From Blastopirellula retiformator (GTDB lineage: Bacteria > Planctomycetota > Planctomycetia > Pirellulales > Pirellulaceae): 64,000 nt of DNA. Every line of letters begins with the position of its first letter. The first letter of the stretch is position 1. Position numbers and translations under genes: made by a program. Positions 1 to 64,000 of this stretch are shown one piece after another. The DNA lies in contig NZ_SJPF01000003.1 in the NCBI RefSeq assembly GCF_007859755.1, forward strand, positions 620,001 to 684,000. The letters run 5' to 3'. The notes under the pieces were generated by a model, which worked only from the letters and a program-made list of their open reading frames with translations, made no database searches and was not told where the DNA came from.

Positions 1-113
1 CGAGTGGCGAGATGTTTACCTGGGGCTGAGCATGTTCAACCTGCCTGGCTCGGGGGCTCGCGACAACAGTTTGGTTCAGCGAACGCGAGCCGCTTTGACA
101 TAGCCGACAGGCG

Positions 114-135
114 TTCTACTGTTATACTAGTAGAA
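114..135 (+). promoter_or_regulatory. possible extended -10 promoter within an inverted repeat
   Basis: The motif TGTTATACT (120-128) fits an extended -10 element. It lies inside a perfect 7-bp inverted repeat, TTCTACT (114-120) and AGTAGAA (129-135), separated by 8 bases, so a repressor dimer could cover the -10 box. A TTGACA at 95-100 is too far away (22-base spacer) to be a normal -35. It would serve the gene starting at 186. The assignment is by motif only. Confidence 0.35.
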
Positions 136-185
136 TGTGCTTGGTCTGTTGTTCGCTCGTTTTGTAACGCGTCTGGGTTCGCTGT

Positions 186-548
186 ATGAAGTTCGCCGCC
201 TATTTGAAAGACTCGACCGGAAAGGTGGAACGTGGCGAGATTGACGCCTTTGACGAAGCGGCGGCGCGGCGAATCCTGGAAGCGGACGAGGGAACGACGA
301 TTGTCGAACTGCGTGAGCTGCCGCCGCTCGAGTCGCTGCACAGCATGGCCGACGGTTGGCGAACAACCTGCATCTTGCTGGCGATCACAACGTTTGGCCT
401 GGGGATGCTGACCGCCGGATCGATGATGTTCATCCCGGTGCATCCGCCGCTGATGATGCTCTTTTTCGGCTGGATGATTTTGGGAGTCGGCTTCTCTAGC
501 TTGGCGAACCAGCGGCATATCTTGATTGAGCTGCGCCGCCGGCGGTAA
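186..548 (+). CDS. small two-span membrane protein with a GspF-like N-terminal segment
   Basis: A 120-residue protein of unknown function. The first ~45 residues are soluble and carry a pattern (aromatic, short turn with Gly, then Gly-Glu-Ile-x-Ala and an Ala-rich helix) that recalls the N-terminal segment of type II secretion/type IV pilus inner-membrane GspF/PilC proteins. Two hydrophobic segments follow at about residues 60-83 and 87-106, and the chain ends in a run of arginines that should stay in the cytoplasm. The full GspF domains are absent, so this is not a secretion platform protein; the resemblance is an inference. It ends 3 bp from the convergent epimerase gene, leaving no room for a separate terminator. 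Confidence 0.7.
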   Translation: MKFAAYLKDSTGKVERGEIDAFDEAAARRILEADEGTTIVELRELPPLESLHSMADGWRTTCILLAITTFGLGMLTAGSMMFIPVHPPLMMLFFGWMILGVGFSSLANQRHILIELRRRR

Positions 549-551
549 CGT

Positions 552-1571
552 CTAAAGCCAACCATTCTCTCGATACCATTGGCCGGTTTCGCGGAAGCTC
601 TCGGCGAGCGGTTGTTTGGTCTGAAAGCCGAGTTCCTCTTGGGCGCTAGTAATGTCGCACGTCCAGTCGCCGGCGACCGCTTCCCGAATCTTGTCCAGGC
701 TCAAGATATTCGGCTTACGGATCGCGCGGCCGAACCACTCGGACAACGTCGCCACGGTCCACAACAGCGGGCGGGGCGTGGTGATCGGCCGCAGTCGCTT
801 GACGCCAACCGCATCGGCGACCATTTGACCCAATTCCAGGTAAGTTGGCTGCACCGGATCGGAGCTGAAGTAGTAACCGACGCCATCAAATTTATCTTGC
901 GGGTCGGGGCGATGGGTGATTCGTTTGCCTTGGGCGAGCGCCTGAACCAGCTGTTCGATTAGATCGTCGATGTAGATGACCGATAGCTTTAGATCGGCCC
1001 GCGGCATCGCATGGATGCCAAACCGATTGATCGAACGGAACATCGGAAACAGGTCGCGGTTCTCAGCCCCAAAGATGATGCCGGGCCGCACGATCGTGAT
1101 CGGCACGCGATCGGCCAGCGTTTCCAGCTGTCGTTCGCCGGCTCGTTTGCTTTCGCCATAACCGGAGACCGGCTTGGGGAACTCGTCAGGGCGGCGCCGA
1201 CTATCTTTCTTGGCCGGACCGGCGGCGGCGATGCTGGAGACATAGATTAGCGGCGGAGGATCGGCGAGCGCCGCGACCGCTTCGCCCACCAACCGCGTAC
1301 CATCGCGATTGACGTCAAACAGTTGCTGCCGCGACATGCCGCTGATCAGTCCGGCCGAATGGAAGATCGCATCGCAACCTTCCATCGCCGACGTAAGTTC
1401 GCCACCCTCGGCAAGATCGACTTTGACCAACTCGGCGCCGATTTCCTGCAGGTGGGCGGTTTGCGAACGCTTGCGGACGGCACACCGCAGCGAGTGCCCA
1501 TCGGCGGCCAAACGACGGCAAAGATGTCTGCCGACAAAGCCGCTGCCGCCGGTTACGAAGTAGGTTGCCAT
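552..1571 (-). CDS. NAD(P)-dependent epimerase/dehydratase, extended SDR family
   Basis: A 339-residue Rossmann-fold nucleotide-sugar or sterol-type epimerase/dehydrogenase. The glycine-rich NAD-binding motif GGSGFVG is at residues 8-14. The catalytic serine lies in the YVSS segment (110-113) and the Tyr-x3-Lys pair is Y138/K142. The C-terminal third, which sets substrate choice in this family, is not specific enough to name a substrate. It is the last of three minus-strand genes (2796-3737, bioF, this gene) with short gaps, so probably co-transcribed. The link to biotin synthesis is positional only. Confidence 0.85.
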   Translation of the reverse strand: MATYFVTGGSGFVGRHLCRRLAADGHSLRCAVRKRSQTAHLQEIGAELVKVDLAEGGELTSAMEGCDAIFHSAGLISGMSRQQLFDVNRDGTRLVGEAVAALADPPPLIYVSSIAAAGPAKKDSRRRPDEFPKPVSGYGESKRAGERQLETLADRVPITIVRPGIIFGAENRDLFPMFRSINRFGIHAMPRADLKLSVIYIDDLIEQLVQALAQGKRITHRPDPQDKFDGVGYYFSSDPVQPTYLELGQMVADAVGVKRLRPITTPRPLLWTVATLSEWFGRAIRKPNILSLDKIREAVAGDWTCDITSAQEELGFQTKQPLAESFRETGQWYRENGWL

Positions 1572-1620
1572 AGAGATGGATCGCGCAGGTTGCCAATCAA
1601 GTGGAAAATCGAACGCGAGC

Positions 1621-2793
1621 TTACAGCAGTTGCTGACGCAAAGTGGCCAACGCCGTCGTCAGCTTGTCGAGATGCGCCGGCGTGTGTGCATAGCTCAGGC
1701 TAATCCGCAGCAGCGACTCGCCGCTGGGAACGCTCGGAGGTCGAATGCCCGGCACGAACAGCCCCTGATCGCGCAAGCGGTGCGAGGCCTGCATGGTTGG
1801 TTCTGGTTCGCCCAGCAGGATCGGAATGATCTGGCTCTCGCCGCCGACTTGCCAGCCTTGTTTGCGTAACGTTTCGCGAAGTGCGTCGGCGCGTTTTAGT
1901 AACAGCTGCCGACGCTCTGGCTCATCCCGCACGATCTGCAGGGCGGCCAGCATCGCCGCTGAAGCGGCCATTGGCGCGGCGGTCGAAAAGACGTAGCTGC
2001 GGGCCCGATTGAGCAGCCAGTCGATCAACTGCTGGCCACCGACGACAAAGCCGCCATGTCCGCCGAGCGCCTTGCTGAGCGTGCCGATCCGGACGTCGAC
2101 TTGCTCTTCGACTCCCAGATGTTCGCAGACGCCGTGGCCCTGCTCGCCAAAGACGCCGGTCGCGTGCGCTTCGTCGACAATCAACGTCGCGTCGTAGCGG
2201 TCAGCCAGTTCGCACAAGTCGACCAGTGGGGCGAAGTCGCCATCCATGCTGAAGAGCGTGTCGGTGACGATGTAGCGGCGGCGGAAGGCGCTGGCCTGGG
2301 CGATTAGCTTCTCGAGATGATCGACGTCGAGATGCTGATAAATCTGGGGACGAGCGCCGCAGAGGCGGACGCCGTCGATGATGCTGGCATGGTTTTTGGC
2401 GTCACTGAAGACGACGTCTCCCTTGCCGGCCAGCGCGGTGATCGTGCCGACATTGGCGGCGAATCCGGAGGAGAAGAGGAGGGCCGCTTCGGTCCCTTCC
2501 AACTCGGCCAAGGCCGCTTCGAGCGCTGCGTGCGAAACGCCATGGCCGGTAACCAACGGACTGGCGCCAGAGCCCCAACCTTCCTGCTGGATCGCGGCGA
2601 TTGCCGCTTCGCCCAGACGTGGATCGGCGGCCAGCCCCAGGTAATCGTTGCCGCCAAAGTTGATGAACTGCTGGCCGTCGACCGTTTGCTCGGCCGTTTG
2701 CGGACCGTGGTGGGTGCGCAAGTGGCGACGCATGTGCAACTGATCGAGCGTCTGCAACTCTTCTTCTAGCCAGGCCAGCGGGCGTCGCGTCAT
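1621..2793 (-). CDS. bioF: 8-amino-7-oxononanoate synthase (BioF)
   Basis: A 390-residue PLP-dependent alpha-oxoamine synthase, which condenses pimeloyl-ACP/CoA with L-alanine in biotin synthesis. Seen: the substrate-loop segment with GSGAS near 75-79, the DEAHATG motif (D207, H210) that holds the PLP ring nitrogen, and the PLP lysine K241 in GTLSKALGG. Length matches the family (about 385-400). 2-amino-3-ketobutyrate CoA ligase is the nearest alternative; the short N-terminus and motif spacing favour BioF. It starts 2 bp after the stop of the membrane protein gene, pointing to translational coupling. No other biotin genes are in the window. Confidence 0.85.
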   Translation of the reverse strand: MTRRPLAWLEEELQTLDQLHMRRHLRTHHGPQTAEQTVDGQQFINFGGNDYLGLAADPRLGEAAIAAIQQEGWGSGASPLVTGHGVSHAALEAALAELEGTEAALLFSSGFAANVGTITALAGKGDVVFSDAKNHASIIDGVRLCGARPQIYQHLDVDHLEKLIAQASAFRRRYIVTDTLFSMDGDFAPLVDLCELADRYDATLIVDEAHATGVFGEQGHGVCEHLGVEEQVDVRIGTLSKALGGHGGFVVGGQQLIDWLLNRARSYVFSTAAPMAASAAMLAALQIVRDEPERRQLLLKRADALRETLRKQGWQVGGESQIIPILLGEPEPTMQASHRLRDQGLFVPGIRPPSVPSGESLLRISLSYAHTPAHLDKLTTALATLRQQLL

Positions 2794-2795
2794 CG

Positions 2796-3737
2796 TTAGG
2801 CGGCTTCCGTATCTTCAACCGGCGTCGCCGAGGTGATCTGCGGCGCCGCTACTTTCGATTTCGATTCGACCCGCGTCTCGAGCTCGGCGATCTGTTCGCG
2901 AATTTTTTCGAGCTCTTCTTCCTTCTCGGCGACCAACTCCTCCAGCATTTCGATTCGACGATCGTCGTCGAGTTGCATCAGTCGCGAGAGCATATCAAGC
3001 GCGATGATGCCTCGCCAGAAACGAAGGGCCAGACCGCGGAGCCGATAGATGCGCGACGCTTTGGTCACTTGCTGCAGTCGCAAGAGGTGCGAAATTCGCA
3101 GCACCCGCAGGAAGGCGACCAGCGGCAAGCAGATGATCAGCAGGTCGACCCAATGTTTGCGGACGTAGTGGAACTTCTTGTCGACCAGCGAGAACATCAC
3201 GATGAACTCGACCGTGAAGGCGAGCCAGGTGATGCTGTAGCCTGTTTCGACGATCACCTGGAGCCAAGGATATTGTCCGATGTCGATCCGGTAGTGCCAA
3301 ACCAGGCTGATCGAGAGGAGCGGCAGGATCATCAGCGCGACCAGGATCATCGGGCCGCTGAAGGCGCGTTCGACTTCTTCATGCAAATCTTCGTCGACTT
3401 CTCGCCAACCGAGCAGCGGCAGCCACATTGTTGTGCCGGTCTCATGATCGCGAGCCGCCAACCGCAGCGGGGGCAACAGCGAACGGAGCAGCGCCATTTT
3501 CCAGCGGGGGCTGCCGATCCAGCAATGGGCGAGCGCTTCGGCGAGGAAAATCGGAAACATCAATACCGTCAGCTTGACGAAGTAGAGACTCGCTTCGTCC
3601 GACTGATAGACCGTTTCCGAGTTGAACTCTTGCACCGCCGCCGCAACGAAATAGAGAAACGTCAGCGAAGCGCAGAACATCGGCACGGCCATAAACCGGT
3701 CGAGTTCGATCGTTTTGCTGGTGGACGTTTCGTTCAT
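2796..3737 (-). CDS. voltage-sensor-like membrane protein without a recognisable pore, coiled-coil tail
   Basis: A 313-residue membrane protein with about five hydrophobic segments (near 18-37, 53-73, 128-148, 163-184 and 196-215). From residue 211 a basic stretch with arginines at 211, 214, 220, 229, 232 and 234 resembles the S4 helix and linker of voltage-gated ion channels. No potassium selectivity filter (T-x-G-Y-G) or second pore segment is visible. After the membrane part, residues 258-294 form a Glu/Lys-rich coiled coil that could oligomerise it. It may be a voltage-sensor-only protein or a degenerate channel. It is the first gene of the operon leading into bioF. Confidence 0.65.
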   Translation of the reverse strand: MNETSTSKTIELDRFMAVPMFCASLTFLYFVAAAVQEFNSETVYQSDEASLYFVKLTVLMFPIFLAEALAHCWIGSPRWKMALLRSLLPPLRLAARDHETGTTMWLPLLGWREVDEDLHEEVERAFSGPMILVALMILPLLSISLVWHYRIDIGQYPWLQVIVETGYSITWLAFTVEFIVMFSLVDKKFHYVRKHWVDLLIICLPLVAFLRVLRISHLLRLQQVTKASRIYRLRGLALRFWRGIIALDMLSRLMQLDDDRRIEMLEELVAEKEEELEKIREQIAELETRVESKSKVAAPQITSATPVEDTEAA

Positions 3738-3918
3738 AGCTCTTCGTGACTAGTTATTCGCCAGAATCGGGTGCAAATTAGCGGAAATTCGGCGATGTGC
3801 CAAACCGAATCTGCCCTGTTTCGTCTTCCCTGTCTTGCGGCATTTAGCTGATTTTAGATGATGAAGCGACAACCTCCCAACCCGTATTCCTTGTTGCTAT
3901 CACGGAAAGTGGTGCGTC

Positions 3919-4431
3919 GTGGCGAAAAAAGCGGCTAAGTCCAGTTCGACAAAGCGTTATTGGTTGCTGAAGACCGAGCCGGAATCGTATTCCATCGACG
4001 ATCTGGCGAATGAGAAAAAGCAGACGACGTTTTGGAGCGGAGTCCGCAATTACCAGGCCCGCAACTTCATGCGCGACGACATGAGAGTTGGGGACGAGGC
4101 TTTCTTTTACCACAGCAACGCCAAGCCGCCGGCGGTCGTCGGCACGGCCAAGATCGTAAAAGAGGGCTACCCCGATCACACGTCGTGGGACAAGAAGGAT
4201 CATCACTACGACGAAAAGAGCACGCCGGAGTCGCCGCGGTGGTTTATGGTCGACATCCAATTGACCGAGATCTTTGAAGAGGCGCTCGGCCGCGATCAAC
4301 TGACCGGCGTCAAAGCGCTGGCCGATATGGAACTGATGCGGAAAGGCTCGCGCCTGTCGGTCCAACCGGTCAAGAAGTCGGAATGGGACGCCGTGCTGAA
4401 ACTGGCGAAGCGAGCGAAGAAGAAAAAGTAG
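3919..4431 (+). CDS. EVE domain protein (PUA-like fold, THYN1 family)
   Basis: A 170-residue single-domain protein. Residues 13-24 (RYWLLKTEPESY) and 38-52 (FWSGVRNYQARNFMR) are the signature of EVE domains, which have a PUA-like fold and are proposed to recognise modified bases in nucleic acid. The middle holds the conserved FFYHSNAKPP stretch. The start is GTG at 3919 and the C-terminus is a lysine run. The family usually stands alone as a small protein of about 140-170 residues, as here. The gene converges on prs; a dispersed repeat copy fills the space between them. The exact substrate is unknown. Confidence 0.88.
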   Translation: MAKKAAKSSSTKRYWLLKTEPESYSIDDLANEKKQTTFWSGVRNYQARNFMRDDMRVGDEAFFYHSNAKPPAVVGTAKIVKEGYPDHTSWDKKDHHYDEKSTPESPRWFMVDIQLTEIFEEALGRDQLTGVKALADMELMRKGSRLSVQPVKKSEWDAVLKLAKRAKKKK

Positions 4432-4448
4432 ATGGCCGTAGGCGGCAC

Positions 4449-4590
4449 ATTGAAAATGTAGGTTGGGTGCAGCGGAGCGAAACCCAACAATGCGATCGCA
4501 GGCAGAAGGTGGGTTGCGCAAGCGGCGAATGCGTTATTGCGAAATGACTTTCTGAGCGCTTGCTCCATCCACCCTACAACTTGGAAAATG
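4449..4590. repeat. dispersed repeat family 2, copy 1
   Basis: About 130-140 bp of noncoding sequence beginning near GTAGGTTGGGTGCAGCGGAG and ending in CCATCCACCCTAC, with imperfect inverted ends (GTAGG...CCTAC). The core includes CCCAACAATGCG and AAGGTGGGTTGCGC. A second copy, inverted, lies at 12037-12165 and matches in the same blocks. This copy sits between the convergent stop codons of the EVE gene and prs. It has no coding capacity and may be a REP/MITE-like element. Confidence 0.65.
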
Positions 4591-4655
4591 AAGCACTGCT
4601 GGGCAAGCCAGCAGCGGCACACGTTTCTCAGTGAATCAATGTCGTTGCGTTTCGC

Positions 4656-5624
4656 TTAGCCCTGAAACGCCCCAAAGTCTTCGCGGAAGATCGCGCTGAT
4701 CGATTCGTCGTTGTGGATTCGTTTGATCGCTTCGCCCAATAGCGGGGCGACGGTCAGGATTTTGGTGTTGGGGAGCAAGTGGCCTGACTGATGCGGGATG
4801 GTATCGGTCAGGATGATCTCTTTGATCGGGGCCGCTTGCAGCCGGGCGATCGCGTCTCCACAAAGCACGCCATGGGTGGCGGCGATGTAGATATCTTTGG
4901 CGCCCGCTTCAAAGGTGGTCTTGGCGGCGCCGCAGATCGAGCCGGCGGTGCTGATCATGTCGTCAAAGATGATTGCCGTGCGACCTTCGACCGGACCGCC
5001 GATGATGTTCTCTTGCGTAGTGTCGCTGGCGCTGTGACGACGCTTGTCGCAAATCGCCAGGCGTCCGCCCAAACGGCGGTGATGGCTGACGGCCCGCTTG
5101 ATGCTGCCGGCGTCGGGGCTGACGATCACCAGGTCATCTTCCGGAATGTTGAGATTCTGGAAGAAGTGGTTCAGCACCGGGGCGGCGTACAAGTGATCGA
5201 CTGGCACATTGAAGAAGCCCTGAATCTGGGCGGCGTGCAGATCCATCGTCAAGACGCGATCGGCGCCGGCGGCGGTGATGACGTCCGAAACCAGCTTGGC
5301 GGTGATCGGCACGCGACCTTCGTCTTTGCGGTCCTGACGGGCATAGCCGAAATAGGGGATCACCGCGGTGATCCGCTCGGCGCTGGCCCGGCGACAACTG
5401 TCGATCATGATCAACAACTCCATGATGTTGTTGTTGACCGGAGGACAGGTCGGTTGGACCAGGAAGACGTCGCGGCCGCGAACATCTTCTTCGATCTTGC
5501 AGGCGTTCTCACCATCGGGGAATTCCCCTAGCGTGATGCGGCCCAGCGGGATGTTCAGGAACTTGCAGATATCGCCGGCCAGACGCGGATTGGCGCGACC
5601 GCTAAAGATTTTGATCTCTCTCAT
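4656..5624 (-). CDS. prs: ribose-phosphate pyrophosphokinase (PRPP synthetase)
   Basis: A 322-residue enzyme making PRPP from ribose 5-phosphate and ATP, the precursor for purines, pyrimidines, His, Trp and NAD. Seen: the flexible ATP loop YFGYARQDRK (91-100), the metal-binding DLHAAQIQGFF segment (128-138) and the PRPP-binding loop DDMISTAGS (221-229). I chose ATG at 5624 because the chain MREIKIFSGR is the normal start of the family; the frame stays open to a GTG at 5678, which would add 18 unusual residues. It lies 69 bp downstream of a GlmU N-domain gene, the order glmU-prs seen in many bacteria. Confidence 0.95.
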   Translation of the reverse strand: MREIKIFSGRANPRLAGDICKFLNIPLGRITLGEFPDGENACKIEEDVRGRDVFLVQPTCPPVNNNIMELLIMIDSCRRASAERITAVIPYFGYARQDRKDEGRVPITAKLVSDVITAAGADRVLTMDLHAAQIQGFFNVPVDHLYAAPVLNHFFQNLNIPEDDLVIVSPDAGSIKRAVSHHRRLGGRLAICDKRRHSASDTTQENIIGGPVEGRTAIIFDDMISTAGSICGAAKTTFEAGAKDIYIAATHGVLCGDAIARLQAAPIKEIILTDTIPHQSGHLLPNTKILTVAPLLGEAIKRIHNDESISAIFREDFGAFQG

Positions 5625-5693
5625 TTTCGAAGCGGAATGCACGATCCAATCCGGAGGGGCGTTCAGTACGAGCGACACAATGGCCAGGGCGAA

Positions 5694-6443
5694 TTACTTA
5701 GTGTAACCGAGACGGGTCATCTCTTCTTCCACCAAACGCAAATCCTCCATCGAATTCACGCTTAACGCTTCACATTCGGCCAAGACCGGCGAAGCGTCCA
5801 CCAGCTCCCCCATCTGCCGCAAAATGGCGGGGCAATCGGTCAGGTAGTACTCACGTTGGCGGTTTTCGTTGGTCAATTCGTCCAATGACTGCAGCATTTT
5901 TTGACAATCGAAGACATAGGTGCTCATGTTCACCTCGCGGATTTGCCGCTGCTGATCATTCGCATCCTTCTCTTCGACAATGCCGGTAAATCGCCCCTCG
6001 GCGTCACGGACGATCCGTCCCAAACCGGTCGGGTTTTCTTTTTCCAAGGTTCCCAGCAGGCAGGCCATTTCTTCTTGCTCGAAACGGGTCAGCAGTTTTT
6101 CGAGCGAAGCGGTCTGGACCAGCGGCGAATCGCCGGTCAGCACGACGACCGAACCCTCAAAATCGGCCAATTGTTCGCGACAAACCATGACCGCGTGTCC
6201 GGTGCCAAGCTGTTCGGTCTGATCGACAAATTGGACGTTTACGCGATTCGACAGCGTTTCGCGAACAAGGTCGGCCTGATGGCCGACGACGACCAGCACC
6301 CGATCGACGCCGACGGCGGAGAGCGCGTCCAGGACGTACTCGATCATCGGGCGTCCCAGGGCGGGGACCAGCACCTTGGGGAGCTCTGACTTCATGCGGG
6401 TTCCCTTGCCGGCGGCAAGTACGACTGCAAGTCTTTTCATCAT
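5694..6443 (-). CDS. GlmU-like UDP-N-acetylglucosamine pyrophosphorylase domain, no acetyltransferase domain
   Basis: A 249-residue sugar nucleotidyltransferase matching the N-terminal half of GlmU, which forms UDP-GlcNAc from GlcNAc-1-phosphate and UTP. Seen: LAAGKGTRMKS (9-19) with the conserved LPKVL lysine (23), the LGTGHAV segment and the TGDSPL metal site. The protein ends where the left-handed beta-helix acetyltransferase of bifunctional GlmU (about 450 residues) would begin, so glucosamine-1-phosphate acetylation must be done by another protein. The end is a clean stop rather than a visible break, because no hexapeptide-repeat sequence follows in any frame. It is probably co-transcribed with prs. 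Confidence 0.85.
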   Translation of the reverse strand: MMKRLAVVLAAGKGTRMKSELPKVLVPALGRPMIEYVLDALSAVGVDRVLVVVGHQADLVRETLSNRVNVQFVDQTEQLGTGHAVMVCREQLADFEGSVVVLTGDSPLVQTASLEKLLTRFEQEEMACLLGTLEKENPTGLGRIVRDAEGRFTGIVEEKDANDQQRQIREVNMSTYVFDCQKMLQSLDELTNENRQREYYLTDCPAILRQMGELVDASPVLAECEALSVNSMEDLRLVEEEMTRLGYTK

Positions 6444-6646
6444 CGGCTCTTAGAGAGTTTCGGCGATCGCGTCTCGCTCTGAATTGAGCGGGCCGCCAAT
6501 ATCCCACGAAACGAGTCTCGGTTCTAGCCCGCGATTTGTTGCATGCGGCGAAAACCTTGTAGTGGTTCCCGCGAGGCAATAGGGATAAAATGTGGGTAGT
6601 ACTAGGAAACTCTCCTCTCCCTGCCAGAAAGCTGCGAGGGCGCACC

Positions 6647-7240
6647 GTGACTGATCGAAACGCACCCAATCATCTGCACCACAATGAAACGCCTGATTTC
6701 CGTCTCTTGTTGGATGCGATGTTCGTCCCCAAAAACCAAGAGCTCTGGGCCAAACTCTGGGAACAGGTCCAAGAGGAAGAACAAATCGCTGAGCTGCAGA
6801 AGGCGACCGGCATCCGCGATGAAGCGCTGCTGAAGCACTTTGTCGACATCGGCGTCACGGCCGAGAACCTGACGGCGATGGCGTTGTTTCCGCTGATGGC
6901 GGTTGCGTGGGCCGACGGGTTTATACAGGTCGAAGAAAAAGCGGCGATTTTGCAGGCCGCGCTCGACCTGCATGTCGAAAAAGGGCACGCCAGTTACGAC
7001 GTGCTGGAGAACTGGCTCGACCACCCGCCGCAAGAACAAAGCATGAAGGTTTGGCAAGCGTACGTCCGCGCGATCCGCGATAGCCTGTCGCCTGAGCAGG
7101 ATAAAGCGTTTCGTGACGAAACAATCGGCCGCGCTCGCAAAGTTGCCGACGCAACTGGCGGAATCTTGGGACGTTTTGGCGACCGGATTTCCGATAAAGA
7201 AGATAAGGTGCTAAAGGAGCTAGAGGCCGCCTTCCTGTAG
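6647..7240 (+). CDS. TerB-like helical protein of unknown function
   Basis: A 197-residue soluble protein from GTG 6647, chosen because GCGAGGG lies just upstream; an ATG at 6590 would add 19 residues. The middle holds an all-helical stretch with the pattern LMAVAWADGFIQVEEKAAIL, which resembles the acidic metal-binding helix pair of TerB-like (tellurite-resistance-associated) domains, and the C-terminus repeats a similar ISDKEDKVLKELE helix. No Ter operon genes are nearby, so tellurite resistance should not be inferred. Function unknown. Confidence 0.65.
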   Translation: MTDRNAPNHLHHNETPDFRLLLDAMFVPKNQELWAKLWEQVQEEEQIAELQKATGIRDEALLKHFVDIGVTAENLTAMALFPLMAVAWADGFIQVEEKAAILQAALDLHVEKGHASYDVLENWLDHPPQEQSMKVWQAYVRAIRDSLSPEQDKAFRDETIGRARKVADATGGILGRFGDRISDKEDKVLKELEAAFL

Positions 7241-7305
7241 AGGGGTTCGGTGATTGCACATTTTAGGCTCTTGGCGCCACCTGCCTTCGTTGGGCCCAAA
7301 AACCA

Positions 7306-8031
7306 ATGCGATTTGCCAACTTCCTATATTCCAAGCGTCTTCCCGGCGGGGCGGCGCTGATGAACTTCGTGATCGCCATGGCCATTTTGTGGCTGGCGAC
7401 CGGGCATATCTATTGGCGATTCCCCCTGAGCATGTCGATTCTGCTGGGGGGAATTATCGACATTACGCACCAGGTTCGCGTTCGGTGGCGAGAAGAATCG
7501 CGGTTCCACGTCACTATGCTAGAGATCGTGACTCTCTCGACCTGCATCGCCCTCTTCTTTGCCGGGGCCAGCTACGACCGGCGGCTGCAGATCGCCAACT
7601 ATCGGGCCGGCATTCTCGGTAATATTGAGCTGCTGGGGGGATCGTATAGGTACGCCGAGAATGGCCTCTGCATCACGATCGATAACCCCGATTTCAGCGA
7701 CCAAGACCTGCCCAAGCTGTGCGCCTACCTGGCGATGGCGACCGACGCCAAGATCCCGATCGAGCGATTGGAGATCTTTCGGCATGCGATGACCCGCCGC
7801 TCGCGGCTGCTGCTATTGGATATGACGCTGCCGCATGAGGCCCATATCGAGGGACTGCCGGAGAAGTGGGAAATGGAGTATCGCGACGCCCATTCCCAGA
7901 CGCTGGTCGAGTTCGTCCCGGCGGCGGAAGTCAAGAAAGAAGAACGGGTTCTAACGACGGCCGACGTCATTCATGTCGGCACACCGGACGAGCCAGAAAC
8001 GCCCCCGGCGGACGATCCGACGTCGCTCTAA
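7306..8031 (+). CDS. membrane protein of unknown function
   Basis: A 241-residue protein with three N-terminal hydrophobic segments (about 16-34, 41-55 and 70-90) followed by a soluble domain of about 150 residues that ends in an acidic, Pro-rich tail. The soluble part has alternating hydrophobic beta-type stretches but no catalytic motif I recognise. It is 65 bp downstream of the TerB-like gene on the same strand and may share its transcript. It looks like an intact gene because the frame carries the same codon preference as its neighbours. Confidence 0.65.
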   Translation: MRFANFLYSKRLPGGAALMNFVIAMAILWLATGHIYWRFPLSMSILLGGIIDITHQVRVRWREESRFHVTMLEIVTLSTCIALFFAGASYDRRLQIANYRAGILGNIELLGGSYRYAENGLCITIDNPDFSDQDLPKLCAYLAMATDAKIPIERLEIFRHAMTRRSRLLLLDMTLPHEAHIEGLPEKWEMEYRDAHSQTLVEFVPAAEVKKEERVLTTADVIHVGTPDEPETPPADDPTSL

Positions 8032-8079
8032 CGCCGATTTCTTTCGCCCCATAAAATTTTCTTACCCGATCCCGCTCCC

Positions 8080-8109
8080 AATTTCGCCTAGGTAGGTGCA
8101 GGCGAAATT
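8080..8109 (+). promoter_or_regulatory. stem-loop upstream of a small membrane peptide gene
   Basis: Perfect 10-bp inverted repeat AATTTCGCCT (8080-8089) and AGGCGAAATT (8100-8109) with a 10-base loop. It lies between the stop at 8031 and the start at 8138. There is no T-run after it, so it fits an mRNA-stabilising or regulatory hairpin better than an intrinsic terminator. Confidence 0.4.
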
Positions 8110-8137
8110 AGTTCTTACTGGGAATTGGGGAAATGTC

Positions 8138-8281
8138 ATGAAGACCACTTGGGAAGCGGATATCACGCTGAACAACGTCTTGCTGTGGGGCGTGATGGCG
8201 ACCAGCGGTCTGGCGGCGGTCAATTTGCTCCTCTGGGTATTGATGTGGACGCTGCTGTTCCTCCACTCAATCTCTTACTAG
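8138..8281 (+). CDS. 47-residue membrane peptide
   Basis: A short ORF starting at ATG 8138 with GGGGAAA as ribosome binding site at 8127-8133. The product has an acidic N-terminus (residues 1-10) and a long hydrophobic region (about 12-44) able to cross the membrane once or twice. It resembles the many small single-span proteins found in planctomycete genomes but no family is recognised. A second 47-codon ORF with one hydrophobic helix follows at 8459. Coding status rests on the binding site, hydrophobic composition and the clean spacing. Confidence 0.5.
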   Translation: MKTTWEADITLNNVLLWGVMATSGLAAVNLLLWVLMWTLLFLHSISY

Positions 8282-8458
8282 AGCGGTTTTCCTCCATCTG
8301 TATCGTTGTGGCTGGTTGCGGCCGCGCTGGTCGGCGTTGACCTGCATCGACGAATCTTGAGGATTCGCCTGCTTCGGTCGCCTTGACCAGCTTGCCTCAC
8401 TAACGCCAGAAACGCTACTGCGATCAGAAAAACGCTCAACACGCACGGGAAAACGACG

Positions 8459-8602
8459 ATGAGCCGCGACGTAACTGCTGATAATCGCTGGGCACGGACG
8501 ATCGCCACGCTTGGCTGTGGGATGATCCTCGTCATCGGCGCACTGATGACCTGCGCCGTTTACGGATTTCAAGCGCTGCGCGAAGTGGTCGCTGCGATTT
8601 AA
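8459..8602 (+). CDS. second 47-residue membrane peptide
   Basis: A short ORF from ATG 8459 to TAA 8600-8602, preceded by a purine-rich ACGGGAAAAC. It encodes a polar start (about 14 residues with two Arg) and one hydrophobic helix (about residues 15-38) containing two Cys. It ends immediately before the pseudogene remnant on the other strand. Function unknown. The opposite strand also has a hydrophobic frame here, so the coding assignment is tentative. Confidence 0.4.
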   Translation: MSRDVTADNRWARTIATLGCGMILVIGALMTCAVYGFQALREVVAAI

Positions 8603-8860
8603 GCCTTGTCCCAAGAGGGCTCGACGCCATCGGCGACCAGGCTGCGCTGGAAGTCGGCCAGTTTATCGGCCGAACCGCGAATTCCGCGAGGCGAGAGTTT
8701 GCTATCCAGCGCAAAGCTGGCCAGGCAACCAGCCGCTTCGCCGATGCCCCATTCGACCGGATGCAATCGATAGCAACCGTTGGTCAGATGGGTCGTGCCG
8801 ATGTTCTTTCAGGCGGGAATCAAATTCTCAACGCGCTGCGGGATCGTAAAGGTGGTCGTA
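8603..8860 (-). pseudogene. C-terminal remnant of a FAD-dependent oxidoreductase
   Basis: Reading the minus strand gives FTIPQRVENLIPA, then TGA, then KNIGTTHLTNGCYRLHPVEW and GIGEAAGCLASF, ending in SWDKA and TAA at 8603. This is the C-terminal signature of the large secreted FAD-dependent oxidoreductase family common in planctomycetes, where the residue at the TGA position is normally Cys (TGC to TGA is one base). All upstream sequence of such a gene (about 600 residues) is missing. Next to it is the 5' part of a sulfatase gene, so the two relics were joined by a deletion. Confidence 0.7.
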
Positions 8861-9166
8861 GTCAGGCGCCTCGTTGCGGGTCATGTCGTAGGCGCCGTTT
8901 CGCTGCGGATATCGCCCGGTCATCAGCGAGCCCCGCGACGGCGTACAGGCGGGCCAAGAGACATAGAAGCTGGTCAACCGAGTTCCGGCCGCGGCCAGGG
9001 CATCCAAGTGCGGCGTCCGGACGCCGTTGCAACTGAGATCGGCGAAGCCCTGGTCGTCGGAGACGATTAGGACGACGTTGGACGGACGCGTTGCTTGTTC
9101 GTCCGCAAGGGCGATGGTGGCCAGCGCAAACGATCCGAAAACGGCAAGCAGGCAATACTTCGTCAT
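8861..9166 (-). pseudogene. N-terminal fragment of a sulfatase
   Basis: The frame from 9166 encodes a signal peptide (about residues 1-22, ending ALADEQ), the metal-binding start of a type I sulfatase (VVLIVSDDQGFADLSCNG) and the formylglycine motif CTPSRGSLMTGRYPQRNG, in which Cys would be oxidised to formylglycine. It then stops at 8828 after only 112 residues; intact sulfatases have about 450-550. The match to sulfatases fades around 8860 where the oxidoreductase relic begins. Without the C-terminal metal and sulfate ligands it cannot be active. Confidence 0.8.
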
Positions 9167-9299
9167 AGTGGCGATGGGGGGAAGAGGCGTGATTCGCTCA
9201 GATCTGCATGATATTACGGGATATCATTTGCTGCGCAGCAAAAAATCGGGGCAGGCCCAATCGCGCGCAATATCGCCTGATCGGCGTCAAGAAACAGGC

Positions 9300-9322
9300 A
9301 AGGCCGCAACAAGTGCGGCCTT
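9300..9322 (-). terminator. probable terminator of the NtrC-type gene
   Basis: Perfect 9-bp stem AAGGCCGCA / TGCGGCCTT with a 5-base loop, 25 bp after the stop codon of the regulator gene. On the minus strand it is followed by a T-rich stretch with only short T-runs, so termination strength is uncertain. Confidence 0.5.
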
Positions 9323-9346
9323 ACGGATCAGCGGCGGCTTTCGCGA

Positions 9347-10723
9347 CTAGCGGGCGCCGGCCATGTCTTCCAGCCCGAGACGCTTCATCTTCTTGTACAG
9401 CGTCGTGCGGTTGATGCCCAGTTCGTCGGCGGTCAGGTTCCGGTTCCAGCCGTTCGATTCGAGGGTTTCGAGAATGATTTGACGTTCCGGGGCTTCGAGC
9501 GCTTCTTTCAGCGTGCGGCCGTTGGTCCGCTGGACCGAGACCGGGGCGCCGGAGGCGATCGCGGCCGGCAGTTCGCCGGGGCCGATCATTTCGCTCTTGG
9601 ACAACAGCACCGAACGTTCGATGACGTTTTGCAATTCGCGGACGTTGCCCGGCCATTGATATCGCTGCAACGCCGAGAGCGCTTCTTCGGTGAAGCCGCG
9701 GATCTGACGGCCGGTGTCTTGGCGAACTTCTTCCAGGAAGTGGGCGGCCAGGCGGGGAATGTCGCTGATGCGTTGACGCAGCGGCGGCAGTTCCAGGTTG
9801 ATGACGTTCACGCGGTAGAACAGGTCTTGGCGGAATTCGCCCCGCTCGACCAGGCTAGACAGGTTTTCGTTGGTCGCCAGGATGACGCGGGTATCGACCG
9901 AGATCGTCTTGGTGCCGCCGACTGGTTCGAATTCCAACTCTTGCAAAACGCGAAGCAGTTTGACCTGCATGCTTTGCGGGGCGGTGCCGATTTCGTCGAG
10001 GAAAATCGAGCCGGTGTCGGCCTGCTTGAATTTACCGATCTTGTCGGAGGTCGCTCCGGTGAACGAGCCGGCGACATGGCCGAACAGTTCGCTTTCGAGC
10101 AACGTCTCGGGCAACGCGCCGCAGGCAACTTCGACAAACGGACGTTCGCGCCGGTTGCTGCGGCGATGGATCGCGCGAGCCAAGAGCGACTTACCGGTAC
10201 CGCTTTCGCCGGTGATCAAGATCGTGGCGCGAGTATCGGCGACGCTTTCGACCATGTCGAAGATCTTCAACATGCGATGGTCGTGGCCAATGATGTTCTC
10301 GAGGCCGTACCGCAGATCGAGCTGCTCTTTCAGCTTTTCGTTTTCGGCCAGCACCTGACGTTGCGACAAGGCGCGGTTGATCGCCATTTCCAATTCGCGA
10401 TCGATCAGCGGCTTGGTCAGCATGTCGAAGGCGCCCAGACGCATCGCTTCGACGGCGTCGTCGGCCGTGCCATATCCGGTAATCAGAATAACCGTTAATT
10501 CCGGCTGGGTTTTTTGGACGTGTCGCAAAATATCGAAGCCGTCCCCATCCTGCAAACGAACGTCGGCCAGGACCAGGTCGAATTTCGGTTCGGCCAACTG
10601 GGCGATCGCATCGTTGTATCCAGGCGATGTCGTGACTGCATAGCCAATTTCGCGAAGCCACATGCCCATCGATTCGAGCAAATGGCGATCGTCGTCGACC
10701 AGCAGGATATGGGGCTGACTCAT
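9347..10723 (-). CDS. NtrC-family sigma-54-dependent response regulator
   Basis: A 458-residue activator from ATG 10723 (GTG 10732 also possible). Order: receiver domain (about 4-118) with phosphoacceptor D54 and K104; AAA+ domain with Walker A GESGTGKS (172-179), Walker B SIFLDEIG (239-246) and the sigma-54 contact loop GSFTGA (219-224); Fis-type helix-turn-helix at the end. The canonical loop is GAFTGA; the Ala-to-Ser change at the second position is uncommon, although the Phe-Thr core that touches sigma-54 is kept. No sensor kinase gene is adjacent, so it is an orphan in this window. A perfect inverted repeat lies upstream. Confidence 0.92.
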   Translation of the reverse strand: MSQPHILLVDDDRHLLESMGMWLREIGYAVTTSPGYNDAIAQLAEPKFDLVLADVRLQDGDGFDILRHVQKTQPELTVILITGYGTADDAVEAMRLGAFDMLTKPLIDRELEMAINRALSQRQVLAENEKLKEQLDLRYGLENIIGHDHRMLKIFDMVESVADTRATILITGESGTGKSLLARAIHRRSNRRERPFVEVACGALPETLLESELFGHVAGSFTGATSDKIGKFKQADTGSIFLDEIGTAPQSMQVKLLRVLQELEFEPVGGTKTISVDTRVILATNENLSSLVERGEFRQDLFYRVNVINLELPPLRQRISDIPRLAAHFLEEVRQDTGRQIRGFTEEALSALQRYQWPGNVRELQNVIERSVLLSKSEMIGPGELPAAIASGAPVSVQRTNGRTLKEALEAPERQIILETLESNGWNRNLTADELGINRTTLYKKMKRLGLEDMAGAR

Positions 10724-11134
10724 GCTTTTCACACTTGGTTATTAGCGGGAAGTGGCGACCAGGGGAGTTGTCGTAACACAGGCGAATCGAAAAATGGCGC
10801 CGACAAGGTTATCTAGGTTACGCCTTTCCAGAAGTCAACGCGCTGATGCGGAAACGCAACGCTGCGGGAATCCCCATCTTGCGGGTTAGACGTAAAAAAG
10901 GACGCAATTTGGCTATTTACGTCTTTGTTACGGGGTGGAACACCGCAATCGGAAGTTGGACCCACCAGAAGCACTAGCTATTTGGGCTGTGGGCGGTAAG
11001 ATAGCCTGAAGTTCGCCAACTAATGTTTGACTGGGCATTCGCGGATTCGTCGCCCAATCTTGCAGACTACCTGCTGGTCGCGGGCAGCACGCGGTAGGTG
11101 GCATTGCACGAAAATGTTGTGGAGAAGTGATTTA
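10724..11134. other. 411-bp divergent intergenic region with an inverted repeat
   Basis: No credible gene. The region separates two divergently transcribed response regulators and must hold both promoters. An 8-bp inverted repeat GACGTAAA (10889-10896) and TTTACGTC (10916-10923), with a 19-base gap, could be an operator or a hairpin. I see no convincing -24/-12 (sigma-54) or -35/-10 pair. Confidence 0.45.
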
Positions 11135-11767
11135 ATGAGTATCAGCATCGTTGTTGCAGACGACCATGAAGTGGTTCGTAGCGGCTTGGCAAGTTTGCTC
11201 AAAGGGACAGCTATCAGCATTGTTGACGAAGCGTCCAATGGAGAAGAAGCGGTCGAAAAAGCGATCGCCCACCACCCCGATGTGGTTTTGATGGACATCC
11301 GGATGCCTAACACCGATGGTCTGGGCGCCCTCGAAAAGATTAAGAAAGAATCCCCTAACACGCGGGTCATCATGTTGTCGACTTACGACAACCCGACCTA
11401 CGTCGCGCGGGGCGTCGCTTTGGGGGCTTATGATTACGTGTTGAAGGGGTCGTCGCGCGAAACGATCGTCACCGCGATCGAGAACGCCGCCGCCGATCAG
11501 CCGATCGCCGAAGACAGCCTGATGAATCGCGTCCGCGGCGCGATGGCCAAACGTCAGGAAGCCAAGCACAGCGACATTCCGCTTACCAATCGCGAAATGC
11601 AGGTCCTGCGTCACTTGGCGCTGGGGCTGAGCAACCGCGAGATCGGTCGTTCGCTGAACATCAGCATCGAGACGGTCAAAGAACACGTGCAAAACATTTT
11701 GCGCAAGATCGACGTGACCGATCGTACGCAAGCGGCGGTCTGGGCCGTTCGCCGCGGCTTGGTCTAA
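11135..11767 (+). CDS. NarL/FixJ-family response regulator
   Basis: A 210-residue two-domain regulator. The receiver (1-120) has the acidic pocket D9-D10, phosphoacceptor D54 and K104. The LuxR-type helix-turn-helix is at about 150-205 (LTNREMQVLRHLALGLSNRE). ATG 11135 is chosen because GGAGAAG lies 8 bp upstream and the receiver starts at once; the longer frame from 11027 adds 36 residues of no known type. No histidine kinase gene is adjacent. The stop codon TAA lies within the 4-bp CTAA that flanks a small mobile element, and the native terminator comes only after that element. Confidence 0.92.
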   Translation: MSISIVVADDHEVVRSGLASLLKGTAISIVDEASNGEEAVEKAIAHHPDVVLMDIRMPNTDGLGALEKIKKESPNTRVIMLSTYDNPTYVARGVALGAYDYVLKGSSRETIVTAIENAAADQPIAEDSLMNRVRGAMAKRQEAKHSDIPLTNREMQVLRHLALGLSNREIGRSLNISIETVKEHVQNILRKIDVTDRTQAAVWAVRRGLV

Positions 11768-11921
11768 CTGCCTGTTGAAAAATGGCCTCGTGGCATTTTC
11801 CAACCTCGCCAGGCTCAGAGCATAGCTCTTCGCGGCTCCCAAAATAACGACTTACGGTCGCTATTTTGGGAGCGCATCCCTGCGATCCAGCAGCCTGTTG
11901 AGAAAATCAACGGACTGCTAA
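11764..11921. mobile_element. CTAR-flanked stem-loop element, copy A
   Basis: A 150-bp body (11768-11917) flanked on both sides by direct CTAA (11764-11767 and 11918-11921), which looks like a 4-bp target-site duplication. Body ends CTGCCTGTTGA and, inverted, CAGTCCGTTGA form imperfect terminal inverted repeats. Inside are four stem-loops: a near-perfect GTTGAAAAATGCC-type hairpin, AGAGC/GCTCT, a hairpin around AAAATAACGAC, and the terminal CAACGGACTG hairpin. The left CTAA carries the TAA stop of the NarL-type gene. It separates that gene from its intrinsic terminator. Relatives are at 13973, 40755 and 53359. Confidence 0.8.
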
Positions 11922-11947
11922 GCCTTACGACAAACGCGAATCCGATC

Positions 11948-11980
11948 GAGACCGCCTTTCCCTGGGCGGTCTCTTTTTTT
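11948..11980 (+). terminator. intrinsic terminator of the NarL-type gene
   Basis: Stem GAGACCGCC / GGCGGTCTC closing a 7-8 base loop, followed by seven T. It lies 180 bp after the stop codon because copy A of the mobile element lies in between. Confidence 0.85.
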
Positions 11981-12036
11981 GCGCGTTGCCTCCGCCATCA
12001 GAAACCGCAAAAATAATAGCAAGCTGTCGAAAGCAT

Positions 12037-12165
12037 CTGTCGGGTGGGTGAAGCGAGCCCAAGGTTGTTGTTTGGCTCGAAACGTTCAGTCGCTCGCGCA
12101 ACCCACCTTTCGCTGGCAAACGCATTGTTGGGCCAGCGCTTCGTTGCACCCAACCTAACCCCCAT
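12037..12165. repeat. dispersed repeat family 2, copy 2 (inverted)
   Basis: About 125 bp whose reverse complement aligns with 4449-4590: shared blocks are AGGTTGGGTGCA, CCCAACAATGCG, AAAGGTGGGTTGCGC and a closing CCCACC(C)-type end. It lies between the NarL-type terminator and the start of the secreted protein at 12185. No coding potential. Confidence 0.65.
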
Positions 12166-12184
12166 CACTTAAGAGAAACGTTTC

Positions 12185-12673
12185 ATGACTCGCACCACAT
12201 CGCTCCCTTCCGTTTGTGCGTTGGCGCTGATGGCCATCGCGCCGAGTCTCTCGCTCGCCGAAGAAGCGAAACCGACCGCCGAACAGAAAGCGTTGTTCGA
12301 AAAGTTCAGCAAGACGTTGACTGGTTCGGTCTTGGTCGGCAAGTTCACCATCGTTGGTCGCGACATGCCGCCGAAGGAAGAACGCTACGAGATCAAGAGC
12401 GTGCACAAGTTGGACCAGGGAGATCTCTGGTTGTTTAACGCCCGGGTGAAGTACGGCGACAAAGACGCGGTGATTCCGATGCCGCTGGAAGTGAAGTGGG
12501 CCGGGAAGACGCCAGTCATCACGCTCGACAATGTGGCGATTCCGGGGCTGGGGACCTTCAGTTCGCACGTGGTGATCGACGGCGACAAGTATGCCGGAAC
12601 CTGGACTCATGGCGAAGTGAGCGGACACCTGTTTGGCCGCATCGAAACGAAGGCCTCCGCCGCGGCGGAGTAA
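12185..12673 (+). CDS. secreted protein of unknown function
   Basis: A 162-residue protein with a clear signal peptide (cleavage probably after about residue 24, SLSLA) and a mature domain of about 135 residues rich in beta-type alternation. It has no cysteine pairs or catalytic motif I recognise. The composition and length fit a small periplasmic or extracellular beta-barrel/sandwich. AAGAGAAACG upstream of ATG 12185 serves as ribosome binding site. A strong hairpin closes the gene. It is probably planctomycete-specific. Confidence 0.7.
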   Translation: MTRTTSLPSVCALALMAIAPSLSLAEEAKPTAEQKALFEKFSKTLTGSVLVGKFTIVGRDMPPKEERYEIKSVHKLDQGDLWLFNARVKYGDKDAVIPMPLEVKWAGKTPVITLDNVAIPGLGTFSSHVVIDGDKYAGTWTHGEVSGHLFGRIETKASAAAE

Positions 12674-12705
12674 GCGACACGTGCTGCGCGTACGTCAGCG
12701 CAACA

Positions 12706-12738
12706 GAAGAGGCGATTCCGTGAAGGAATCGCCTCTTC
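12706..12738. terminator. bidirectional hairpin terminator
   Basis: Perfect 14-bp stem GAAGAGGCGATTCC / GGAATCGCCTCTTC with a 5-base loop between two convergent genes (ends 12673 and 12770). The T-rich tail GCGTTTCTT follows on the plus strand. Confidence 0.7.
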
Positions 12739-12769
12739 GCGTTTCTTGGAGCATAGTCGCTGCGTAGGA

Positions 12770-13723
12770 CTATTCTCCTTCCGCTTCCGCCTCGGGGGCC
12801 GCTTCCGCTTTTTCTTCGCCGCGCGGCTTAGTCACCGGATCGCCGCTGGGGGCGTTGGCCAGAACTTTGAGCGACTCGATGCAGCTGATCATTTCTTCCA
12901 GCTTGATCTCGGTCCAGCCCATCGCCTTGTGACGAATGATCGCCAACTTCATGGCGTCGAACGCTTCGAGCACGTCTTCCGGCAGCTTGCCGATCTCGGA
13001 GAACGGCTTGACCAGCGTCGGTTGTTCTTCTGGAGCGGCTTCCGATTCTTCGCCGGACTGCGAGACTTCGCGCGGCAAGGCGCCAGGGGCGTCTTCATCG
13101 CCAAAGTCAGGACCTTCCGGAACCGGCATGCCATCGTGCGGTTCGATCTCGCCGACGCTTCCCTTTAGTTCCGAGTCGCCCCCTTCGGCATGCGGCTCAA
13201 AGTCTTCGTCCAACTCGGTCACGACGACGTCTTCGTCGCGCGGGCGGTCATTTTCGAGGCTTCCCATCGTTTCCCAACGTTGGCCCCGCATCGTCGCCAC
13301 CGACCAGCTATTTTGGACGGCGCCTTCCAGCCACATTTCGGCGTCTTCCCAGTCGATCGCCGCCTGGAAGTGGCTCCAGAACAGCTTGTCGAACTTCTCG
13401 TAGACGTCGCCGAAACGATCGTAGACGCGGCGCAGGCGGCCGACATGCTGTCCGGTCACCGAGCCGACGCGGCTCGCCCAGGCTTCGTCCGAGTATTCGG
13501 TGGCTGGGGCTTGTTGTTCGGTCAGCGACTGCCGCCACTGAGCGATAATCCGGCCCTTTTCCCAGTTGGTGGTCGAAACCAACGAGTTCCAGCGACCGAC
13601 ATAGGGCTGCGAAGCCGTATTGAGTCGGGCGATTTCCTCCGACGAGATTTCCTGATCGTTAAGGTCCGCTGCCGAAGCTTCGATCGAATCCAGCTTGGTG
13701 GATTCGGGCGATTGTTCTTCCAT
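12770..13723 (-). CDS. acidic protein of unknown function
   Basis: A 317-residue soluble protein. Residues about 30-160 form a helical, Trp-rich domain (W at several positions around WNSLVSTTNWEKGRI and LFWSHFQAAIDWEDAEMW). The middle (165-230) is a low-complexity acidic linker rich in Asp, Glu, Gly and Pro, followed by a short helical domain (about 235-290) and an Ala/Glu-rich tail. The architecture of two small helical domains joined by an acidic linker suggests a protein- or DNA-associated adaptor, but no family is recognised. It starts at ATG 13723 after AGGAATCTCAGGGC. Confidence 0.65.
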   Translation of the reverse strand: MEEQSPESTKLDSIEASAADLNDQEISSEEIARLNTASQPYVGRWNSLVSTTNWEKGRIIAQWRQSLTEQQAPATEYSDEAWASRVGSVTGQHVGRLRRVYDRFGDVYEKFDKLFWSHFQAAIDWEDAEMWLEGAVQNSWSVATMRGQRWETMGSLENDRPRDEDVVVTELDEDFEPHAEGGDSELKGSVGEIEPHDGMPVPEGPDFGDEDAPGALPREVSQSGEESEAAPEEQPTLVKPFSEIGKLPEDVLEAFDAMKLAIIRHKAMGWTEIKLEEMISCIESLKVLANAPSGDPVTKPRGEEKAEAAPEAEAEGE

Positions 13724-13886
13724 GCCCTGAGATTCCTCGGTTAAAAGACTGCAAGCGCCGCCGTGAAAGGCGGTTCATCAAACGAGCGGGATGGATTCTA
13801 GGACCCTGCCGCTAGCTAGAAAACGGGGTGCGCGGCGAGATTGTTCGCCAGAAATCGCGCACGCGGCGGCAAACTGTTGAGACGAA

Positions 13887-13959
13887 CCGATTTCGAGAAA
13901 GCGAAATCGGCGTGAAGTTGTCGCTGAGGTTGGGGATAAGTTGTCGACCGATCGTCGAC
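13887..13959. other. two palindromes in the 13724-13972 intergenic region
   Basis: CCGATTTCG (13887-13895) pairs with CGAAATCGG (13902-13910), and GTCGAC (13943-13948) pairs with GTCGAC (13954-13959) after a 5-base gap. They lie in the 249-bp noncoding gap just left of mobile element copy B. They could be operators or hairpins; no gene is seen in the gap. Confidence 0.35.
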
Positions 13960-13972
13960 TTTTGGGCGCGAC

Positions 13973-14129
13973 CTAGCTGCCTGTTGAAAAATGCCCTCGT
14001 GGCATTTTTCAACCTCGCCAAGCTCAGAGCGTAGCTCTTCGCGGCTCGCAAAATAACGACTTGCGTCGCTATTTTGGGATCGCATCCGTGCGATCACGCA
14101 GTCCGTCGAGAAAATCAACGGACTGCTAG
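13973..14129. mobile_element. CTAR-flanked stem-loop element, copy B
   Basis: A 149-bp body (13977-14125) flanked by CTAG on both sides. It has the same order of stem-loops as copy A, including the perfect hairpin GTTGAAAAATGCC / GGCATTTTTCAAC at the left end and CAGTCCGT / ACGGACTG at the right end. The right CTAG provides the TAG stop codon of the CDGSH gene read on the minus strand (14126-14128). Confidence 0.8.
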
Positions 14130-14326
14130 GCCCGTTCGTTCGATTCGAAGCCGCAACCCTTGTGCGCGCCGTCGCAAAACGGACGGTTGGCCGACTGGCC
14201 GCAGCGGCACAGGGCGATCGCCGGTTTGTCGATGGTGTAGGTGTTGCCCTCGGCGTCTTCCAGGGTTACTGGACCTTCGACGAGAAACGGCCCGTTATCA
14301 CGAATGCGAATCTTGGCTTCCGACAT
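14126..14326 (-). CDS. CDGSH iron-sulfur domain protein
   Basis: A 66-residue protein with the 2Fe-2S ligand set C40, C42, C51 and H55 in CRCGQSANRPFCDGAHKG, the hallmark of CDGSH (mitoNEET-type) domains. The family uses a 3Cys-1His cluster for electron or cluster transfer. The N-terminal 30 residues are a short beta domain (IRIRDNGPFLVEG), as in other small bacterial members. AGGGAAC lies before the ATG. The stop codon coincides with the end of a mobile element. Confidence 0.92.
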   Translation of the reverse strand: MSEAKIRIRDNGPFLVEGPVTLEDAEGNTYTIDKPAIALCRCGQSANRPFCDGAHKGCGFESNERA

Positions 14327-14438
14327 GTTCCCTACTCTCGCTAGAGGAGGTCTATTCCTAGCAGACCTGATGCGCTTGAATTCTACCGCAGACGGTACGA
14401 ACTGTCTGCGGGACGACCCATTATTACGCGGCTGCCGG

Positions 14439-15011
14439 TTAGGGCAACATTTCGCGTTGGTCTTCTGGGATCAGAGAGTGAAGATGGTCACGCAGTTGGG
14501 CGCGAGCCCGATGCAATCGACTACGGACGGTGCCGATGGGGGTATTGAGCACCTCAGAAATCTGGTCGTAGTCGAGTCCCTCCAGTTCGCGGAGGACCAG
14601 CACCGAGCGATGTTCTTCGCTCAGCGTTTCGAGCGCCGCGCGGACCTGGGCGACGTTCTCATCTTGATGCAAGCGCTGTTCGGGGCTGGCGTCGTCGTCG
14701 ACCGGTTCGCAGCCCGCCAGTTCGCGTCCCAGGTCGACCGAGTAGACCGGCTTACGGCGGCGGCGATGGCTGACGGCGACGTTAAACGCGATCCGATAGA
14801 GCCAGGTATAGAACATGCTGTTTCCCTGGAAGGTCGCCAGCTTCAGGTAAGCCTGAACGAGCGACTCTTGCACTACGTCCTCGGCATCTTCGCGCGAGCC
14901 GAGGTAGTGGATCAGGGTATGGAAGAGACGGTCTTGGTATTTGCGCACCAGCAGCGCGTACGACGCCGTGTCGCCGGAGAGAATTTGCTCGATAAGCTGG
15001 CTATCGTCCAC
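14439..15011 (-). CDS. ECF-type RNA polymerase sigma factor
   Basis: A 190-residue group 4 sigma-70 protein starting at GTG 15011. Region 2 (about 10-80) includes SREDAEDVVQESLVQAYLKL for core binding and -10 recognition; region 4 (about 130-180) has the helix-turn-helix YDQISEVLNTPIGTVRSRL for the -35 element. Length fits RpoE-like sigma factors. No anti-sigma factor with a zinc-binding or membrane domain is next to it, so its control is unclear. It is monocistronic between the CDGSH gene and the cupin gene. Confidence 0.93.
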   Translation of the reverse strand: MDDSQLIEQILSGDTASYALLVRKYQDRLFHTLIHYLGSREDAEDVVQESLVQAYLKLATFQGNSMFYTWLYRIAFNVAVSHRRRRKPVYSVDLGRELAGCEPVDDDASPEQRLHQDENVAQVRAALETLSEEHRSVLVLRELEGLDYDQISEVLNTPIGTVRSRLHRARAQLRDHLHSLIPEDQREMLP

Positions 15012-15192
15012 TAGCGGTGCGCAGGTAGTGAGTCGAAAGAGAGAAGGCTTGCGGATGGCGAAGCGGGGTACGTCGCTCCAATGAGTATTCCGAAAAGCCC
15101 CATTAAGGCCCTGATGACGCGGCGATACGCGTAATGATCATCGTATTCCAAACCAGTCGCCATTACGAGGAGATGACCGCCGCGGCCAGCGA

Positions 15193-15558
15193 TCAGACGC
15201 CGTCGCGGTGGACGTTGTCAGGAGAAAACGCCGGCAAACAGACCGCGACGTATTGGGCGCCTTCGGGCGACGGGGTGCTATAGCGAACCCACTCTCCCGC
15301 CGAGACGATGACGGCCTGTCCGGATCGAACGGTTATGACGCCCTCTTTCGTCTCAACTTGTAATTCGCCCGCCAGAACAAAGGTATACTCGTCAAATTCG
15401 GGCGTCTGTCCTGGCTCGACCCAGCCGCCGGGGCTGGTCATCCGCGCAATGCTAACCTCGGCGGTTTCTGAATTAACTCGGCCGATGAATTCTTCGATTT
15501 TTTTCGGTTTGTTGCCAGCGGCGGCGATCACGCTGGGGGACTCGATCAAACGGGGCAT
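15193..15558 (-). CDS. single-domain cupin protein
   Basis: A 121-residue beta-barrel protein starting at ATG 15558 with GGGAG just upstream. The first cupin motif is around EPGQTPEFDEYTFVLAGELQ and the second around VRSGQAVIVSAGEWVRYSTP. The first motif lacks the usual two His of metal-binding cupins (positions hold E and D/E), so it may not bind metal like dioxygenases do. It resembles the EutQ-like or ethanolamine-type single cupins. It lies 35 bp after lgt on the same strand and may be the last gene of the folK-panC-lgt operon. Confidence 0.75.
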   Translation of the reverse strand: MPRLIESPSVIAAAGNKPKKIEEFIGRVNSETAEVSIARMTSPGGWVEPGQTPEFDEYTFVLAGELQVETKEGVITVRSGQAVIVSAGEWVRYSTPSPEGAQYVAVCLPAFSPDNVHRDGV

Positions 15559-15593
15559 GGCAAGATCTCCCAAACGGAAAAGGCAGCGTGAAG

Positions 15594-16943
15594 TTAGTTG
15601 GCGGAAGGGACGCTCTCGCCGGCCGGTTGGTTGCCGACCGGTTTGCTGCTGGGTAGCGGCCAAATCGTATGCGGCGGTCTACGGCGCAGGTAAAGCAGCG
15701 TCACCAACGCGAGGGTGAAGATCGCAATGCTGACGTTTTGCGAGATCGTCAAACCCGTCCCGGCAAACGACAGTTCGTCCGTTCGGATCAGCTCTAGCAG
15801 GTACCGCGTGATCGCATAGATGCCAAGCGAAATGGCGATCACCTCGCCGTCATGTTTGCGCGTTGGATAGTAGTATGCGGCGAAGAAGAACAGGATCAGG
15901 GCGTTCAGGCTGGCGTAGATCTGCGTCGGATGAACCGGAACGCTCCAGGTCGCCGACTTGGGCAACAAGATGCGGACGATCGTGCCGTCTGATTTTTGGA
16001 GTCGCAAGACGCCGCTGCGCGACGCGTCAAGCATCAAGCGATTGGCCGCCATCATCGCCGTGTACGGTTCGCCGCGTTTGTCTTTGCCGGCTTCCGGTTC
16101 GGCGTCATTGATCTTCACGATGACGTCGCCGACGTTCAGCAAGCCGCTTTGGGCGGGGGAGTCTTTGCGGATCTTGCCGACGGCGATGTCGCCCCGATTG
16201 TTTTGCGTCAGCCGCACGCCGAAAAACTCGCCGTTTTCAAGCTGTCGCTGATAGGGAGGGCTGCCTTCGGGAAACGGAATCGCCCAAGGAAGATCGCATA
16301 CGCCGCCATAGCAACAGCCATTTAGTAAGCAACCGATTCGGCCCAGGCAAAGCCCCAGAAACAAGCTGGGGGCAATCAAGTCGGCCAGCGCCAGCGGGGG
16401 CAATTTGTAGCGATAGCAGAACGCGGCGAACCCAACCGCGCCGCCGATCAGCGAGCCATAAACGACCAGGCCCCCTTCGGTGAAGTTAATTGCGTTGAAG
16501 AAGGTCGCTTTCAGATTCCCCTCGACATAGAAAAACTCGTCCCAGTATTCGGCGACAAAGAAGATGCGGGCGCCAAGAATGCCCGGGATGAACATCCAGA
16601 ACGCCAGCGAGTAGATCGCGTCCGAACTCAGACCCATCTTCTGCGCGCGATGCGAAGCGAAGCTGACCCCGGCCACGACCGCCGCTAGCAGCATCACGCC
16701 ATAGCCGCGAATCGGTATCCCGCCATGCTGCGCAACGAACATCGGCAGACCGAACGCAATCACAACCGCCACGATGATGATCATCGGCAGGTAGCTGGAG
16801 GTCTCCTTGTTCCACCCTTGGCGGCGAATCAAGGCTGCTAGCAGGATGATCGAGACGATCGTCCAGGCGATCAGCAGCCAGCCAAATCCGGCCAGCGGCA
16901 GTCCGAAGAATTCTTGGGGAATGAGAAACAGCGTTTGACGCAC
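15594..16943 (-). CDS. lgt: prolipoprotein diacylglyceryl transferase with an inserted PDZ-like domain
   Basis: A 449-residue membrane enzyme (family usual 260-330) that moves diacylglyceryl from phosphatidylglycerol to the lipobox cysteine of prelipoproteins. Lgt parts: GGLVVYGSLIGG (158-169), GRIGCLLNGCCYGG (201-214), PVHPTQIYAS (336-345) and RYLLELIRTD (380-389), plus about seven membrane spans. Between the second and third blocks, residues about 240-330 form a PDZ-like domain (VGKIRKDSPAQSGLLNVGDV, then VIVKIND), which should sit in the periplasmic loop. The N-terminal ~70 residues also contain an additional hydrophobic region. GTG start. It follows panC by 36 bp. Confidence 0.9.
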   Translation of the reverse strand: MRQTLFLIPQEFFGLPLAGFGWLLIAWTIVSIILLAALIRRQGWNKETSSYLPMIIIVAVVIAFGLPMFVAQHGGIPIRGYGVMLLAAVVAGVSFASHRAQKMGLSSDAIYSLAFWMFIPGILGARIFFVAEYWDEFFYVEGNLKATFFNAINFTEGGLVVYGSLIGGAVGFAAFCYRYKLPPLALADLIAPSLFLGLCLGRIGCLLNGCCYGGVCDLPWAIPFPEGSPPYQRQLENGEFFGVRLTQNNRGDIAVGKIRKDSPAQSGLLNVGDVIVKINDAEPEAGKDKRGEPYTAMMAANRLMLDASRSGVLRLQKSDGTIVRILLPKSATWSVPVHPTQIYASLNALILFFFAAYYYPTRKHDGEVIAISLGIYAITRYLLELIRTDELSFAGTGLTISQNVSIAIFTLALVTLLYLRRRPPHTIWPLPSSKPVGNQPAGESVPSAN

Positions 16944-16979
16944 GGGCCCGGCTCTCTGTTCTGACGGCGGAGGGAAAGG

Positions 16980-17861
16980 CTAGGGAGTCGGCGTGAGACT
17001 CACGACGCAGTTGTCGATCAGGCGGGTCTGGCCGACGCGGGCAGCAATCAAGATAACGACTGTATCGGTCGCTGTCTGTAGCGTTTCCAACGTCTGCGGG
17101 TTTGCCACAACCGCGTAATCAATCTCACGAATCCCGGCCGCTTGCATCTCGGCCCGCATTCCGGCGGCGATCGAAGTTGCGTCGCGATCGCCCGCTTCCA
17201 GGCGTTCGGTCGCAATTCTTAATGCTCGCGAGATCGCAAGGGCGGCGGTGCGCTCTTCCGGCGAGAGGTATCGATTGCGGCTGCTCATCGCCAGGCCATC
17301 TTCTTCACGCACGATCGGACAGACGATGATCCGCGTCGCCACATCCAGGTCGATCACCATCTGCCGGATCACCGCCGCTTGCTGGTAATCTTTCTGGCCA
17401 AAGTAGGCGATGTCGGCCGGCACAATGTTCAAAAGCTTCAGCACGATCGTCGTCACGCCGGCGAAGTGCCCCGGGCGATGTTCCCCTTCCAGCGGCAGCG
17501 CGATGTTCGGCGGCGTCACGACGGTTGAACTGCCGGGCGGGTAGATCTCGTCAACCTCAGGACAGAAGACCCAGACGGGATGATAGTGCGACAAGAGTTC
17601 CATGTCGGCGTCGAGCGTCCGTGGATACTTGGCGAAGTCTTCTTGTGGACCAAACTGCGTCGGGTTGACAAAGATGCTGACGACCGCGATGTCGCATTCA
17701 GCTGCCGCCCGGCCAACCAGGCTGAGGTGTCCTTCGTGCAAAGCTCCCATGGTCGGCACAAAACCGACGGTCAGGCCGCTCTTTTGCGCTGCACGCACCT
17801 TGGCTCGAATTTCTTTGACCGAGTGAATCAGCTCGGGGGTCATGTCAGCGGAACTGCTCAT
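16980..17861 (-). CDS. panC: pantoate--beta-alanine ligase (PanC)
   Basis: A 293-residue enzyme of the nucleotidyltransferase fold that ligates pantoate and beta-alanine with ATP to give pantothenate. Seen: GFVPTMGALHEGHLSLV with the HxGH motif (H42, H45), FVNPTQFG, the FGQKDYQQ segment and the MSSRNRYLSP motif equivalent to KMSKS. Start ATG 17861 has GAAGAG upstream; a GTG at 17873 directly after the folK stop is the alternative. It lies between folK and lgt and is probably translationally coupled to folK. Confidence 0.95.
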   Translation of the reverse strand: MSSSADMTPELIHSVKEIRAKVRAAQKSGLTVGFVPTMGALHEGHLSLVGRAAAECDIAVVSIFVNPTQFGPQEDFAKYPRTLDADMELLSHYHPVWVFCPEVDEIYPPGSSTVVTPPNIALPLEGEHRPGHFAGVTTIVLKLLNIVPADIAYFGQKDYQQAAVIRQMVIDLDVATRIIVCPIVREEDGLAMSSRNRYLSPEERTAALAISRALRIATERLEAGDRDATSIAAGMRAEMQAAGIREIDYAVVANPQTLETLQTATDTVVILIAARVGQTRLIDNCVVSLTPTP

Positions 17862-17873
17862 CAGGCTCTTCAC

Positions 17874-18593
17874 TTAGGTGGGCGACATCGCGGCGATGGC
17901 CGCGCTAATTTCAGTCGCCGCGGCGCTGGCGTCGGCGGTAGGAATCGGCAGGTAAGGGCCGTGCGGAATCTGTAGTGGCGAACTCCGCCAGAAGACGATC
18001 AACTGCGCGGCGGCGATCGCCGCCTGGTTTTTGGCGCACTCTAGCGGAAAGTCGCTCGTTTGGCGCACGCTAGCGATCAGCTGATCGACGTCGGCATCTT
18101 CCGGCGCGACGATCCGCACGACTGGTTCGCCTTCGTCGAGCTGGGTAAGCAACTCGCCCAGCGTGCGCTGGCAGATGGGATGCGTCATGTCGGCCGCGAC
18201 TTCGACAGCGGGCTCCAAGACAAAACGGCGAAAGGTCATCCGCGGGTGAGGGGCTTCCAGCGTTTCGGTCATGATCTGGCGCTGATCGAACAGCAGCAAG
18301 TCGAGATCGAGCCGACGTGCGCCCCACCGCTCGACCCGCACGCGACCATGTTCCTCTTCGATGGCGATCAGCCGGGCATGAACTTGCTCGGCCGATAGCG
18401 TCGTGCTGAAGCGGGCGGCGGCGTTGAGAAACTCGGGCTGACCATCCGGGCCGCCGATCGGCGCTGTGCCATGGTAGCGACTGACCACGAGATCGGAGAC
18501 GCCGTCGATGCTGCGCAGCATGTCGATCGCGCTATCGAGCGTCTGTCGACGATCGCCAAGGTTGGCGCCCAACGCAATCAAAGAGTCTGGCAT
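17874..18593 (-). CDS. folK: HPPK (FolK) with a C-terminal extension
   Basis: A 239-residue protein whose first ~160 residues match 6-hydroxymethyl-7,8-dihydropterin pyrophosphokinase of folate synthesis: LIALGANLGDRRQTL, the GTAPIGGPDGQPEFLNAAAR segment, the metal- and ATP-binding RWGARRLDLDLLLFD and the PHPRMTFRRFVLEPA motif. The remaining ~80 residues are not part of HPPK; they are Ala-rich with a short VFWRSSPLQIPHGPYLPIP segment. The extension does not look like a dihydropteroate synthase. It is the first gene of the folK-panC-lgt row. Confidence 0.9.
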   Translation of the reverse strand: MPDSLIALGANLGDRRQTLDSAIDMLRSIDGVSDLVVSRYHGTAPIGGPDGQPEFLNAAARFSTTLSAEQVHARLIAIEEEHGRVRVERWGARRLDLDLLLFDQRQIMTETLEAPHPRMTFRRFVLEPAVEVAADMTHPICQRTLGELLTQLDEGEPVVRIVAPEDADVDQLIASVRQTSDFPLECAKNQAAIAAAQLIVFWRSSPLQIPHGPYLPIPTADASAAATEISAAIAAMSPT

Positions 18594-19176
18594 CCGCCGC
18601 TGTTCCGGACCAAGTCAGAAGAGGAAACTCCCATTCTAACGCGATGCGGCGCTCGCGCATCGCCGCCGCCAAAAGAAAAAGCATAAAGGGGGCATCCGTT
18701 CCACACAAAGGTCGACTGTCGATCCCGTCAGTCGTCGCCCTTCACGCCCTATATTGCAACCAGCAGTACTGCGTCCTATAGCGGAGAATCCATTCGCCAG
18801 ACGCGGCCGGGGCAATGCAAAATTGAAGTAAGCATCAAATAATTGGATGCGAAGTTTTCTCTTCTTTCGTCCTGTGTCAGCGCGCAGCTTCGCCAAAATG
18901 AAGGTCGTGTTTTTAGCTGCGATGACAGGTGCGTCAGAGCGACTTTGAGGAGATCCAGTGAGTCGGTAAGCAGCAAGTCGAAAGGAAAAACGAGCAACAT
19001 CCGCTAAGGGTTTCAGTCATCACAAGGCACTATTTTCTGGAGGCGGGACGAATTGTCAAGCAACCAAGAGAATGTTTTTTTTCTCGCATTCAGTTCGCTC
19101 GAAGAACAGCGAGGAAAGCCGCTGAGAAGGACTTTAAAAAAGTGCTCTCCACTTGCATCGCGGATCAGAAACGCGC
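18594..19176. other. 583-bp gap with no credible gene
   Basis: The stretch between folK and the nitrilase terminator has higher A+T than its surroundings in places, lacks the codon pattern of the neighbouring genes and contains only short frames. It must hold the promoter of folK. I see no tRNA, repeat copy or clear palindrome. Confidence 0.4.
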
Positions 19177-19205
19177 ACTCAACTTGTCACAAAATCATGT
19201 TGAGT
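19177..19205 (-). terminator. possible terminator of the nitrilase-like gene
   Basis: Stem ACTCAAC (19177-19183) and GTTGAGT (19199-19205) with a 15-base loop, extended by partial pairing, 18 bp after the stop codon on the minus strand. The following T-run is weak. Confidence 0.35.
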
Positions 19206-19223
19206 TGCGCCCCTTTGCCGACG

Positions 19224-20039
19224 CTATTGTTGAAGGCGTCGATGCTGAAACGTCGGCATGTGCTGACGAACTTCGCGAAGCTTCTCGAGCGAGATCTCGG
19301 CGGTGATGACCGTTTCTTCGTCGCCGCCGGCTTCGGCTAATACCGTTCCCCAGGGATCGACAATCAACGAGTGGCCGTAGCATTGAATGCCGCTGACGTA
19401 TTGGCCATGTTGATTGGCGGCGATCACAAAGACTTGGTTTTCAATCGCTCGGGCGCGAAGCAAGACTTGCCAGTGGGCCTCGCCGGTCTTCGACGTAAAC
19501 GCCGCCGGCAGCGCCAGACAAGCGACCTCCTGCAGGTCCAGGCTCCGGGGCAATTCGGGAAACCGTAAGTCATAGCAAATCGCCTGCGCCAGTCCGCCAA
19601 GCGGCGTTCGGATGGCGACCGGCAGTTCGCCTGAGGCGACGTACTTCGATTCCTGGACGCGGACATCCGGCAGGTCGACGTCAAACAGGTGCATCTTGCG
19701 GTAGAGGCCAATTCTGGCGCCCTGGGGGTCAAAAACGAGGCTCGTGTTGTAGACCCGCTCGTCCGCTTCTCGTCGCTCGGCGAAGCTGCCGGCCACCAGG
19801 AAGATATCATGCTTGCGGGCGGCATCGCGCATGCGGGTGGCGGTGACTCCGTCGAGCGACTCGGCCTGGGACGCCAACTCCTCTAGCCGCCCCAAAAAGT
19901 TGAACAGCTCTGGCAGCACAATCAACTTCGCCCCTTGCTGGGCGGCCTCGGCGATCAGCCGCTCGGCCGTTTGCAGATTGCGCTCTTTGTCCTCTCCGGC
20001 GTTCATCTGCACGGCGGCGGCGATCCAGGGATCAGACAT
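19224..20039 (-). CDS. carbon-nitrogen hydrolase (nitrilase superfamily, Nit1-like)
   Basis: A 271-residue hydrolase with the Glu-Lys-Cys triad: E44 in VLPELFNF, K115 in YRKMHLFDVD and C155 in AICYDLRFPEL. The DVDLPDVRVQES region after the lysine and the total length are typical of Nit1/omega-amidase-like members, some of which hydrolyse deaminated glutathione. The exact amide substrate is unproven. The gene is monocistronic with a hairpin after its stop, and the divergent glycosyltransferase gene starts 125 bp away. Confidence 0.9.
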   Translation of the reverse strand: MSDPWIAAAVQMNAGEDKERNLQTAERLIAEAAQQGAKLIVLPELFNFLGRLEELASQAESLDGVTATRMRDAARKHDIFLVAGSFAERREADERVYNTSLVFDPQGARIGLYRKMHLFDVDLPDVRVQESKYVASGELPVAIRTPLGGLAQAICYDLRFPELPRSLDLQEVACLALPAAFTSKTGEAHWQVLLRARAIENQVFVIAANQHGQYVSGIQCYGHSLIVDPWGTVLAEAGGDEETVITAEISLEKLREVRQHMPTFQHRRLQQ

Positions 20040-20114
20040 GGCCAGATTCCTTCAAAAAAGGGGGCGGATCAGGGGGGAGGCTCGGTTTCCTGCACGTGCC
20101 AGACCCCGATCGCA

Positions 20115-20123
20115 TGTTATACT
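20115..20123 (+). promoter_or_regulatory. extended -10 promoter motif before the glycosyltransferase gene
   Basis: TGTTATACT, a TGn plus TATACT extended -10 box, 42 bp before the start codon at 20165. No clear -35 is present, which extended -10 promoters do not need. The same nine bases occur at 120-128. Confidence 0.4.
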
Positions 20124-20164
20124 ACAGTTAACCCCGAACACCGCTGAAGGAAAGCCTGCGCCGC

Positions 20165-21022
20165 ATGAGCACCTCTCCCCAGTCGCCTACCGCGGCTGAT
20201 TCGACACCGGTCGAAAATGGCCAAGTGCGCGAATTGCTCGAATCGATCTGCGAAAATGAAGACGTTCGGGTTGAGTTTCTGACGCAATTGATCGGCCGCG
20301 CCGCCTGTCGCCAGTTGGCGATCTATCGTTTGCCCGACGACTTTATCTTGTCGGTCGTGGTCCCGGTCTATAACGAAGTTGAGACGTTGCCCAAGTTGAT
20401 CGCCGCGATACGCGCCAGCGGCGTTCGCTGCGAGATCATCCTGGTCGACGACGGCAGTACCGACGGCACTCGCGATTTGCTCGACAGTTGGCGTGACCAG
20501 ACCGACTTGAAGATCCTGTTCCACGAGCAGAATCAAGGAAAGGGCGCAGCGCTGCGAACCGGCTTTTGCCAGGCGACCGGCGATGCGGTAATCATTCAAG
20601 ACGCCGACCTCGAATACTCGCCGGACGACTACCGCGCCTTGCTGCAGCCGATCGTCACCGAAGGGGCTGACGTCGTCTATGGCAGTCGCTTCATTCCCGG
20701 CTCACGCAACGTCCCGCGACTGCGGCATTACTTTCCGAACAAGGTACTGACCTGGTGGTCGAACCTGTTTACCAACTTTCTGCTGACCGACATGGAAACC
20801 TGCTACAAGGTCTTCCGTCGCGAGATTATTCAAGAGATCGGTCCGACCTTGAAGGAACGTCGTTTCGGCATCGAGCCGGAGCTGACCGCCAAGTTGTCGC
20901 GGATCAAAGGGCTAAAGTTGCGTGAGGTGCCGATTCGCTACTTCCCCCGCACCTATGCCGAAGGGAAGAAGATTGGTTGGCGCGACGGCTTCCGCGCGTT
21001 GTGGTGCGTGATCCGATACTAA
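20165..21022 (+). CDS. family 2 glycosyltransferase (DPM/polyprenyl-phosphate type)
   Basis: A 285-residue GT-A enzyme. An N-terminal ~60-residue polar segment precedes the catalytic domain, which starts [15 protein letters not shown] and has [10 protein letters not shown] (94-102), the acceptor loop [12 protein letters not shown] and the metal-binding DADLE (146-150). The closing segment [19 protein letters not shown] is typical of dolichyl/undecaprenyl-phosphate mannosyltransferase-like proteins. No C-terminal membrane span is present. It overlaps the flippase gene by 1 bp (TAATG), so the pair is coupled and probably serves a polysaccharide or lipid-linked sugar path. Confidence 0.9.
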
Positions 21023-22506
21023 TGAACCAGCCCGACGAACTTTCGCAACAAGTCCGTCGCGGCGCCCGCGCGGTCATCGGCCTGCAGTTGGCGGGCCAGA
21101 TCGTATCGATCCTCGTCCTGGCCGCCCTCTATCGCTTGGTCGATCCCAGCCAGTTTGGTTTGCTCGGCATGATCTTGCCGGTGACGTTGTTGTTGCGCAG
21201 CGTCGGACCGCTCGGCCTTAATGTCGCCGCCGTCCAGCAGCGCGACCTGTCGCAGTCGCAAGCGTCGTCGCTGTTTTGGCTGCAGATCTTGGCGGGCGTC
21301 GTACTGACGCTGGTCGCGGCCGGCATCGCGCCGGCGCTCGCTTACTTTTACGCGGCGCCCGATGTGCTTGGGCCGGCGCTGGTGATGGCCGGGACGGCAC
21401 TTGCCGCAAATATGTACACCCAACATCAAGCGATGGCCGAAAAGCGACTGCGACTGGGCGAACTGGCGATCGCACGGTTTGCGGCGCAGCTGATCGCCGG
21501 CGTCGTCGCGATTGCGATCGCGTTTGCTAACGGCGGCATCTGGGCGCTGGTCGCTCAGCAATATGTCGAACTGCTACTACTGACCGCTGGCGTCTGGTGG
21601 ATTGAGCCTTGGCGGCCTGACGCGCCGCGGCGTGATCCGTCGCTCGGGCCACTGCTTCACTTTGGCGGCTATTACACGTTAAGCGGCTTGCTGTTCGCCG
21701 CAGCCCAAAACCTGGACAAGGTATTGCTCGCGCTGTTGGTCGGGCATTCGGAAACAGGCCAGCGATTGCTTGGTTTTTACAGCCAGGCCTACAACCAGAT
21801 GATGAAGCCGGTCTATCTGACGACCGTACCGTTGGCCTCGGCGATGTTGCCGGCGCTCGCCGCAACCCGCGACGACACGAACCACTTTCGCGACACGGCG
21901 GCCGAGTTCTACCGCTTCGCGGCGATTGTCCTGGCGCCCTGCTCTGCCGGCTTGGCGGTGGTTGGACCGACGGCGATGGTTGTGTTGGGTGGGCCTGAGT
22001 GGGAAACGGCGGGGCTGATTCTGGCGATCATGGCGCTCGCCGCACTGGCCCAAGGTATGATCAACATCTGCGGCAGCTTACTAGCGGCCGTTGGGCAAGC
22101 GAAGCGATTGGCGCTGGGCGCCGCGGTGATCAGCGTGACGCTTTCGATCGGTTATGCGATTGCTGTCGCCGTAGCCAGGCAGTGGGACGAGGAACTGGCC
22201 GTAACGTTTGGCCTGGCGAACGCCTACGCGGCGGGAACGTTGCTGGTGGCGCCGATCTACCTAGCGTATTGCTTTAAGATCAGCAATGCCGACAGCGGGC
22301 GAATGGCGCGAACGCTTGCGCCGTCGATCCTGGCGGCGATTGGAATGGGACTCCTAACGTTTGGGATACAACTGGCGCTGTCGCGATATGCCGGCCTGCC
22401 GCCGATCGTAACGCTGGTGGTTACCATCCTGTTTGGCGTCGCGGCCTATTGCACGCTCGCGATTGGCGAAGTCCGCTGGTTGTGGCGGCGGATGCGCAGC
22501 GACTGA
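21022..22506 (+). CDS. polysaccharide flippase (Wzx-like, MOP superfamily)
   Basis: A 494-residue protein from ATG 21022 (shared TAATG with the upstream stop). It is hydrophobic throughout with about 12-14 membrane helices and the early motif LYRLVDPSQFGLLGMI plus a later LGFYSQAYNQM, as in lipopolysaccharide-biosynthesis exporters of the MOP family. Such proteins flip lipid-linked oligosaccharides across the inner membrane. Its partner, the GT2 upstream, could make the cargo. No polymerase or other glycosyltransferases are adjacent. It ends 7 bp from the convergent RNase HII-like gene. Confidence 0.88.
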   Translation: MNQPDELSQQVRRGARAVIGLQLAGQIVSILVLAALYRLVDPSQFGLLGMILPVTLLLRSVGPLGLNVAAVQQRDLSQSQASSLFWLQILAGVVLTLVAAGIAPALAYFYAAPDVLGPALVMAGTALAANMYTQHQAMAEKRLRLGELAIARFAAQLIAGVVAIAIAFANGGIWALVAQQYVELLLLTAGVWWIEPWRPDAPRRDPSLGPLLHFGGYYTLSGLLFAAAQNLDKVLLALLVGHSETGQRLLGFYSQAYNQMMKPVYLTTVPLASAMLPALAATRDDTNHFRDTAAEFYRFAAIVLAPCSAGLAVVGPTAMVVLGGPEWETAGLILAIMALAALAQGMINICGSLLAAVGQAKRLALGAAVISVTLSIGYAIAVAVARQWDEELAVTFGLANAYAAGTLLVAPIYLAYCFKISNADSGRMARTLAPSILAAIGMGLLTFGIQLALSRYAGLPPIVTLVVTILFGVAAYCTLAIGEVRWLWRRMRSD

Positions 22507-22513
22507 CGCGCGG

Positions 22514-23470
22514 CTATTTCTGTCGCCAGAGCAAGTCGTCGTCGATCTGCAGCTGGTTTCGCAGCTTCGTCGTCTCTTGCAGAAAGCATTTGGCGTCGAC
22601 CGGATAACCGGCCGTGGGGCGTAGCTGCGGATCATGACCGCGCCAGAAGGCGTTGAACGCTTCCATGGTCAGCTCACGCAGGTACTTGGCGGTCATCGAG
22701 GCGAGCGCCGCCGGCAGGAACGATTCGCCTCCTTGGCGAAACTCGATCACTCCCCTCCCCTGCTCTCTTGGCCACTCATAGCTGCTCCGCTTGCGTGACT
22801 CTTCGCGCACCGCAAACAGCAAATCGCCCCACGTTTCCTGCAGTAGCCCCGCGTAGCGATCGCGGCCGCCATGCTTGTCGCAGACGATCGTCACGTCGCC
22901 GGCTTCGCTCGGCAACAGGTCTTTGACCAGGCCAAGCGTCGTTTCCGACAGAACGCGGCTCTTGTTGCCGGTTGCTAGTCGCTGGTTGAATTCGCCGGCG
23001 AACAGCAATGCTGCCCGAACGTCGACAAGGCGAATCTCGGCCTTGGCCAGCGCGTCGTCCAGCTTCTCGGCGGTGTCGTCGACTTGCTCGGCAGTAACGG
23101 CGGCTGGCAGCGGTCGGTCAAAGTCGGCGAACCACGGTATCGACGCGAGACGTTTGGGCGGGGCCTGACCGATGTTGGCGAGCAGCGAACTCCAGGAGCT
23201 TGCGTCGCGCTTCAGCAATCTTGCCGCGGAATGCACGCCGCGCTCCAGCGGAGCAAGCGACTTTTGGGCGGTGAATAGCTTCTTCGAGTCGGCGACGAGC
23301 AGCCGCTGGTCGCGGGACGATTTTCTGGCGACGGCGATCACCTCGGACAGCACTTCATACAGGTCTTCGCCCGAGATTGAATCAGGCGTTTGCCAGACGG
23401 TGGCGGCGATCACCAGCGGGCCGAGATTGGGCCCGTATCCCGCTTCATCAACGCCGATTAACCATGCCAT
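22514..23470 (-). CDS. divergent ribonuclease HII-like protein
   Basis: A 318-residue protein from ATG 23470. The N-terminus LIGVDEAGYGPNLGPLVIAA corresponds to the RNase HII motif with the first catalytic Asp-Glu, and VADSKKLF fits the conserved DSKKL segment. A further Asp in TIVCDKHGGRDRY may complete the metal site. It is about 100 residues longer than typical RNase HII (about 200), with a helical insert, and the usual DEAGRG is DEAGYG. It may be a separate branch with a changed substrate; RNA/DNA hybrid cleavage is inferred, not shown. Confidence 0.7.
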   Translation of the reverse strand: MAWLIGVDEAGYGPNLGPLVIAATVWQTPDSISGEDLYEVLSEVIAVARKSSRDQRLLVADSKKLFTAQKSLAPLERGVHSAARLLKRDASSWSSLLANIGQAPPKRLASIPWFADFDRPLPAAVTAEQVDDTAEKLDDALAKAEIRLVDVRAALLFAGEFNQRLATGNKSRVLSETTLGLVKDLLPSEAGDVTIVCDKHGGRDRYAGLLQETWGDLLFAVREESRKRSSYEWPREQGRGVIEFRQGGESFLPAALASMTAKYLRELTMEAFNAFWRGHDPQLRPTAGYPVDAKCFLQETTKLRNQLQIDDDLLWRQK

Positions 23471-23487
23471 GCGTCTGCACTCGCCGA

Positions 23488-26400
23488 CTACTGAAACCGG
23501 AGGAGTCCGAACCCGGCCGGCAGCACTTCCGCCTGAGCCGGAATCGTCCACGACTGAAAACCGCTGCCGGTGGCGATCCGCTGTAGACCCAATGCCCAGG
23601 TATCGCCGGAGGTAGGCGGCGTCTTCGCCAAGTCGGTCAGCAGGATAGCGCCTTCCACCGTCCAAACGCCGGCGGCGTCGTCCGCTTGGACGTACCACTT
23701 GGGATTCCAGGTTGGATCGCCAAAGCTCGACTCGTGAGTCCAGCCGCACCAGTCGACCGACATTTTGTGGAACGACGCATAGTCGCGATCGATGTCGAAG
23801 TAGATCTCGACATGATCCCGCTTCGAGAGATCGGCGTCGCGCTCGCGCGGACCGCTTGGCTTGTTGGTGTAGTTGGAGCCTGGGGCATGCTTGGCGCGAA
23901 TCGCGAAGTAGAGATACTCCTGGTCGTATGCAAAGAAGGCGGCCGCAGGCCATTGGCCATCGCCTCGGTTGGGGCTGACTAGCTCGAACGGTTTGCAGTG
24001 ACGCCACGTTTCGTCATCCAGCCGGCCATCCAACTGCGGCGGCGAAATGACCCGCAGGCACATCGCGATCGTCTTGGGCGGAATGCCGGCGTTACGTCCC
24101 AGCACGAATTCCGACTGAGCGCAGGCCGACCACGGATCGTTCTCTCCCCGGCCCACCAGGCGATGCAGTAAGTTCTCAGAGGTTCGGCCCGTCCCTTCCT
24201 GGCTGAGTGCCCGGGAGACGGTGAACGCGACTTCCGGTTGGGCAATCACATACGGAAACTTGACGTTGTACTCTTGGGCCAGCTTGGCGGCGGTTCGAGA
24301 GAAGTTGCGTTCGATCGAGACCGCCTGGCCAGCCGCAGGGAGTCCAGGGCGTGACGTCGTTTCGGTCGGCAAAAAGGCGGCGGCCGGGGTTACGGCGGTC
24401 GGACGAAACTCGGCGGCCAAGGGCGCCGCGTCGGGCGCCGTCTCTTCGCCCGAGAAGCGGTCGGCCACTTCGCGACTGCCGTAGAAGGTCAACAGCCAGG
24501 CGACTCCCTTCTCGGCCAGAGGATGTTCGGGGAAGCGATCAATCAAGGTCGTCAGGACCTCGGCGGCCAACGGACCATGTCCAGACTCATGCTGATGCAT
24601 CGCCAGTTGATAGAGCGTTTGCGGGCCGGTATCGCCAGGCAAGTCGCTCGTCAGGTCGCCCAACTGCGCCAGCCACGCGGCGCCTCCATTGGGACGCAAG
24701 CGAGCGGTCGAAACGATGCGCTGTACATTGTGCCGACGCTGCGCCAAGCGACGAAGTTCGTCGAGATTGCTGGACGCCAGCGGACGTTCGGCCCGCCGCG
24801 AGACTCCGCCCGAGTCGAGCGGAATGCCGGAGAAGAAATCGCGATCGCCAAATTCGTTCGGCAACGCGTTCCGATTGAGCTCGAATGAAATCGAGGCCGG
24901 CGGCGGGGTTGCTTCCTCTTCCAGCAAGCTGCGAGCGGCGGCGGCATGTTCGTTGAACGACATCGCTAGTTGCGGCGCGATCTGCGAGGTGGTGATGGTG
25001 ATCGCGCCATCGACTCCCTTCGGCAGCGAGGCGAAGACCTTTTTGGTTTGCCATGGCGCCAGACGGAGCGACTCAAGATGTTCGGGATAGGCGTTGGAGT
25101 CGGCCGCTTTTTCGACCGCCGACAACACAATCTGATTGATCAGGTAGCCGGTCGCATCCAGACCGCGGGGATCGGCGTACTCGGTCAGCACCACCTGTGG
25201 ACGCCAGGTTCGCAGCTTGCGGACCAAGCGTTCCTCGGCTCGCTTCAGCGCCTCGCCGTCGTTCGCTTGATTCCAACGCTTGACAATTTCGCGGCCATCG
25301 AGGCCCAGCTTGTCGCTGGGGAGCGGGAAGCTGCTGGCCTGGTCGATGTCGCAGATGCCAAGCTGTAAGCAAGCCGCCCGGACGCAATCGGCGTACTGCA
25401 GCTCAAGCGGAGAGTTCTGTTCGGGCCGGCCGATGATCTCGACCGCCGTCAGATAGCCGCCGGCGGCGGAGAGTTGACTGAACGCTTCACAAGGAAGTTT
25501 CTGGCCGCTGCGGTAGGCCGCGAAAAGAGCCGCCTGTTCGCCGCCACGACGCTGCGCATACCAACTGGCGCCGCCGTCGTTGGTCGCCAGGATCGTGCCG
25601 AACGATCCAACCGCCCAACCGTGTCGATCATCGGCGAACGTCACCGCGGTAAGCGTGGGACGAAAGCCGGTAGCGGCCGTTTCCCAATGTTCGCCGCCGT
25701 CACGTGACGACAGCACGACCGAACCGGGCGAGCCGACAACGGTGATGTGCTGACCGCGAACCGTAACTCCGCGGGCGTCAAACTGACGTCCCATCGCGCC
25801 CGGCAGTTGGCTGGTGCGCAAGTTCCACGAGATGCCGCGGTCGCTACTGGACATCACCAGCCCGGCGTCTCCAACCAGCGCGGTGGCGCCAAGCGGATCG
25901 AGCGCAACCTGGTAGGTGCGGCGATTGGAGTCGGCCGGAATCGATTCGCGATAAACCCCTTCGTCAAACCAGGCGGTCGCGCCATCGGCGGCCGTCAGCA
26001 ACACGCCGCCGCTGGGCAGCAAGGCCAGCGAGCGCCAGGGATGGGGCTTCTCGACCAACTTCGAACGCCAACTGCGGCCGCCATCGCGGGTTTCAAACAG
26101 GCCGGTCGGATAGGTCGGCGATGGATCGGCGATCGCATAGCCATGGTTGGCGTCGACAAAGGCGATGTCATGTAAGCGGGGAACTCCCAGATTGGGAATC
26201 TCGCGCCAGTTGCGGCCGCCATCGATGGTTCGCAAAACCACGCCGCGCGAAATGCGACTGTAGGGAGAGATTTGTCCGCCGACGATCCAGCCGCGATCTT
26301 CATCGGCAAAGGTGATCGCGCGGAGTTCGACGCTAACGCCAGAGGGGATCTGAGCCCAATTGGCCCCGGCGTCGCGGGTGCTCCAGATCACGCCATGGTC

Positions 26401-26553
26401 GCCAACCGCCATCCCCACGTGGGGGGTTTGGAAATGGACGTCATGCAGCGTGGCGTCGCCCGCATAGTTGGCGGCCGCTAGAAGCGGCGCAGCGGTAAAA
26501 ATCGCGACGATCGATGCGAACAATCCTGGCGCTCGGCGGTAGCAAATGCCCAT
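23488..26553 (-). CDS. secreted Ycf48-like beta-propeller with LmbE-like and CBM9-like regions
   Basis: A 1021-residue secreted protein with signal peptide (about 1-27). Residues ~30-335 hold repeated BNR/Ycf48 blades (motif DGGxxW, e.g. TIDGGRNWREI and SRDGGEHWETA). Residues ~340-520 resemble a degenerate LmbE/PIG-L deacetylase (RTWRPQVVLTEYADPRG...) with no obvious zinc triad. After a linker, residues ~875-1021 match a CBM9/DOMON-like carbohydrate-binding domain (LDGRLDDETW, YLYFAIRAKH, VEIYFDIDRDY). The order propeller-deacetylase-like-CBM9 suggests a surface protein bound to glycans. Function unknown. Confidence 0.8.
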   Translation of the reverse strand: MGICYRRAPGLFASIVAIFTAAPLLAAANYAGDATLHDVHFQTPHVGMAVGDHGVIWSTRDAGANWAQIPSGVSVELRAITFADEDRGWIVGGQISPYSRISRGVVLRTIDGGRNWREIPNLGVPRLHDIAFVDANHGYAIADPSPTYPTGLFETRDGGRSWRSKLVEKPHPWRSLALLPSGGVLLTAADGATAWFDEGVYRESIPADSNRRTYQVALDPLGATALVGDAGLVMSSSDRGISWNLRTSQLPGAMGRQFDARGVTVRGQHITVVGSPGSVVLSSRDGGEHWETAATGFRPTLTAVTFADDRHGWAVGSFGTILATNDGGASWYAQRRGGEQAALFAAYRSGQKLPCEAFSQLSAAGGYLTAVEIIGRPEQNSPLELQYADCVRAACLQLGICDIDQASSFPLPSDKLGLDGREIVKRWNQANDGEALKRAEERLVRKLRTWRPQVVLTEYADPRGLDATGYLINQIVLSAVEKAADSNAYPEHLESLRLAPWQTKKVFASLPKGVDGAITITTSQIAPQLAMSFNEHAAAARSLLEEEATPPPASISFELNRNALPNEFGDRDFFSGIPLDSGGVSRRAERPLASSNLDELRRLAQRRHNVQRIVSTARLRPNGGAAWLAQLGDLTSDLPGDTGPQTLYQLAMHQHESGHGPLAAEVLTTLIDRFPEHPLAEKGVAWLLTFYGSREVADRFSGEETAPDAAPLAAEFRPTAVTPAAAFLPTETTSRPGLPAAGQAVSIERNFSRTAAKLAQEYNVKFPYVIAQPEVAFTVSRALSQEGTGRTSENLLHRLVGRGENDPWSACAQSEFVLGRNAGIPPKTIAMCLRVISPPQLDGRLDDETWRHCKPFELVSPNRGDGQWPAAAFFAYDQEYLYFAIRAKHAPGSNYTNKPSGPRERDADLSKRDHVEIYFDIDRDYASFHKMSVDWCGWTHESSFGDPTWNPKWYVQADDAAGVWTVEGAILLTDLAKTPPTSGDTWALGLQRIATGSGFQSWTIPAQAEVLPAGFGLLRFQ

Positions 26554-26756
26554 CCTTGGACTCTCAGGTGCTAGCAGGTGAATGAGAGAAAACGTCGCCA
26601 GTTTAGAGGATGCCGGAAATCGGGGCCATACTGACTGTAGCGGTTGCTGCAGTGACGATTCGCGGACAATACTACGGCAAGAAACGAGGTTTGTGCGTTT
26701 GACTGTGGCCTACACTTGACTATTGATAACTCTGTCAACTTGGTGAGTAACCCGTA

Positions 26757-27194
26757 ATGAACACGCCTGCCGTTCGTAAAATTAACGTTGTGGTCGTCGA
26801 TGACGACCCTGCCATGAAGCGTCTTCTGGAGCAGATGTTGTTGACCAATTTTGGCGACAGCTTAAATCTATGGGCCTTCACCGATCCGCACGAAGCGCAG
26901 CAGTGGATGGATCAGATTTGCTGCGATCTGTTGATCAGCGATATCGAAATGCCTGAAATCGATGGCATGGGGATGCTGATCTTCGCCAAGCGTCGTAACG
27001 CCTGGACGCAGGTGATCTTTTTGACCGGTCATTCGTCGTGGGACCGGGTCACCGAAGCGATCGAGAACGGCGCCTCCGACTTCCTGCTCAAACCGCTCGA
27101 CAAATCGGAGCTGATCAAGCTGATCAACCAAGAGCTGGAACGTTTCGTCCGTTGGCAAACGGCCCTGCGCGGCAAGCGGGCGGCGGCGACCTAA
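26757..27194 (+). CDS. single-domain CheY-like response regulator
   Basis: A 145-residue receiver with acidic pocket D15-D17, phosphoacceptor D62, T90 and K112, ending in a short basic tail with no output domain. It could act as a phosphate relay or as a CheY acting on a motor or another protein. It converges with a CheV/HPt gene across a shared terminator, so the two may work in the same signalling system, but no CheA is in the window. Confidence 0.88.
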   Translation: MNTPAVRKINVVVVDDDPAMKRLLEQMLLTNFGDSLNLWAFTDPHEAQQWMDQICCDLLISDIEMPEIDGMGMLIFAKRRNAWTQVIFLTGHSSWDRVTEAIENGASDFLLKPLDKSELIKLINQELERFVRWQTALRGKRAAAT

Positions 27195-27225
27195 GCGACG
27201 TCCGCGAAATCAAGAATCAAAAAAA

Positions 27226-27254
27226 GGCGGGGCGACAAATTTTGTCGCCCCGCC
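27226..27254. terminator. bidirectional intrinsic terminator
   Basis: Stem GGCGGGGCGACAAA (27226-27239) and TTTGTCGCCCCGCC (27241-27254), flanked by AAAA on the left and TTTT on the right, so it can stop both the CheY-like gene and the convergent cheV gene. Confidence 0.9.
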
Positions 27255-27260
27255 TTTTGT

Positions 27261-28691
27261 TTAGTTAGCGGCCGAAGCCGCCAGATCGGGGCAGCGCTTC
27301 AACAGCTCATCGAGCGGCTGGCGGTTCATTGACAGGAGGATCAGCCAGTCAGTTAGTCGAGCGAGGTAGCCGATGATCTCGGGCACTTCGAGCTGTTGAT
27401 TCTGCGCGATTTCTTCCATCTGGTGAACGGCTTGGCTCACTTCGTGCAGCGGCACGACCTGTGAGGCCGATTTGACGCTGTGAAGCGTTCGCAGCAGCGC
27501 TCGCCGATCATGCGTTTCGGCGACGATCCATTCGCCGAGTTCCTCGGTTCTTTCTTTCAACTCCATCCGAAACGTATTCAAAAGGTTTGAGTTGAAAGCG
27601 GAATCCTCCTGGTCTGCCGGTGCGACTGGGGACGGAGCCGGGGGCGCCGCTGGCGCTGGAGGAGGCGCTGGCCGTGCAGCTGGCGCTGCGGCGGCCGGTT
27701 TGGGCGGCTGAGGCGCGGGAGCAGGAGCAGCGGGGCGTGGCACAGGGTTGCCGGTCGCCGGAGTCACCGGGCGGCCAAGGATCAGTTCGTCGGCGATGGC
27801 GACGACGCGGTGGAGTTCCGGTTTGGAAATCTGAGCGTCGGCGCCGACCGCTTCCCCTTTCTTGGCGTTGTCAGGCGTGACGATCGACGAATAAAGGAGT
27901 ACCGGCAACTTGCAAAGACCAGGATGATCTTTGACTCGTTTGGTCAGGTGGAACCCGTCGATCTGCGGCATCTCGACATCGCTGATCAGCAGGTCGGCGA
28001 TCAGCGACAGCTTTTGTTTCGCCTGCCATTGGGATTCGAGCCAATCCCAACAAAGCTTGCCATTCTCGAATGCCTGGATTTGCGTGTAGCCGCTGGCGGA
28101 CAGCATGGCCGTCATCGCCTGACGCACGGTGACCGAGTCGTCGGCGACGACAATTCGCAGTCGCTCGCGCGGCAACTCGTGCGGGTTGTCGACGGCGTCT
28201 TCCCGCAAGGTTTTTTCGGTGATCTGATCGGCGATCATCTCGAAGTCGAGCATCGAGACGAGTTGGCCATCGACTTGCCCAACCGCGGTGATCGGCATGC
28301 GGCCAGTCGCCATCACGGCCGGAACGGCCATGATTTTTTCCCAGCTGACCCGATGGATGCGGGCAACCGCGTCGACGGTGAACGCCGTCTGCATTTGGTT
28401 GAAGTCGGTCAGGATGACCTGCTGATCTTCGCCGGCGTCTCCTTGGATCTGCAGGTGCTCGCGAAGCGAAACGCAGGGTACGACCTTGTTGCGCAACTGG
28501 AAGACGCCCAGAACCGAAGGATGGGCCTGCGGCAGGGCGGTCATTTCGGGACGCGGCAAGACTTCGCGCACTTTGGCGACGTTGATCCCAAAAGTGAACC
28601 GGCCGACTTGAAATACGAGGACTTCAAGTTCGTTGGTTCCGCTTTCCAGCAGAATTTCTTGTTGCAGCAGAACGTTACTTATGTTGGCCAT
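27261..28691 (-). CDS. cheV: CheV-type chemotaxis coupling protein with an added C-terminal HPt-like domain
   Basis: A 476-residue protein from ATG 28691, where MANISNVLLQQ is the usual CheV start; a GTG at 28739 would add 16 residues. Order: CheW domain (about 20-160), receiver (about 178-305) with phosphoacceptor D238 in LISDVEMPQIDG, an Ala/Pro linker (about 315-358), then a helical region where LHSVKSASQVVPL carries H404 in a pattern like the HPt motif HxxKGxA. CheV normally stops after the receiver. The extra domain may receive or return phosphate from the receiver. A shared terminator joins it to a CheY-like gene. Confidence 0.85.
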   Translation of the reverse strand: MANISNVLLQQEILLESGTNELEVLVFQVGRFTFGINVAKVREVLPRPEMTALPQAHPSVLGVFQLRNKVVPCVSLREHLQIQGDAGEDQQVILTDFNQMQTAFTVDAVARIHRVSWEKIMAVPAVMATGRMPITAVGQVDGQLVSMLDFEMIADQITEKTLREDAVDNPHELPRERLRIVVADDSVTVRQAMTAMLSASGYTQIQAFENGKLCWDWLESQWQAKQKLSLIADLLISDVEMPQIDGFHLTKRVKDHPGLCKLPVLLYSSIVTPDNAKKGEAVGADAQISKPELHRVVAIADELILGRPVTPATGNPVPRPAAPAPAPQPPKPAAAAPAARPAPPPAPAAPPAPSPVAPADQEDSAFNSNLLNTFRMELKERTEELGEWIVAETHDRRALLRTLHSVKSASQVVPLHEVSQAVHQMEEIAQNQQLEVPEIIGYLARLTDWLILLSMNRQPLDELLKRCPDLAASAAN

Positions 28692-28759
28692 CGGCATACC
28701 GTCGGTCGAGAGGACGAAGGGTAAAGTGTCCTTCGTCACTCATCGACGCTCCGGTGCTA

Positions 28760-28787
28760 GCAGGTCGACAAAAGTTTGTAGACCTGC
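28760..28787. promoter_or_regulatory. long hairpin upstream of cheV
   Basis: GCAGGTC (28760-28766) pairs with GACCTGC (28781-28787) and inside it ACAAA pairs with TTTGT, giving an almost continuous 12-bp stem. It lies between the hemerythrin-like gene and cheV. No T-run follows, so it may act in the cheV leader. Confidence 0.35.
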
Positions 28788-28845
28788 CCAAATGCTAGGG
28801 CCGTCACGATCGGCTCAGGGAGCAAAGGCGAATCTGTCGCTCTTG

Positions 28846-29316
28846 CTAGTCATCCACTCCGAACGCGCCGACGCCGCGGCGGATTAGCGCATCCTCGCGC
28901 AGTTCATGACGTCGCAGGTTCTCGGCGAACACGTTCAGCCGCCGCTTGGCGCTCTGTAAGCTCGCTTCGGCCACCGGCTCGTCATCGAGCCAACTGATCA
29001 GCCCGTCCAACTCGGTGAGCAGTTCGGGGTGCTCTCGCTCGATCTCGCGGGCTTCCGGCGCCAAGGTCGGTCTGCGGGCGACCGCTTCGTCCAGGCACGA
29101 GCCTTCTTCCTCTTCGCGGAAGTGATGGACGATGTTGTCCCGCAGGCGATGGACGCGATCACGCAACGTGTTCCAGTCGGTTTGCACGTCGCATTCTTGC
29201 TGACCAAGGCAACAAGCGTTGAGTTGGTCGAGTTCTTCGTTAAGCTGTCGATGCTCTTCACGAAGGTGGTGACGGAATCCTTCGTCACTACAGTTGAGGT
29301 AGGAGTTACCGTTCAT
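28846..29316 (-). CDS. hemerythrin-like helical protein
   Basis: A 156-residue protein from ATG 29316 with the strong binding site GGGAGG. It has a four-helix pattern with His/Glu pairs: HHLREEHRQL near the start, VHHFREEEEG in the middle, EREHPELL and LRRHELREDALI at the end, which fits the His/Asp/Glu iron ligands of hemerythrin/HHE domains. The long first frame from 29343 lacks a good site. It lies 50 bp from the universal stress protein gene on the same strand, so both may be part of a stress response. Iron binding is inferred. Confidence 0.75.
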   Translation of the reverse strand: MNGNSYLNCSDEGFRHHLREEHRQLNEELDQLNACCLGQQECDVQTDWNTLRDRVHRLRDNIVHHFREEEEGSCLDEAVARRPTLAPEAREIEREHPELLTELDGLISWLDDEPVAEASLQSAKRRLNVFAENLRRHELREDALIRRGVGAFGVDD

Positions 29317-29366
29317 CTTACGCCTCCCTGTTGCTCGTCGCATGATGGGGCGGCGGCGAGCGACTT

Positions 29367-29804
29367 CTATTCCGCAACCTGGTCAGGTTGGCGGAAAGTT
29401 AACACCGGGCATTTCGCCTTGCGTACGATCGTTTCGGCGTTACTGCCCATTAGTAAGTGCAATAGTCCTGTCCGTCCGTGCGTTCCCATGACGATCAAAT
29501 CGACTTGCTCCTCTTCCGCCATCTTCAAGATCGCGTGCGGCGGATCGCCGGCGACCAAGCGATGCACGCAGGGAACTGCGGCGTCGGTCGGCCGAACTTC
29601 GTGCAGCATCTTCTTCACTTCGTCTAACGACGGCTCCAGCATTCCGTAATACATTTCGCCGCCGCCATATGACGTTGGGGGCTCTTCAACGTGGATGATG
29701 ATGATCGTTGCGCCAAAGTCCTTGGCGATCGAGGTGGCCAATCGCATTGCAGCGTCGCCGCAATGGGAAAAGTCGGTCGGAAAGAGAATCTTGTTCATTT
29801 TCAT
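29367..29804 (-). CDS. universal stress protein (UspA family)
   Basis: A 145-residue UspA-like protein starting at ATG 29804, with GGAGACG upstream. The N-terminus KILFPTDFSHCGDAAMRLA is typical, and the C-terminal ATP-binding motif GTHGRTGLLHLLMGSNAE fits the G-2x-G-9x-G(S/T) signature, so it probably binds ATP. It likely shares a transcript with the hemerythrin-like gene downstream. Its promoter should lie in 29805-29940, where nothing distinct stands out. Confidence 0.92.
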   Translation of the reverse strand: MKMNKILFPTDFSHCGDAAMRLATSIAKDFGATIIIIHVEEPPTSYGGGEMYYGMLEPSLDEVKKMLHEVRPTDAAVPCVHRLVAGDPPHAILKMAEEEQVDLIVMGTHGRTGLLHLLMGSNAETIVRKAKCPVLTFRQPDQVAE

Positions 29805-29940
29805 GGCTGCGTCTCCTTGTCTCTCTACTATTAATGTACGTCTGTTGGAGCATGAGAATTGATGAATTCGCTGCGTCAAAATGACGCACTTCCAGAAACG
29901 TTCGCCATCATCAAGAATGGTAAAGGAAGCGTGGACGATT

Positions 29941-30960
29941 CTAAAGCAAAATTCCGCGCCACCGATCCGAATCGCCGGCGACGATCGCAGCGCCTAACGC
30001 CGCCGCTTCGCGCGGCATGCTGGCGACGCGGCACGGAACTCCCGTCGTTTGCGAGAAGTAGGAAGCGATCCCCGGCGTCAAGGAAATGCCTCCGCAGAGC
30101 AACACGCCTTGTTGCGCCAGATCGCCGGCGAGTTCCGCTGCTAGCGGCTGCATTAATTCGCGGATACCCGATGCGATTTCCGCCAATGGTTTCTGAATCG
30201 CTTCGCGCAGTTGTTGCGTTGTGATTTGGGCGGTGCGTGGAGCGCCGGTGATGCCGTCGCTGCCATGGATTTCGATCGCCAACTCTTCGTCGCGCGGAAA
30301 CGCGGCGCCATACTCTAGGCGAATCGTCTCGGCCTGGCTGCGACCGATCCGCAGATTGAAATCGGCCCGAATCGTATCGACGATCGCCTGGTCGAGCGTG
30401 ACGCCGCCGATTGGCAGACGGCGTTCGGCCAACACTTCGCCCAAGCAGGTGGCCGCGATGTCGGTTTGCGTCGAGCCGATCTCGCAGACGCAAGCGGCCG
30501 TCGCTTCCAGCACCGGCGAACCGCCGCCAATCGCCGCCGCCACGCTGCGCAAGATCAAGCCAACCGAAGCCGCGCCGGCCCCACGGATCGCGGCGACCAA
30601 GGCTGCCCGTTCGACCATCGTCGCGCCGCTGGGAACGGTGCAGACGACTCTGGGGCCGAGAAACGAACGCCGCGCCTGGCTCTTGGCCAAAAACTGGCGC
30701 ATCATCGCCTGGCAGAGAGCCGGATCGGCCACTTTGCCATGTGCTAGCGGATAGGCGATCGAGACTTCGCTCGGCGTCCGATCGCGCAGCGCTTGAGCGA
30801 GTCGCCCGACGGCGACTCCGTTGTGCAAGATTCGGCCGGTGGCGGTTTGGACGGCGGCGGCGGTCGGTTGGTCGAGCACGACCCCTTCGTCACCGCGGCA
30901 GATGATCGTATTGGCCGGGCCCAGGTCGATCGCCAGGTTTTCTCGCGAGAGCCGAATCAT
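29941..30960 (-). CDS. MreB-like actin homologue (divergent)
   Basis: A 339-residue actin-fold ATPase of the MreB/Mbl group. The phosphate-1 motif is AIDLGPANTI (usual DLGTANT, here Pro for Thr), followed by VLDQPTAAAV, the VPSGATMVERAAL segment and the adenosine motif LCGGISLTPGI. Length fits MreB (about 335-350). It may organise the cell envelope or a planctomycete compartment. It stands alone: mreC and mreD are not adjacent. AAAGGA precedes ATG 30960. The changed phosphate-loop residue may alter nucleotide turnover. Confidence 0.85.
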   Translation of the reverse strand: MIRLSRENLAIDLGPANTIICRGDEGVVLDQPTAAAVQTATGRILHNGVAVGRLAQALRDRTPSEVSIAYPLAHGKVADPALCQAMMRQFLAKSQARRSFLGPRVVCTVPSGATMVERAALVAAIRGAGAASVGLILRSVAAAIGGGSPVLEATAACVCEIGSTQTDIAATCLGEVLAERRLPIGGVTLDQAIVDTIRADFNLRIGRSQAETIRLEYGAAFPRDEELAIEIHGSDGITGAPRTAQITTQQLREAIQKPLAEIASGIRELMQPLAAELAGDLAQQGVLLCGGISLTPGIASYFSQTTGVPCRVASMPREAAALGAAIVAGDSDRWRGILL

Positions 30961-30989
30961 GCGGAGAATCCTTTCAGCGCAATAAAAAA

Positions 30990-31016
30990 GCGGCTGACCC
31001 GATTTGGGTCAGCCGC
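30990..31016 (-). terminator. intrinsic terminator of the coiled-coil membrane operon
   Basis: Stem GCGGCTGACCC / GGGTCAGCCGC with a 5-base loop, followed on the minus strand by six T. It ends the transcript of the genes at 31056-32070 and separates them from the MreB-like gene. Confidence 0.9.
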
Positions 31017-31055
31017 GATAGCTTACGAAATTTGGCGGCCAGCGCCAGCGCCGAT

Positions 31056-31268
31056 CTAGCCGAGCGCCGAGGGGCCGGCAGCCGGCAGAGAGACCGAAAT
31101 CGCCGGGGCGGCTTGCGAGACCTTCCACTGCGGGAACGAACCGAAGCGGCTCAGCTCCATGTACATCAGGACCGCGCCGATCAGCAGGGCGATGAACGAC
31201 AAGATCAGCATCATCGAGTAGATGTTGACCTTTTGTTTGGGGGGATTACCCGAGCTTTGTGGAGACAT
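31056..31268 (-). CDS. 70-residue membrane protein
   Basis: A 70-residue protein from ATG 31268 with GAAGGG upstream. A Pro/Lys-rich N-terminus is followed by one membrane helix (about 17-40) and an outer Ala/Pro-rich tail. It overlaps the end of the preceding coiled-coil gene by 23 bp, so the two are translated together and may form a membrane complex. No family recognised. Confidence 0.65.
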   Translation of the reverse strand: MSPQSSGNPPKQKVNIYSMMLILSFIALLIGAVLMYMELSRFGSFPQWKVSQAAPAISVSLPAAGPSALG

Positions 31269-32070
31269 AATCGCCCTTCTTAACTTCGCCCTTACGATAC
31301 TCGCGTTGGATTTCTCCCACCGAGCGATCCGGGCTCACTTTCTTGATGATAACGCGTCCGAGATATTGGTCGCCACGGAAGATGTCGAGGGTGTTGCCGA
31401 CGCTGATGCCGTCATCCTTGCCGAGCGAAACTTCGACGAAGTTGTTGGCGCCGACGGCGGTGATGCGACCATCCAACTTCGGCGGAATGCCGTCGACGTT
31501 GGTGAATTCGGTCAGGCCGTTGGCGTTCAGAACGCGGTTCATGTTCCCAACCTGAACGGCCAACTGTTGTTCACGCTCTTTCAAGCGTTCTTCGTTGGTT
31601 TGCAGTTGTTGGACGCGATCGCTGGTGGAGACGACGTTGGCGAACATTGCGTCACGATTTTGCTGGGCGGTTTGCAGCTTGTTTTCCAGCTCGGTGTTTC
31701 GTTGTTCGGCCGAAACGGCGACTTTGCTGGCTTGGTCGAGCGCGGCGCCCTTCTGATCCAGTTCCTTCACCTTTTGATCCAGCGAGGCCTGCAAGGTGGA
31801 GAGCTGACGTTCTAGTTGCGAAGCGCGGACCTGAACGGCCGACAACGCATAGCGACGGGCGGCCCGTTCTTGTTCCAGCATCTGGGTCGTTTCGGCCAGC
31901 TTCGTTTCCAGTTCGGTCCGACGGGCCGTCAGCGTCTGGTTGGTGGTGGTCAGCGTCTGGGCCTGTTCCTTCCAGTTTTTGTGCGTGGCGTACACCGCGA
32001 CCGAGAACGCCATGAACACAAAGCTCATCACGAAAATGAGTACCGTGAAGATCTTGCCGATGAGGTTCAT
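31246..32070 (-). CDS. membrane-anchored coiled-coil protein
   Basis: A 274-residue protein with an N-terminal membrane helix (about 6-28), a long coiled coil (about 33-175, rich in Glu, Gln and Ala heptads) and a C-terminal beta domain (about 195-274, GRITAVGANNFVEVSLGKDD...VGNTLDIFRGDQYLG). This layout is like periplasmic scaffold or tether proteins anchored in the inner membrane. The gene has a strong promoter upstream (TTGACA-18-TATACT), so it is likely highly expressed. It overlaps the 70-residue membrane protein gene. Function unknown. Confidence 0.75.
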   Translation of the reverse strand: MNLIGKIFTVLIFVMSFVFMAFSVAVYATHKNWKEQAQTLTTTNQTLTARRTELETKLAETTQMLEQERAARRYALSAVQVRASQLERQLSTLQASLDQKVKELDQKGAALDQASKVAVSAEQRNTELENKLQTAQQNRDAMFANVVSTSDRVQQLQTNEERLKEREQQLAVQVGNMNRVLNANGLTEFTNVDGIPPKLDGRITAVGANNFVEVSLGKDDGISVGNTLDIFRGDQYLGRVIIKKVSPDRSVGEIQREYRKGEVKKGDYVSTKLG

Positions 32071-32265
32071 CGAATTCGACTCCTTTGTGGCTCACGCCAA
32101 ACCCAAAGCTGCAAAGCCTCGGGACGCGCCGCAGGCGCTACGAAAAGTGGAAGGGAACAACGACCGAAGAGCTTGTCCTGCGAGGTTCAACAGCCGCCGC
32201 AAGAGCATATGCCAAACGAGGATAACCACTGCGGAAGTTGGGGAGATTACGCAAGTTGCAAGCCC

Positions 32266-32295
32266 AGTATAATTGTGGCCATTCTTGAGTGTCAA
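32266..32295 (-). promoter_or_regulatory. near-consensus sigma-70 promoter for the coiled-coil membrane operon
   Basis: On the minus strand TTGACA (32295-32290) and TATACT (32271-32266) are separated by 18 bases. These are the best housekeeping promoter elements seen in the window and lie 195 bp before ATG 32070, so a long untranslated leader is predicted. Confidence 0.7.
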
Positions 32296-32305
32296 CAAAA
32301 TCGCT

Positions 32306-32330
32306 GGTGAAGTTTCGCGTCAACTTCACC
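32306..32330. promoter_or_regulatory. perfect inverted repeat beside a strong promoter
   Basis: GGTGAAGTT (32306-32314) and AACTTCACC (32322-32330), 9-bp arms with a 7-base gap, 11 bp upstream of the -35 of the minus-strand promoter. The position suits an activator or repressor site. The remaining stretch to the lnt end at 32489 holds no gene. Confidence 0.45.
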
Positions 32331-32488
32331 GAAACCCCATTTTCCCGTCGCTGGCGCGAAAAAGTGGGTCCGATTTCGTGATAACTATAGATTACAACTA
32401 GTCTTGCGGTCGGCGATATTCAAGCTTCTTGCCCCCAATCACGGCAGACCGCTCGATAATGCCGGATCTGCAAAGTGGAAACAGCCCA

Positions 32489-34162
32489 TTATTGCGGATC
32501 GGACCCGCCAGAAGGACTGGTCGCGCTTCGGTTTCGCCAGGCCAGAACCAGGCCAACCCCCATCAGAAGGAGCGTCAGGCTACCGCAGGCGCCTGCCAAC
32601 AGATCTCCCCATTGTTGATAAAAGGTGGGAGGGGCGGTGGAAAGGGGAACGTCGACGACCATCACCTTGGTCTGCTGCCGCGGTCCAACCTCCAGCAGAC
32701 GACCGTTACGATCGATAGAAGCCGAAAATCCGGTATTCGCCGCGATCAGCATCGGTTTGCGAAGTTCGGCCGAGCGGAACTGCCCGCAGATCAGATGGAG
32801 ATCCAGCACGCTCGATCCCCAAAACCAGCCGTCATTGGTCAGCGTGACCAGAATCTCGGTCTTGGTCGGATCAGCCGTCACGACCACGTGCCGACGAACC
32901 AGATGCGGCACGGTGTTTTCAAAACAGATGCAGGGAATCAGCCGTACCTTGTCTCCCACGTCGATCGCCACCGGTCCGGCGCCTGGGGTGAGGCCCCCGC
33001 CCATCGGCATCAGTTGGTAGATCCAGGGGAAGATGTCCCCCAGCGGCACGTACTCGCCAAACATTACCGGATGCGTCTTGTCGTAGCGCACTTGCTGCGC
33101 CTGGTCGAGCGGCACATAGAGTCCGGAGTTGAAGACCTGCATTCCCTGCTCTCCGTACCGCAAAGTGGACGTTCCCAGCAGCAGCGGCGTCTGCCAGCGG
33201 CGATTGGCCAACTCATCGACCATCAACTGGAATTCCTCGCGATACAGCAGCAGCCGTTCCCGATATTGCTCGGCCGTGATTGGCGCGTCTGGCGGAACTG
33301 GGACGACGTCACCGACTTCGATCAGCGGGTGATTACCCATGGTCGTTTCGGGCCAGAGGATGATGTCGAGATCGTCCTGGTCGCGGGTGGCCTGATCGGT
33401 CAGTTTGACGTATTGCTCGAAGGTTCGCTCTGGCTGCGTTGGATCGTCAAACGAAGTGTCGATCGAACCCTGGATCAGCGCCGCCCGCAGCGACTCTTCC
33501 GCCGCTGGCTCGACTTGGGCAAGTTGGCGACGACCATATTCCAGCGAGAGCAGCACCAGCAGCGCCGTCGCGATCAGCATCGCCAAGCGGTAACCGATCG
33601 CCGGCGAAGTTGGTTGTGGCCGGATCCAGCGATCGAGCGCGCCAGCATCGACCAGCGAAGCGCTGATCGCGATGACGACCAGGCTGACGCCATAGGCCCC
33701 AACTAGATTGGAGATCTGAATCAGCGGCAACTGCCCTGCCTGGGAATGGCCGAGCAAACCAACAGCGAACCCAGTCGCAAAGTGGGCGCGAACAAACTCC
33801 CAGCCAACCCAGCAAATGGGGGCGGCCAACGTCAGCGGGATCCGAAAGCGATGGACGGCGGTGCGGCAAGTGAAAACGAACAGCGGCGTGTAGACCGCTA
33901 GATAGCCGCAGAGAACCGGCCAGCCGCCGACCCGCGTCGCCCAGTGTGAGTTGCCCACGCCATACAACAACGCCAGCCAAAAAATGGCGCCCGACGCGTA
34001 AATCGTTAAGCCGGCGCGACGGGGCAAGCGTTCGACCCGCACGAGCGTTAACCAACCAACCGGAGCAATCCAGGCCAGCGGCCACCAGCCGACCGGCGGA
34101 AACGCTAGGTAGAGTGCGATCGCACTGAACAGACTCCAGCCGGCGACGCACCGCAGCGACAT
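32489..34162 (-). CDS. lnt: apolipoprotein N-acyltransferase (Lnt)
   Basis: A 557-residue membrane enzyme that acylates the N-terminus of diacylglyceryl-lipoproteins. After six or so membrane helices (1-215) comes a nitrilase-type domain with triad E272 (LWPETTMGNHP), K362 (YDKTHPVMFGEYVPLG) and C413 (PCICFENTVP), then a last membrane helix. ATG 34162 is preferred since it begins at the hydrophobic start; the frame stays open to 34351. With lgt at 15.6 kb this gives two of the three lipoprotein maturation enzymes in the window (no lspA). Lipoproteins at 44.3-45.9 kb would be substrates. Confidence 0.92.
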   Translation of the reverse strand: MSLRCVAGWSLFSAIALYLAFPPVGWWPLAWIAPVGWLTLVRVERLPRRAGLTIYASGAIFWLALLYGVGNSHWATRVGGWPVLCGYLAVYTPLFVFTCRTAVHRFRIPLTLAAPICWVGWEFVRAHFATGFAVGLLGHSQAGQLPLIQISNLVGAYGVSLVVIAISASLVDAGALDRWIRPQPTSPAIGYRLAMLIATALLVLLSLEYGRRQLAQVEPAAEESLRAALIQGSIDTSFDDPTQPERTFEQYVKLTDQATRDQDDLDIILWPETTMGNHPLIEVGDVVPVPPDAPITAEQYRERLLLYREEFQLMVDELANRRWQTPLLLGTSTLRYGEQGMQVFNSGLYVPLDQAQQVRYDKTHPVMFGEYVPLGDIFPWIYQLMPMGGGLTPGAGPVAIDVGDKVRLIPCICFENTVPHLVRRHVVVTADPTKTEILVTLTNDGWFWGSSVLDLHLICGQFRSAELRKPMLIAANTGFSASIDRNGRLLEVGPRQQTKVMVVDVPLSTAPPTFYQQWGDLLAGACGSLTLLLMGVGLVLAWRNRSATSPSGGSDPQ

Positions 34163-34313
34163 CGGTGATGCAGAGTTGGGAGCGCAGGTAGGGTCTGGAT
34201 CGTTCACGGGACGGCCATCATCGAATAGAAGCAAGCGGCTAAAGAGAGATAAGATAGGCGCTTCGCCGCTGCCTGGCCATGTCGGATTTCGCGGAGTTGA
34301 CCGCTCGACTTTC

Positions 34314-34751
34314 TTAGAGCTTGCGAAACGCCACTTCCGCCGCCGGGTCATCGCCGATCATCCGCTGAAACATCGCGCTCTGATTCCAGCTATCCCAGCC
34401 TTCGACGATTTTGCCGTTCTCAAAGCGAAACCAAGTCAGCCCACGGGCATGAATCTCGCGCCCCGTCGGCTTGAAGCCGAAACCATCACCACGATGGTTG
34501 CCGATGAACGTCCACCGCACGACCGCCTCGTTTCCTTCGGCCATGACGTCTTCGACGCAGATTCGCAGGTCGGGCAAGGCCGCTACAAGATTGTCACGAA
34601 ACGCTTTGAAGATGTCGGCGCCGTTGACCAAGACGCCCGATTCCAGATGGGCCACCGCATCTTCGGCGGCCAACTCCTGAATCGCTTTGTCGCGGCGATC
34701 GTTCCAAACTTCTTCAAACCACCGACGTGCGAGCGCCTTGATCTGATCCAT
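34314..34751 (-). CDS. SnoaL-like (NTF2-fold) protein
   Basis: A 145-residue protein from ATG 34751 (MDQIKALARRWFEEVWN). The pattern EEVWNDRRDKAIQELAAEDA, then VVRWTFIGNHRGDGFGFKPT and a closing WDSWNQSAM matches SnoaL-like polyketide cyclase/ester-cyclase domains of the NTF2 superfamily. Many such proteins have unknown small-molecule roles. It lies 151 bp upstream of lnt on the same strand. A longer frame from 34835 adds 28 residues without a known role. Confidence 0.85.
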   Translation of the reverse strand: MDQIKALARRWFEEVWNDRRDKAIQELAAEDAVAHLESGVLVNGADIFKAFRDNLVAALPDLRICVEDVMAEGNEAVVRWTFIGNHRGDGFGFKPTGREIHARGLTWFRFENGKIVEGWDSWNQSAMFQRMIGDDPAAEVAFRKL

Positions 34752-34873
34752 GTGTATGTGCCCTGCTGAAGCCTCAGTTTCCTCGCCTGTTGACCCAAAG
34801 TGGCCAATTTTCTTGAGGATCGCCCATTCTACCACTGATGGCGATGGTCGTCACCAGCCTCAGGTAGAGGGAA

Positions 34874-36079
34874 CTACAGGATCAGACCTGCCAGACGATC
34901 CCCCGCCCGGTATTCGGCGTCCCCCGCCCGAAATTGGAGCAGAAGATCGGCCGACGCCATGGCGGCCAAATCGGCCGAACCCTTCCAGGCAAGCGGCAGC
35001 GCCGTCTGTTGTGTGGCGTCCGCCCAACGTGCGGGAAACATGGTGGGACGGTCGCCGCGATGGGTGAACGTCTCGGCCAGCGTGACCTCGGCCGATTGCA
35101 ATTCGTTGGAAGTTAGTCCGGCCAGTATTCCGATCGCCCGTCGCACGAACAGTTCAAAGCAGACCAAGCTGCCGACCGGATTGCCCGGCAAACCAAAGAC
35201 GAGCGTTGTCTTACCGTCGACGTCGCGCTTGCCGAACCAGATTGGTTTTCCAGGTTTCAGGTGGACTTTATGGAAGACCTGCGTAACCTGCTGCTGGGCC
35301 AGCACTGAAGGAACCAGGTCGAGCACGCCGGCCGAGACCCCGCCGGAAAGAACCAGGATATCGGCCTCTAGTCCGCAGGCGATCTTCTCGGTCAGCTCTT
35401 CGCGGACGTCGCGGGCAATCCCCAGGTTTTCAGCAACTCCGCCGGCTGCGGCGATCTGCGCCAACAGCATCGGCCCATTGCTGTTGCGAATGCGCCCCGG
35501 GCCCGGCTTCTCGGTCACGTCGACCAATTCGTCGCCGGTCGACAATACCGCGACGCGGGGTCGGGGAACGACGGAGACTTCGCTTCGTCCGACCTCGGCC
35601 AAGACGCCGACTTCCAGCGCTCGCAGGCGCTTGCCGCTCGGCAAGACGGTGACGCCGCAAGCCAGGGAACTCGCTTTCGGCATGATGTTTTTGCCGGTGG
35701 CGATCCCGGTCGCTTCGATCCGGACGCGGTTGTTCTCTAGAGGCTGCGTCTGTTCGATCATCACGACGGCGTCGGCGCCGCTGGGGATCGGGGCGCCGGT
35801 CATGATTCGGGCTGCCTGCGATCGCGCGACTGCTTTGGTTGGCATGTTGCCGGCGGTGATTTCTTCGATTACCTCCAACTCGGCGACGCCGCTGGCCAGG
35901 TCGGCGGCGACGACGGCGTAACCGTCCATCATCGCTTTGTCGTGCGGGGGCGAGTCGACGTCGCTGGCAACTTCTTCCGCCAGCAGACAACCAATCGCTG
36001 TGAGCGCCGCCACTTGCTGCGGCGGTAGCTGCGCAGCGTGTTGATCGATCAGCTGCAGCGCTTCGGTGATGGAGATCAT
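34874..36079 (-). CDS. moeA: molybdopterin molybdenumtransferase (MoeA)
   Basis: A 401-residue enzyme that inserts molybdate into adenylated molybdopterin. Seen: DSPPHDKAMMDGYAV near residue 42, MTGAPIPSGADAVVMIEQT, the MoCF fold with STGDELV, and the LSGGVSAG segment. Length is that of bacterial MoeA (about 400). It follows the glutamine amidotransferase gene by 7 bp. No molybdoenzyme or other mo genes are in the window. Confidence 0.93.
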   Translation of the reverse strand: MISITEALQLIDQHAAQLPPQQVAALTAIGCLLAEEVASDVDSPPHDKAMMDGYAVVAADLASGVAELEVIEEITAGNMPTKAVARSQAARIMTGAPIPSGADAVVMIEQTQPLENNRVRIEATGIATGKNIMPKASSLACGVTVLPSGKRLRALEVGVLAEVGRSEVSVVPRPRVAVLSTGDELVDVTEKPGPGRIRNSNGPMLLAQIAAAGGVAENLGIARDVREELTEKIACGLEADILVLSGGVSAGVLDLVPSVLAQQQVTQVFHKVHLKPGKPIWFGKRDVDGKTTLVFGLPGNPVGSLVCFELFVRRAIGILAGLTSNELQSAEVTLAETFTHRGDRPTMFPARWADATQQTALPLAWKGSADLAAMASADLLLQFRAGDAEYRAGDRLAGLIL

Positions 36080-36086
36080 CGCAACT

Positions 36087-36686
<600 letters not shown>

Positions 36687-36761
36687 GGGCGCATCGGTCT
36701 AGCAAAAAGGAAGATTGCGGCACAAAGCCACTGTCATTTTACGTCAAGCGGCTGAAACCGC

Positions 36762-37751
36762 CTATGACGCGTCATGCTGGCGACACCAGGCGAGGATCTC
36801 GTCCGTTGTTGTCGGCAATGAGCCTTGGCCTGGCTGCTCGCTCTTGGCCGGCGGCGGTTCTGCCGCGGGCGGAGGCGTTTCCGGTTCCGACTTCTTGGCC
36901 CGGGCTGCCGCCAAAATGTCGGCGGTACTCATCGCAGCAGGAGCCGACGGCTTGGCTGCAGGTTCGCTCTCCGCCGTTTTTTTTCCGCGGGCAGCGGCCA
37001 GAATATCGGCGGTGCTCATCGGACCGGCGGCAGGTTTCTCGGCAGGCGGGGCTTTCGGGGCTTCGCCGGATTCGCCCTTTTTCGCGCGGGCTGCCGCCAA
37101 GATGTCTGCCGTGCTCATCGCGTCACTGGCAGGCTTTTCGGCCGGCGCGGCGTCCGACTTCTTGGCCCGAGCCGCTGCCAGGATATCGGCGGTACTCATC
37201 GGGCCGGCGGCCGGTTTGTCGGATGCACCCATCTTGTTGGCCGGTGGGTCTGTCGACTTTTTGGCCCGGGCGGCGGCCAAGATGTCGGCGGTGCTAGTCG
37301 GCTTGGCGGCTGGTTCGTCCCCTTTGGCAGCGGGGCTTTCCCCCTTCTTCGCGCGAGCGGCCGCCAGAATATCGGCCGTGCTCGTACTAGCGGCTGTCTT
37401 CTTGGGGGCTGGCTTGGCGGGCGCGTCCCCTTTTTGACCTCGCGCGGCGGCCAGGATATCGGCGGCGCTGGCGCCTGACTTGGGAGGGGCTGGCTTCTTG
37501 GCGGCCGGTTTCTTTTCGGCGACTGGTTTCGGCTTCGGCGGGTTGACCACTTTCAGAAAGTCGACGTTGATGTCGTACCAGCCGGTGTTGTTGAGCCCGT
37601 CAAATTCGACCAGGGCTCGGCCGCTCATATTGATCGTACGCACGATGCCGGTCATGGCGGCGAATCGTTTTAGCTCGGGGCGATCGTGGTCCACCACGAC
37701 ATACTTGTCGGTGTATTCCCGTTTGAGCTTTTCGATGTGTTCAAAAACCAT
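36762..37751 (-). CDS. protein with seven to eight repeats of an ADILAAARAKK helix motif
   Basis: A 329-residue protein from ATG 37751. Residues 1-75 form a small beta domain (YVVVDHDRPELKRFAAMTG, then GRALVEFDGLNNTGWYDIN). After it, a Lys/Ala/Pro linker holds seven copies of S(T/A)ADILAAAR(A/G)(K/Q)K spaced by 20-35 residues, plus a degenerate last copy TTTDEILAWCRQHDAS. The conserved core is an amphipathic helix of about 10 residues. Such a layout suits a scaffold with many binding sites for the same partner. The gene is next to pabA/trpG and the TPR gene; no known family. Confidence 0.8.
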   Translation of the reverse strand: MVFEHIEKLKREYTDKYVVVDHDRPELKRFAAMTGIVRTINMSGRALVEFDGLNNTGWYDINVDFLKVVNPPKPKPVAEKKPAAKKPAPPKSGASAADILAAARGQKGDAPAKPAPKKTAASTSTADILAAARAKKGESPAAKGDEPAAKPTSTADILAAARAKKSTDPPANKMGASDKPAAGPMSTADILAAARAKKSDAAPAEKPASDAMSTADILAAARAKKGESGEAPKAPPAEKPAAGPMSTADILAAARGKKTAESEPAAKPSAPAAMSTADILAAARAKKSEPETPPPAAEPPPAKSEQPGQGSLPTTTDEILAWCRQHDAS

Positions 37752-37880
37752 GGCGGAAGCTGGGCCTTCATTCCATGGAGGTGCGGAACGACGGTGACGG
37801 ACCAAGAAGTGACCGATTCATGATAAAGGATCGCTTGGGCGGTCGAAAGTAGATTCCCCCCCCGCCAGACCGCACGACGC

Positions 37881-39989
37881 CTAGCGCTTCGGCGTCTCTT
37901 CGCCCGCTGGTTTGGGTAACTTGGCCAGCTTGCCGGCGTATTCGGCTTGCTTGGCGGCGTTCCCTTGGCTCTCGTACATCGTCACGAGATTGGCGTAGGG
38001 AGCGACCAGCGATTCCAACTGGTTCTCACCGGCATCGACCCCTTGCTGCAAGAGGCTGGCGCCTTTTTCGGTCAACGCCAGGCCCTGCGGTAGGCGACCT
38101 GATTCCCAGTACGAAACCGCCATGCTGGCGAGCGCTTCGCCACGTTGACCGGGCGCGACGTTGGCCAGGTCGGGGTGGGTGTAATGCTTTTCGGCGTTGG
38201 CGTACCACTCGAGGGCTTGCGCATGGTCCCCTTGGCTGACGACCTGCGCCGCGCCGACCCGAAAGTAGAAGTTGCCCAGCATCATCCGGTCGCTGATCGA
38301 AAGCTGCCGCGTCTGCGTGGCATGATCCAACAGCGCCGCGGTCTCGCGGGCGATTCGCATCGCGTCGTCGAATTCGCCCCGGTTTTGTTCGATCGTGGCG
38401 GCTTGCATCAACGCCTGGCTCATTTCCCATTCGACCACAACGTGGTACGAAGGATCTTTGGTTTGCGACAATAACTCGCGACCGATGCTCAGGATTGCAT
38501 CGACCGACTCGGTGGTGTCGTAGGTCGATTCAAAGTAGTTGTAGGCGGCGATCGCTTTTTGCAGTCGCTTCAGTTCCAGCTCGCGAGAGAATCCTTCTTT
38601 CTCGACCAGGTTGGCGACAAAGGCGTCGGTGCTGTCGACCCACTTGGGGACCGTCATTTCACGGTTCTGCCACTGACCGGCGGCCAAATCGGAGGCGACC
38701 GCCAGGTGAGCGTCGACCAAGACCAGCTTTGCGGCGCGACGAATTTCGTCGAGCGGATTGCGGATTTCCTCGGCGGCCAATTTGATCGCGGTTTGGTGAT
38801 GGGCTAGCGCGGTGCGAACGTCTTGGCTCGGTCCGCGAGCGACCAGATCGCCCCATTGGCAATAGGCCCGAGCGCGAACTTCCTTCGGCAGCGAGACGTT
38901 TTCGGCGATCGACTTGCTGACGCTCAGCGCGTCGTCGTATTGGCCCAGCTCGGCTTGGATCAAGGCCCGCGTCAGGCGGTACTCCGGCTTGGCGCCGGCG
39001 CCGGAAGCGGCGGTTTGTGCGGCCGACAGGGCGGCAGGCATTTGCCCCAAACGATGCTTCAGCAGGGCGATCTCGTGCCAAGCCGACGCATTGAACGATT
39101 CCAGCTTCACGGCGGCGTCGAGGTCGGCGAGCTTCGCTTCGATCCGATCCGGCGAATAGCCTTTAGCCCGAATCAGGTAAGCCTCGGCTGTGGGACGCTG
39201 CAGCACGACGCTCTCGACCAGGAACTGACGTTCCTGCGGAGCATAGCTGAACAAGGCGCCTCGTTCGGGATAGACCAAACCGAGCAACACGCCAAACTCG
39301 TCGTGAACTTTCGCTTCTTCGCTTTCAATGATTTTCAATTGCTGACGAACTTGATGGGCGGGGGCCGGCTTCTTCAACACCAGGAAGAGGGTCACCAGCG
39401 TGTCGTCTTGAAAGGTCGCTTCGGCTCGCTCGAAGCCGCGCGTGTTGAACACCATCAGCTTGCGGCCGTCGACAATCGACTGGCTTTGGGGCTCTCCCCA
39501 TAATTGGATCACCTCGGCCAGCTTGGATTGGCCGGCGGTTAGCTTCGACAGGTCTTCCTGCTGACGGACGACCGGCATCGGCTTGATCGGTTCCGGCTTT
39601 GGCTGCGGCAAGGTTGGCGCTGGTTTGATGGGTGGCGCCGGCTTCACCGGAGTAGCCGGTTGCGGCGCGGCCGACGGGGGCGTTTCGACCGGGGTCGGTT
39701 TGGGTTTGGGAGCGTCGCCATCGATTACGCGAGAGATTTTCAGTGGTCCGTCGCTTGAGGACGACTTCTTGCGCGTATCGGGATATTTGTTGAGCGGCGT
39801 TTTGATACGGAGGACCGATTCGCCGCTGACCGGCGGGGAAGGCAAGCGACTTGGCGAGTTAAACGTACTGGGAACCGGAGTCGGCGCAGCATCGGACGCC
39901 GTCTCTTCACCCCGCAGGGAATAAGAGCAAAACGTCGAGGCGATCGCGAAACTAACGAGGCCGACAAATCTGGTTTTCGCCGTGGACAT
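37881..39989 (-). CDS. secreted TPR-repeat protein of unknown function
   Basis: A 702-residue protein from ATG 39989 with GAGGA upstream. It has a signal-like N-terminus (about 1-26), a Pro/Lys/Ala-rich linker with repeated KPxP segments (about 75-145), a small domain around GQSKLAEVIQLWGEPQSQSI, and a long TPR-type helical region from about 290 to 680 (e.g. ALIQAELGQYDDALSVSKSI). TPRs serve as protein-binding scaffolds; the export signal puts it in the periplasm. A longer frame to 40265 is unlikely to be coding. It is followed by an ADILAAARAKK-repeat gene, but the gap of 129 bp does not prove an operon. Confidence 0.8.
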   Translation of the reverse strand: MSTAKTRFVGLVSFAIASTFCSYSLRGEETASDAAPTPVPSTFNSPSRLPSPPVSGESVLRIKTPLNKYPDTRKKSSSSDGPLKISRVIDGDAPKPKPTPVETPPSAAPQPATPVKPAPPIKPAPTLPQPKPEPIKPMPVVRQQEDLSKLTAGQSKLAEVIQLWGEPQSQSIVDGRKLMVFNTRGFERAEATFQDDTLVTLFLVLKKPAPAHQVRQQLKIIESEEAKVHDEFGVLLGLVYPERGALFSYAPQERQFLVESVVLQRPTAEAYLIRAKGYSPDRIEAKLADLDAAVKLESFNASAWHEIALLKHRLGQMPAALSAAQTAASGAGAKPEYRLTRALIQAELGQYDDALSVSKSIAENVSLPKEVRARAYCQWGDLVARGPSQDVRTALAHHQTAIKLAAEEIRNPLDEIRRAAKLVLVDAHLAVASDLAAGQWQNREMTVPKWVDSTDAFVANLVEKEGFSRELELKRLQKAIAAYNYFESTYDTTESVDAILSIGRELLSQTKDPSYHVVVEWEMSQALMQAATIEQNRGEFDDAMRIARETAALLDHATQTRQLSISDRMMLGNFYFRVGAAQVVSQGDHAQALEWYANAEKHYTHPDLANVAPGQRGEALASMAVSYWESGRLPQGLALTEKGASLLQQGVDAGENQLESLVAPYANLVTMYESQGNAAKQAEYAGKLAKLPKPAGEETPKR

Positions 39990-40209
39990 TGCAGCTGTCC
40001 TCAATTGCAACTTGGTCAGTTCGCCCGCGACTGCTGGCGCACACGCGGCCGCAGGGCGAGAAAATAAGGCGCGGCGGAGTATACCGACTCCCCAGCGGCG
40101 GCCAAGATCAATTCCTGGGCGTGCTAGCACGTGTGGCGGAAACTTGGCCGCCCGTCTCACGGAAGCTAGAATAGGATTAGCTGAGTGAAAGCCTTGATGG
40201 GAGCATTCC

Positions 40210-40446
40210 GTGTCGGACGAATTGTCGCCGGTACAGCAGAAATTTGTCGAAAGCCAAGTCGCCAAGGGAGCTTTCGCGTCGACCGATAAAGTCGTCGATG
40301 CCGCACTTCAGTTGCTAAGCGAACGTGAACTTGAGTAAGAACGCTTGGCAGTTGCTATTAAGCAACTTGAAAACGGAGATCATCATCCATTCGATATGGA
40401 CGAGATCAGACCAGCTAGGGAGAGAGCTTCAAAACGCGAGACGTAA
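40210..40446 (+). pseudogene. ParD/CC2985-type antitoxin gene with an in-frame stop
   Basis: From GTG 40210 (GGGAG just upstream) the frame encodes a 42-residue N-terminal part, SDELSPVQQKFVESQVAKGA and FASTDKVVDAALQLLSE, typical of ribbon-helix-helix ParD antitoxins. It then meets TAA (40336-40338). The same frame continues for 36 codons: ERLAVAIKQLENGDHHPFDM and then DEIRPARERASKRET before TAA 40444-40446, which is the toxin-binding C-terminus. One base change would restore a 78-residue antitoxin. The toxin gene starts 9 bp on. Confidence 0.75.
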
Positions 40447-40455
40447 TTCAAGCGA

Positions 40456-40758
40456 ATGTTAGAAGTTCGTCTCACTTCTGCAGCGCGTCACGATTTGGGG
40501 ACGATCTGGTCCTACGTCGCAGATAAGAGCGTCTCTGCCGCAGAGCGGCTACTCGAAGGGGCGGGACGGCGATTTGAATTGCTAGCGAGAAACCCAGAAC
40601 TCGGAGAGATCCGTAAAACTGTAAATGGGCTCGAAAGCCGCTGGTTTTCTTTCCAGCAATACGCCATCTATGATCAAGCAACAGATGACGGGTTGATTGT
40701 CCTTCGCGTCCTCCATGGCGCCCGAGACCAAGAGGCGACTTTGATCATCGACGACTAG
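40456..40758 (+). CDS. ParE/RelE-family toxin
   Basis: A 100-residue toxin of the RelE/ParE fold. The N-terminal helix VRLTSAARHDLGTIWSYVAD, the RRFELLARNPELGEIRK segment and the C-terminal RWFSFQQYAIYDQATDDGLI plus VLRVLHGARD are family hallmarks. ParE members poison DNA gyrase; RelE members cleave mRNA, and ParE is favoured by the ParD-like neighbour. The frame is intact though its antitoxin is interrupted. The TAG stop lies in the CTAG that flanks mobile element copy C. Confidence 0.9.
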   Translation: MLEVRLTSAARHDLGTIWSYVADKSVSAAERLLEGAGRRFELLARNPELGEIRKTVNGLESRWFSFQQYAIYDQATDDGLIVLRVLHGARDQEATLIIDD

Positions 40759-40877
40759 CAGTCCGTTGATTTTCTGAACGGGCTGCTGGATCGCAGGGAT
40801 GCGAGCCGCGAAGAGCTATGCTCTGAGCCTGGCGAGGTTGGAAAATGCCACGATGGCATTTTTCAACAGGCAGCTAG
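40755..40877. mobile_element. CTAR-flanked stem-loop element, copy C
   Basis: A 115-bp body (40759-40873) flanked by CTAG on both sides, in inverted orientation relative to copies A and B. It lacks the 35-bp hairpin around AAAATAACGAC found in A, B and D. It exactly fills the gap between the convergent toxin and scpB genes: the left CTAG holds the toxin TAG (40756-40758), the right CTAG holds the scpB TAG on the other strand (40876-40874). The terminal GTTGAAAAATGCC-type hairpin may stop both transcripts. Confidence 0.85.
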
Positions 40878-41635
40878 TCCTCCAGATCCAACCCCAACGG
40901 TTGCGGCAGGTCTTCCAGCGACGAGAGCCGGAACATCTCCAGAAAGCGGTCGGTCGTTGAGTACGTTTTTTTCTTCTCTTTCCCTTTGCCGCTTCGCTCG
41001 AGTTGCAGCAGTTCGCGGCGAACCAGTTGATTCAGTAGCGGGCCGCTCGGTTTGCCGCGTAGTTGGTCGACTTCTTCGCGGGTGACGTTTTGGTTGTAGG
41101 CGACCAGGGCTAGCACATCGACTGCTGGTTGCGACAGTTTCGCCTCGCGGACTTTGCCATAGAACTTTTCTCGCAGGCGGCCAAACTCGTCGCGCAGCGA
41201 CATTCGGAAACCGCCGCCGGACGAGACGATCTCGTAGGGGCAGCCTTCTTCGAGATAGGCCTGGTTCAGCTCTTCGACGATGTCGGCGATTTCGTCAACG
41301 CCGACGCCGCGCATCCGGGCAGCGCCTTTTTCGGCCGACAAGGGAGAATTGTCGGGACTGCCGACAAACAGCATCGCCTCGAGAATGGTGCGCGGCGATA
41401 GCTCGCAATCGTCCGGCTCTTCTTCGGTCGCCAGCACCCGGGCGACCGCTTCTTCGGACGACTCTTCTTCTTCGGCGGTCGGCTCAGCAGGGGCTTCCTC
41501 TTCGCTAACCTCGTACGGTTCGTCCCCCCCCATCGCAGCAGCGAACGCGGCGCTCAGCTTCTCCAGCGACAACCCTTCGTCCAGGTCGTCGTCAAAGTCG
41601 TCGTCATCGTCAGGGGGAAGTTCGCTGCTGCTCAT
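40874..41635 (-). CDS. scpB: segregation and condensation protein B (ScpB) with acidic N-terminus
   Basis: A 253-residue protein. Residues ~80-250 hold the two winged-helix domains of ScpB (LSPRTILEAMLFVGSPDNSP, LSQPAVDVLALVAYNQNVTR, VRRELLQLERSGKGK), which binds the SMC-ScpA complex in chromosome compaction. The first ~80 residues are an extra, strongly acidic tail rich in Asp, Glu and Ala, not present in typical ScpB (about 180-200). It ends at a mobile element and follows an isomerase gene by 7 bp. No scpA is adjacent. Confidence 0.9.
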   Translation of the reverse strand: MSSSELPPDDDDDFDDDLDEGLSLEKLSAAFAAAMGGDEPYEVSEEEAPAEPTAEEEESSEEAVARVLATEEEPDDCELSPRTILEAMLFVGSPDNSPLSAEKGAARMRGVGVDEIADIVEELNQAYLEEGCPYEIVSSGGGFRMSLRDEFGRLREKFYGKVREAKLSQPAVDVLALVAYNQNVTREEVDQLRGKPSGPLLNQLVRRELLQLERSGKGKEKKKTYSTTDRFLEMFRLSSLEDLPQPLGLDLED

Positions 41636-41642
41636 TGGCGAG

Positions 41643-42494
41643 TTAGCCCCAGCGTTTGGCGACTTCGCCCTTCATAAAGGCGAGGCCTTCGCGGGCCAGG
41701 TCGAGTTCGGTCGAGAACATCTTGCGCCAGATCTTCGTCGCGGCAGCGATTTCAGGCAAGGCGAGACCAAACGCTTCAATCACCAGCCAGCCGTCGTAGC
41801 CGACTTCTTTCAGGGCGTCGAAGTTGGTGGCGAAGTCGATGTGACCTTGGCCGGGAGTGCTGCGATCGTTCTCCGAGACATGGACGTGGTGCAGCACGTC
41901 GGAGCAATCGCGGATCGCCTGGGCGATATCTTTTTCTTCGATGTTGGAGTGGAACGTGTCGTACATCACTTTGCAGTTGGGGTGATTCACTTCACGTGCA
42001 AAGCGGGCCGAGTCGGCATGCGTGTTCAGCAAGTAGGTTTCAAACCGATTGAGCGCTTCGACGCCCAGCATGACGTTGACCTCGCCGGCGTACTCGGCGG
42101 TCTGGCTTATCGAATCGACGCCCCATTTCCATTCGTCTTCGGTCGGGCCGTTGCCGCTGAATAGGCCAATCGCCGAGTGATACGGGCCAACCAACGTCTC
42201 GGCGCCCAGCGCCTGGCAGCAATCGAGCGTTTGCTTGTTCAGGCGAACCCCTTCCGCACGCACCTTGGCGTCGGGGCTGATCGGGTTGTCCCCTTCGTTG
42301 CGAACCGTCACCGCGGTGCAGCGGAGATCCATCGCCTTCAGCTTCTCGCCATACTTGGCCCACTTGTCGACATCGAGATTGAAGAGTGGAATTTCAACGC
42401 CGTCAAAGCCCATTTCCTTCAGGCTTTCGATCACCGGCAACAGGTTCTCATCGGGATCGCCGGACCACAACAGCAGGTTCATGCCGAACTTCAT
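41643..42494 (-). CDS. sugar phosphate isomerase/epimerase (TIM barrel)
   Basis: A 283-residue enzyme of the xylose isomerase-like TIM barrel family. Metal ligands can be seen as E147 in GVEALNRFET, D in MYDTFHSNIE, H in VHVSENDRSTPGQG and E in WLVIEAFG, as in D-tagatose 3-epimerase/D-psicose 3-epimerase-like proteins. A GGAGAT binding site precedes ATG 42494. The sugar substrate is not known; ketose 3-epimerisation is most likely. It lies between the AcpH-like gene and scpB on one strand. Confidence 0.88.
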   Translation of the reverse strand: MKFGMNLLLWSGDPDENLLPVIESLKEMGFDGVEIPLFNLDVDKWAKYGEKLKAMDLRCTAVTVRNEGDNPISPDAKVRAEGVRLNKQTLDCCQALGAETLVGPYHSAIGLFSGNGPTEDEWKWGVDSISQTAEYAGEVNVMLGVEALNRFETYLLNTHADSARFAREVNHPNCKVMYDTFHSNIEEKDIAQAIRDCSDVLHHVHVSENDRSTPGQGHIDFATNFDALKEVGYDGWLVIEAFGLALPEIAAATKIWRKMFSTELDLAREGLAFMKGEVAKRWG

Positions 42495-42536
42495 GGGGTA
42501 TCTCCAAGTCTTTGGCTAGTCAACGGGGCATATCGA

Positions 42537-43196
42537 TTACGAAGCGTCAGCTTCGGGGGAAAGCAGGTCGTCATAGCGCTGCGCCACCTCGGCTCGCATC
42601 GTGGGAATCAGCGGAGCGAAGCTGCCAGGCAGTGCCGGTAGTTTGACGCGCTGGAGGACCTGATTCAAGCGGAGAGTCAGCTTTTCATCGTCCGCATAGT
42701 CTTCCAGGAACCGGACTTCCAGAAACCGCTCAATGAACCAGGCCAGCCGGTCGCTGGTCCGGGTGGCGATCGCATTAACGGCCGTTTCAACCTTCGTCGG
42801 CTCGACTTTCGCCAGGGCGTCGTAGTAGGCGGAAAGGAGGACGGGGTTGCGCTGAGTCAGCTCGGCGTCCAAGAGCAGCTCGACCAGGATGTGCCCCAAA
42901 AAGCTGGGACGAAGCCCGTCATCGGCGCCAACTTGATCCCGGATCCAGACGGTAAACCGCCAAGATAATTCGCCAAACGCCTTGGTTCGATGGAACCAGT
43001 CGTCGTCCTTGTGGTGCTGAACGATGCCGCGGGCCACTTCGGCCGTTTCGGGGGGCTCCGCTTCGCACAGCGGCAATGCTCCCTTCGAGCGAGCCCGCAT
43101 TTTGCGATCGACGACGTTCAACCAATCCGGCACGGCGGTGCCGGCCAGAAAGTAGGGACGATCAAGAAAGAGTCGGCCGTGGGCAAAGTAATTCAT
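42537..43196 (-). CDS. AcpH-like hydrolase-fold protein
   Basis: A 219-residue protein. The N-terminus MNYFAHGRLFLDRPYFLAGT and the later HHKDDDWFHRTKAFGELSW and FLGHILVELLLDA resemble the HD-type phosphodiesterase family that includes acyl-carrier-protein phosphodiesterase (AcpH): a His, two Asp and a distant His-x-x-Asp-like pair. Removal of phosphopantetheine from ACP is thus only a possible role. It is 31 bp from the site-2 protease gene and 42 bp from the isomerase gene on the same strand. Confidence 0.6.
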   Translation of the reverse strand: MNYFAHGRLFLDRPYFLAGTAVPDWLNVVDRKMRARSKGALPLCEAEPPETAEVARGIVQHHKDDDWFHRTKAFGELSWRFTVWIRDQVGADDGLRPSFLGHILVELLLDAELTQRNPVLLSAYYDALAKVEPTKVETAVNAIATRTSDRLAWFIERFLEVRFLEDYADDEKLTLRLNQVLQRVKLPALPGSFAPLIPTMRAEVAQRYDDLLSPEADAS

Positions 43197-43227
43197 GCGT
43201 AACTACTGGCCGGAGGAAAACGGGGCG

Positions 43228-44277
43228 TTACGTGATGATCGCCTGCGGCGGGAAACAGAGGATCGGAATCGACAGCGACAGAAAGCCCATCGTCCAGCGA
43301 AGCGGACCGATCGCGACCGTATCATCGGCGGTCGGCGGATGCGCTGGGCCGATCAACAGGACCAGGATCAACATCAATATCCAGGTCCAACCGGCGCCCA
43401 ACGCCATCGCGGTCACCGCCGCAATGATCACGCCCCACGCCAGGTAAGTCGACCATTTGCCAAATAGCGTATAAGAGACATGACCGCCGTCGAGCTGACT
43501 GATCGGTAGCATGTTCAAGCCGGTAACCAGCAATCCGACCCAACCTGCCATGAAGTAGGGATTGAGTTGCGCTTGGGCGACCGGATCTCCCAACGAATAG
43601 CCAGGCACCTGGAACCAAGCCATCGCCCAAGCCAGTCCAAGCGGAATGTCGAGCGAGTAAGGCGACGGCGCCGTCTTGGTCAGGTCAAGTTGGTGGATGC
43701 CGACGTACAGCACCGGCATGGCGACCAACAAGCCGGCCAAAGGGCCAGCCAGGCCAATGTCGAACAGCTGCTTGCGATTCGCTTTCAGGCCATCCATGCC
43801 GATCACCGCCCCCATCGTGCCGATGGGAGAAATCGGAATCGGGATGAAGTAGGGATAGCTGGCGTGAATCCGGTAGCGAACCGTCATTAGAAAGTGACCC
43901 ATCTCGTGGGCGAACAAGATCGCCAGCAGGCAGGCCATATAGATCAATCCGTCGCTGACGCTGACGCTTCGCAGCACCATGCGAATCCCTTCGACCAGCG
44001 GATCGGACAAAAGCGGATCGAAATCGGCGTCGACCATTCCCCCCAGCAACATCGTCGGCTGCCAGCGCGTCCAACCGACGAAGAACGTCGATAGGCAGGT
44101 TGCGACGAACAGCAGGATCGGCAGGACGACGCGCCGCGGACGGACGGGCCGCGATGGCGTACTGGTGGGCGACGGCGATGCGGTTACAACCGGCGCAGCA
44201 GCGGTAGCCGACTCGTACGAATCGGTCGTTTCAAACGGGTTCTGTTCAGGGGGGGAGCGGTCGGTCATCCCTGTCAT
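43228..44277 (-). CDS. site-2 protease-type membrane metalloprotease (M50)
   Basis: A 349-residue intramembrane zinc protease. The HExxH motif is HEMGH (H124, E125, H128) within a membrane helix, and the third ligand is D263 in SQLDGGHVSY. About six membrane spans follow an ~50-residue Pro/Ser/Thr-rich cytosolic start. S2P enzymes cleave membrane-bound anti-sigma factors or precursors. The family form with a single M50 domain and no PDZ fits a plain FtsH-independent S2P. It is close to lipoprotein genes, but no anti-sigma factor is seen. Confidence 0.92.
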   Translation of the reverse strand: MTGMTDRSPPEQNPFETTDSYESATAAAPVVTASPSPTSTPSRPVRPRRVVLPILLFVATCLSTFFVGWTRWQPTMLLGGMVDADFDPLLSDPLVEGIRMVLRSVSVSDGLIYMACLLAILFAHEMGHFLMTVRYRIHASYPYFIPIPISPIGTMGAVIGMDGLKANRKQLFDIGLAGPLAGLLVAMPVLYVGIHQLDLTKTAPSPYSLDIPLGLAWAMAWFQVPGYSLGDPVAQAQLNPYFMAGWVGLLVTGLNMLPISQLDGGHVSYTLFGKWSTYLAWGVIIAAVTAMALGAGWTWILMLILVLLIGPAHPPTADDTVAIGPLRWTMGFLSLSIPILCFPPQAIIT

Positions 44278-44342
44278 CTTAGCAAACTCGCGCCGCGCGG
44301 CGAGTGATGGGCGTCACGAATCGGACGCCGACTGCGGCTTGA

Positions 44343-44783
44343 CTACCGCGTTTTGACCCAATAGCGGTCGAGATAGAGCTCTTGGAAGTACTTTTCGCCC
44401 AGCTCGCGATTCACATCCAGCAACATCCGTTTGCGAAACATGTCGAGATCGGGGTCTTCCAACTCGACGGCGCTCGTTTCGCGGGCGGTTCGCAAGACGC
44501 GATCGCGGAGGCGTTGCTCGCGACTGGCGAGGGCCTGTTTGGCGTCCTCCGCCTGATCGGCCGCGACCAGACCATACAGCGTGAAGTTGAACTTGGTGGT
44601 CGTACCGGCGGTAGGATCGGACATGCGAAAGCGGAAGTCGCCGATTTCCATTTCAATCGGCGGCAGTTCCTCTTGTTCCGCTTCCGCCACCTCAAGCGGC
44701 TCTTCCGAGGCGCACCCCGACGCCAGCGCCGTCATCAGGCAGGCGGCGAGCAGCAAGCGATTAATAACGTTCGAGCGCAACAT
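44343..44783 (-). CDS. FliL-like lipoprotein, member 1 of 3
   Basis: A 146-residue lipoprotein with lipobox LASGC (Cys at about residue 24). The mature part has a beta stretch around EMEIGDFRFRM, a helix ADQAEDAKQALASREQRLRD and a closing VNRELGEKYFQELYLDRY, a layout like the periplasmic domain of FliL. The next gene upstream (44761-45240) and the divergent gene at 45431 code for similar proteins. The two minus-strand genes overlap by 23 bp. FliL-like proteins associate with stators; here no flagellar genes are near, so the role is unknown. Confidence 0.75.
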   Translation of the reverse strand: MLRSNVINRLLLAACLMTALASGCASEEPLEVAEAEQEELPPIEMEIGDFRFRMSDPTAGTTTKFNFTLYGLVAADQAEDAKQALASREQRLRDRVLRTARETSAVELEDPDLDMFRKRMLLDVNRELGEKYFQELYLDRYWVKTR

Positions 44784-45240
44784 TGGTAAATACGAACCTC
44801 TTAATCAGGCTAGGCCCAATCAATTCGTCGGAAAAGTCGCGCAGTTGAGCGCGAACCAGTCGCAGTTCGGGATCGGCCAGGTCAATCAAGTTAGCGTTGC
44901 GGCAAGTTCGGATCACTTCGTCCGATAGCCGCCCCTTCTTGGTCTCCAGTGACTCCGTCACTTTTTCTTCGTCGTCCGGTTCGACCAGACAGTGCAGGTT
45001 GAAGTGAATCGCCACGCTGTCTTGGTATTCGTCCAGGTCGGGCATCCGCGTCGGATCATCGGCCGCCAGAACGGTGATCGAAAAATCGCCTAACTCAATT
45101 TCTACCCAGCTCACCTTCTCTTCGATCCAGGGTTCGAAGGTGGCGTCGCCGGAACTATCCGAGTCGCAGCCGAAGGCGGAAGCCAAGGCCGCCAAGCAGC
45201 CGATCAGCCACAACAGTTTGTGCAAGGAAAAGCCAAGCAT
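44761..45240 (-). CDS. FliL-like lipoprotein, member 2 of 3
   Basis: A 159-residue lipoprotein from ATG 45240 with the signal peptide ending in SAFGC (Cys at about 25). The mature part carries VEIELGDFSITV, HFNLHCLVEPDDEEKVTESL and ELRLVRAQLRDFSDELIG, closely matching the layout of its neighbour at 44343. The frame extends to 45387 but the longer start lacks a lipobox. It overlaps the next gene by 23 bp. The three genes look like tandem duplicates of one ancestral lipoprotein. Confidence 0.75.
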   Translation of the reverse strand: MLGFSLHKLLWLIGCLAALASAFGCDSDSSGDATFEPWIEEKVSWVEIELGDFSITVLAADDPTRMPDLDEYQDSVAIHFNLHCLVEPDDEEKVTESLETKKGRLSDEVIRTCRNANLIDLADPELRLVRAQLRDFSDELIGPSLIKRFVFTNVALERY

Positions 45241-45430
45241 GATGTCTTGCAAATAAGAGAAGAGAGAAGAGACGTCGCGCAGGTCGACTTGGAAATATGG
45301 ATCGCAATTGAGCGATGGGAAATTGTATTTGCCGCAAACGACAGGTTGTAACGATTTTGCCGGTTTCATCTTCCAAGCCTCGCGCAAATGACGTCCTACA
45401 TTAGTAACGTACCGCGCGTTTTACGGTGGA

Positions 45431-45874
45431 ATGGGCAAAGCGATGACTCGACACGCAATCTTGATCGCGACGATCTGTTGGCTTCTCGCAGCAACTGGCT
45501 GCGGCGAGGTGCCGATCCAGTTCCGCGATGTCGAAAACCTGCCGAAGCCGACCGACCCGGCCGAGTTTGATCTCGGTTCGTTCGACATTACGATTCCGCA
45601 GGACAAAACCAACAGCACGATCATGCTGGATTTTCACGCCTACGTGATCATGCCGAAGTATGAACTCGAAGCGTTCGAGGCGGAGTTCGCCGACAAACAA
45701 CATCGCCTGCGTAACGGCATCATCTTGCGGATTCGGGAATTCACCCGCAGCCAACTGAACGAACCGGAACTAGAGTCGGTGCGCAACGCGATCGCCCAAG
45801 GCGTCAGCGAAGCGATCCCGGAACCGAAGACCAACGCGGTCGGTTTCTATCACTTCCGTTTCTTAGAAGAGTAG
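45431..45874 (+). CDS. FliL-like lipoprotein, member 3 of 3
   Basis: A 147-residue lipoprotein (ATG 45431 or 45443) with lipobox LAATGC. The mature part has LGSFDITIPQDKTNSTIMLD, then a helix EAFEAEFADKQHRLRNGIIL and ELESVRNAIAQGVSEAIPEP, the same order as the two divergent genes. It is divergently transcribed from member 2 with about 190 bp in between, so they may be co-regulated. It ends 13 bp before the convergent ROK kinase gene. Confidence 0.72.
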   Translation: MGKAMTRHAILIATICWLLAATGCGEVPIQFRDVENLPKPTDPAEFDLGSFDITIPQDKTNSTIMLDFHAYVIMPKYELEAFEAEFADKQHRLRNGIILRIREFTRSQLNEPELESVRNAIAQGVSEAIPEPKTNAVGFYHFRFLEE

Positions 45875-45886
45875 GCGTCGCGCCCG

Positions 45887-46906
45887 CTAAGAAGTAACCG
45901 GCGTTTGATGGTCGCGAAGATAAGCTTGTCGCGCCAGTCCGCCAGCGCCCAAATAGCCGGCGTCAGCGCCGAGCGAGGTGAAGCGAATCGCGGTCTTCTT
46001 GGCGGGGACCGGAAATGCGCGGCGCTTCACTTCTTCGCGAACGCGCTCGATAAACATCGTTCCTAGCGGCGAGTCGACGCCGCCGAAGTTGACCGCGCCG
46101 CCCAGCACCACGGCGCCAGGATCAATCGTGTGCATCAGCGAAACGACGCCGATGCCAAGATAGCGGGCCGTTTCCATCACGATGAACAGCGACAGTTCGT
46201 CCCCCCGTTCCGCTTCTTCGGCGACCAGCAGCGGCGTCAGCTTTTCGCCATTGTTCAGCCGCGCGGTGATCGAGCTTTTCTCGCCGGCGTCGATCGCTTC
46301 TTTCGTCCGCTGAACGATCGCCGTGCCGCTGGCGTACGCTTCGAGGTGACCACGTTGACCGGTCGGAATTGCGCGAGCGTCTTCGTCGTAGTCGATGATG
46401 ATATGGCCGCATTCGGAACCGAAGCCATGGTCCCCTTCGATCAGCGTGCCGTCGACGATGATGCCGCCGCCAACGCCGGTGCCGAGCGTCAACAAGACCA
46501 TCGTGTTGAACTCGCGGGCCGATCCGAGCCAGTATTCGCCAAACGCGGCGGCGTTGGCGTCATTGGCCAAGACGACGGTCGTACCGGTTTCTTCTTCCAG
46601 GGCCTGGCGGATCGGAAACTTGTACCAGTGCGGCAGATTGTGCGCCGCGAGCAAAATGCCATTGGCCGAGTCAAGCGTGCCCGGCGTCGCTAGCCCAATC
46701 GAAGCGACTTCCCCCATCGTCAGCCCGACGTCCGCGAGCATCGAATGCAACTCGATCCCAACCCGTTGCATTGCATTGGCGGGACCATGTTGTTCGTCGG
46801 TCGGGATCTTCTTGTAGGCCAGCGTGCGGCCTTCGTCATCAACCAGGCCGAGCTTGATGTTGGTGCCGCCAACATCAACGCCAAAGAAGAAGGGAGGAGT
46901 CGTCAC
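45887..46906 (-). CDS. ROK-family sugar kinase (glucokinase-like) lacking the zinc cysteines
   Basis: A 339-residue kinase from GTG 46906 (FFFGVDVGGTNIKLGLVDDE). Seen: the ATP/phosphate motif VDVGGTN, the catalytic LANDANAAAFGEYWLG and the GTGVGGGIIVDG loop. In the ROK signature the usual CxCGxxGCxE zinc site reads IPTGQRGHLEAYASG, so the Cys ligands are gone while Gly and Glu stay. Activity on glucose is likely but the metal-free form suggests a variant fold or substrate. The start is less certain because no good binding site precedes it. It lies 131 bp downstream of the CinA/NadD-like gene. Confidence 0.85.
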   Translation of the reverse strand: MTTPPFFFGVDVGGTNIKLGLVDDEGRTLAYKKIPTDEQHGPANAMQRVGIELHSMLADVGLTMGEVASIGLATPGTLDSANGILLAAHNLPHWYKFPIRQALEEETGTTVVLANDANAAAFGEYWLGSAREFNTMVLLTLGTGVGGGIIVDGTLIEGDHGFGSECGHIIIDYDEDARAIPTGQRGHLEAYASGTAIVQRTKEAIDAGEKSSITARLNNGEKLTPLLVAEEAERGDELSLFIVMETARYLGIGVVSLMHTIDPGAVVLGGAVNFGGVDSPLGTMFIERVREEVKRRAFPVPAKKTAIRFTSLGADAGYLGAGGLARQAYLRDHQTPVTS

Positions 46907-47037
46907 GGGGGGGGATCGTCCAGAAAAGCGATTGCAATACGGTCGTCCGCAACCGGCCCAGGGAACCAGAAGGACAAAGTTACTATAGGCAAGCGCCCGC
47001 CGTGTCACAATCGTCAAAATTCAGGGCGGAACTGGGA

Positions 47038-48213
47038 TTAACCGAACTCGCTGAGCCGGCGACGAATCTCGGTGGACGAAATATCGGCACGGAAGAGATC
47101 GGGACTGACACCATCGCAAAGTCTGCGCAAAGGAGTGGGAAGTTCGATCTCATCCAGCGTCAAAAACTCCCCCTTCACCTGCCGGGGAAAAACCAGGAAT
47201 CGACAGTTTTGTTCGCTAAATTCTCGGATCGCGGCGTCCCGTTTTTTCTCGGAATCGTGATAGTACCGGGTGTCCGCGATCCGTACGATCGTGTCGGCCC
47301 CCACCACAAACGTCGCTTCCGGAAAGATCCGCGCCTTTTCCACAAAGGTCGGAGCCCGCGTCAACCAACAGCGCTGCGGCGGCTCATACTGTTCAACGCG
47401 TTCGGCCATCTCGCCGAAGTCGAGCGGCGCCTTTTCGACGTTCTCGATCGAGATCTCATAGTCGACCCGACGTCCCAAGATCTGCTCGCCGACGGCCGCC
47501 ATTTCCAGGTGCCCTTCATGCAGCGGATTAAAGGCCCCAGACATGATGGCGCCCGAGTGATCGGCCGGCGACGCCGGTTCGCCCGAACCGATGCAGGCGC
47601 GAATGTCGCCCTGCAGCAACTCGCGCCAGCTTGGCTGGGCACGATAGACCGTCTCGTCGACTTGTTCGCCCGGCATCAGGCCGATGCGGATCGTCTCGGT
47701 CAAACCGGCTGCGGTGGCGACCCGATCCAAGATCAACTCGGCCGTCAGCTTCTCTTCTTCGTCTCGCGTACGGGCTTCCTTGGTCAGCACCAGGTTGGCG
47801 ACCGTGGTCGCTTCGGGCGTTTGAATTGCGAGATGGACGCGATGTGGCCCCTTTTTCGCCAGGTGCGACTTCATGCTCGCCGTACAGCCGATGCCCATCA
47901 AAGGGGGTTGCTCGCCACTGGCGTCGCCGGCGGCGACCGATTTGTGCCACAGCTTGCGAGCGCGCAAGAACGCGCTGACCGCCATCGCGCGGGCGGTCGC
48001 TTCGCTGCAGTATTGTTCCGGCGGACGCTTCAGCAAATCGGCCAGGGCGACGCCGGAGTAGGGGACGATCGCCTCGAGCAAGGTTTGCGACGCGCCCGGC
48101 ACTTGCAGCAAACTGCTGATCGCCTCGCTACCGCCGCCGGTGACCGCCATCACCAGTTGATTCGGGGCGAGATGCAACTGCCGGATTAGTTGAGTGGGCT
48201 GAACGTAGGGCAC
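47038..48213 (-). CDS. fusion of a CinA-like domain with a NadD-like nucleotidyltransferase
   Basis: A 391-residue protein from GTG 48213 (the frame stays open to 48519; start not firm). Residues ~15-155 resemble the CinA C-terminal/PncC amidase domain: LLQVPGASQTLLEAIVPYSG, CSEATARAMA and LMGIGCTAS. Two features of active PncC are changed: the AESCTGG serine loop reads AVTGGGSE and the Lys of YSNEAK is missing. Residues ~190-391 are a nucleotidyltransferase with SGAFNPLHEGHLEMA (HxGH) and the NadD-type ISSTEIRRRL ending. The pair recalls NAD synthesis (NMN amidase plus NaMN adenylyltransferase), but the amidase half looks inactive. Confidence 0.78.
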   Translation of the reverse strand: MPYVQPTQLIRQLHLAPNQLVMAVTGGGSEAISSLLQVPGASQTLLEAIVPYSGVALADLLKRPPEQYCSEATARAMAVSAFLRARKLWHKSVAAGDASGEQPPLMGIGCTASMKSHLAKKGPHRVHLAIQTPEATTVANLVLTKEARTRDEEEKLTAELILDRVATAAGLTETIRIGLMPGEQVDETVYRAQPSWRELLQGDIRACIGSGEPASPADHSGAIMSGAFNPLHEGHLEMAAVGEQILGRRVDYEISIENVEKAPLDFGEMAERVEQYEPPQRCWLTRAPTFVEKARIFPEATFVVGADTIVRIADTRYYHDSEKKRDAAIREFSEQNCRFLVFPRQVKGEFLTLDEIELPTPLRRLCDGVSPDLFRADISSTEIRRRLSEFG

Positions 48214-48660
48214 AACGCTGGTTGCCTGGGGAGCGAGATCAGTGAACTCTCTCTTATCTATCGTATGACGTGAGGCTAGCAATCGCCAACCCAGGATCTG
48301 CGGTTTGCCGGGGCTACGCAATCCGAGCCCGGCCGCGAGCCCCCTATGTTGCGATAGCGGGGGGGCGAGCCGGGCCGCGTGATGACGGTCCGCAGTCAAA
48401 GGACGGGGGGGAAAGAATTTTCGTCCAATCGGAACGCCGCCATGCGTATCGGGTCGGCCTCGACCGCTAGCTCCGGCAAGTCCAGTTATTCTCGCAGAAA
48501 TCTTTTGATCAAACGCCAAATCTCGCCGGGTTAAAACGGTTGTAACGGGAAAGCTATCGGGATTATACCGATCGCGCGTGATTGGTTTTCAGAACTGCCC
48601 GAAATCTGCCCCGACAACCCGCCACGAAATCTTGAAGCGAAATTCGTTGTTGTTAAAGTC
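48214..48660. other. 447-bp divergent gap with a GC-rich hairpin
   Basis: GCCCGGC (48327-48333) pairs with GCCGGGC (48369-48375), enclosing CCCCCTAT (48340-48347) that pairs with ATAG and the G run (48354-48365). It looks like a stable noncoding structure. An open frame in phase with the gene at 48661 continues upstream to 48535 but has no ATG, GTG or TTG. I see no other gene in the stretch. Confidence 0.4.
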
Positions 48661-49296
48661 ATGGAGAACGTGCAACACGAAGCGCATTTAGTGAAGTTTG
48701 CCTGGCTATTTGTAGAAGGCCTTTCCAACGTGAGAATTCGCCGCCCGCATCCTGACGAAGTTGATCAACTCTTACTCAACGCGCAACTGCGCGACGAGTT
48801 GGAGCCGTACTTCGACGAGTCAATCGCGTGCCTGGATAACGGACGCGTTCCGTTAAAAATAGAGAACGAATTTCTGACCGCGATCCTGGCCTGGGAACGT
48901 GCTCCGATTTTGCCGCTGGGCGAGTGGTTTTCCCCGCCCATTGAGCTTCCCAATCCAGAGTCGCTGTCCGACGAAGAGATTCATACTCGGCTGTGGGACG
49001 CGATTCAGATGCTAGCGTCGAAGGGCATCTATCTCGATTTCACCGATCACCTGAGCGATCGGCAGTTGTACTGCATCGTCAAACGCGACATTTTGACGTC
49101 GTACGAAAAGATGGTCGACTTGCCGTCCCACTCGCTGTCGTTCAATTGCGCACCCCCGGACGATGATCCGGATGTTTGGCTTCGCTACTATGCGAGCGAG
49201 GAAGAACGGAATGGTTGGGAAGAGGAGACGGGGCAGCCTCTCCCGCCACTCCAACCTTCGCCGTTTCCTCGGAAGTTGCCGAAGAGTTCCGCCTAG
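48661..49296 (+). CDS. protein of unknown function
   Basis: A 211-residue acidic, mostly helical protein with short motifs such as RIRRPHPDEVDQLLLNAQLR and TRLWDAIQMLASKGIYLDFT. No signal peptide, membrane helix or known domain is seen. ATG 48661 is the only standard start, although sense codons run in frame upstream for about 40 codons. It ends 5 bp before the end of the convergent gene at 49302. Confidence 0.6.
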   Translation: MENVQHEAHLVKFAWLFVEGLSNVRIRRPHPDEVDQLLLNAQLRDELEPYFDESIACLDNGRVPLKIENEFLTAILAWERAPILPLGEWFSPPIELPNPESLSDEEIHTRLWDAIQMLASKGIYLDFTDHLSDRQLYCIVKRDILTSYEKMVDLPSHSLSFNCAPPDDDPDVWLRYYASEEERNGWEEETGQPLPPLQPSPFPRKLPKSSA

Positions 49297-49301
49297 CGGC
49301 G

Positions 49302-50714
49302 TTACTTCTTCAGCACGCTCGTTTCGGGCGACTTGGCCGAACGGACCGTCGCTGCGTCCTGGGAATCCTCCGACGCGGCGGTCGTTTTCGGTTCCGGCAG
49401 CGCCAACATGTCAAAGCCGGCGGCGAAGTTGCGGTCGCCTTCGGCGAACTTCTCGGCCAGTTTCGTTTCGAGCGTAAAGACGATCGAATAACGGCGTCCC
49501 GAGTCGTCGGAGAACAGGTAGTAGATCCACTCGATCGGCATCCCTTCGGCGACGCCGTTAGCAGTGACGCGCAGCTGACGCAGCCCGTGCGAAGTCACCT
49601 TCTCCGAGGCGTCGGCGAACTCGCCGAAGTTCTTACCCAGCGACTTCTGCACTTCTTGCTGGAACGCTTCCAGCGTCATCTGTTCGCCCGGCTTCAAGTT
49701 GCTGATGCGGGTGACGTTGCACTGGGCGATCAGATCTCCCTGCTTCACCAGACGGAAAACCGACTGCTTGGCGGTTTCGCTCATCATGGTCCAGTCGCGC
49801 TCGAGCAGCAGTCCGAATCCAGCCTCTTTCGACTCGTAGTCGAGCAGCAGCTTCCCTTCGTTCGGGGTTAGATCGACCTTGGCCAATTGAGCGTCCGAGA
49901 GAGCGCTAACCGGCGTTTCGACCGGCTGCGATAGCATGCGAATGACCGCTTTGACTTTGAAGCCGGGAGCGTTGTGCGCGATGGCGCGGTTTTCGTCGAT
50001 CGCGGCGGCGACCCACTCGATCGTCTGCGACTGCAGGTTGAAGTTGATCTTGGCTTTGACTGACAGGTCGGTGGCGACCCCGCCAATGGCGCCGGCGATC
50101 GTGCCGGTTAGCTCCATCTTGGCCTGGGTCTCGGTAATCTGGACCAATTTCGCCTTCATGTCGTTCTGCGACACGGCGTCGAGCAGGAAGAGCTCGGCCA
50201 GGCGGTCGTTTTCAAACGTCCAGCTTTCCCCCACCTTCACTTTGCCTTTCGGCAGGAAGATCCCGGTCAGCAAGCTGCTGCACTGAACGTTGATCAGGTC
50301 GAGTTCGCCGCGGGTGAAGTGCCCCTCGGGTAGGTACAACTCTTGGCGGCCCCCTTCGAGCTCGGCGGCGACCAGCGTCTTGGAAGCAGGGAGCGTCGTC
50401 CGCTCATCCTGGCCGTTGAGCTTCATGTCCGCCCAGGCTTCGTCGTACTTGCGGACAGCCGCAAGCGGCGAATCCGAACCCAAGAGACGCTCGTCATATT
50501 GAAGAGTGCCGGTCAGCGCCATCGGAAATTCGCGAAGTTTGGTTCCGTCGGGATTTACGCGAACGGTCCCCTCAACCTCCATAACCACTTTGCACACACG
50601 GTTTTGGGCGGCAGGACCGACCTTCAATTCGACGCTTTGCTCCGCCGCTACGGAAATTCCCGGCGCGAAAAAGGAAAGCGAAACGAATAGTGCGGCTCGT
50701 GCATCGAAGTTCAT
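49302..50714 (-). CDS. secreted protein of unknown function
   Basis: A 470-residue protein from ATG 50714 with a signal peptide (about 1-24, ending SVAAEQ). The mature part is rich in beta-strand patterns, for instance VCKVVMEVEGTVRVNPDGTK and GSLLTGIFLPKG-like stretches, with repeated short loops. The C-terminal ~130 residues (SKEAGFGLLLERDWTMMSET, RYSIVFTLETKLAEKF) resemble lipocalin/PsbP-like outer-surface domains only loosely. No catalytic motif was found. It could be an outer-membrane associated protein of a planctomycete-specific family. Confidence 0.65.
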   Translation of the reverse strand: MNFDARAALFVSLSFFAPGISVAAEQSVELKVGPAAQNRVCKVVMEVEGTVRVNPDGTKLREFPMALTGTLQYDERLLGSDSPLAAVRKYDEAWADMKLNGQDERTTLPASKTLVAAELEGGRQELYLPEGHFTRGELDLINVQCSSLLTGIFLPKGKVKVGESWTFENDRLAELFLLDAVSQNDMKAKLVQITETQAKMELTGTIAGAIGGVATDLSVKAKINFNLQSQTIEWVAAAIDENRAIAHNAPGFKVKAVIRMLSQPVETPVSALSDAQLAKVDLTPNEGKLLLDYESKEAGFGLLLERDWTMMSETAKQSVFRLVKQGDLIAQCNVTRISNLKPGEQMTLEAFQQEVQKSLGKNFGEFADASEKVTSHGLRQLRVTANGVAEGMPIEWIYYLFSDDSGRRYSIVFTLETKLAEKFAEGDRNFAAGFDMLALPEPKTTAASEDSQDAATVRSAKSPETSVLKK

Positions 50715-51253
50715 GTAACGAAATCCCAGGGAACGCGCTAAGAGAAAGTAGTGATTCTTCCGTAGGATCGTCAAAATCGGGCCCCCAAGTCCAGCAGATT
50801 GGATCGGATGTTGGGGTTGCTCCAATAGTTGACGAAAACCGGCCTGTGATATACCGCACGATCCTGAAGCCGATTTTTGACGTAAAGTTAATTCAGGCGA
50901 TCGTTTAACGGTTCCTATCTCCTCGCCGCTTTTCCGGGGATTCTCATATCCCAACCGCGAACTTGAAAAAAAACGCGAACATTTTCGCAACCTTTTCCCA
51001 CTTGATTGCGTATAAACCAATGAACAATTTGCTGGTAAATAGTCTCAGGGTTCACAAATAAAAACGACGTGAATTCCTGGTCTTTTTAGCGGCGACGAGC
51101 ATTTTGACAGAAAAGAGGCCCCTGCTTCGCAGGTTTTCAGTCCCAGTGCTTGAGTGACGTGCGTCCTGGAAGGACGCTGCACCCCAAAGTCCAACGCGTG
51201 CGAGTAATTCGCAGGGATTGTCGCTGTTGGCAGCTCACCTAGTGAGGGACAAC
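50715..51253. other. 539-bp gap holding the sigma-factor leader
   Basis: No gene is seen. Toward the right end there are two hairpins: CCTGC/GCAGG (51121-51133, followed by TTTTC) and GCGTCCT/AGGACGC with a 3-base loop (51161-51177). They lie in the probable 5' leader of the sigma factor gene at 51254 and may regulate its translation or transcript stability. AT-rich runs at 50966-51060 probably hold the promoters. Confidence 0.4.
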
Positions 51254-52924
51254 GTGAATACGAACTACAAATCTGAAAGCTTGCGACGTTTTCGCGACCA
51301 ACAGGTCCGATTCGCGCCGCGCGATAAAAAAGTGGATCAGGCCAATCGGGCCGAACGCCTGCTGGGCGAAATCGACCCGAAGAAGACCTATCCGTACGAA
51401 TATCTCTTTTTCCGCATTACCGACTTCCGTCCGGATGACAATCCGCAAGGAACGGTCGAAGGCGCCGAAACGCAGCATGACCTGCGGCTGTTCGTCGAAG
51501 ACCTGTCCGATTCGGCCGACATTCCGGTGGAACTGGCCGGCGAAGAGGTCTTGACCGTCGAAGAATTGAGCCACAAGTTCAACGTTTCGACCAAGACGAT
51601 TTCTCGTTGGCGGGCTCAAGGGCTGGTCAGTCGTCGCTTCCTGTTTGAAGGACGCAAGCGGGTCGGTTTTCTGAAAAGCAGCGTCGAACGGTTTGTGCGG
51701 AATAACTCCGACCGAATCGAACGGGGCCGTCAGTTCAGTCAGCTGACGGAGGAGGAGAAGGACGAAATCATCGAACGTGCCCGACGTCTGGCTCGCGCCG
51801 GCGGCGGTCCTTCGGAAGTTGCCCGGCGAATTGCGACCCGCATGGGCCGCAGCGTCGAGACGATTCGTTACACGCTGAAAAACTACGACGAGAAGAACTC
51901 GGAGACCGCGGTCTTCCCGCGTTCGACCGGTCCGCTGAGCGACGACGCCAAGGAAGGAATCTTCCAGGCCTATCGCGACGGCACGTCGGTTGATCGTTTG
52001 GCCGAGCGGTATCACCGAACCAAGAACAGCGTTTACCGCGTGGTGAACGAAGTTCGCGCGACCCACATCGAAGAGCTTCCGCTCGACTGCATCTACAACG
52101 AAGTGTTTGAAGATGCGAGCATGGAAGAAGAGATCTTGGGCCCGCTGCCGGTGGCGGAAACGGCGACTCGCCGGACCCGTCCGCCGTCTGGTTTGCCGTC
52201 GTACCTAGCGTCGCTGTACGAAGCTCCGCTGTTGACGCGTGAGCAGGAATATCACCTGTTCCGTAAGTTTAACTATCTGAAGTTCAAAGCGGCCAAGTTG
52301 CGTGACGAAGTCGAAGCCAGCAAGGCTAAGGCGAGCGTCATGGACGAGATTGAACGCCTGTACGACGCCGCGGTCGAAGTGAAGAACCAGATCGTGCAGT
52401 CGAACCTGCGTCTGGTCGTGTCGATCGCCAAGCGTCACCTCGGCGCCGCCGAAGAGTTTTTTGAACTGGTCAGTGACGGCAACATGTCGCTCATTCGAGC
52501 GGTCGAAAAGTTCGACTATTCGCGCGGTAACAAGTTCAGCACGTACTGCAGCTGGGCGATCATGAAGAACTTCGCTCGTACGATTCCGGTCGAGTTCAAA
52601 CATCGCGATCGATTTCGCACCAGTTTGGACGAACTGTTCCAAGGTCGGGTCGATAATCGCAGCGACCAGTACGAGCAAGAATCGTTGCAGCAGCAACGTG
52701 AAGTTCAGATCCAGGGGATCTTGAATCGGCTCGATGAACGCGAGCAGAAAATCATCATCCGCCGCTACGGTCTGGACCACGATCACGAGCCGCAAACGCT
52801 CAAAGAAGTGGGCGCCGAACTGGGCGTCACCAAAGAGCGGATTCGCCAGATCGAAGCCCGAGCGCTCAACAAGTTGCGCGTCGCCGCGCAAGAGGCGAAG
52901 CTCGATTTGCCGGAAGTGAACTAA
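51254..52924 (+). CDS. sigma-70 family RNA polymerase sigma factor with two N-terminal HTH domains
   Basis: A 556-residue protein from GTG 51254, chosen because GAGGGA lies 5 bp before it. Two N-terminal DNA-binding-type segments precede the sigma core: VEELSHKFNVSTKTISRWRA and a second HTH around DEIIERARRLARAGGGPSEV ... GRSVETIRYTLKN. Region 2 (SNLRLVVSIAKRHLGAAEEF ... RAVEKFDYSRGNKFSTYC) and region 4 (KEVGAELGVTKERIRQIEAR) are typical of group 2/RpoD-like sigma factors. Region 1.1 of RpoD is not present; the HTH modules take its place. A strong intrinsic terminator follows. Confidence 0.92.
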   Translation: MNTNYKSESLRRFRDQQVRFAPRDKKVDQANRAERLLGEIDPKKTYPYEYLFFRITDFRPDDNPQGTVEGAETQHDLRLFVEDLSDSADIPVELAGEEVLTVEELSHKFNVSTKTISRWRAQGLVSRRFLFEGRKRVGFLKSSVERFVRNNSDRIERGRQFSQLTEEEKDEIIERARRLARAGGGPSEVARRIATRMGRSVETIRYTLKNYDEKNSETAVFPRSTGPLSDDAKEGIFQAYRDGTSVDRLAERYHRTKNSVYRVVNEVRATHIEELPLDCIYNEVFEDASMEEEILGPLPVAETATRRTRPPSGLPSYLASLYEAPLLTREQEYHLFRKFNYLKFKAAKLRDEVEASKAKASVMDEIERLYDAAVEVKNQIVQSNLRLVVSIAKRHLGAAEEFFELVSDGNMSLIRAVEKFDYSRGNKFSTYCSWAIMKNFARTIPVEFKHRDRFRTSLDELFQGRVDNRSDQYEQESLQQQREVQIQGILNRLDEREQKIIIRRYGLDHDHEPQTLKEVGAELGVTKERIRQIEARALNKLRVAAQEAKLDLPEVN

Positions 52925-52957
52925 CGCTGGCGCGCTGTTGGCGAAGTGAAAAAATTG

Positions 52958-52989
52958 AAAGAGCCCGAGATAATCGTCTCGGGCTCTTT
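52958..52989 (+). terminator. intrinsic terminator of the sigma factor gene
   Basis: Stem AAAGAGCCCGAGA / TCTCGGGCTCTTT (13 bp) with a 6-base loop, followed by a run of T. Confidence 0.9.
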
Positions 52990-53015
52990 TTTTGCGCCTG
53001 CGATCGCGGAAACGC

Positions 53016-53358
53016 CTATTTTTTCTGGCTCGCAACGTCCTCCTGACTGACGTCAAAGGTGAACTCGTTGCTCCCTTCGGTGACTTCCGCGGTTAGCGGC
53101 GTCGTCTCTGGACGACGGACTTTACGCGGCAATTTCCAGGGAAGTTGCTCCTGCTTTTCCAGCGGAACGCCAGGCAGCGGCGGAGGTCCTTCCGGCGGTA
53201 GCAAGGTCACCGCGTATTGGCCAGTCGCCACGTCGCTAAGGTGAACTGTGCCGCTGGCGTCGAGCTTGCCGCAATACGACTCGCCGTTTTCTCGGCACGA
53301 TAGATCAATCATGGCGGCTTCCAGCGGCATTTCGCCCTTGGAGGCGGTGATGGCAACG
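53016..53358 (-). pseudogene. carboxypeptidase-regulatory-like protein gene truncated by a mobile element
   Basis: The minus-strand frame encodes about 114 residues of a beta-sandwich regulatory-like domain: GDVAITASKGEMPLEAAMID, CGKLDASGTVHLSDVATGQY, AVTLLPPEGPPPLPG and a tail ending SQEDVASQKK. Such planctomycete proteins normally begin with a lipoprotein signal. Here everything upstream of the GDV start is replaced by mobile element sequence (53359-53473), which continues the open frame as MIFSADCVIARMRSQN... to TTG 53462. A start at ATG 53330 would still give 104 residues, without a signal. Confidence 0.7.
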
Positions 53359-53473
53359 TCGCCAGGCTCAGAGCATAGCTCTTCGCGGCTCGCAAAATAA
53401 CGACGTAAGTCGTTATTTTGCGAGCGCATCCGTGCGATCACGCAGTCTGCCGAGAAAATCAACGGACTGCTAG
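53359..53473. mobile_element. CTAR-flanked stem-loop element, copy D (left end missing)
   Basis: A 115-bp copy in the A/B orientation that begins inside the element at TCGCCAGGCTCAGAGCATAG and ends at CTAG (53470-53473). The GTTGAAAAATGCC hairpin is missing. It keeps AGAGC/GCTCT, an almost perfect CGCAAAATAACGAC / GTCGTTATTTTGCG hairpin and the terminal hairpin. Its left border joins directly to the remnant of a regulatory-like gene, so a deletion followed or accompanied the insertion. Confidence 0.8.
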
Positions 53474-53920
53474 TCGCCGCAACCAGTTGTTTGCAGCGTC
53501 GTTTCCTGGTTTTTTATAAGATCTATCGCTGTCGTGGCCTGTGTTTTTCGGTGATGTCGCGAGATATTCATGGACTTTCGTCACGGCTGCCAATGTTGTA
53601 GGCGGCCATGATTGGCGGAAAGTCGAAGCGGCCCCCGCGGCCAAGTGCCCCTTGAACGAAGAACCAGGCATGCTGGCGCCAAACGTTGACCCAAATTTGC
53701 GAATCGGGGCGAGGGGATGAACCTCTAACGGCGAGATTTCGTCTGGTAGAAAGTGGGGCTAAAACGGGCGAAAAGCCCCTGTTATTGGCAAGTCAGGGAA
53801 GCTTTCTGGGGTCGTTGAAAACTTCCTCTCGTTTTTTTGCTGGCCAGTGGCTGAAGGCGACTTGCGGGGGCAGGTCAACTCGCTATATTAGTCTGTTTTC
53901 GATTATAGCCCGACTAACGG
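53474..53920. other. 447-bp gap before the tRNA cluster
   Basis: Only short frames without family features are present. The right end contains the promoter listed for the tRNA genes; no repeat copy or clear hairpin is seen elsewhere. Confidence 0.4.
53862..53889 (+). promoter_or_regulatory. likely promoter of the tRNA-tuf cluster
   Basis: TTGCGG (53862-53867) and TATATT (53884-53889) with a 16-base spacer, 31 bp before the first tRNA gene. It would drive tRNA-Thr, tRNA-Tyr, tRNA-Gly, tRNA-Thr and tuf. Confidence 0.5.
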
Positions 53921-53993
53921 GCTGGCGTAGCTCAATTGGCAGAGCAGCTGATTTGTAATCAGCAGGTTGTGGGTTCGACTCCCACCGCTAGCT
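53921..53993 (+). tRNA. tRNA-Thr (anticodon TGT)
   Basis: Cloverleaf with acceptor GCTGGCG/CGCTAGC, D arm GCTC...GAGC, anticodon loop TTTGTAA and T arm GTGGG-TTCGACT-CCCAC. The 3' CCA is not encoded. Confidence 0.93.
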
Positions 53994-54104
53994 TCCGCGA
54001 AGCGGCTTTTCGTGCTCATGCGAACCCGCGCCAGCCTTCGGGCGGGCGATCGCAGTAAGGTGAGACTTGCGGCGAAAAGGACGCGGGGTGCAGTGAATAA
54101 GTGC

Positions 54105-54186
54105 GGGGGGTTTCCCGAGCGGTCAAAGGGGACAGACTGTAAATCTGTTGGCTATGCCTTCACAGGTTCGAATCCTGTACCCCCCA
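54105..54186 (+). tRNA. tRNA-Tyr (anticodon GTA)
   Basis: Class II tRNA with long variable arm (82 nt), acceptor GGGGGGT/ACCCCCC, anticodon loop CTGTAAA. CCA is not encoded. Confidence 0.93.
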
Positions 54187-54302
54187 CTTGTAAAAAAATG
54201 ACGCCAAGGGGCTTATGCCCGCTGGCGGAACCACACCAAAAAAGGTGAGAATGGCGAAGATCGGCGCCGTACTGCGGCGGCGATAGTCGCAAGAGACGAT
54301 TC

Positions 54303-54373
54303 GCGGGTGTAGCTCAATGGTAGAGCAACAGCCTTCCAAGCTGAAGACGAGGGTTCGATTCCCTTCACCCGCT
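54303..54373 (+). tRNA. tRNA-Gly (anticodon TCC)
   Basis: Acceptor GCGGGTG/CACCCGC, anticodon loop CTTCCAA, T arm AGGG-TTCGATT-CCCT. CCA is not encoded. Confidence 0.93.
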
Positions 54374-54457
54374 TGGGCGGCGCCAAGCCGCAGTCTGAAT
54401 TGGACCCGTCGTCCGGTTCGGAATATCTGTGGCGGACATGCGCACACCGCGTATGTC

Positions 54458-54529
<72 letters not shown>

Positions 54530-54601
54530 CTTCGCTAGTTGTTTATTTCCGCTTGCTCCAAGTTTGCACTGATTCAGTGGGGATTACGAAAGACTAAGAA
54601 C

Positions 54602-55798
54602 ATGGCCAAGGACGTATTTGAAAGAACTAAGCCGCACGTCAACGTCGGCACTATCGGCCACATTGACCATGGCAAAACGACCACGACCGGCGCCATCCTC
54701 GCCGTCCAGGCGGCCAAGGGTTTGGCGAAGAACAAGGCGTACTCCGATATCGCCAAGGGCGGTACCGTTCGTGACGCGACGAAGACCGTGACCATTGCGG
54801 TCGCCCACGTCGAGTACGAAACCGACACTCGTCACTACGCTCACATCGACTGCCCGGGCCACGCTGACTTTGTGAAGAACATGATCACCGGCGCCGCCCA
54901 GATGGACGGTGCGATTCTGGTCGTGTCGGCTGCTGACGGTCCGATGCCGCAGACGAAGGAGCACGTTCTGCTGGCTCGTCAGGTTGGCGTGCCGTACATC
55001 GTGGTCTTCCTGAACAAGTGCGACCTGGTCGACGACGAAGAGCTGCTGGATCTCGTCGAGCTGGAAGTTCGCGAACTGCTCAGTAAGTACGAATTCCCCG
55101 GCGACGATTGTCCGGTGATTCGCGGCGCTTCGCTGCCGGCTTACAACAGCCCGGCCGATCCGGATGCCAGCAAGTGCATCTCGGAACTGATGGACGCCCT
55201 GGACTCGTACATTCCGGAACCGGCTCGCGAAGCTGACAAGCCGTTCCTGATGGCGATCGAAGACGTCTTCTCGATCGAAGGTCGCGGTACCGTCGCCACC
55301 GGTCGTATCGAACGCGGCGTCGTCAAGGTTGGTGAAGAAGTTTCGATCATCGGCCTGAACGATACCCCGACCAAGACCACGGTCACCGGTATCGAAATGT
55401 TCAACAAGATCCTGCAAGAGGGTTATGCGGGCGACAACGTCGGCTGCTTGCTCCGCGGCGTCAAGCGTGAAGACATTTCGCGCGGCCAGGTGCTCGCCAA
55501 GCCGGGTTCGATTACCCCGCACACCAAGTTTGAAGCGGAAATCTACTGCTTGTCGAAGGAAGAAGGCGGTCGTCACACCCCGTTCTTCTCTGGTTATCGC
55601 CCGCAGTTCTACTTCCGTACGACCGACGTGACTGGTACCGCCAACCTGATCGGCGCCGAAATGTGCATGCCGGGCGACAACGTTCGCATTGAGGTCGAGC
55701 TGCACAAGCCGATCGCGATGGACGACGGCGTTCGCTTCGCGATTCGCGAAGGCGGCCGCACCGTTGGTTCGGGCGTCGTTACGAAGATTCTCGCCTAA
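54602..55798 (+). CDS. tuf: elongation factor Tu
   Basis: A 398-residue GTPase that carries aminoacyl-tRNA to the ribosome. Seen: G1 motif GHIDHGKT (19-26; Ile for the usual Val), the DCPGHADF G3 motif, NKCD (G4) and the domain 2-3 sequences with [14 protein letters not shown] and the C-terminal [19 protein letters not shown] 54602 gives [14 protein letters not shown], the expected start. It sits between tRNA-Thr (GGT) and tRNA-Trp, a layout found in planctomycetes and chlamydiae. A terminator-like hairpin follows. Confidence 0.98.
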
Positions 55799-55817
55799 GC
55801 GAGACAGAGTAAATTTT

Positions 55818-55860
55818 GCGGCGCCCGGCCCGAAAACATGGGTCGGGCGTCCGCAGTTTT
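55818..55860 (+). terminator. intrinsic terminator of tuf
   Basis: Stem GCGGCGCCCGGCCC / GGGTCGGGCGTCCGC with two mismatches and an 8-base loop, followed by AGTTTT just before tRNA-Trp. Confidence 0.65.
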
Positions 55861-55933
55861 AGGGGCGTAGCTCAATTGGCAGAGCGCTGGTCTCCAAAAC
55901 CAGAGGTTGAGAGTTCGATTCCCTCCGCCCCTG
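55861..55933 (+). tRNA. tRNA-Trp (anticodon CCA)
   Basis: Acceptor AGGGGCG/CGCCCCT, anticodon stem CTGGT/ACCAG with loop CTCCAAA, T arm GAGAG-TTCGATT-CCCTC. The 3' CCA is not encoded. It precedes secE, as in many bacteria. Confidence 0.93.
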
Positions 55934-56046
55934 CTTCGTCGGTTGATCTTCAGTCGTTTCGGCTCGGATCGATTCGACGTTCCGTCAATACCAAGTCATC
56001 GTCTTTGGCGCCGCCAGCGACGTTTTAGGAAGAGAGTCACGCAGCG

Positions 56047-56502
56047 ATGGCAAAAGATAAGGCCGCCGCTTCCGCCGGAAACTTCGTCCAGGAGTTGGCT
56101 CAGACCGGACGCTACAAGCGTTCGCAAGGTCGGACCGCTCGTCAGGCGACGATGCTCGCCATTTGGGCGTTGGTCGGTGTAGCGGGGTGGCAACTATTCG
56201 ACGTGTTGCGGAACCAGGGGCAAGAGCGTTGGCTGCAAGTCGGCCTGCCTGCCTTGGTGGTGATCGCAGGGTTTTGGATCGCTTACCGAGTGATCAACTG
56301 GCCGGTTTTCGCCGACTTTTTGATTGCTGTGGAAGCGGAAATGAACAAAGTGACTTGGCCTACGCGGGCTGAGTTAATTCGGGCCAGCGCCGTGGTGATC
56401 CTGTTTGTGTTCGCCCTGGCGGCCGTACTGTTTGCGTACGACGTGTTTTGGCAGTACGTGCTGAAGCACTGGATCGCGTTTTTGCGTTACGCGTTTAGCT
56501 AG
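56047..56502 (+). CDS. secE: preprotein translocase subunit SecE
   Basis: A 151-residue subunit of the SecYEG channel. The conserved amphipathic helix and last membrane helix are at AEMNKVTWPTRAELIRAS (about 98-115) and VILFVFALAAVLFAYDVFW (117-135). Two extra hydrophobic segments precede them (about 37-58 and 68-85), giving a three-span SecE rather than the single-span form of many bacteria. ATG 56047 follows GGAAGAGAG. It lies directly before nusG. Confidence 0.95.
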   Translation: MAKDKAAASAGNFVQELAQTGRYKRSQGRTARQATMLAIWALVGVAGWQLFDVLRNQGQERWLQVGLPALVVIAGFWIAYRVINWPVFADFLIAVEAEMNKVTWPTRAELIRASAVVILFVFALAAVLFAYDVFWQYVLKHWIAFLRYAFS

Positions 56503-56529
56503 TAAGGCGTCCGGCCAAGGGATCGAGCT

Positions 56530-57390
56530 GTGGAAAACGAGTCGAAAAACGAAAACGAACTGCCCGCTGAGGACGTAACCGCCGAAGGCGCTGCGCCGGA
56601 AGCGGCTGAGTCGTCCGACGCGCCGCAGCCGGAAGAATCGCAGTCTGAGGTTTCGGAAGAAGCTGTTTCGGAAGAAACCGCTTCGGAAGAGGCGTCTGCG
56701 GACGAAGTTGCTGCCGCCGAAGAAGCGGTGAGCGAAGAAGCCGCGGAAGAATCGGTCGCCGAAGAGGCGAAGCCGGCTCGGAAAAAGAAAGAGCGCAATC
56801 GCGGTCCGCTTGAACTGATTGAGGAAGAGGAAGAAGACTCTGCCGAAGTCGGTGAGATGGACTGGTACATCCTGAAGGTGCAGAGCAATCGCGAAAAGTC
56901 GATCTGTGCGAACCTTTGGCGACGCGTGAAGATGGCGGGCCTCGAGCCGTATTTTGATCAGGTCATGGTCCCCACCGAGGACATCGTCGAATTCAAAAAC
57001 GGCAAAAAGAAAATCACGAAGCGCAAGCTGTACCCAGGCTACATCGTCGTCCACATGGCGATCAACGATGACACCTGGTTCCTGGTGCGTGAGACCGGCG
57101 GAATCGGCGACTTTACGGGTGCCGCAGGCCGCCCGACTCCCATGCTGGCGCATGAAGTGGAGCGAATCACGAAGAAGGCGGAAAGCGAAGACGCAGGCGA
57201 AGAGCCGGTCAAGACCAACATTCGCTTCAAGCTTGGCGATCATATTCGCATCACTGAAGGAACCTTCGAGAACTTCGAAGGAGATGTCGAAGGAATCGAC
57301 GAGACGAACGGCCGTGTGACGGTCATGATCAACATCTTCGGTCGGACGACTCCGGTTGAGATGGAGCACTGGCAAATGGAGCCGGTGTAA
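56530..57390 (+). CDS. nusG: transcription termination/antitermination protein NusG with an acidic N-terminal extension
   Basis: A 286-residue NusG starting at GTG 56530. The NGN domain begins about residue 111 (DWYILKVQSNREKSICANLW) and the KOW domain about 236-258 (LGDHIRITEGTFENFEGDVE), the part that binds RNA polymerase and modulates pausing. The first ~110 residues form an extra Glu/Ala/Ser-rich tail that standard NusG (about 180 residues) does not have, ending in a basic patch RKKKERN. The tail may bind other factors. It is 27 bp after secE. Confidence 0.95.
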   Translation: MENESKNENELPAEDVTAEGAAPEAAESSDAPQPEESQSEVSEEAVSEETASEEASADEVAAAEEAVSEEAAEESVAEEAKPARKKKERNRGPLELIEEEEEDSAEVGEMDWYILKVQSNREKSICANLWRRVKMAGLEPYFDQVMVPTEDIVEFKNGKKKITKRKLYPGYIVVHMAINDDTWFLVRETGGIGDFTGAAGRPTPMLAHEVERITKKAESEDAGEEPVKTNIRFKLGDHIRITEGTFENFEGDVEGIDETNGRVTVMINIFGRTTPVEMEHWQMEPV

Positions 57391-57540
57391 GCCATCGAGA
57401 GTCGTCGGCCTGTCGATTCCTACAGCCTCTCGCGTCGCTCCCTTGGCGACCCAGTCGGACTGTCGTTTTCGACCCACCGAACACCCAAGTAATTCAGTAA
57501 TCCACGGCGAGCCTTGCGTTCGCCGCCGAGGAAAAGAGAC

Positions 57541-57966
57541 ATGGCGAAGGAACTGGTTGGACAAGCGAAATTTCAAGTGCCCGGCGGCAAGGCCACCCCG
57601 GCGCCTCCGGTAGGTACGTCGCTCGGTAAGTTCGGCGTCAACCTCGGTCAATTCGTGACGCAGTTCAACGACAAGACCAAAGAATTCAACGGGATGCCGA
57701 TCCCGGTCGTCGTCAGCGTTTACAACGATCGCTCGTTCGAGTTCGTTTGCAAGAGCCCGCCGGCCGCCGCGTTGCTGAAGCAAGCTGCCGGTATCGCCAG
57801 CGGCGCCGGTCGTCCCCACGTCGACAAGGTCGGCAAGGTGTCGATGGACCAGGTCAATGAGATCTGCAAGCAGAAGATGAATGACCTGAACGCCAGCGAC
57901 CTGGAACATGCTCGCCGCATGATTGCCGGTACCGCTCGCAGCATGGGCATCGAAATCACCGAATAA
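57541..57966 (+). CDS. rplK: 50S ribosomal protein L11
   Basis: A 141-residue protein of the L11 family: GQAKFQVPGGKATPAPPVGT, FVTQFNDKTKEFNGMPIPV and a C-terminal AGTARSMGIEI motif that binds 23S rRNA. ATG 57541 follows AGGAAAAGAG. The 150-bp gap from nusG could hold a promoter. It leads the rplK-rplA pair. Confidence 0.98.
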   Translation: MAKELVGQAKFQVPGGKATPAPPVGTSLGKFGVNLGQFVTQFNDKTKEFNGMPIPVVVSVYNDRSFEFVCKSPPAAALLKQAAGIASGAGRPHVDKVGKVSMDQVNEICKQKMNDLNASDLEHARRMIAGTARSMGIEITE

Positions 57967-58044
57967 GCGGCGACGGCGGCGAGAACGCCCCCGCCCAATT
58001 GGCAATACACAAGCACACCGTACTGATATTCAAAGAGTCCGACG

Positions 58045-58722
58045 ATGGTACAGCATTCGAAGCGTTATCGCGCCCTTGCCGAAAAGACCTCGGAAGAGGT
58101 TATGCCGCTCGACAAGGCGGTTGAGCTGTTGAAGACCTTCAATACCACCAAGTTCGACCAAACCGTCGACTGCGCCATGCGTCTGGGCATCGACCCCAAG
58201 CAAGCCGATCAGCTGGTTCGCGGCGCCATTGTGTTGCCGCACGGCATCGGTAAAGAGCTGCGAGTGGTCGTCTTCGCCAAGGGCGACAATGTTCGCCTGG
58301 CCGAAGAGTCGGGCGCCGACGCCGTGGGCGCCGAAGACCTGGCCAAGAAGATCAAAGATGGCTGGCTCGATTTCGACGCCTGCATCGCGACGCCGGACAT
58401 GATGGGTCTGGTCGGTCCGCTTGGTCGCGTGCTTGGTCCGCGTGGTTTGATGCCGTCGCCGCGCGCCGGCACGGTCACGCCGGACGTCGCTCGCGTCGTC
58501 AAAGAATACAAGGCGGGTAAAGTCGAGTTCCGCAACGACGCCACCGGCATCGTGCACGCGGTGGTCGGCAAGATGAGCTTCGACGAAGCGAAGCTGGTCG
58601 ACAACATCCGCGCGTTCATGGATCAAATCCTTAGCATGAAGCCCGCCGCCGCGAAGGGCATTTACGTGAAGAGCGTAGCGATTGCCGCGACGATGAGTCC
58701 TGGCGTCCGCGTCGCGCTGTAA
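58045..58722 (+). CDS. rplA: 50S ribosomal protein L1
   Basis: A 225-residue L1 that begins [19 protein letters not shown], with [20 protein letters not shown] as the RNA-binding loop. In E. coli L1 represses its own operon by binding the leader; a similar site should lie in the rplK region. It starts 78 bp after rplK. Confidence 0.98.
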
Positions 58723-58777
58723 GCCGTTCATTCCCGTCGTCCGCCGGGTGGTGGACCTCACTTAAAGCAGAACAGTC

Positions 58778-59299
58778 ATGAGCAAATTCGTAAAAGAGTT
58801 GTTGACGAAAGAGATTTCCAATCGTCTTGACGGCGTGTCGGATCTCTTGGTGGTCGACGTCGCCGGGCTTGACGCCAACAAGACCGTCGAAGTTCGTCGC
58901 ACCTTTCGCGATCGAAACATCAACATGCTGGTCGTGAAGAAGACCCTGGCCCGTCGTGCTTGCGAAGGCACGTCGCTCGGTCCGGCCTTCACCGACATTG
59001 AAGGCAGTGCGGCGGTCGTGTGGGGCGGCGAAGACATCGTCGACCTGGCGAAAGAGATCGTCAAGCTGCACGAAGACAAGAAGATGCCGAAATTCACGGC
59101 CAAGGGTGGCGTGATGGACGGCGAGGCTTTGACGGCCGACAAGGTGGTCGAAGTCAGTAAGTGGCCGAACCGCGCCGAGCAGCTGAGCCTGCTGGTGGGT
59201 CAGATTCTGGGTCCGGGACGCACCCTGGCCGCTCAGATCAAAGGCCCGGGCGCCAAGCTCGCCAGTCAAGTCAAAAAGCTGGGCGAAGGGGACGAGTAA
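58778..59299 (+). CDS. rplJ: 50S ribosomal protein L10
   Basis: A 173-residue L10 that anchors the L7/L12 stalk. Seen: LLVVDVAGLDANKTVEVRRT, MLVVKKTLARRACEGT and the C-terminal helix LAAQIKGPGAKLASQVKKL that binds L7/L12 dimers. It starts 55 bp after rplA. Confidence 0.97.
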   Translation: MSKFVKELLTKEISNRLDGVSDLLVVDVAGLDANKTVEVRRTFRDRNINMLVVKKTLARRACEGTSLGPAFTDIEGSAAVVWGGEDIVDLAKEIVKLHEDKKMPKFTAKGGVMDGEALTADKVVEVSKWPNRAEQLSLLVGQILGPGRTLAAQIKGPGAKLASQVKKLGEGDE

Positions 59300-59421
59300 C
59301 TCGTCTGAGTCGACCAACTGTCCGCACACGGCTGTTACGCCAAACCCGTTACGAAATAAACAATATAGATTTTTCGCCCAACCGCCGGTTGGGCCCATGT
59401 TGAGAAAGGATCGACACGAAG

Positions 59422-59829
59422 ATGTCCGAAGAAACCGCCACGATCGAAATCTCGGAAGAATTGAAGTCCCTGGGCGATCAGATCGCCACGTTGACCCTGA
59501 AGCAAGCGGTCGAACTGGGCAACTACCTGAAAGACGCTCACGGCATTGAAGCTGCCGCTGGCGGCGGCGTTGTCATGGCTGGTCCGGCCGGTCCGGCTGA
59601 TGAAGCTGCCGAAGTACAGACCGAGTTCGACGTCATCATGACCAGCTTCGGCGGCAACAAGATTGCGGTGATCAAGGCCATCCGTGCCATCACCGGCTTG
59701 GGCCTGAAGGAAGCCAAGGAAATGACCGAAGGCGTTCCGAGCAAGGTCAAGGAAGGCGTCTCGAAGGAAGATGCCGAAAAGGTCAAGACCGAGCTGACCG
59801 ATGCGGGCGCCGAAGTCGAAATCAAGTAG
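59422..59829 (+). CDS. rplL: 50S ribosomal protein L7/L12
   Basis: A 135-residue L7/L12. N-terminal dimer domain with [20 protein letters not shown], an Ala/Gly-rich hinge with [20 protein letters not shown], and the C-terminal factor-binding domain [29 protein letters not shown] precedes ATG 59422. Upstream, GCCCAACC (59376-59383) and GGTTGGGC (59387-59394) form a hairpin in the rplJ-rplL gap. Confidence 0.98.
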
Positions 59830-60223
59830 TCGATTTTTCGACCACTGATTTTGATTTGACGGAATCCCTGTATTCACTTCGACGTCGCCTACCGTATACT
59901 AGGAGGCGACGTCGCGAGGTGTGGTCTTGAATTTAACCGGTTTCTCTACTTTTCTCCTGCGCATGGACGGTTCCCAGGGAGCGGTGCGCGCAGTGAATGG
60001 CAGGGAGGGGATCGCTTCCAGGATTGGAATAGCGGTTCTCGCGTGGGCGGCTTACCCAGTGTGGGTATTTTGCCGCCCATCGGCTAGTTCTTGCCCACGC
60101 GTGCGTCTTTCACTCCCCCTTTGCTCGCTCGCACGTCTGGCGCCGAGAATTCTTTCTCGCGCCTCGCAGTGCTAGCAGCGCAGTCGTTCGATCTCCGAAC
60201 TTGCCCAGGAGTAGCAGCGTCCT
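59830..60223 (+). promoter_or_regulatory. structured rplL-rpoB leader region with alternative hairpins
   Basis: A 394-bp noncoding stretch. Near its start a hairpin CGACGTCGCCT (59880-59890) and AGGCGACGTCG (59904-59914) has no T-run. Further down, CGCGTGGGC (60040-60048) can pair with GCCCACGCG (60093-60101), or its last four bases can pair within GGGCGGC (60045-60051) and GCCGCCC (60072-60078); TACCCA/TGGGTA (60053-60067) nests inside both. Two such exclusive folds suit an attenuator that sets the ratio of rplL to rpoB. TATACT at 59895-59900 may be a promoter. Confidence 0.5.
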
Positions 60224-63967
<3,744 letters not shown>

Positions 63968-64000
63968 TGACGTCCGGTCGTAGGCCGCTGCAAAATGCCG

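Follow-up and report, generated by a model that had tools for sequence, protein, structure and literature searches.

A new 149-bp MITE family with a history of transposition at YTAR sites, a structurally conserved hairpin body and a 3′-end landing pattern, probably driven by an IS1182-like element

The DNA analysed here, which we refer to as the window, is a stretch of 64,000 nucleotides (contig C3:620001-684000) from a 6.2-Mb draft genome, G000. Within it lie four copies (A to D) of a short repeat element, arranged with their flanking tetranucleotides and neighbouring genes as follows.

11764-11767, plus strand: left target duplication of copy A, CTAA, whose TAA terminates a predicted LuxR-type response regulator gene (11135-11767)
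11768-11917, plus strand: copy A, an element of 150 bp
11918-11921, plus strand: right target duplication of copy A, CTAA
13973-13976, plus strand: left target duplication of copy B, CTAG
13977-14125, plus strand: copy B, an element of 149 bp with five predicted hairpins
14126-14129, plus strand: right target duplication of copy B, CTAG, which contains the stop of a minus-strand CDGSH iron-binding gene (predicted 14126-14326)
40755-40758, plus strand: target duplication of copy C, CTAG, which contains the stop of a plus-strand ParE-like toxin gene (40456-40758)
40759-40873, minus strand: copy C, a 115-bp form without the third hairpin
40874-40877, plus strand: other target duplication of copy C, CTAG, which contains the stop of minus-strand scpB (40874-41635)
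about 53354-53468, plus strand: copy D, truncated on the left and without the left terminal repeat and first hairpin, followed by CTAG at 53469-53472

Copies A, B and D lie on the plus strand and copy C on the minus strand. An earlier reading of the window from its sequence only (the sequence-only reading) had described four copies, the intact ones with imperfect terminal inverted repeats, with CTAA on both sides of copy A and CTAG on both sides of copies B and C. All of this was confirmed, the tetranucleotides to the base and the ends of A, B and C as the imperfect repeats CTGCCTGTTGA and CAGTCCGTTGA. Copy D is uninformative on target duplication, since its left end has been lost. All three window copies that have both ends (A, B and C) abut stop codons. 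At copy C, where the ParE-like gene and scpB converge, a single CTAG could once have supplied the stops of both genes. A small minus-strand reading frame at 53016-53462, which has a weak Ig-like match, extends into the truncated copy D, and its apparent N-terminus is therefore encoded by a remnant of the element.

We determined how often the element occurs across G000 using patterns for its left end and its core. The exact left-end pattern TANNTGCCTGTTGAAAAA, 18 bases with two of them open, occurs 219 times and a 28-base core, allowing up to 3 mismatches, occurs 297 times, compared with no matches in the same 6.2 Mb for the reversed-pattern controls of either, demonstrating that the copies are not due to chance. 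The first 100 of the 219 left ends were read as an unselected sample. A recognisable right end was found at 86 of them, the remaining 14 loci being truncated copies, mini-elements of palindromic form or copies that another insertion sequence has interrupted. Pooling all loci yielded a larger set of 109 unique full copies with enough flanking sequence, 99 of which are 149 bp long; these 99 have a mean identity of 96.7% to their consensus. The others span 98-150 bp, and since elements of 98-150 bp are too short to encode a transposase, the family carries no transposase gene of its own. The three congeners G001, G002 and G003 hold only 2, 7 and 5 matches, respectively, indicating that most copies arose in the G000 lineage. 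Whether relatives share the copies had been raised in the sequence-only reading as a check on mobility, and with so few matches in these congeners most of the G000 copies cannot be common to them. Some old copies are nevertheless common to G001 and G003, with flanks that match by eye (L095/L098, L099/L108, L224/L227 and L228/L231), and a core scan of viral contigs recovered one contig (L209) that carries a copy. The family is thus a clean, countable bacterial burst, amounting to ∼0.7% of the genome if every core is full length. A copy number in the hundreds is high and is no record, passages of PMC10969869 giving 711 copies of ERIC in one Photorhabdus genome. As to the mini-elements, one at G000:C1:686325-686373 (L052/L053) is a 43-bp palindrome that consists of two left ends with CTAG on both sides, and L240 is a still shorter deletion form.

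Evidence for transposition came from the flanks of the copies and from sites without an insertion. Identical 4-bp flanks were present at 70 of the 86 sampled copies, compared with an average of 19.3 when the right flanks were permuted, none of the 5000 shuffles giving more than 34. In the larger set the flanks were identical in 86 of 109, mostly YTAR, and the left flank fits YTAR in 93 of 109; most of the 23 copies with unequal flanks differ by one base. The paired flanks co-vary from copy to copy, occurring as CTAG, TTAG, CTAA, CTAT, CTAC, TTAT, ATAA and TTAA. Moreover, three copies (L057, L121 and L139) are nested in a second repeat family, among whose other members empty counterparts of the insertion sites could be found, these empty sites being paralogous rather than allelic. 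The filled site at L139 reads CTAA-[149 bp]-CTAA. Its empty counterpart, a 40-base sequence with a single CTAA, recurs without a mismatch at four further loci, namely L014 (the same as L111), L063 (the same as L199), L147 and L240. For L121 and L057 the comparison is less exact, one of the two flanks being different in each. When joined flanks were used as queries, 10 of 109 matched across the junction, 3 of them in the second repeat and the rest at 69-77% identity. The matched flanks together with the base-exact empty sites demonstrate that the element moved with duplication of 4 bp, bearing out the mobility and target duplication proposed in the sequence-only reading. The element is a non-autonomous MITE with a history of transposition at YTAR.

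The second repeat family is itself short (∼158 bp), with ends GAGCG[GT]TTTTC.../...GAAAAACGCTC, and has one window copy at ∼8280-8437. It occupies about 17 distinct places among the loci examined, and three of these contain a full 149-bp MITE. The window also contains an inverted pair of 42-nt stretches (4483-4524 and 12091-12132; 83%) around AACCCACC. Sequence similar to both stretches occurs in the flank of MITE copy L128, and they perhaps represent a third repeat family.

We next consider where the copies landed. Genes were predicted automatically, by a codon-usage scan trained on the window, and each reconstructed empty site was classed accordingly. In the sample of 86 copies the duplicated 4-mer lay on a stop codon in 32, was intergenic in 50 and fell inside genes in 4, the corresponding figures for the set of 109 being 38, 66 and 5. 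The 234 YTAR sites of the window itself divide into stop, intergenic and inside as 28 : 91 : 115. Stop-codon sites are therefore enriched overall (p = 1e-6), and weakly so when non-coding sites alone are considered (p = 0.03). Orientation is also biased: between co-directional genes, 39 copies are sense and 14 antisense (p = 0.0008), and on stop codons 25 are sense and 12 antisense, with one shared (p = 0.047). Landing on stop codons would most readily be explained by YTAR containing TAA or TAG and by the tolerance of 3′ ends for insertions. One copy, L022 (G000:C3:400681-403834), lies inside a tRNA array, between tRNA-Tyr and tRNA-Arg. ARAGORN recognises nine tRNA genes in this array, one with an odd predicted anticodon (ATT).

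RNA folding of copy B gave five hairpins in a row, with a predicted energy of −61.7 kcal/mol for the plus strand, shuffled sequences averaging −39.5 (z = −6.0), and of −72.8 kcal/mol for the other strand (z = −8.1). The chain of stem-loops described in the sequence-only reading is thus real, the number being five and not the four at most that had been counted. We built a covariance model of the body from 16 sequences and searched 241 genomes of the family, obtaining matches in 11, including all 4 members of the genus examined; marginal matches in G007 and G010 (E 0.004-0.008) were treated as chance. Five genomes of a second genus, g8 (G032, G033, G035, G036 and G037), have one match each. In all five it occupies the same position of a tRNA array, flanked by tRNA-Asp and by a tRNA called Val or Cys, and lies on the strand of the tRNA genes. 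The sixth g8 genome, G031, had no match to the body model. The g8 copies conserve the loops GGCATCRTRCC and CATYC, and the core where it is present; their stems differ in sequence, and G037 and G033 have lost the second hairpin.

The changes in the stems were analysed in two alignments, one fitted to the structure and comprising the 20 model matches with E up to 1e-6, the other a MAFFT alignment, not fitted to the structure, of 16 of these with the weakest four omitted. In the unfitted alignment 60 pair cells were doubly changed, compared with 20 after shuffling and at most 17 when the structure was slid along the sequence. A weaker measure, the number of further pair types, gave 32 compared with 28, and 28 of 500 shuffles did as well; owing to slippage in this alignment, pairing of the third helix was only 79%. 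In the structure-fitted alignment the doubly changed cells numbered 115 as against 33 shuffled. These data show that the hairpins are kept as hairpins by compensatory change across two genera. Their upkeep may reflect selection on RNA or single-stranded DNA, or else hairpin-correcting mutation, and the chain might conceivably act in either form, as a shield for mRNA 3′ ends or as an aid to transposase recognition.

Since the element encodes no transposase, it would be moved in trans by way of its imperfect ends (CTGCCTGTTGA.../CAGTCCGTTGA...), presumably by an enzyme of the DDE class. Such a transposase would place the MITE into YTAR and duplicate 4 bp, the duplication being the part of this step that flanks and empty sites reveal. 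From the end sequences, its most likely source would be an IS1182-like element with ends CAGCCTGTTGATTTTC. We consider it quite likely that this explanation is correct as a whole (a MITE moved in trans, inserting at YTAR, with an IS1182-like driver and a hairpin-chain body), and the identification of an IS1182-like element as the driver, insertion chemistry aside, is likewise probable on the sequence comparisons that follow.

In G000 the IS1182-like group with ends CAGCCTGTTGATTTTC is represented only by broken copies (L203, L242 and L243). Searching G000 with a pattern for right-type ends that continue into sequence other than the usual MITE bases gave 4 sites, two of which are MITE variants (L240 and L244). 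At L243/L245 the right end matches 15 of 16 MITE right-end bases and is preceded by 71 C-terminal transposase residues, the broken element being interrupted by a REP/RAYT block. At L242 a left end survives for ∼50 bp before an ISAs1 copy cuts it off; this end resembles the left end of L249, a frameshifted copy in congener G003, the right end of which in turn runs into a different element. L203 retains a frame of 405 codons that lacks the N-terminus and is 55% identical to L251 over 350 residues; a right end, CAGCCCGTTGA, adjoins CTAG 20-40 bp downstream of the gene, and no left end was found at this locus. We found no intact driver in G000, although a gap of the draft assembly may hide one, and driver searches of viral contigs and plasmids returned nothing.

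A protein search for relatives of the likely driver gave matches in 15 of the 241 family genomes. Allowing up to 2 mismatches and a spacing of 1.1-2.0 kb, both ends could be located in 7 of 17 loci (L248-L264), 1460-1476 bp apart. The motif CAGC[CG][TC]GTTGA stands at 13 of their 14 ends and each of the 14 flanks is YTAR; five of the seven have an open frame of more than 450 codons, L252 and L255 having none such. A terminal repeat similar to that of the MITE is thus carried beside YTAR by IS1182-like elements, which are more complete in other genera than the broken copies of G000. Identical 4-bp flanks were however present in just 1 of the 7, compared with 86 of 109 MITE copies (p = 0.0009); a different mode of insertion in the IS1182-like group, or the age of these copies, may account for this. 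The best NCBIfam model for both L251 and L203 is IS1182 (198 and 163 bits, below the cut-off of 270). By eye, only the outer 10-16 bases are common to the MITE and the IS1182-like elements, the body of the MITE being unlike their interior. Passages of PMC5678879 report that IS1272, of the IS1182 family, replaces stem-loops without target duplication, whereas the MITE duplicates 4 bp.

Other transposase genes near such ends were also considered. L201 (G000:C4, ∼8513-9022) is an IS1182 gene that scores above the cut-off (333.9 bits), and MITE-type ends beside it occur only as a MITE copy, which sits between the gene and an outer inverted repeat, GGTAGGGTGCGTC.... DDE elements of 406 codons that lie beside two relic ends were rejected as the driver, as they belong to ISAs1 (NF033564, one copy tested) and have their own ends and ∼10-bp duplications. 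This ISAs1-family element (L186-L195) is present in about ten copies with ∼10-bp duplications, some of which adjoin two relic IS1182-like ends. DDE_5 (IS701) had no match in G000.

The sequence-only reading had favoured an IS5-type helper. A subgroup of IS5 uses YTAR targets and therefore resembles the MITE in target consensus and duplication length, and the IS1182-like transposases themselves also reach 88.2 and 94.8 bits with the NCBIfam IS5 model transpos_IS5_4, whose cut-off is 140. However, in a scan that covered the 24 loci of G000 with a DDE_Tnp_1 match and allowed up to 2 mismatches, none was bounded by a pair of MITE ends, which occur there only as MITE copies or unpaired at L187, L190 and L203. 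Moreover, L185, the one gene among those tested to exceed an IS5 cut-off (213.9 bits), has other ends, and the carriers of matching ends score highest to IS1182. An IS5-family transposase is consequently an improbable mover of the MITE. A different parentage was suggested by 2 of the first 30 left-end loci, which ran into a transposase gene. The gene is IS4 (NF033592, 217 bits, cut-off 115) and has six copies in G000, and at L061, L063, L065 and L066 it lies between the halves of a MITE, resembling a parent of ∼1.7 kb with matching outer ends from which the MITE could have formed by internal deletion. Yet the IS4-family element is bounded by terminal sequences of its own, CAATACTGTTCGGCACG, recognised (up to 3 mismatches) on one or both sides in 21 of 25 related loci, nearly all of them from planctomycetes, and its outer flanks are unrelated across these relatives. 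Exact 9-bp duplications surround it at 4 of its 6 own copies (L061, L063, L064 and L066), and the flanks at L065 agree in 8 of 9 bases; L064 and, by eye, several relatives lie in AAAGGGGACG-type repeats rather than in a MITE. We rejected the deletion-derivative reading on these grounds, the ends of the insertion sequence being CAATACTGTTCGGCAC and those of the MITE not being its ends, and regard it as extremely unlikely. The independent ends, 9-bp duplications and unrelated flanks instead identify the IS4-family element as an insertion into the loop of the first MITE hairpin, which forms both flanks in 4 of the 6 own copies (L061, L063, L065 and L066) and one flank in L062. Also very unlikely is an identity as a REP/BIME-type palindrome, mobilised by a tyrosine (Y1) transposase, for which the chain of palindromes, their mostly intergenic position, the high copy number and the presence of a RAYT-like gene (PF01797 above the cut-off; NF047646 at 55.9 bits, below the cut-off of 80) might be cited. 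REPs tagged with GTAG or CGTC are similarly palindromic and numerous and are reported from Planctomycetes in passages of PMC3733652; in contrast, the MITE has 4-bp duplications that co-vary on both sides and empty sites that are exact to the base, and GTAG and CGTC, which the same passages give as the tags of two REP super-families, are both absent as marks of its ends. As a separate observation, IS4-family relatives in other genomes (L067-L088) insert, by eye, in apparent palindromic repeats.

While these alternatives concern the enzyme, a further one concerns the body, which could be a functional structured RNA spread by transposition, with the tRNA-array copy of g8 as its resident or domesticated form. 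Compensatory change across loci, the single copy on the tRNA strand at the same place of the array in each of the five g8 genomes and the 39:14 sense bias would all fit. This hypothesis is weakened however by the lack of an Rfam family that covers the element (one match in window 11700-14200, with E 3.4 and 14 bits compared with a gathering score of 46.7, and no listed match covering it at L182/L183), by the deletion of the second hairpin in G037 and G033 and by the missing match in G031. Template switching can keep hairpins paired without selection. In addition, because G000 itself has a MITE in a tRNA array (L022), the second genus may merely hold an old insertion and not the source. We therefore think a functional RNA somewhat unlikely; a more specific version, in which the body would be a functional RNA cargo captured between IS1182-type ends, spread as a sense-oriented 3′-end element and persisting in the g8 tRNA array, is unlikely. 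Were the hairpins functional, transposition would be a route that distributes structured RNA to many gene ends.

The IS1182-driven MITE that we favour shares much with prokaryotic MITEs such as Correia, ERIC, QMITE and Chunjie, characterised in passages of PMC10969869 as short, non-coding and intergenic, with terminal inverted repeats and direct repeats, forming stem-loops and present in tens to hundreds of copies; like QMITE2 in that account, it is also a target for another insertion sequence. It differs in having a five-hairpin body that is kept by compensatory change, a size nearly fixed at 149 bp and a body that also occurs, stripped of the ends, within a tRNA array of a second genus. Among titles and abstract openings of the papers listed in searches on MITEs in Planctomycetes and on MITEs with IS1182, we found no description of the present family. 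These results point to a new MITE family, with demonstrated transposition at YTAR, a structurally conserved body and a 3′-end landing pattern, that is probably driven by an IS1182-like element. The case joins a burst, a driver seen only broken in G000, base-exact empty sites, strong 3′-end landing and hairpins that evolve in step. Elsewhere in the window, seven imperfect direct repeats of ∼43-49 nt lie at 36883-37465; their spacings (81, 87 and 99 nt) are all multiples of three, so that they probably encode a repeated protein motif.
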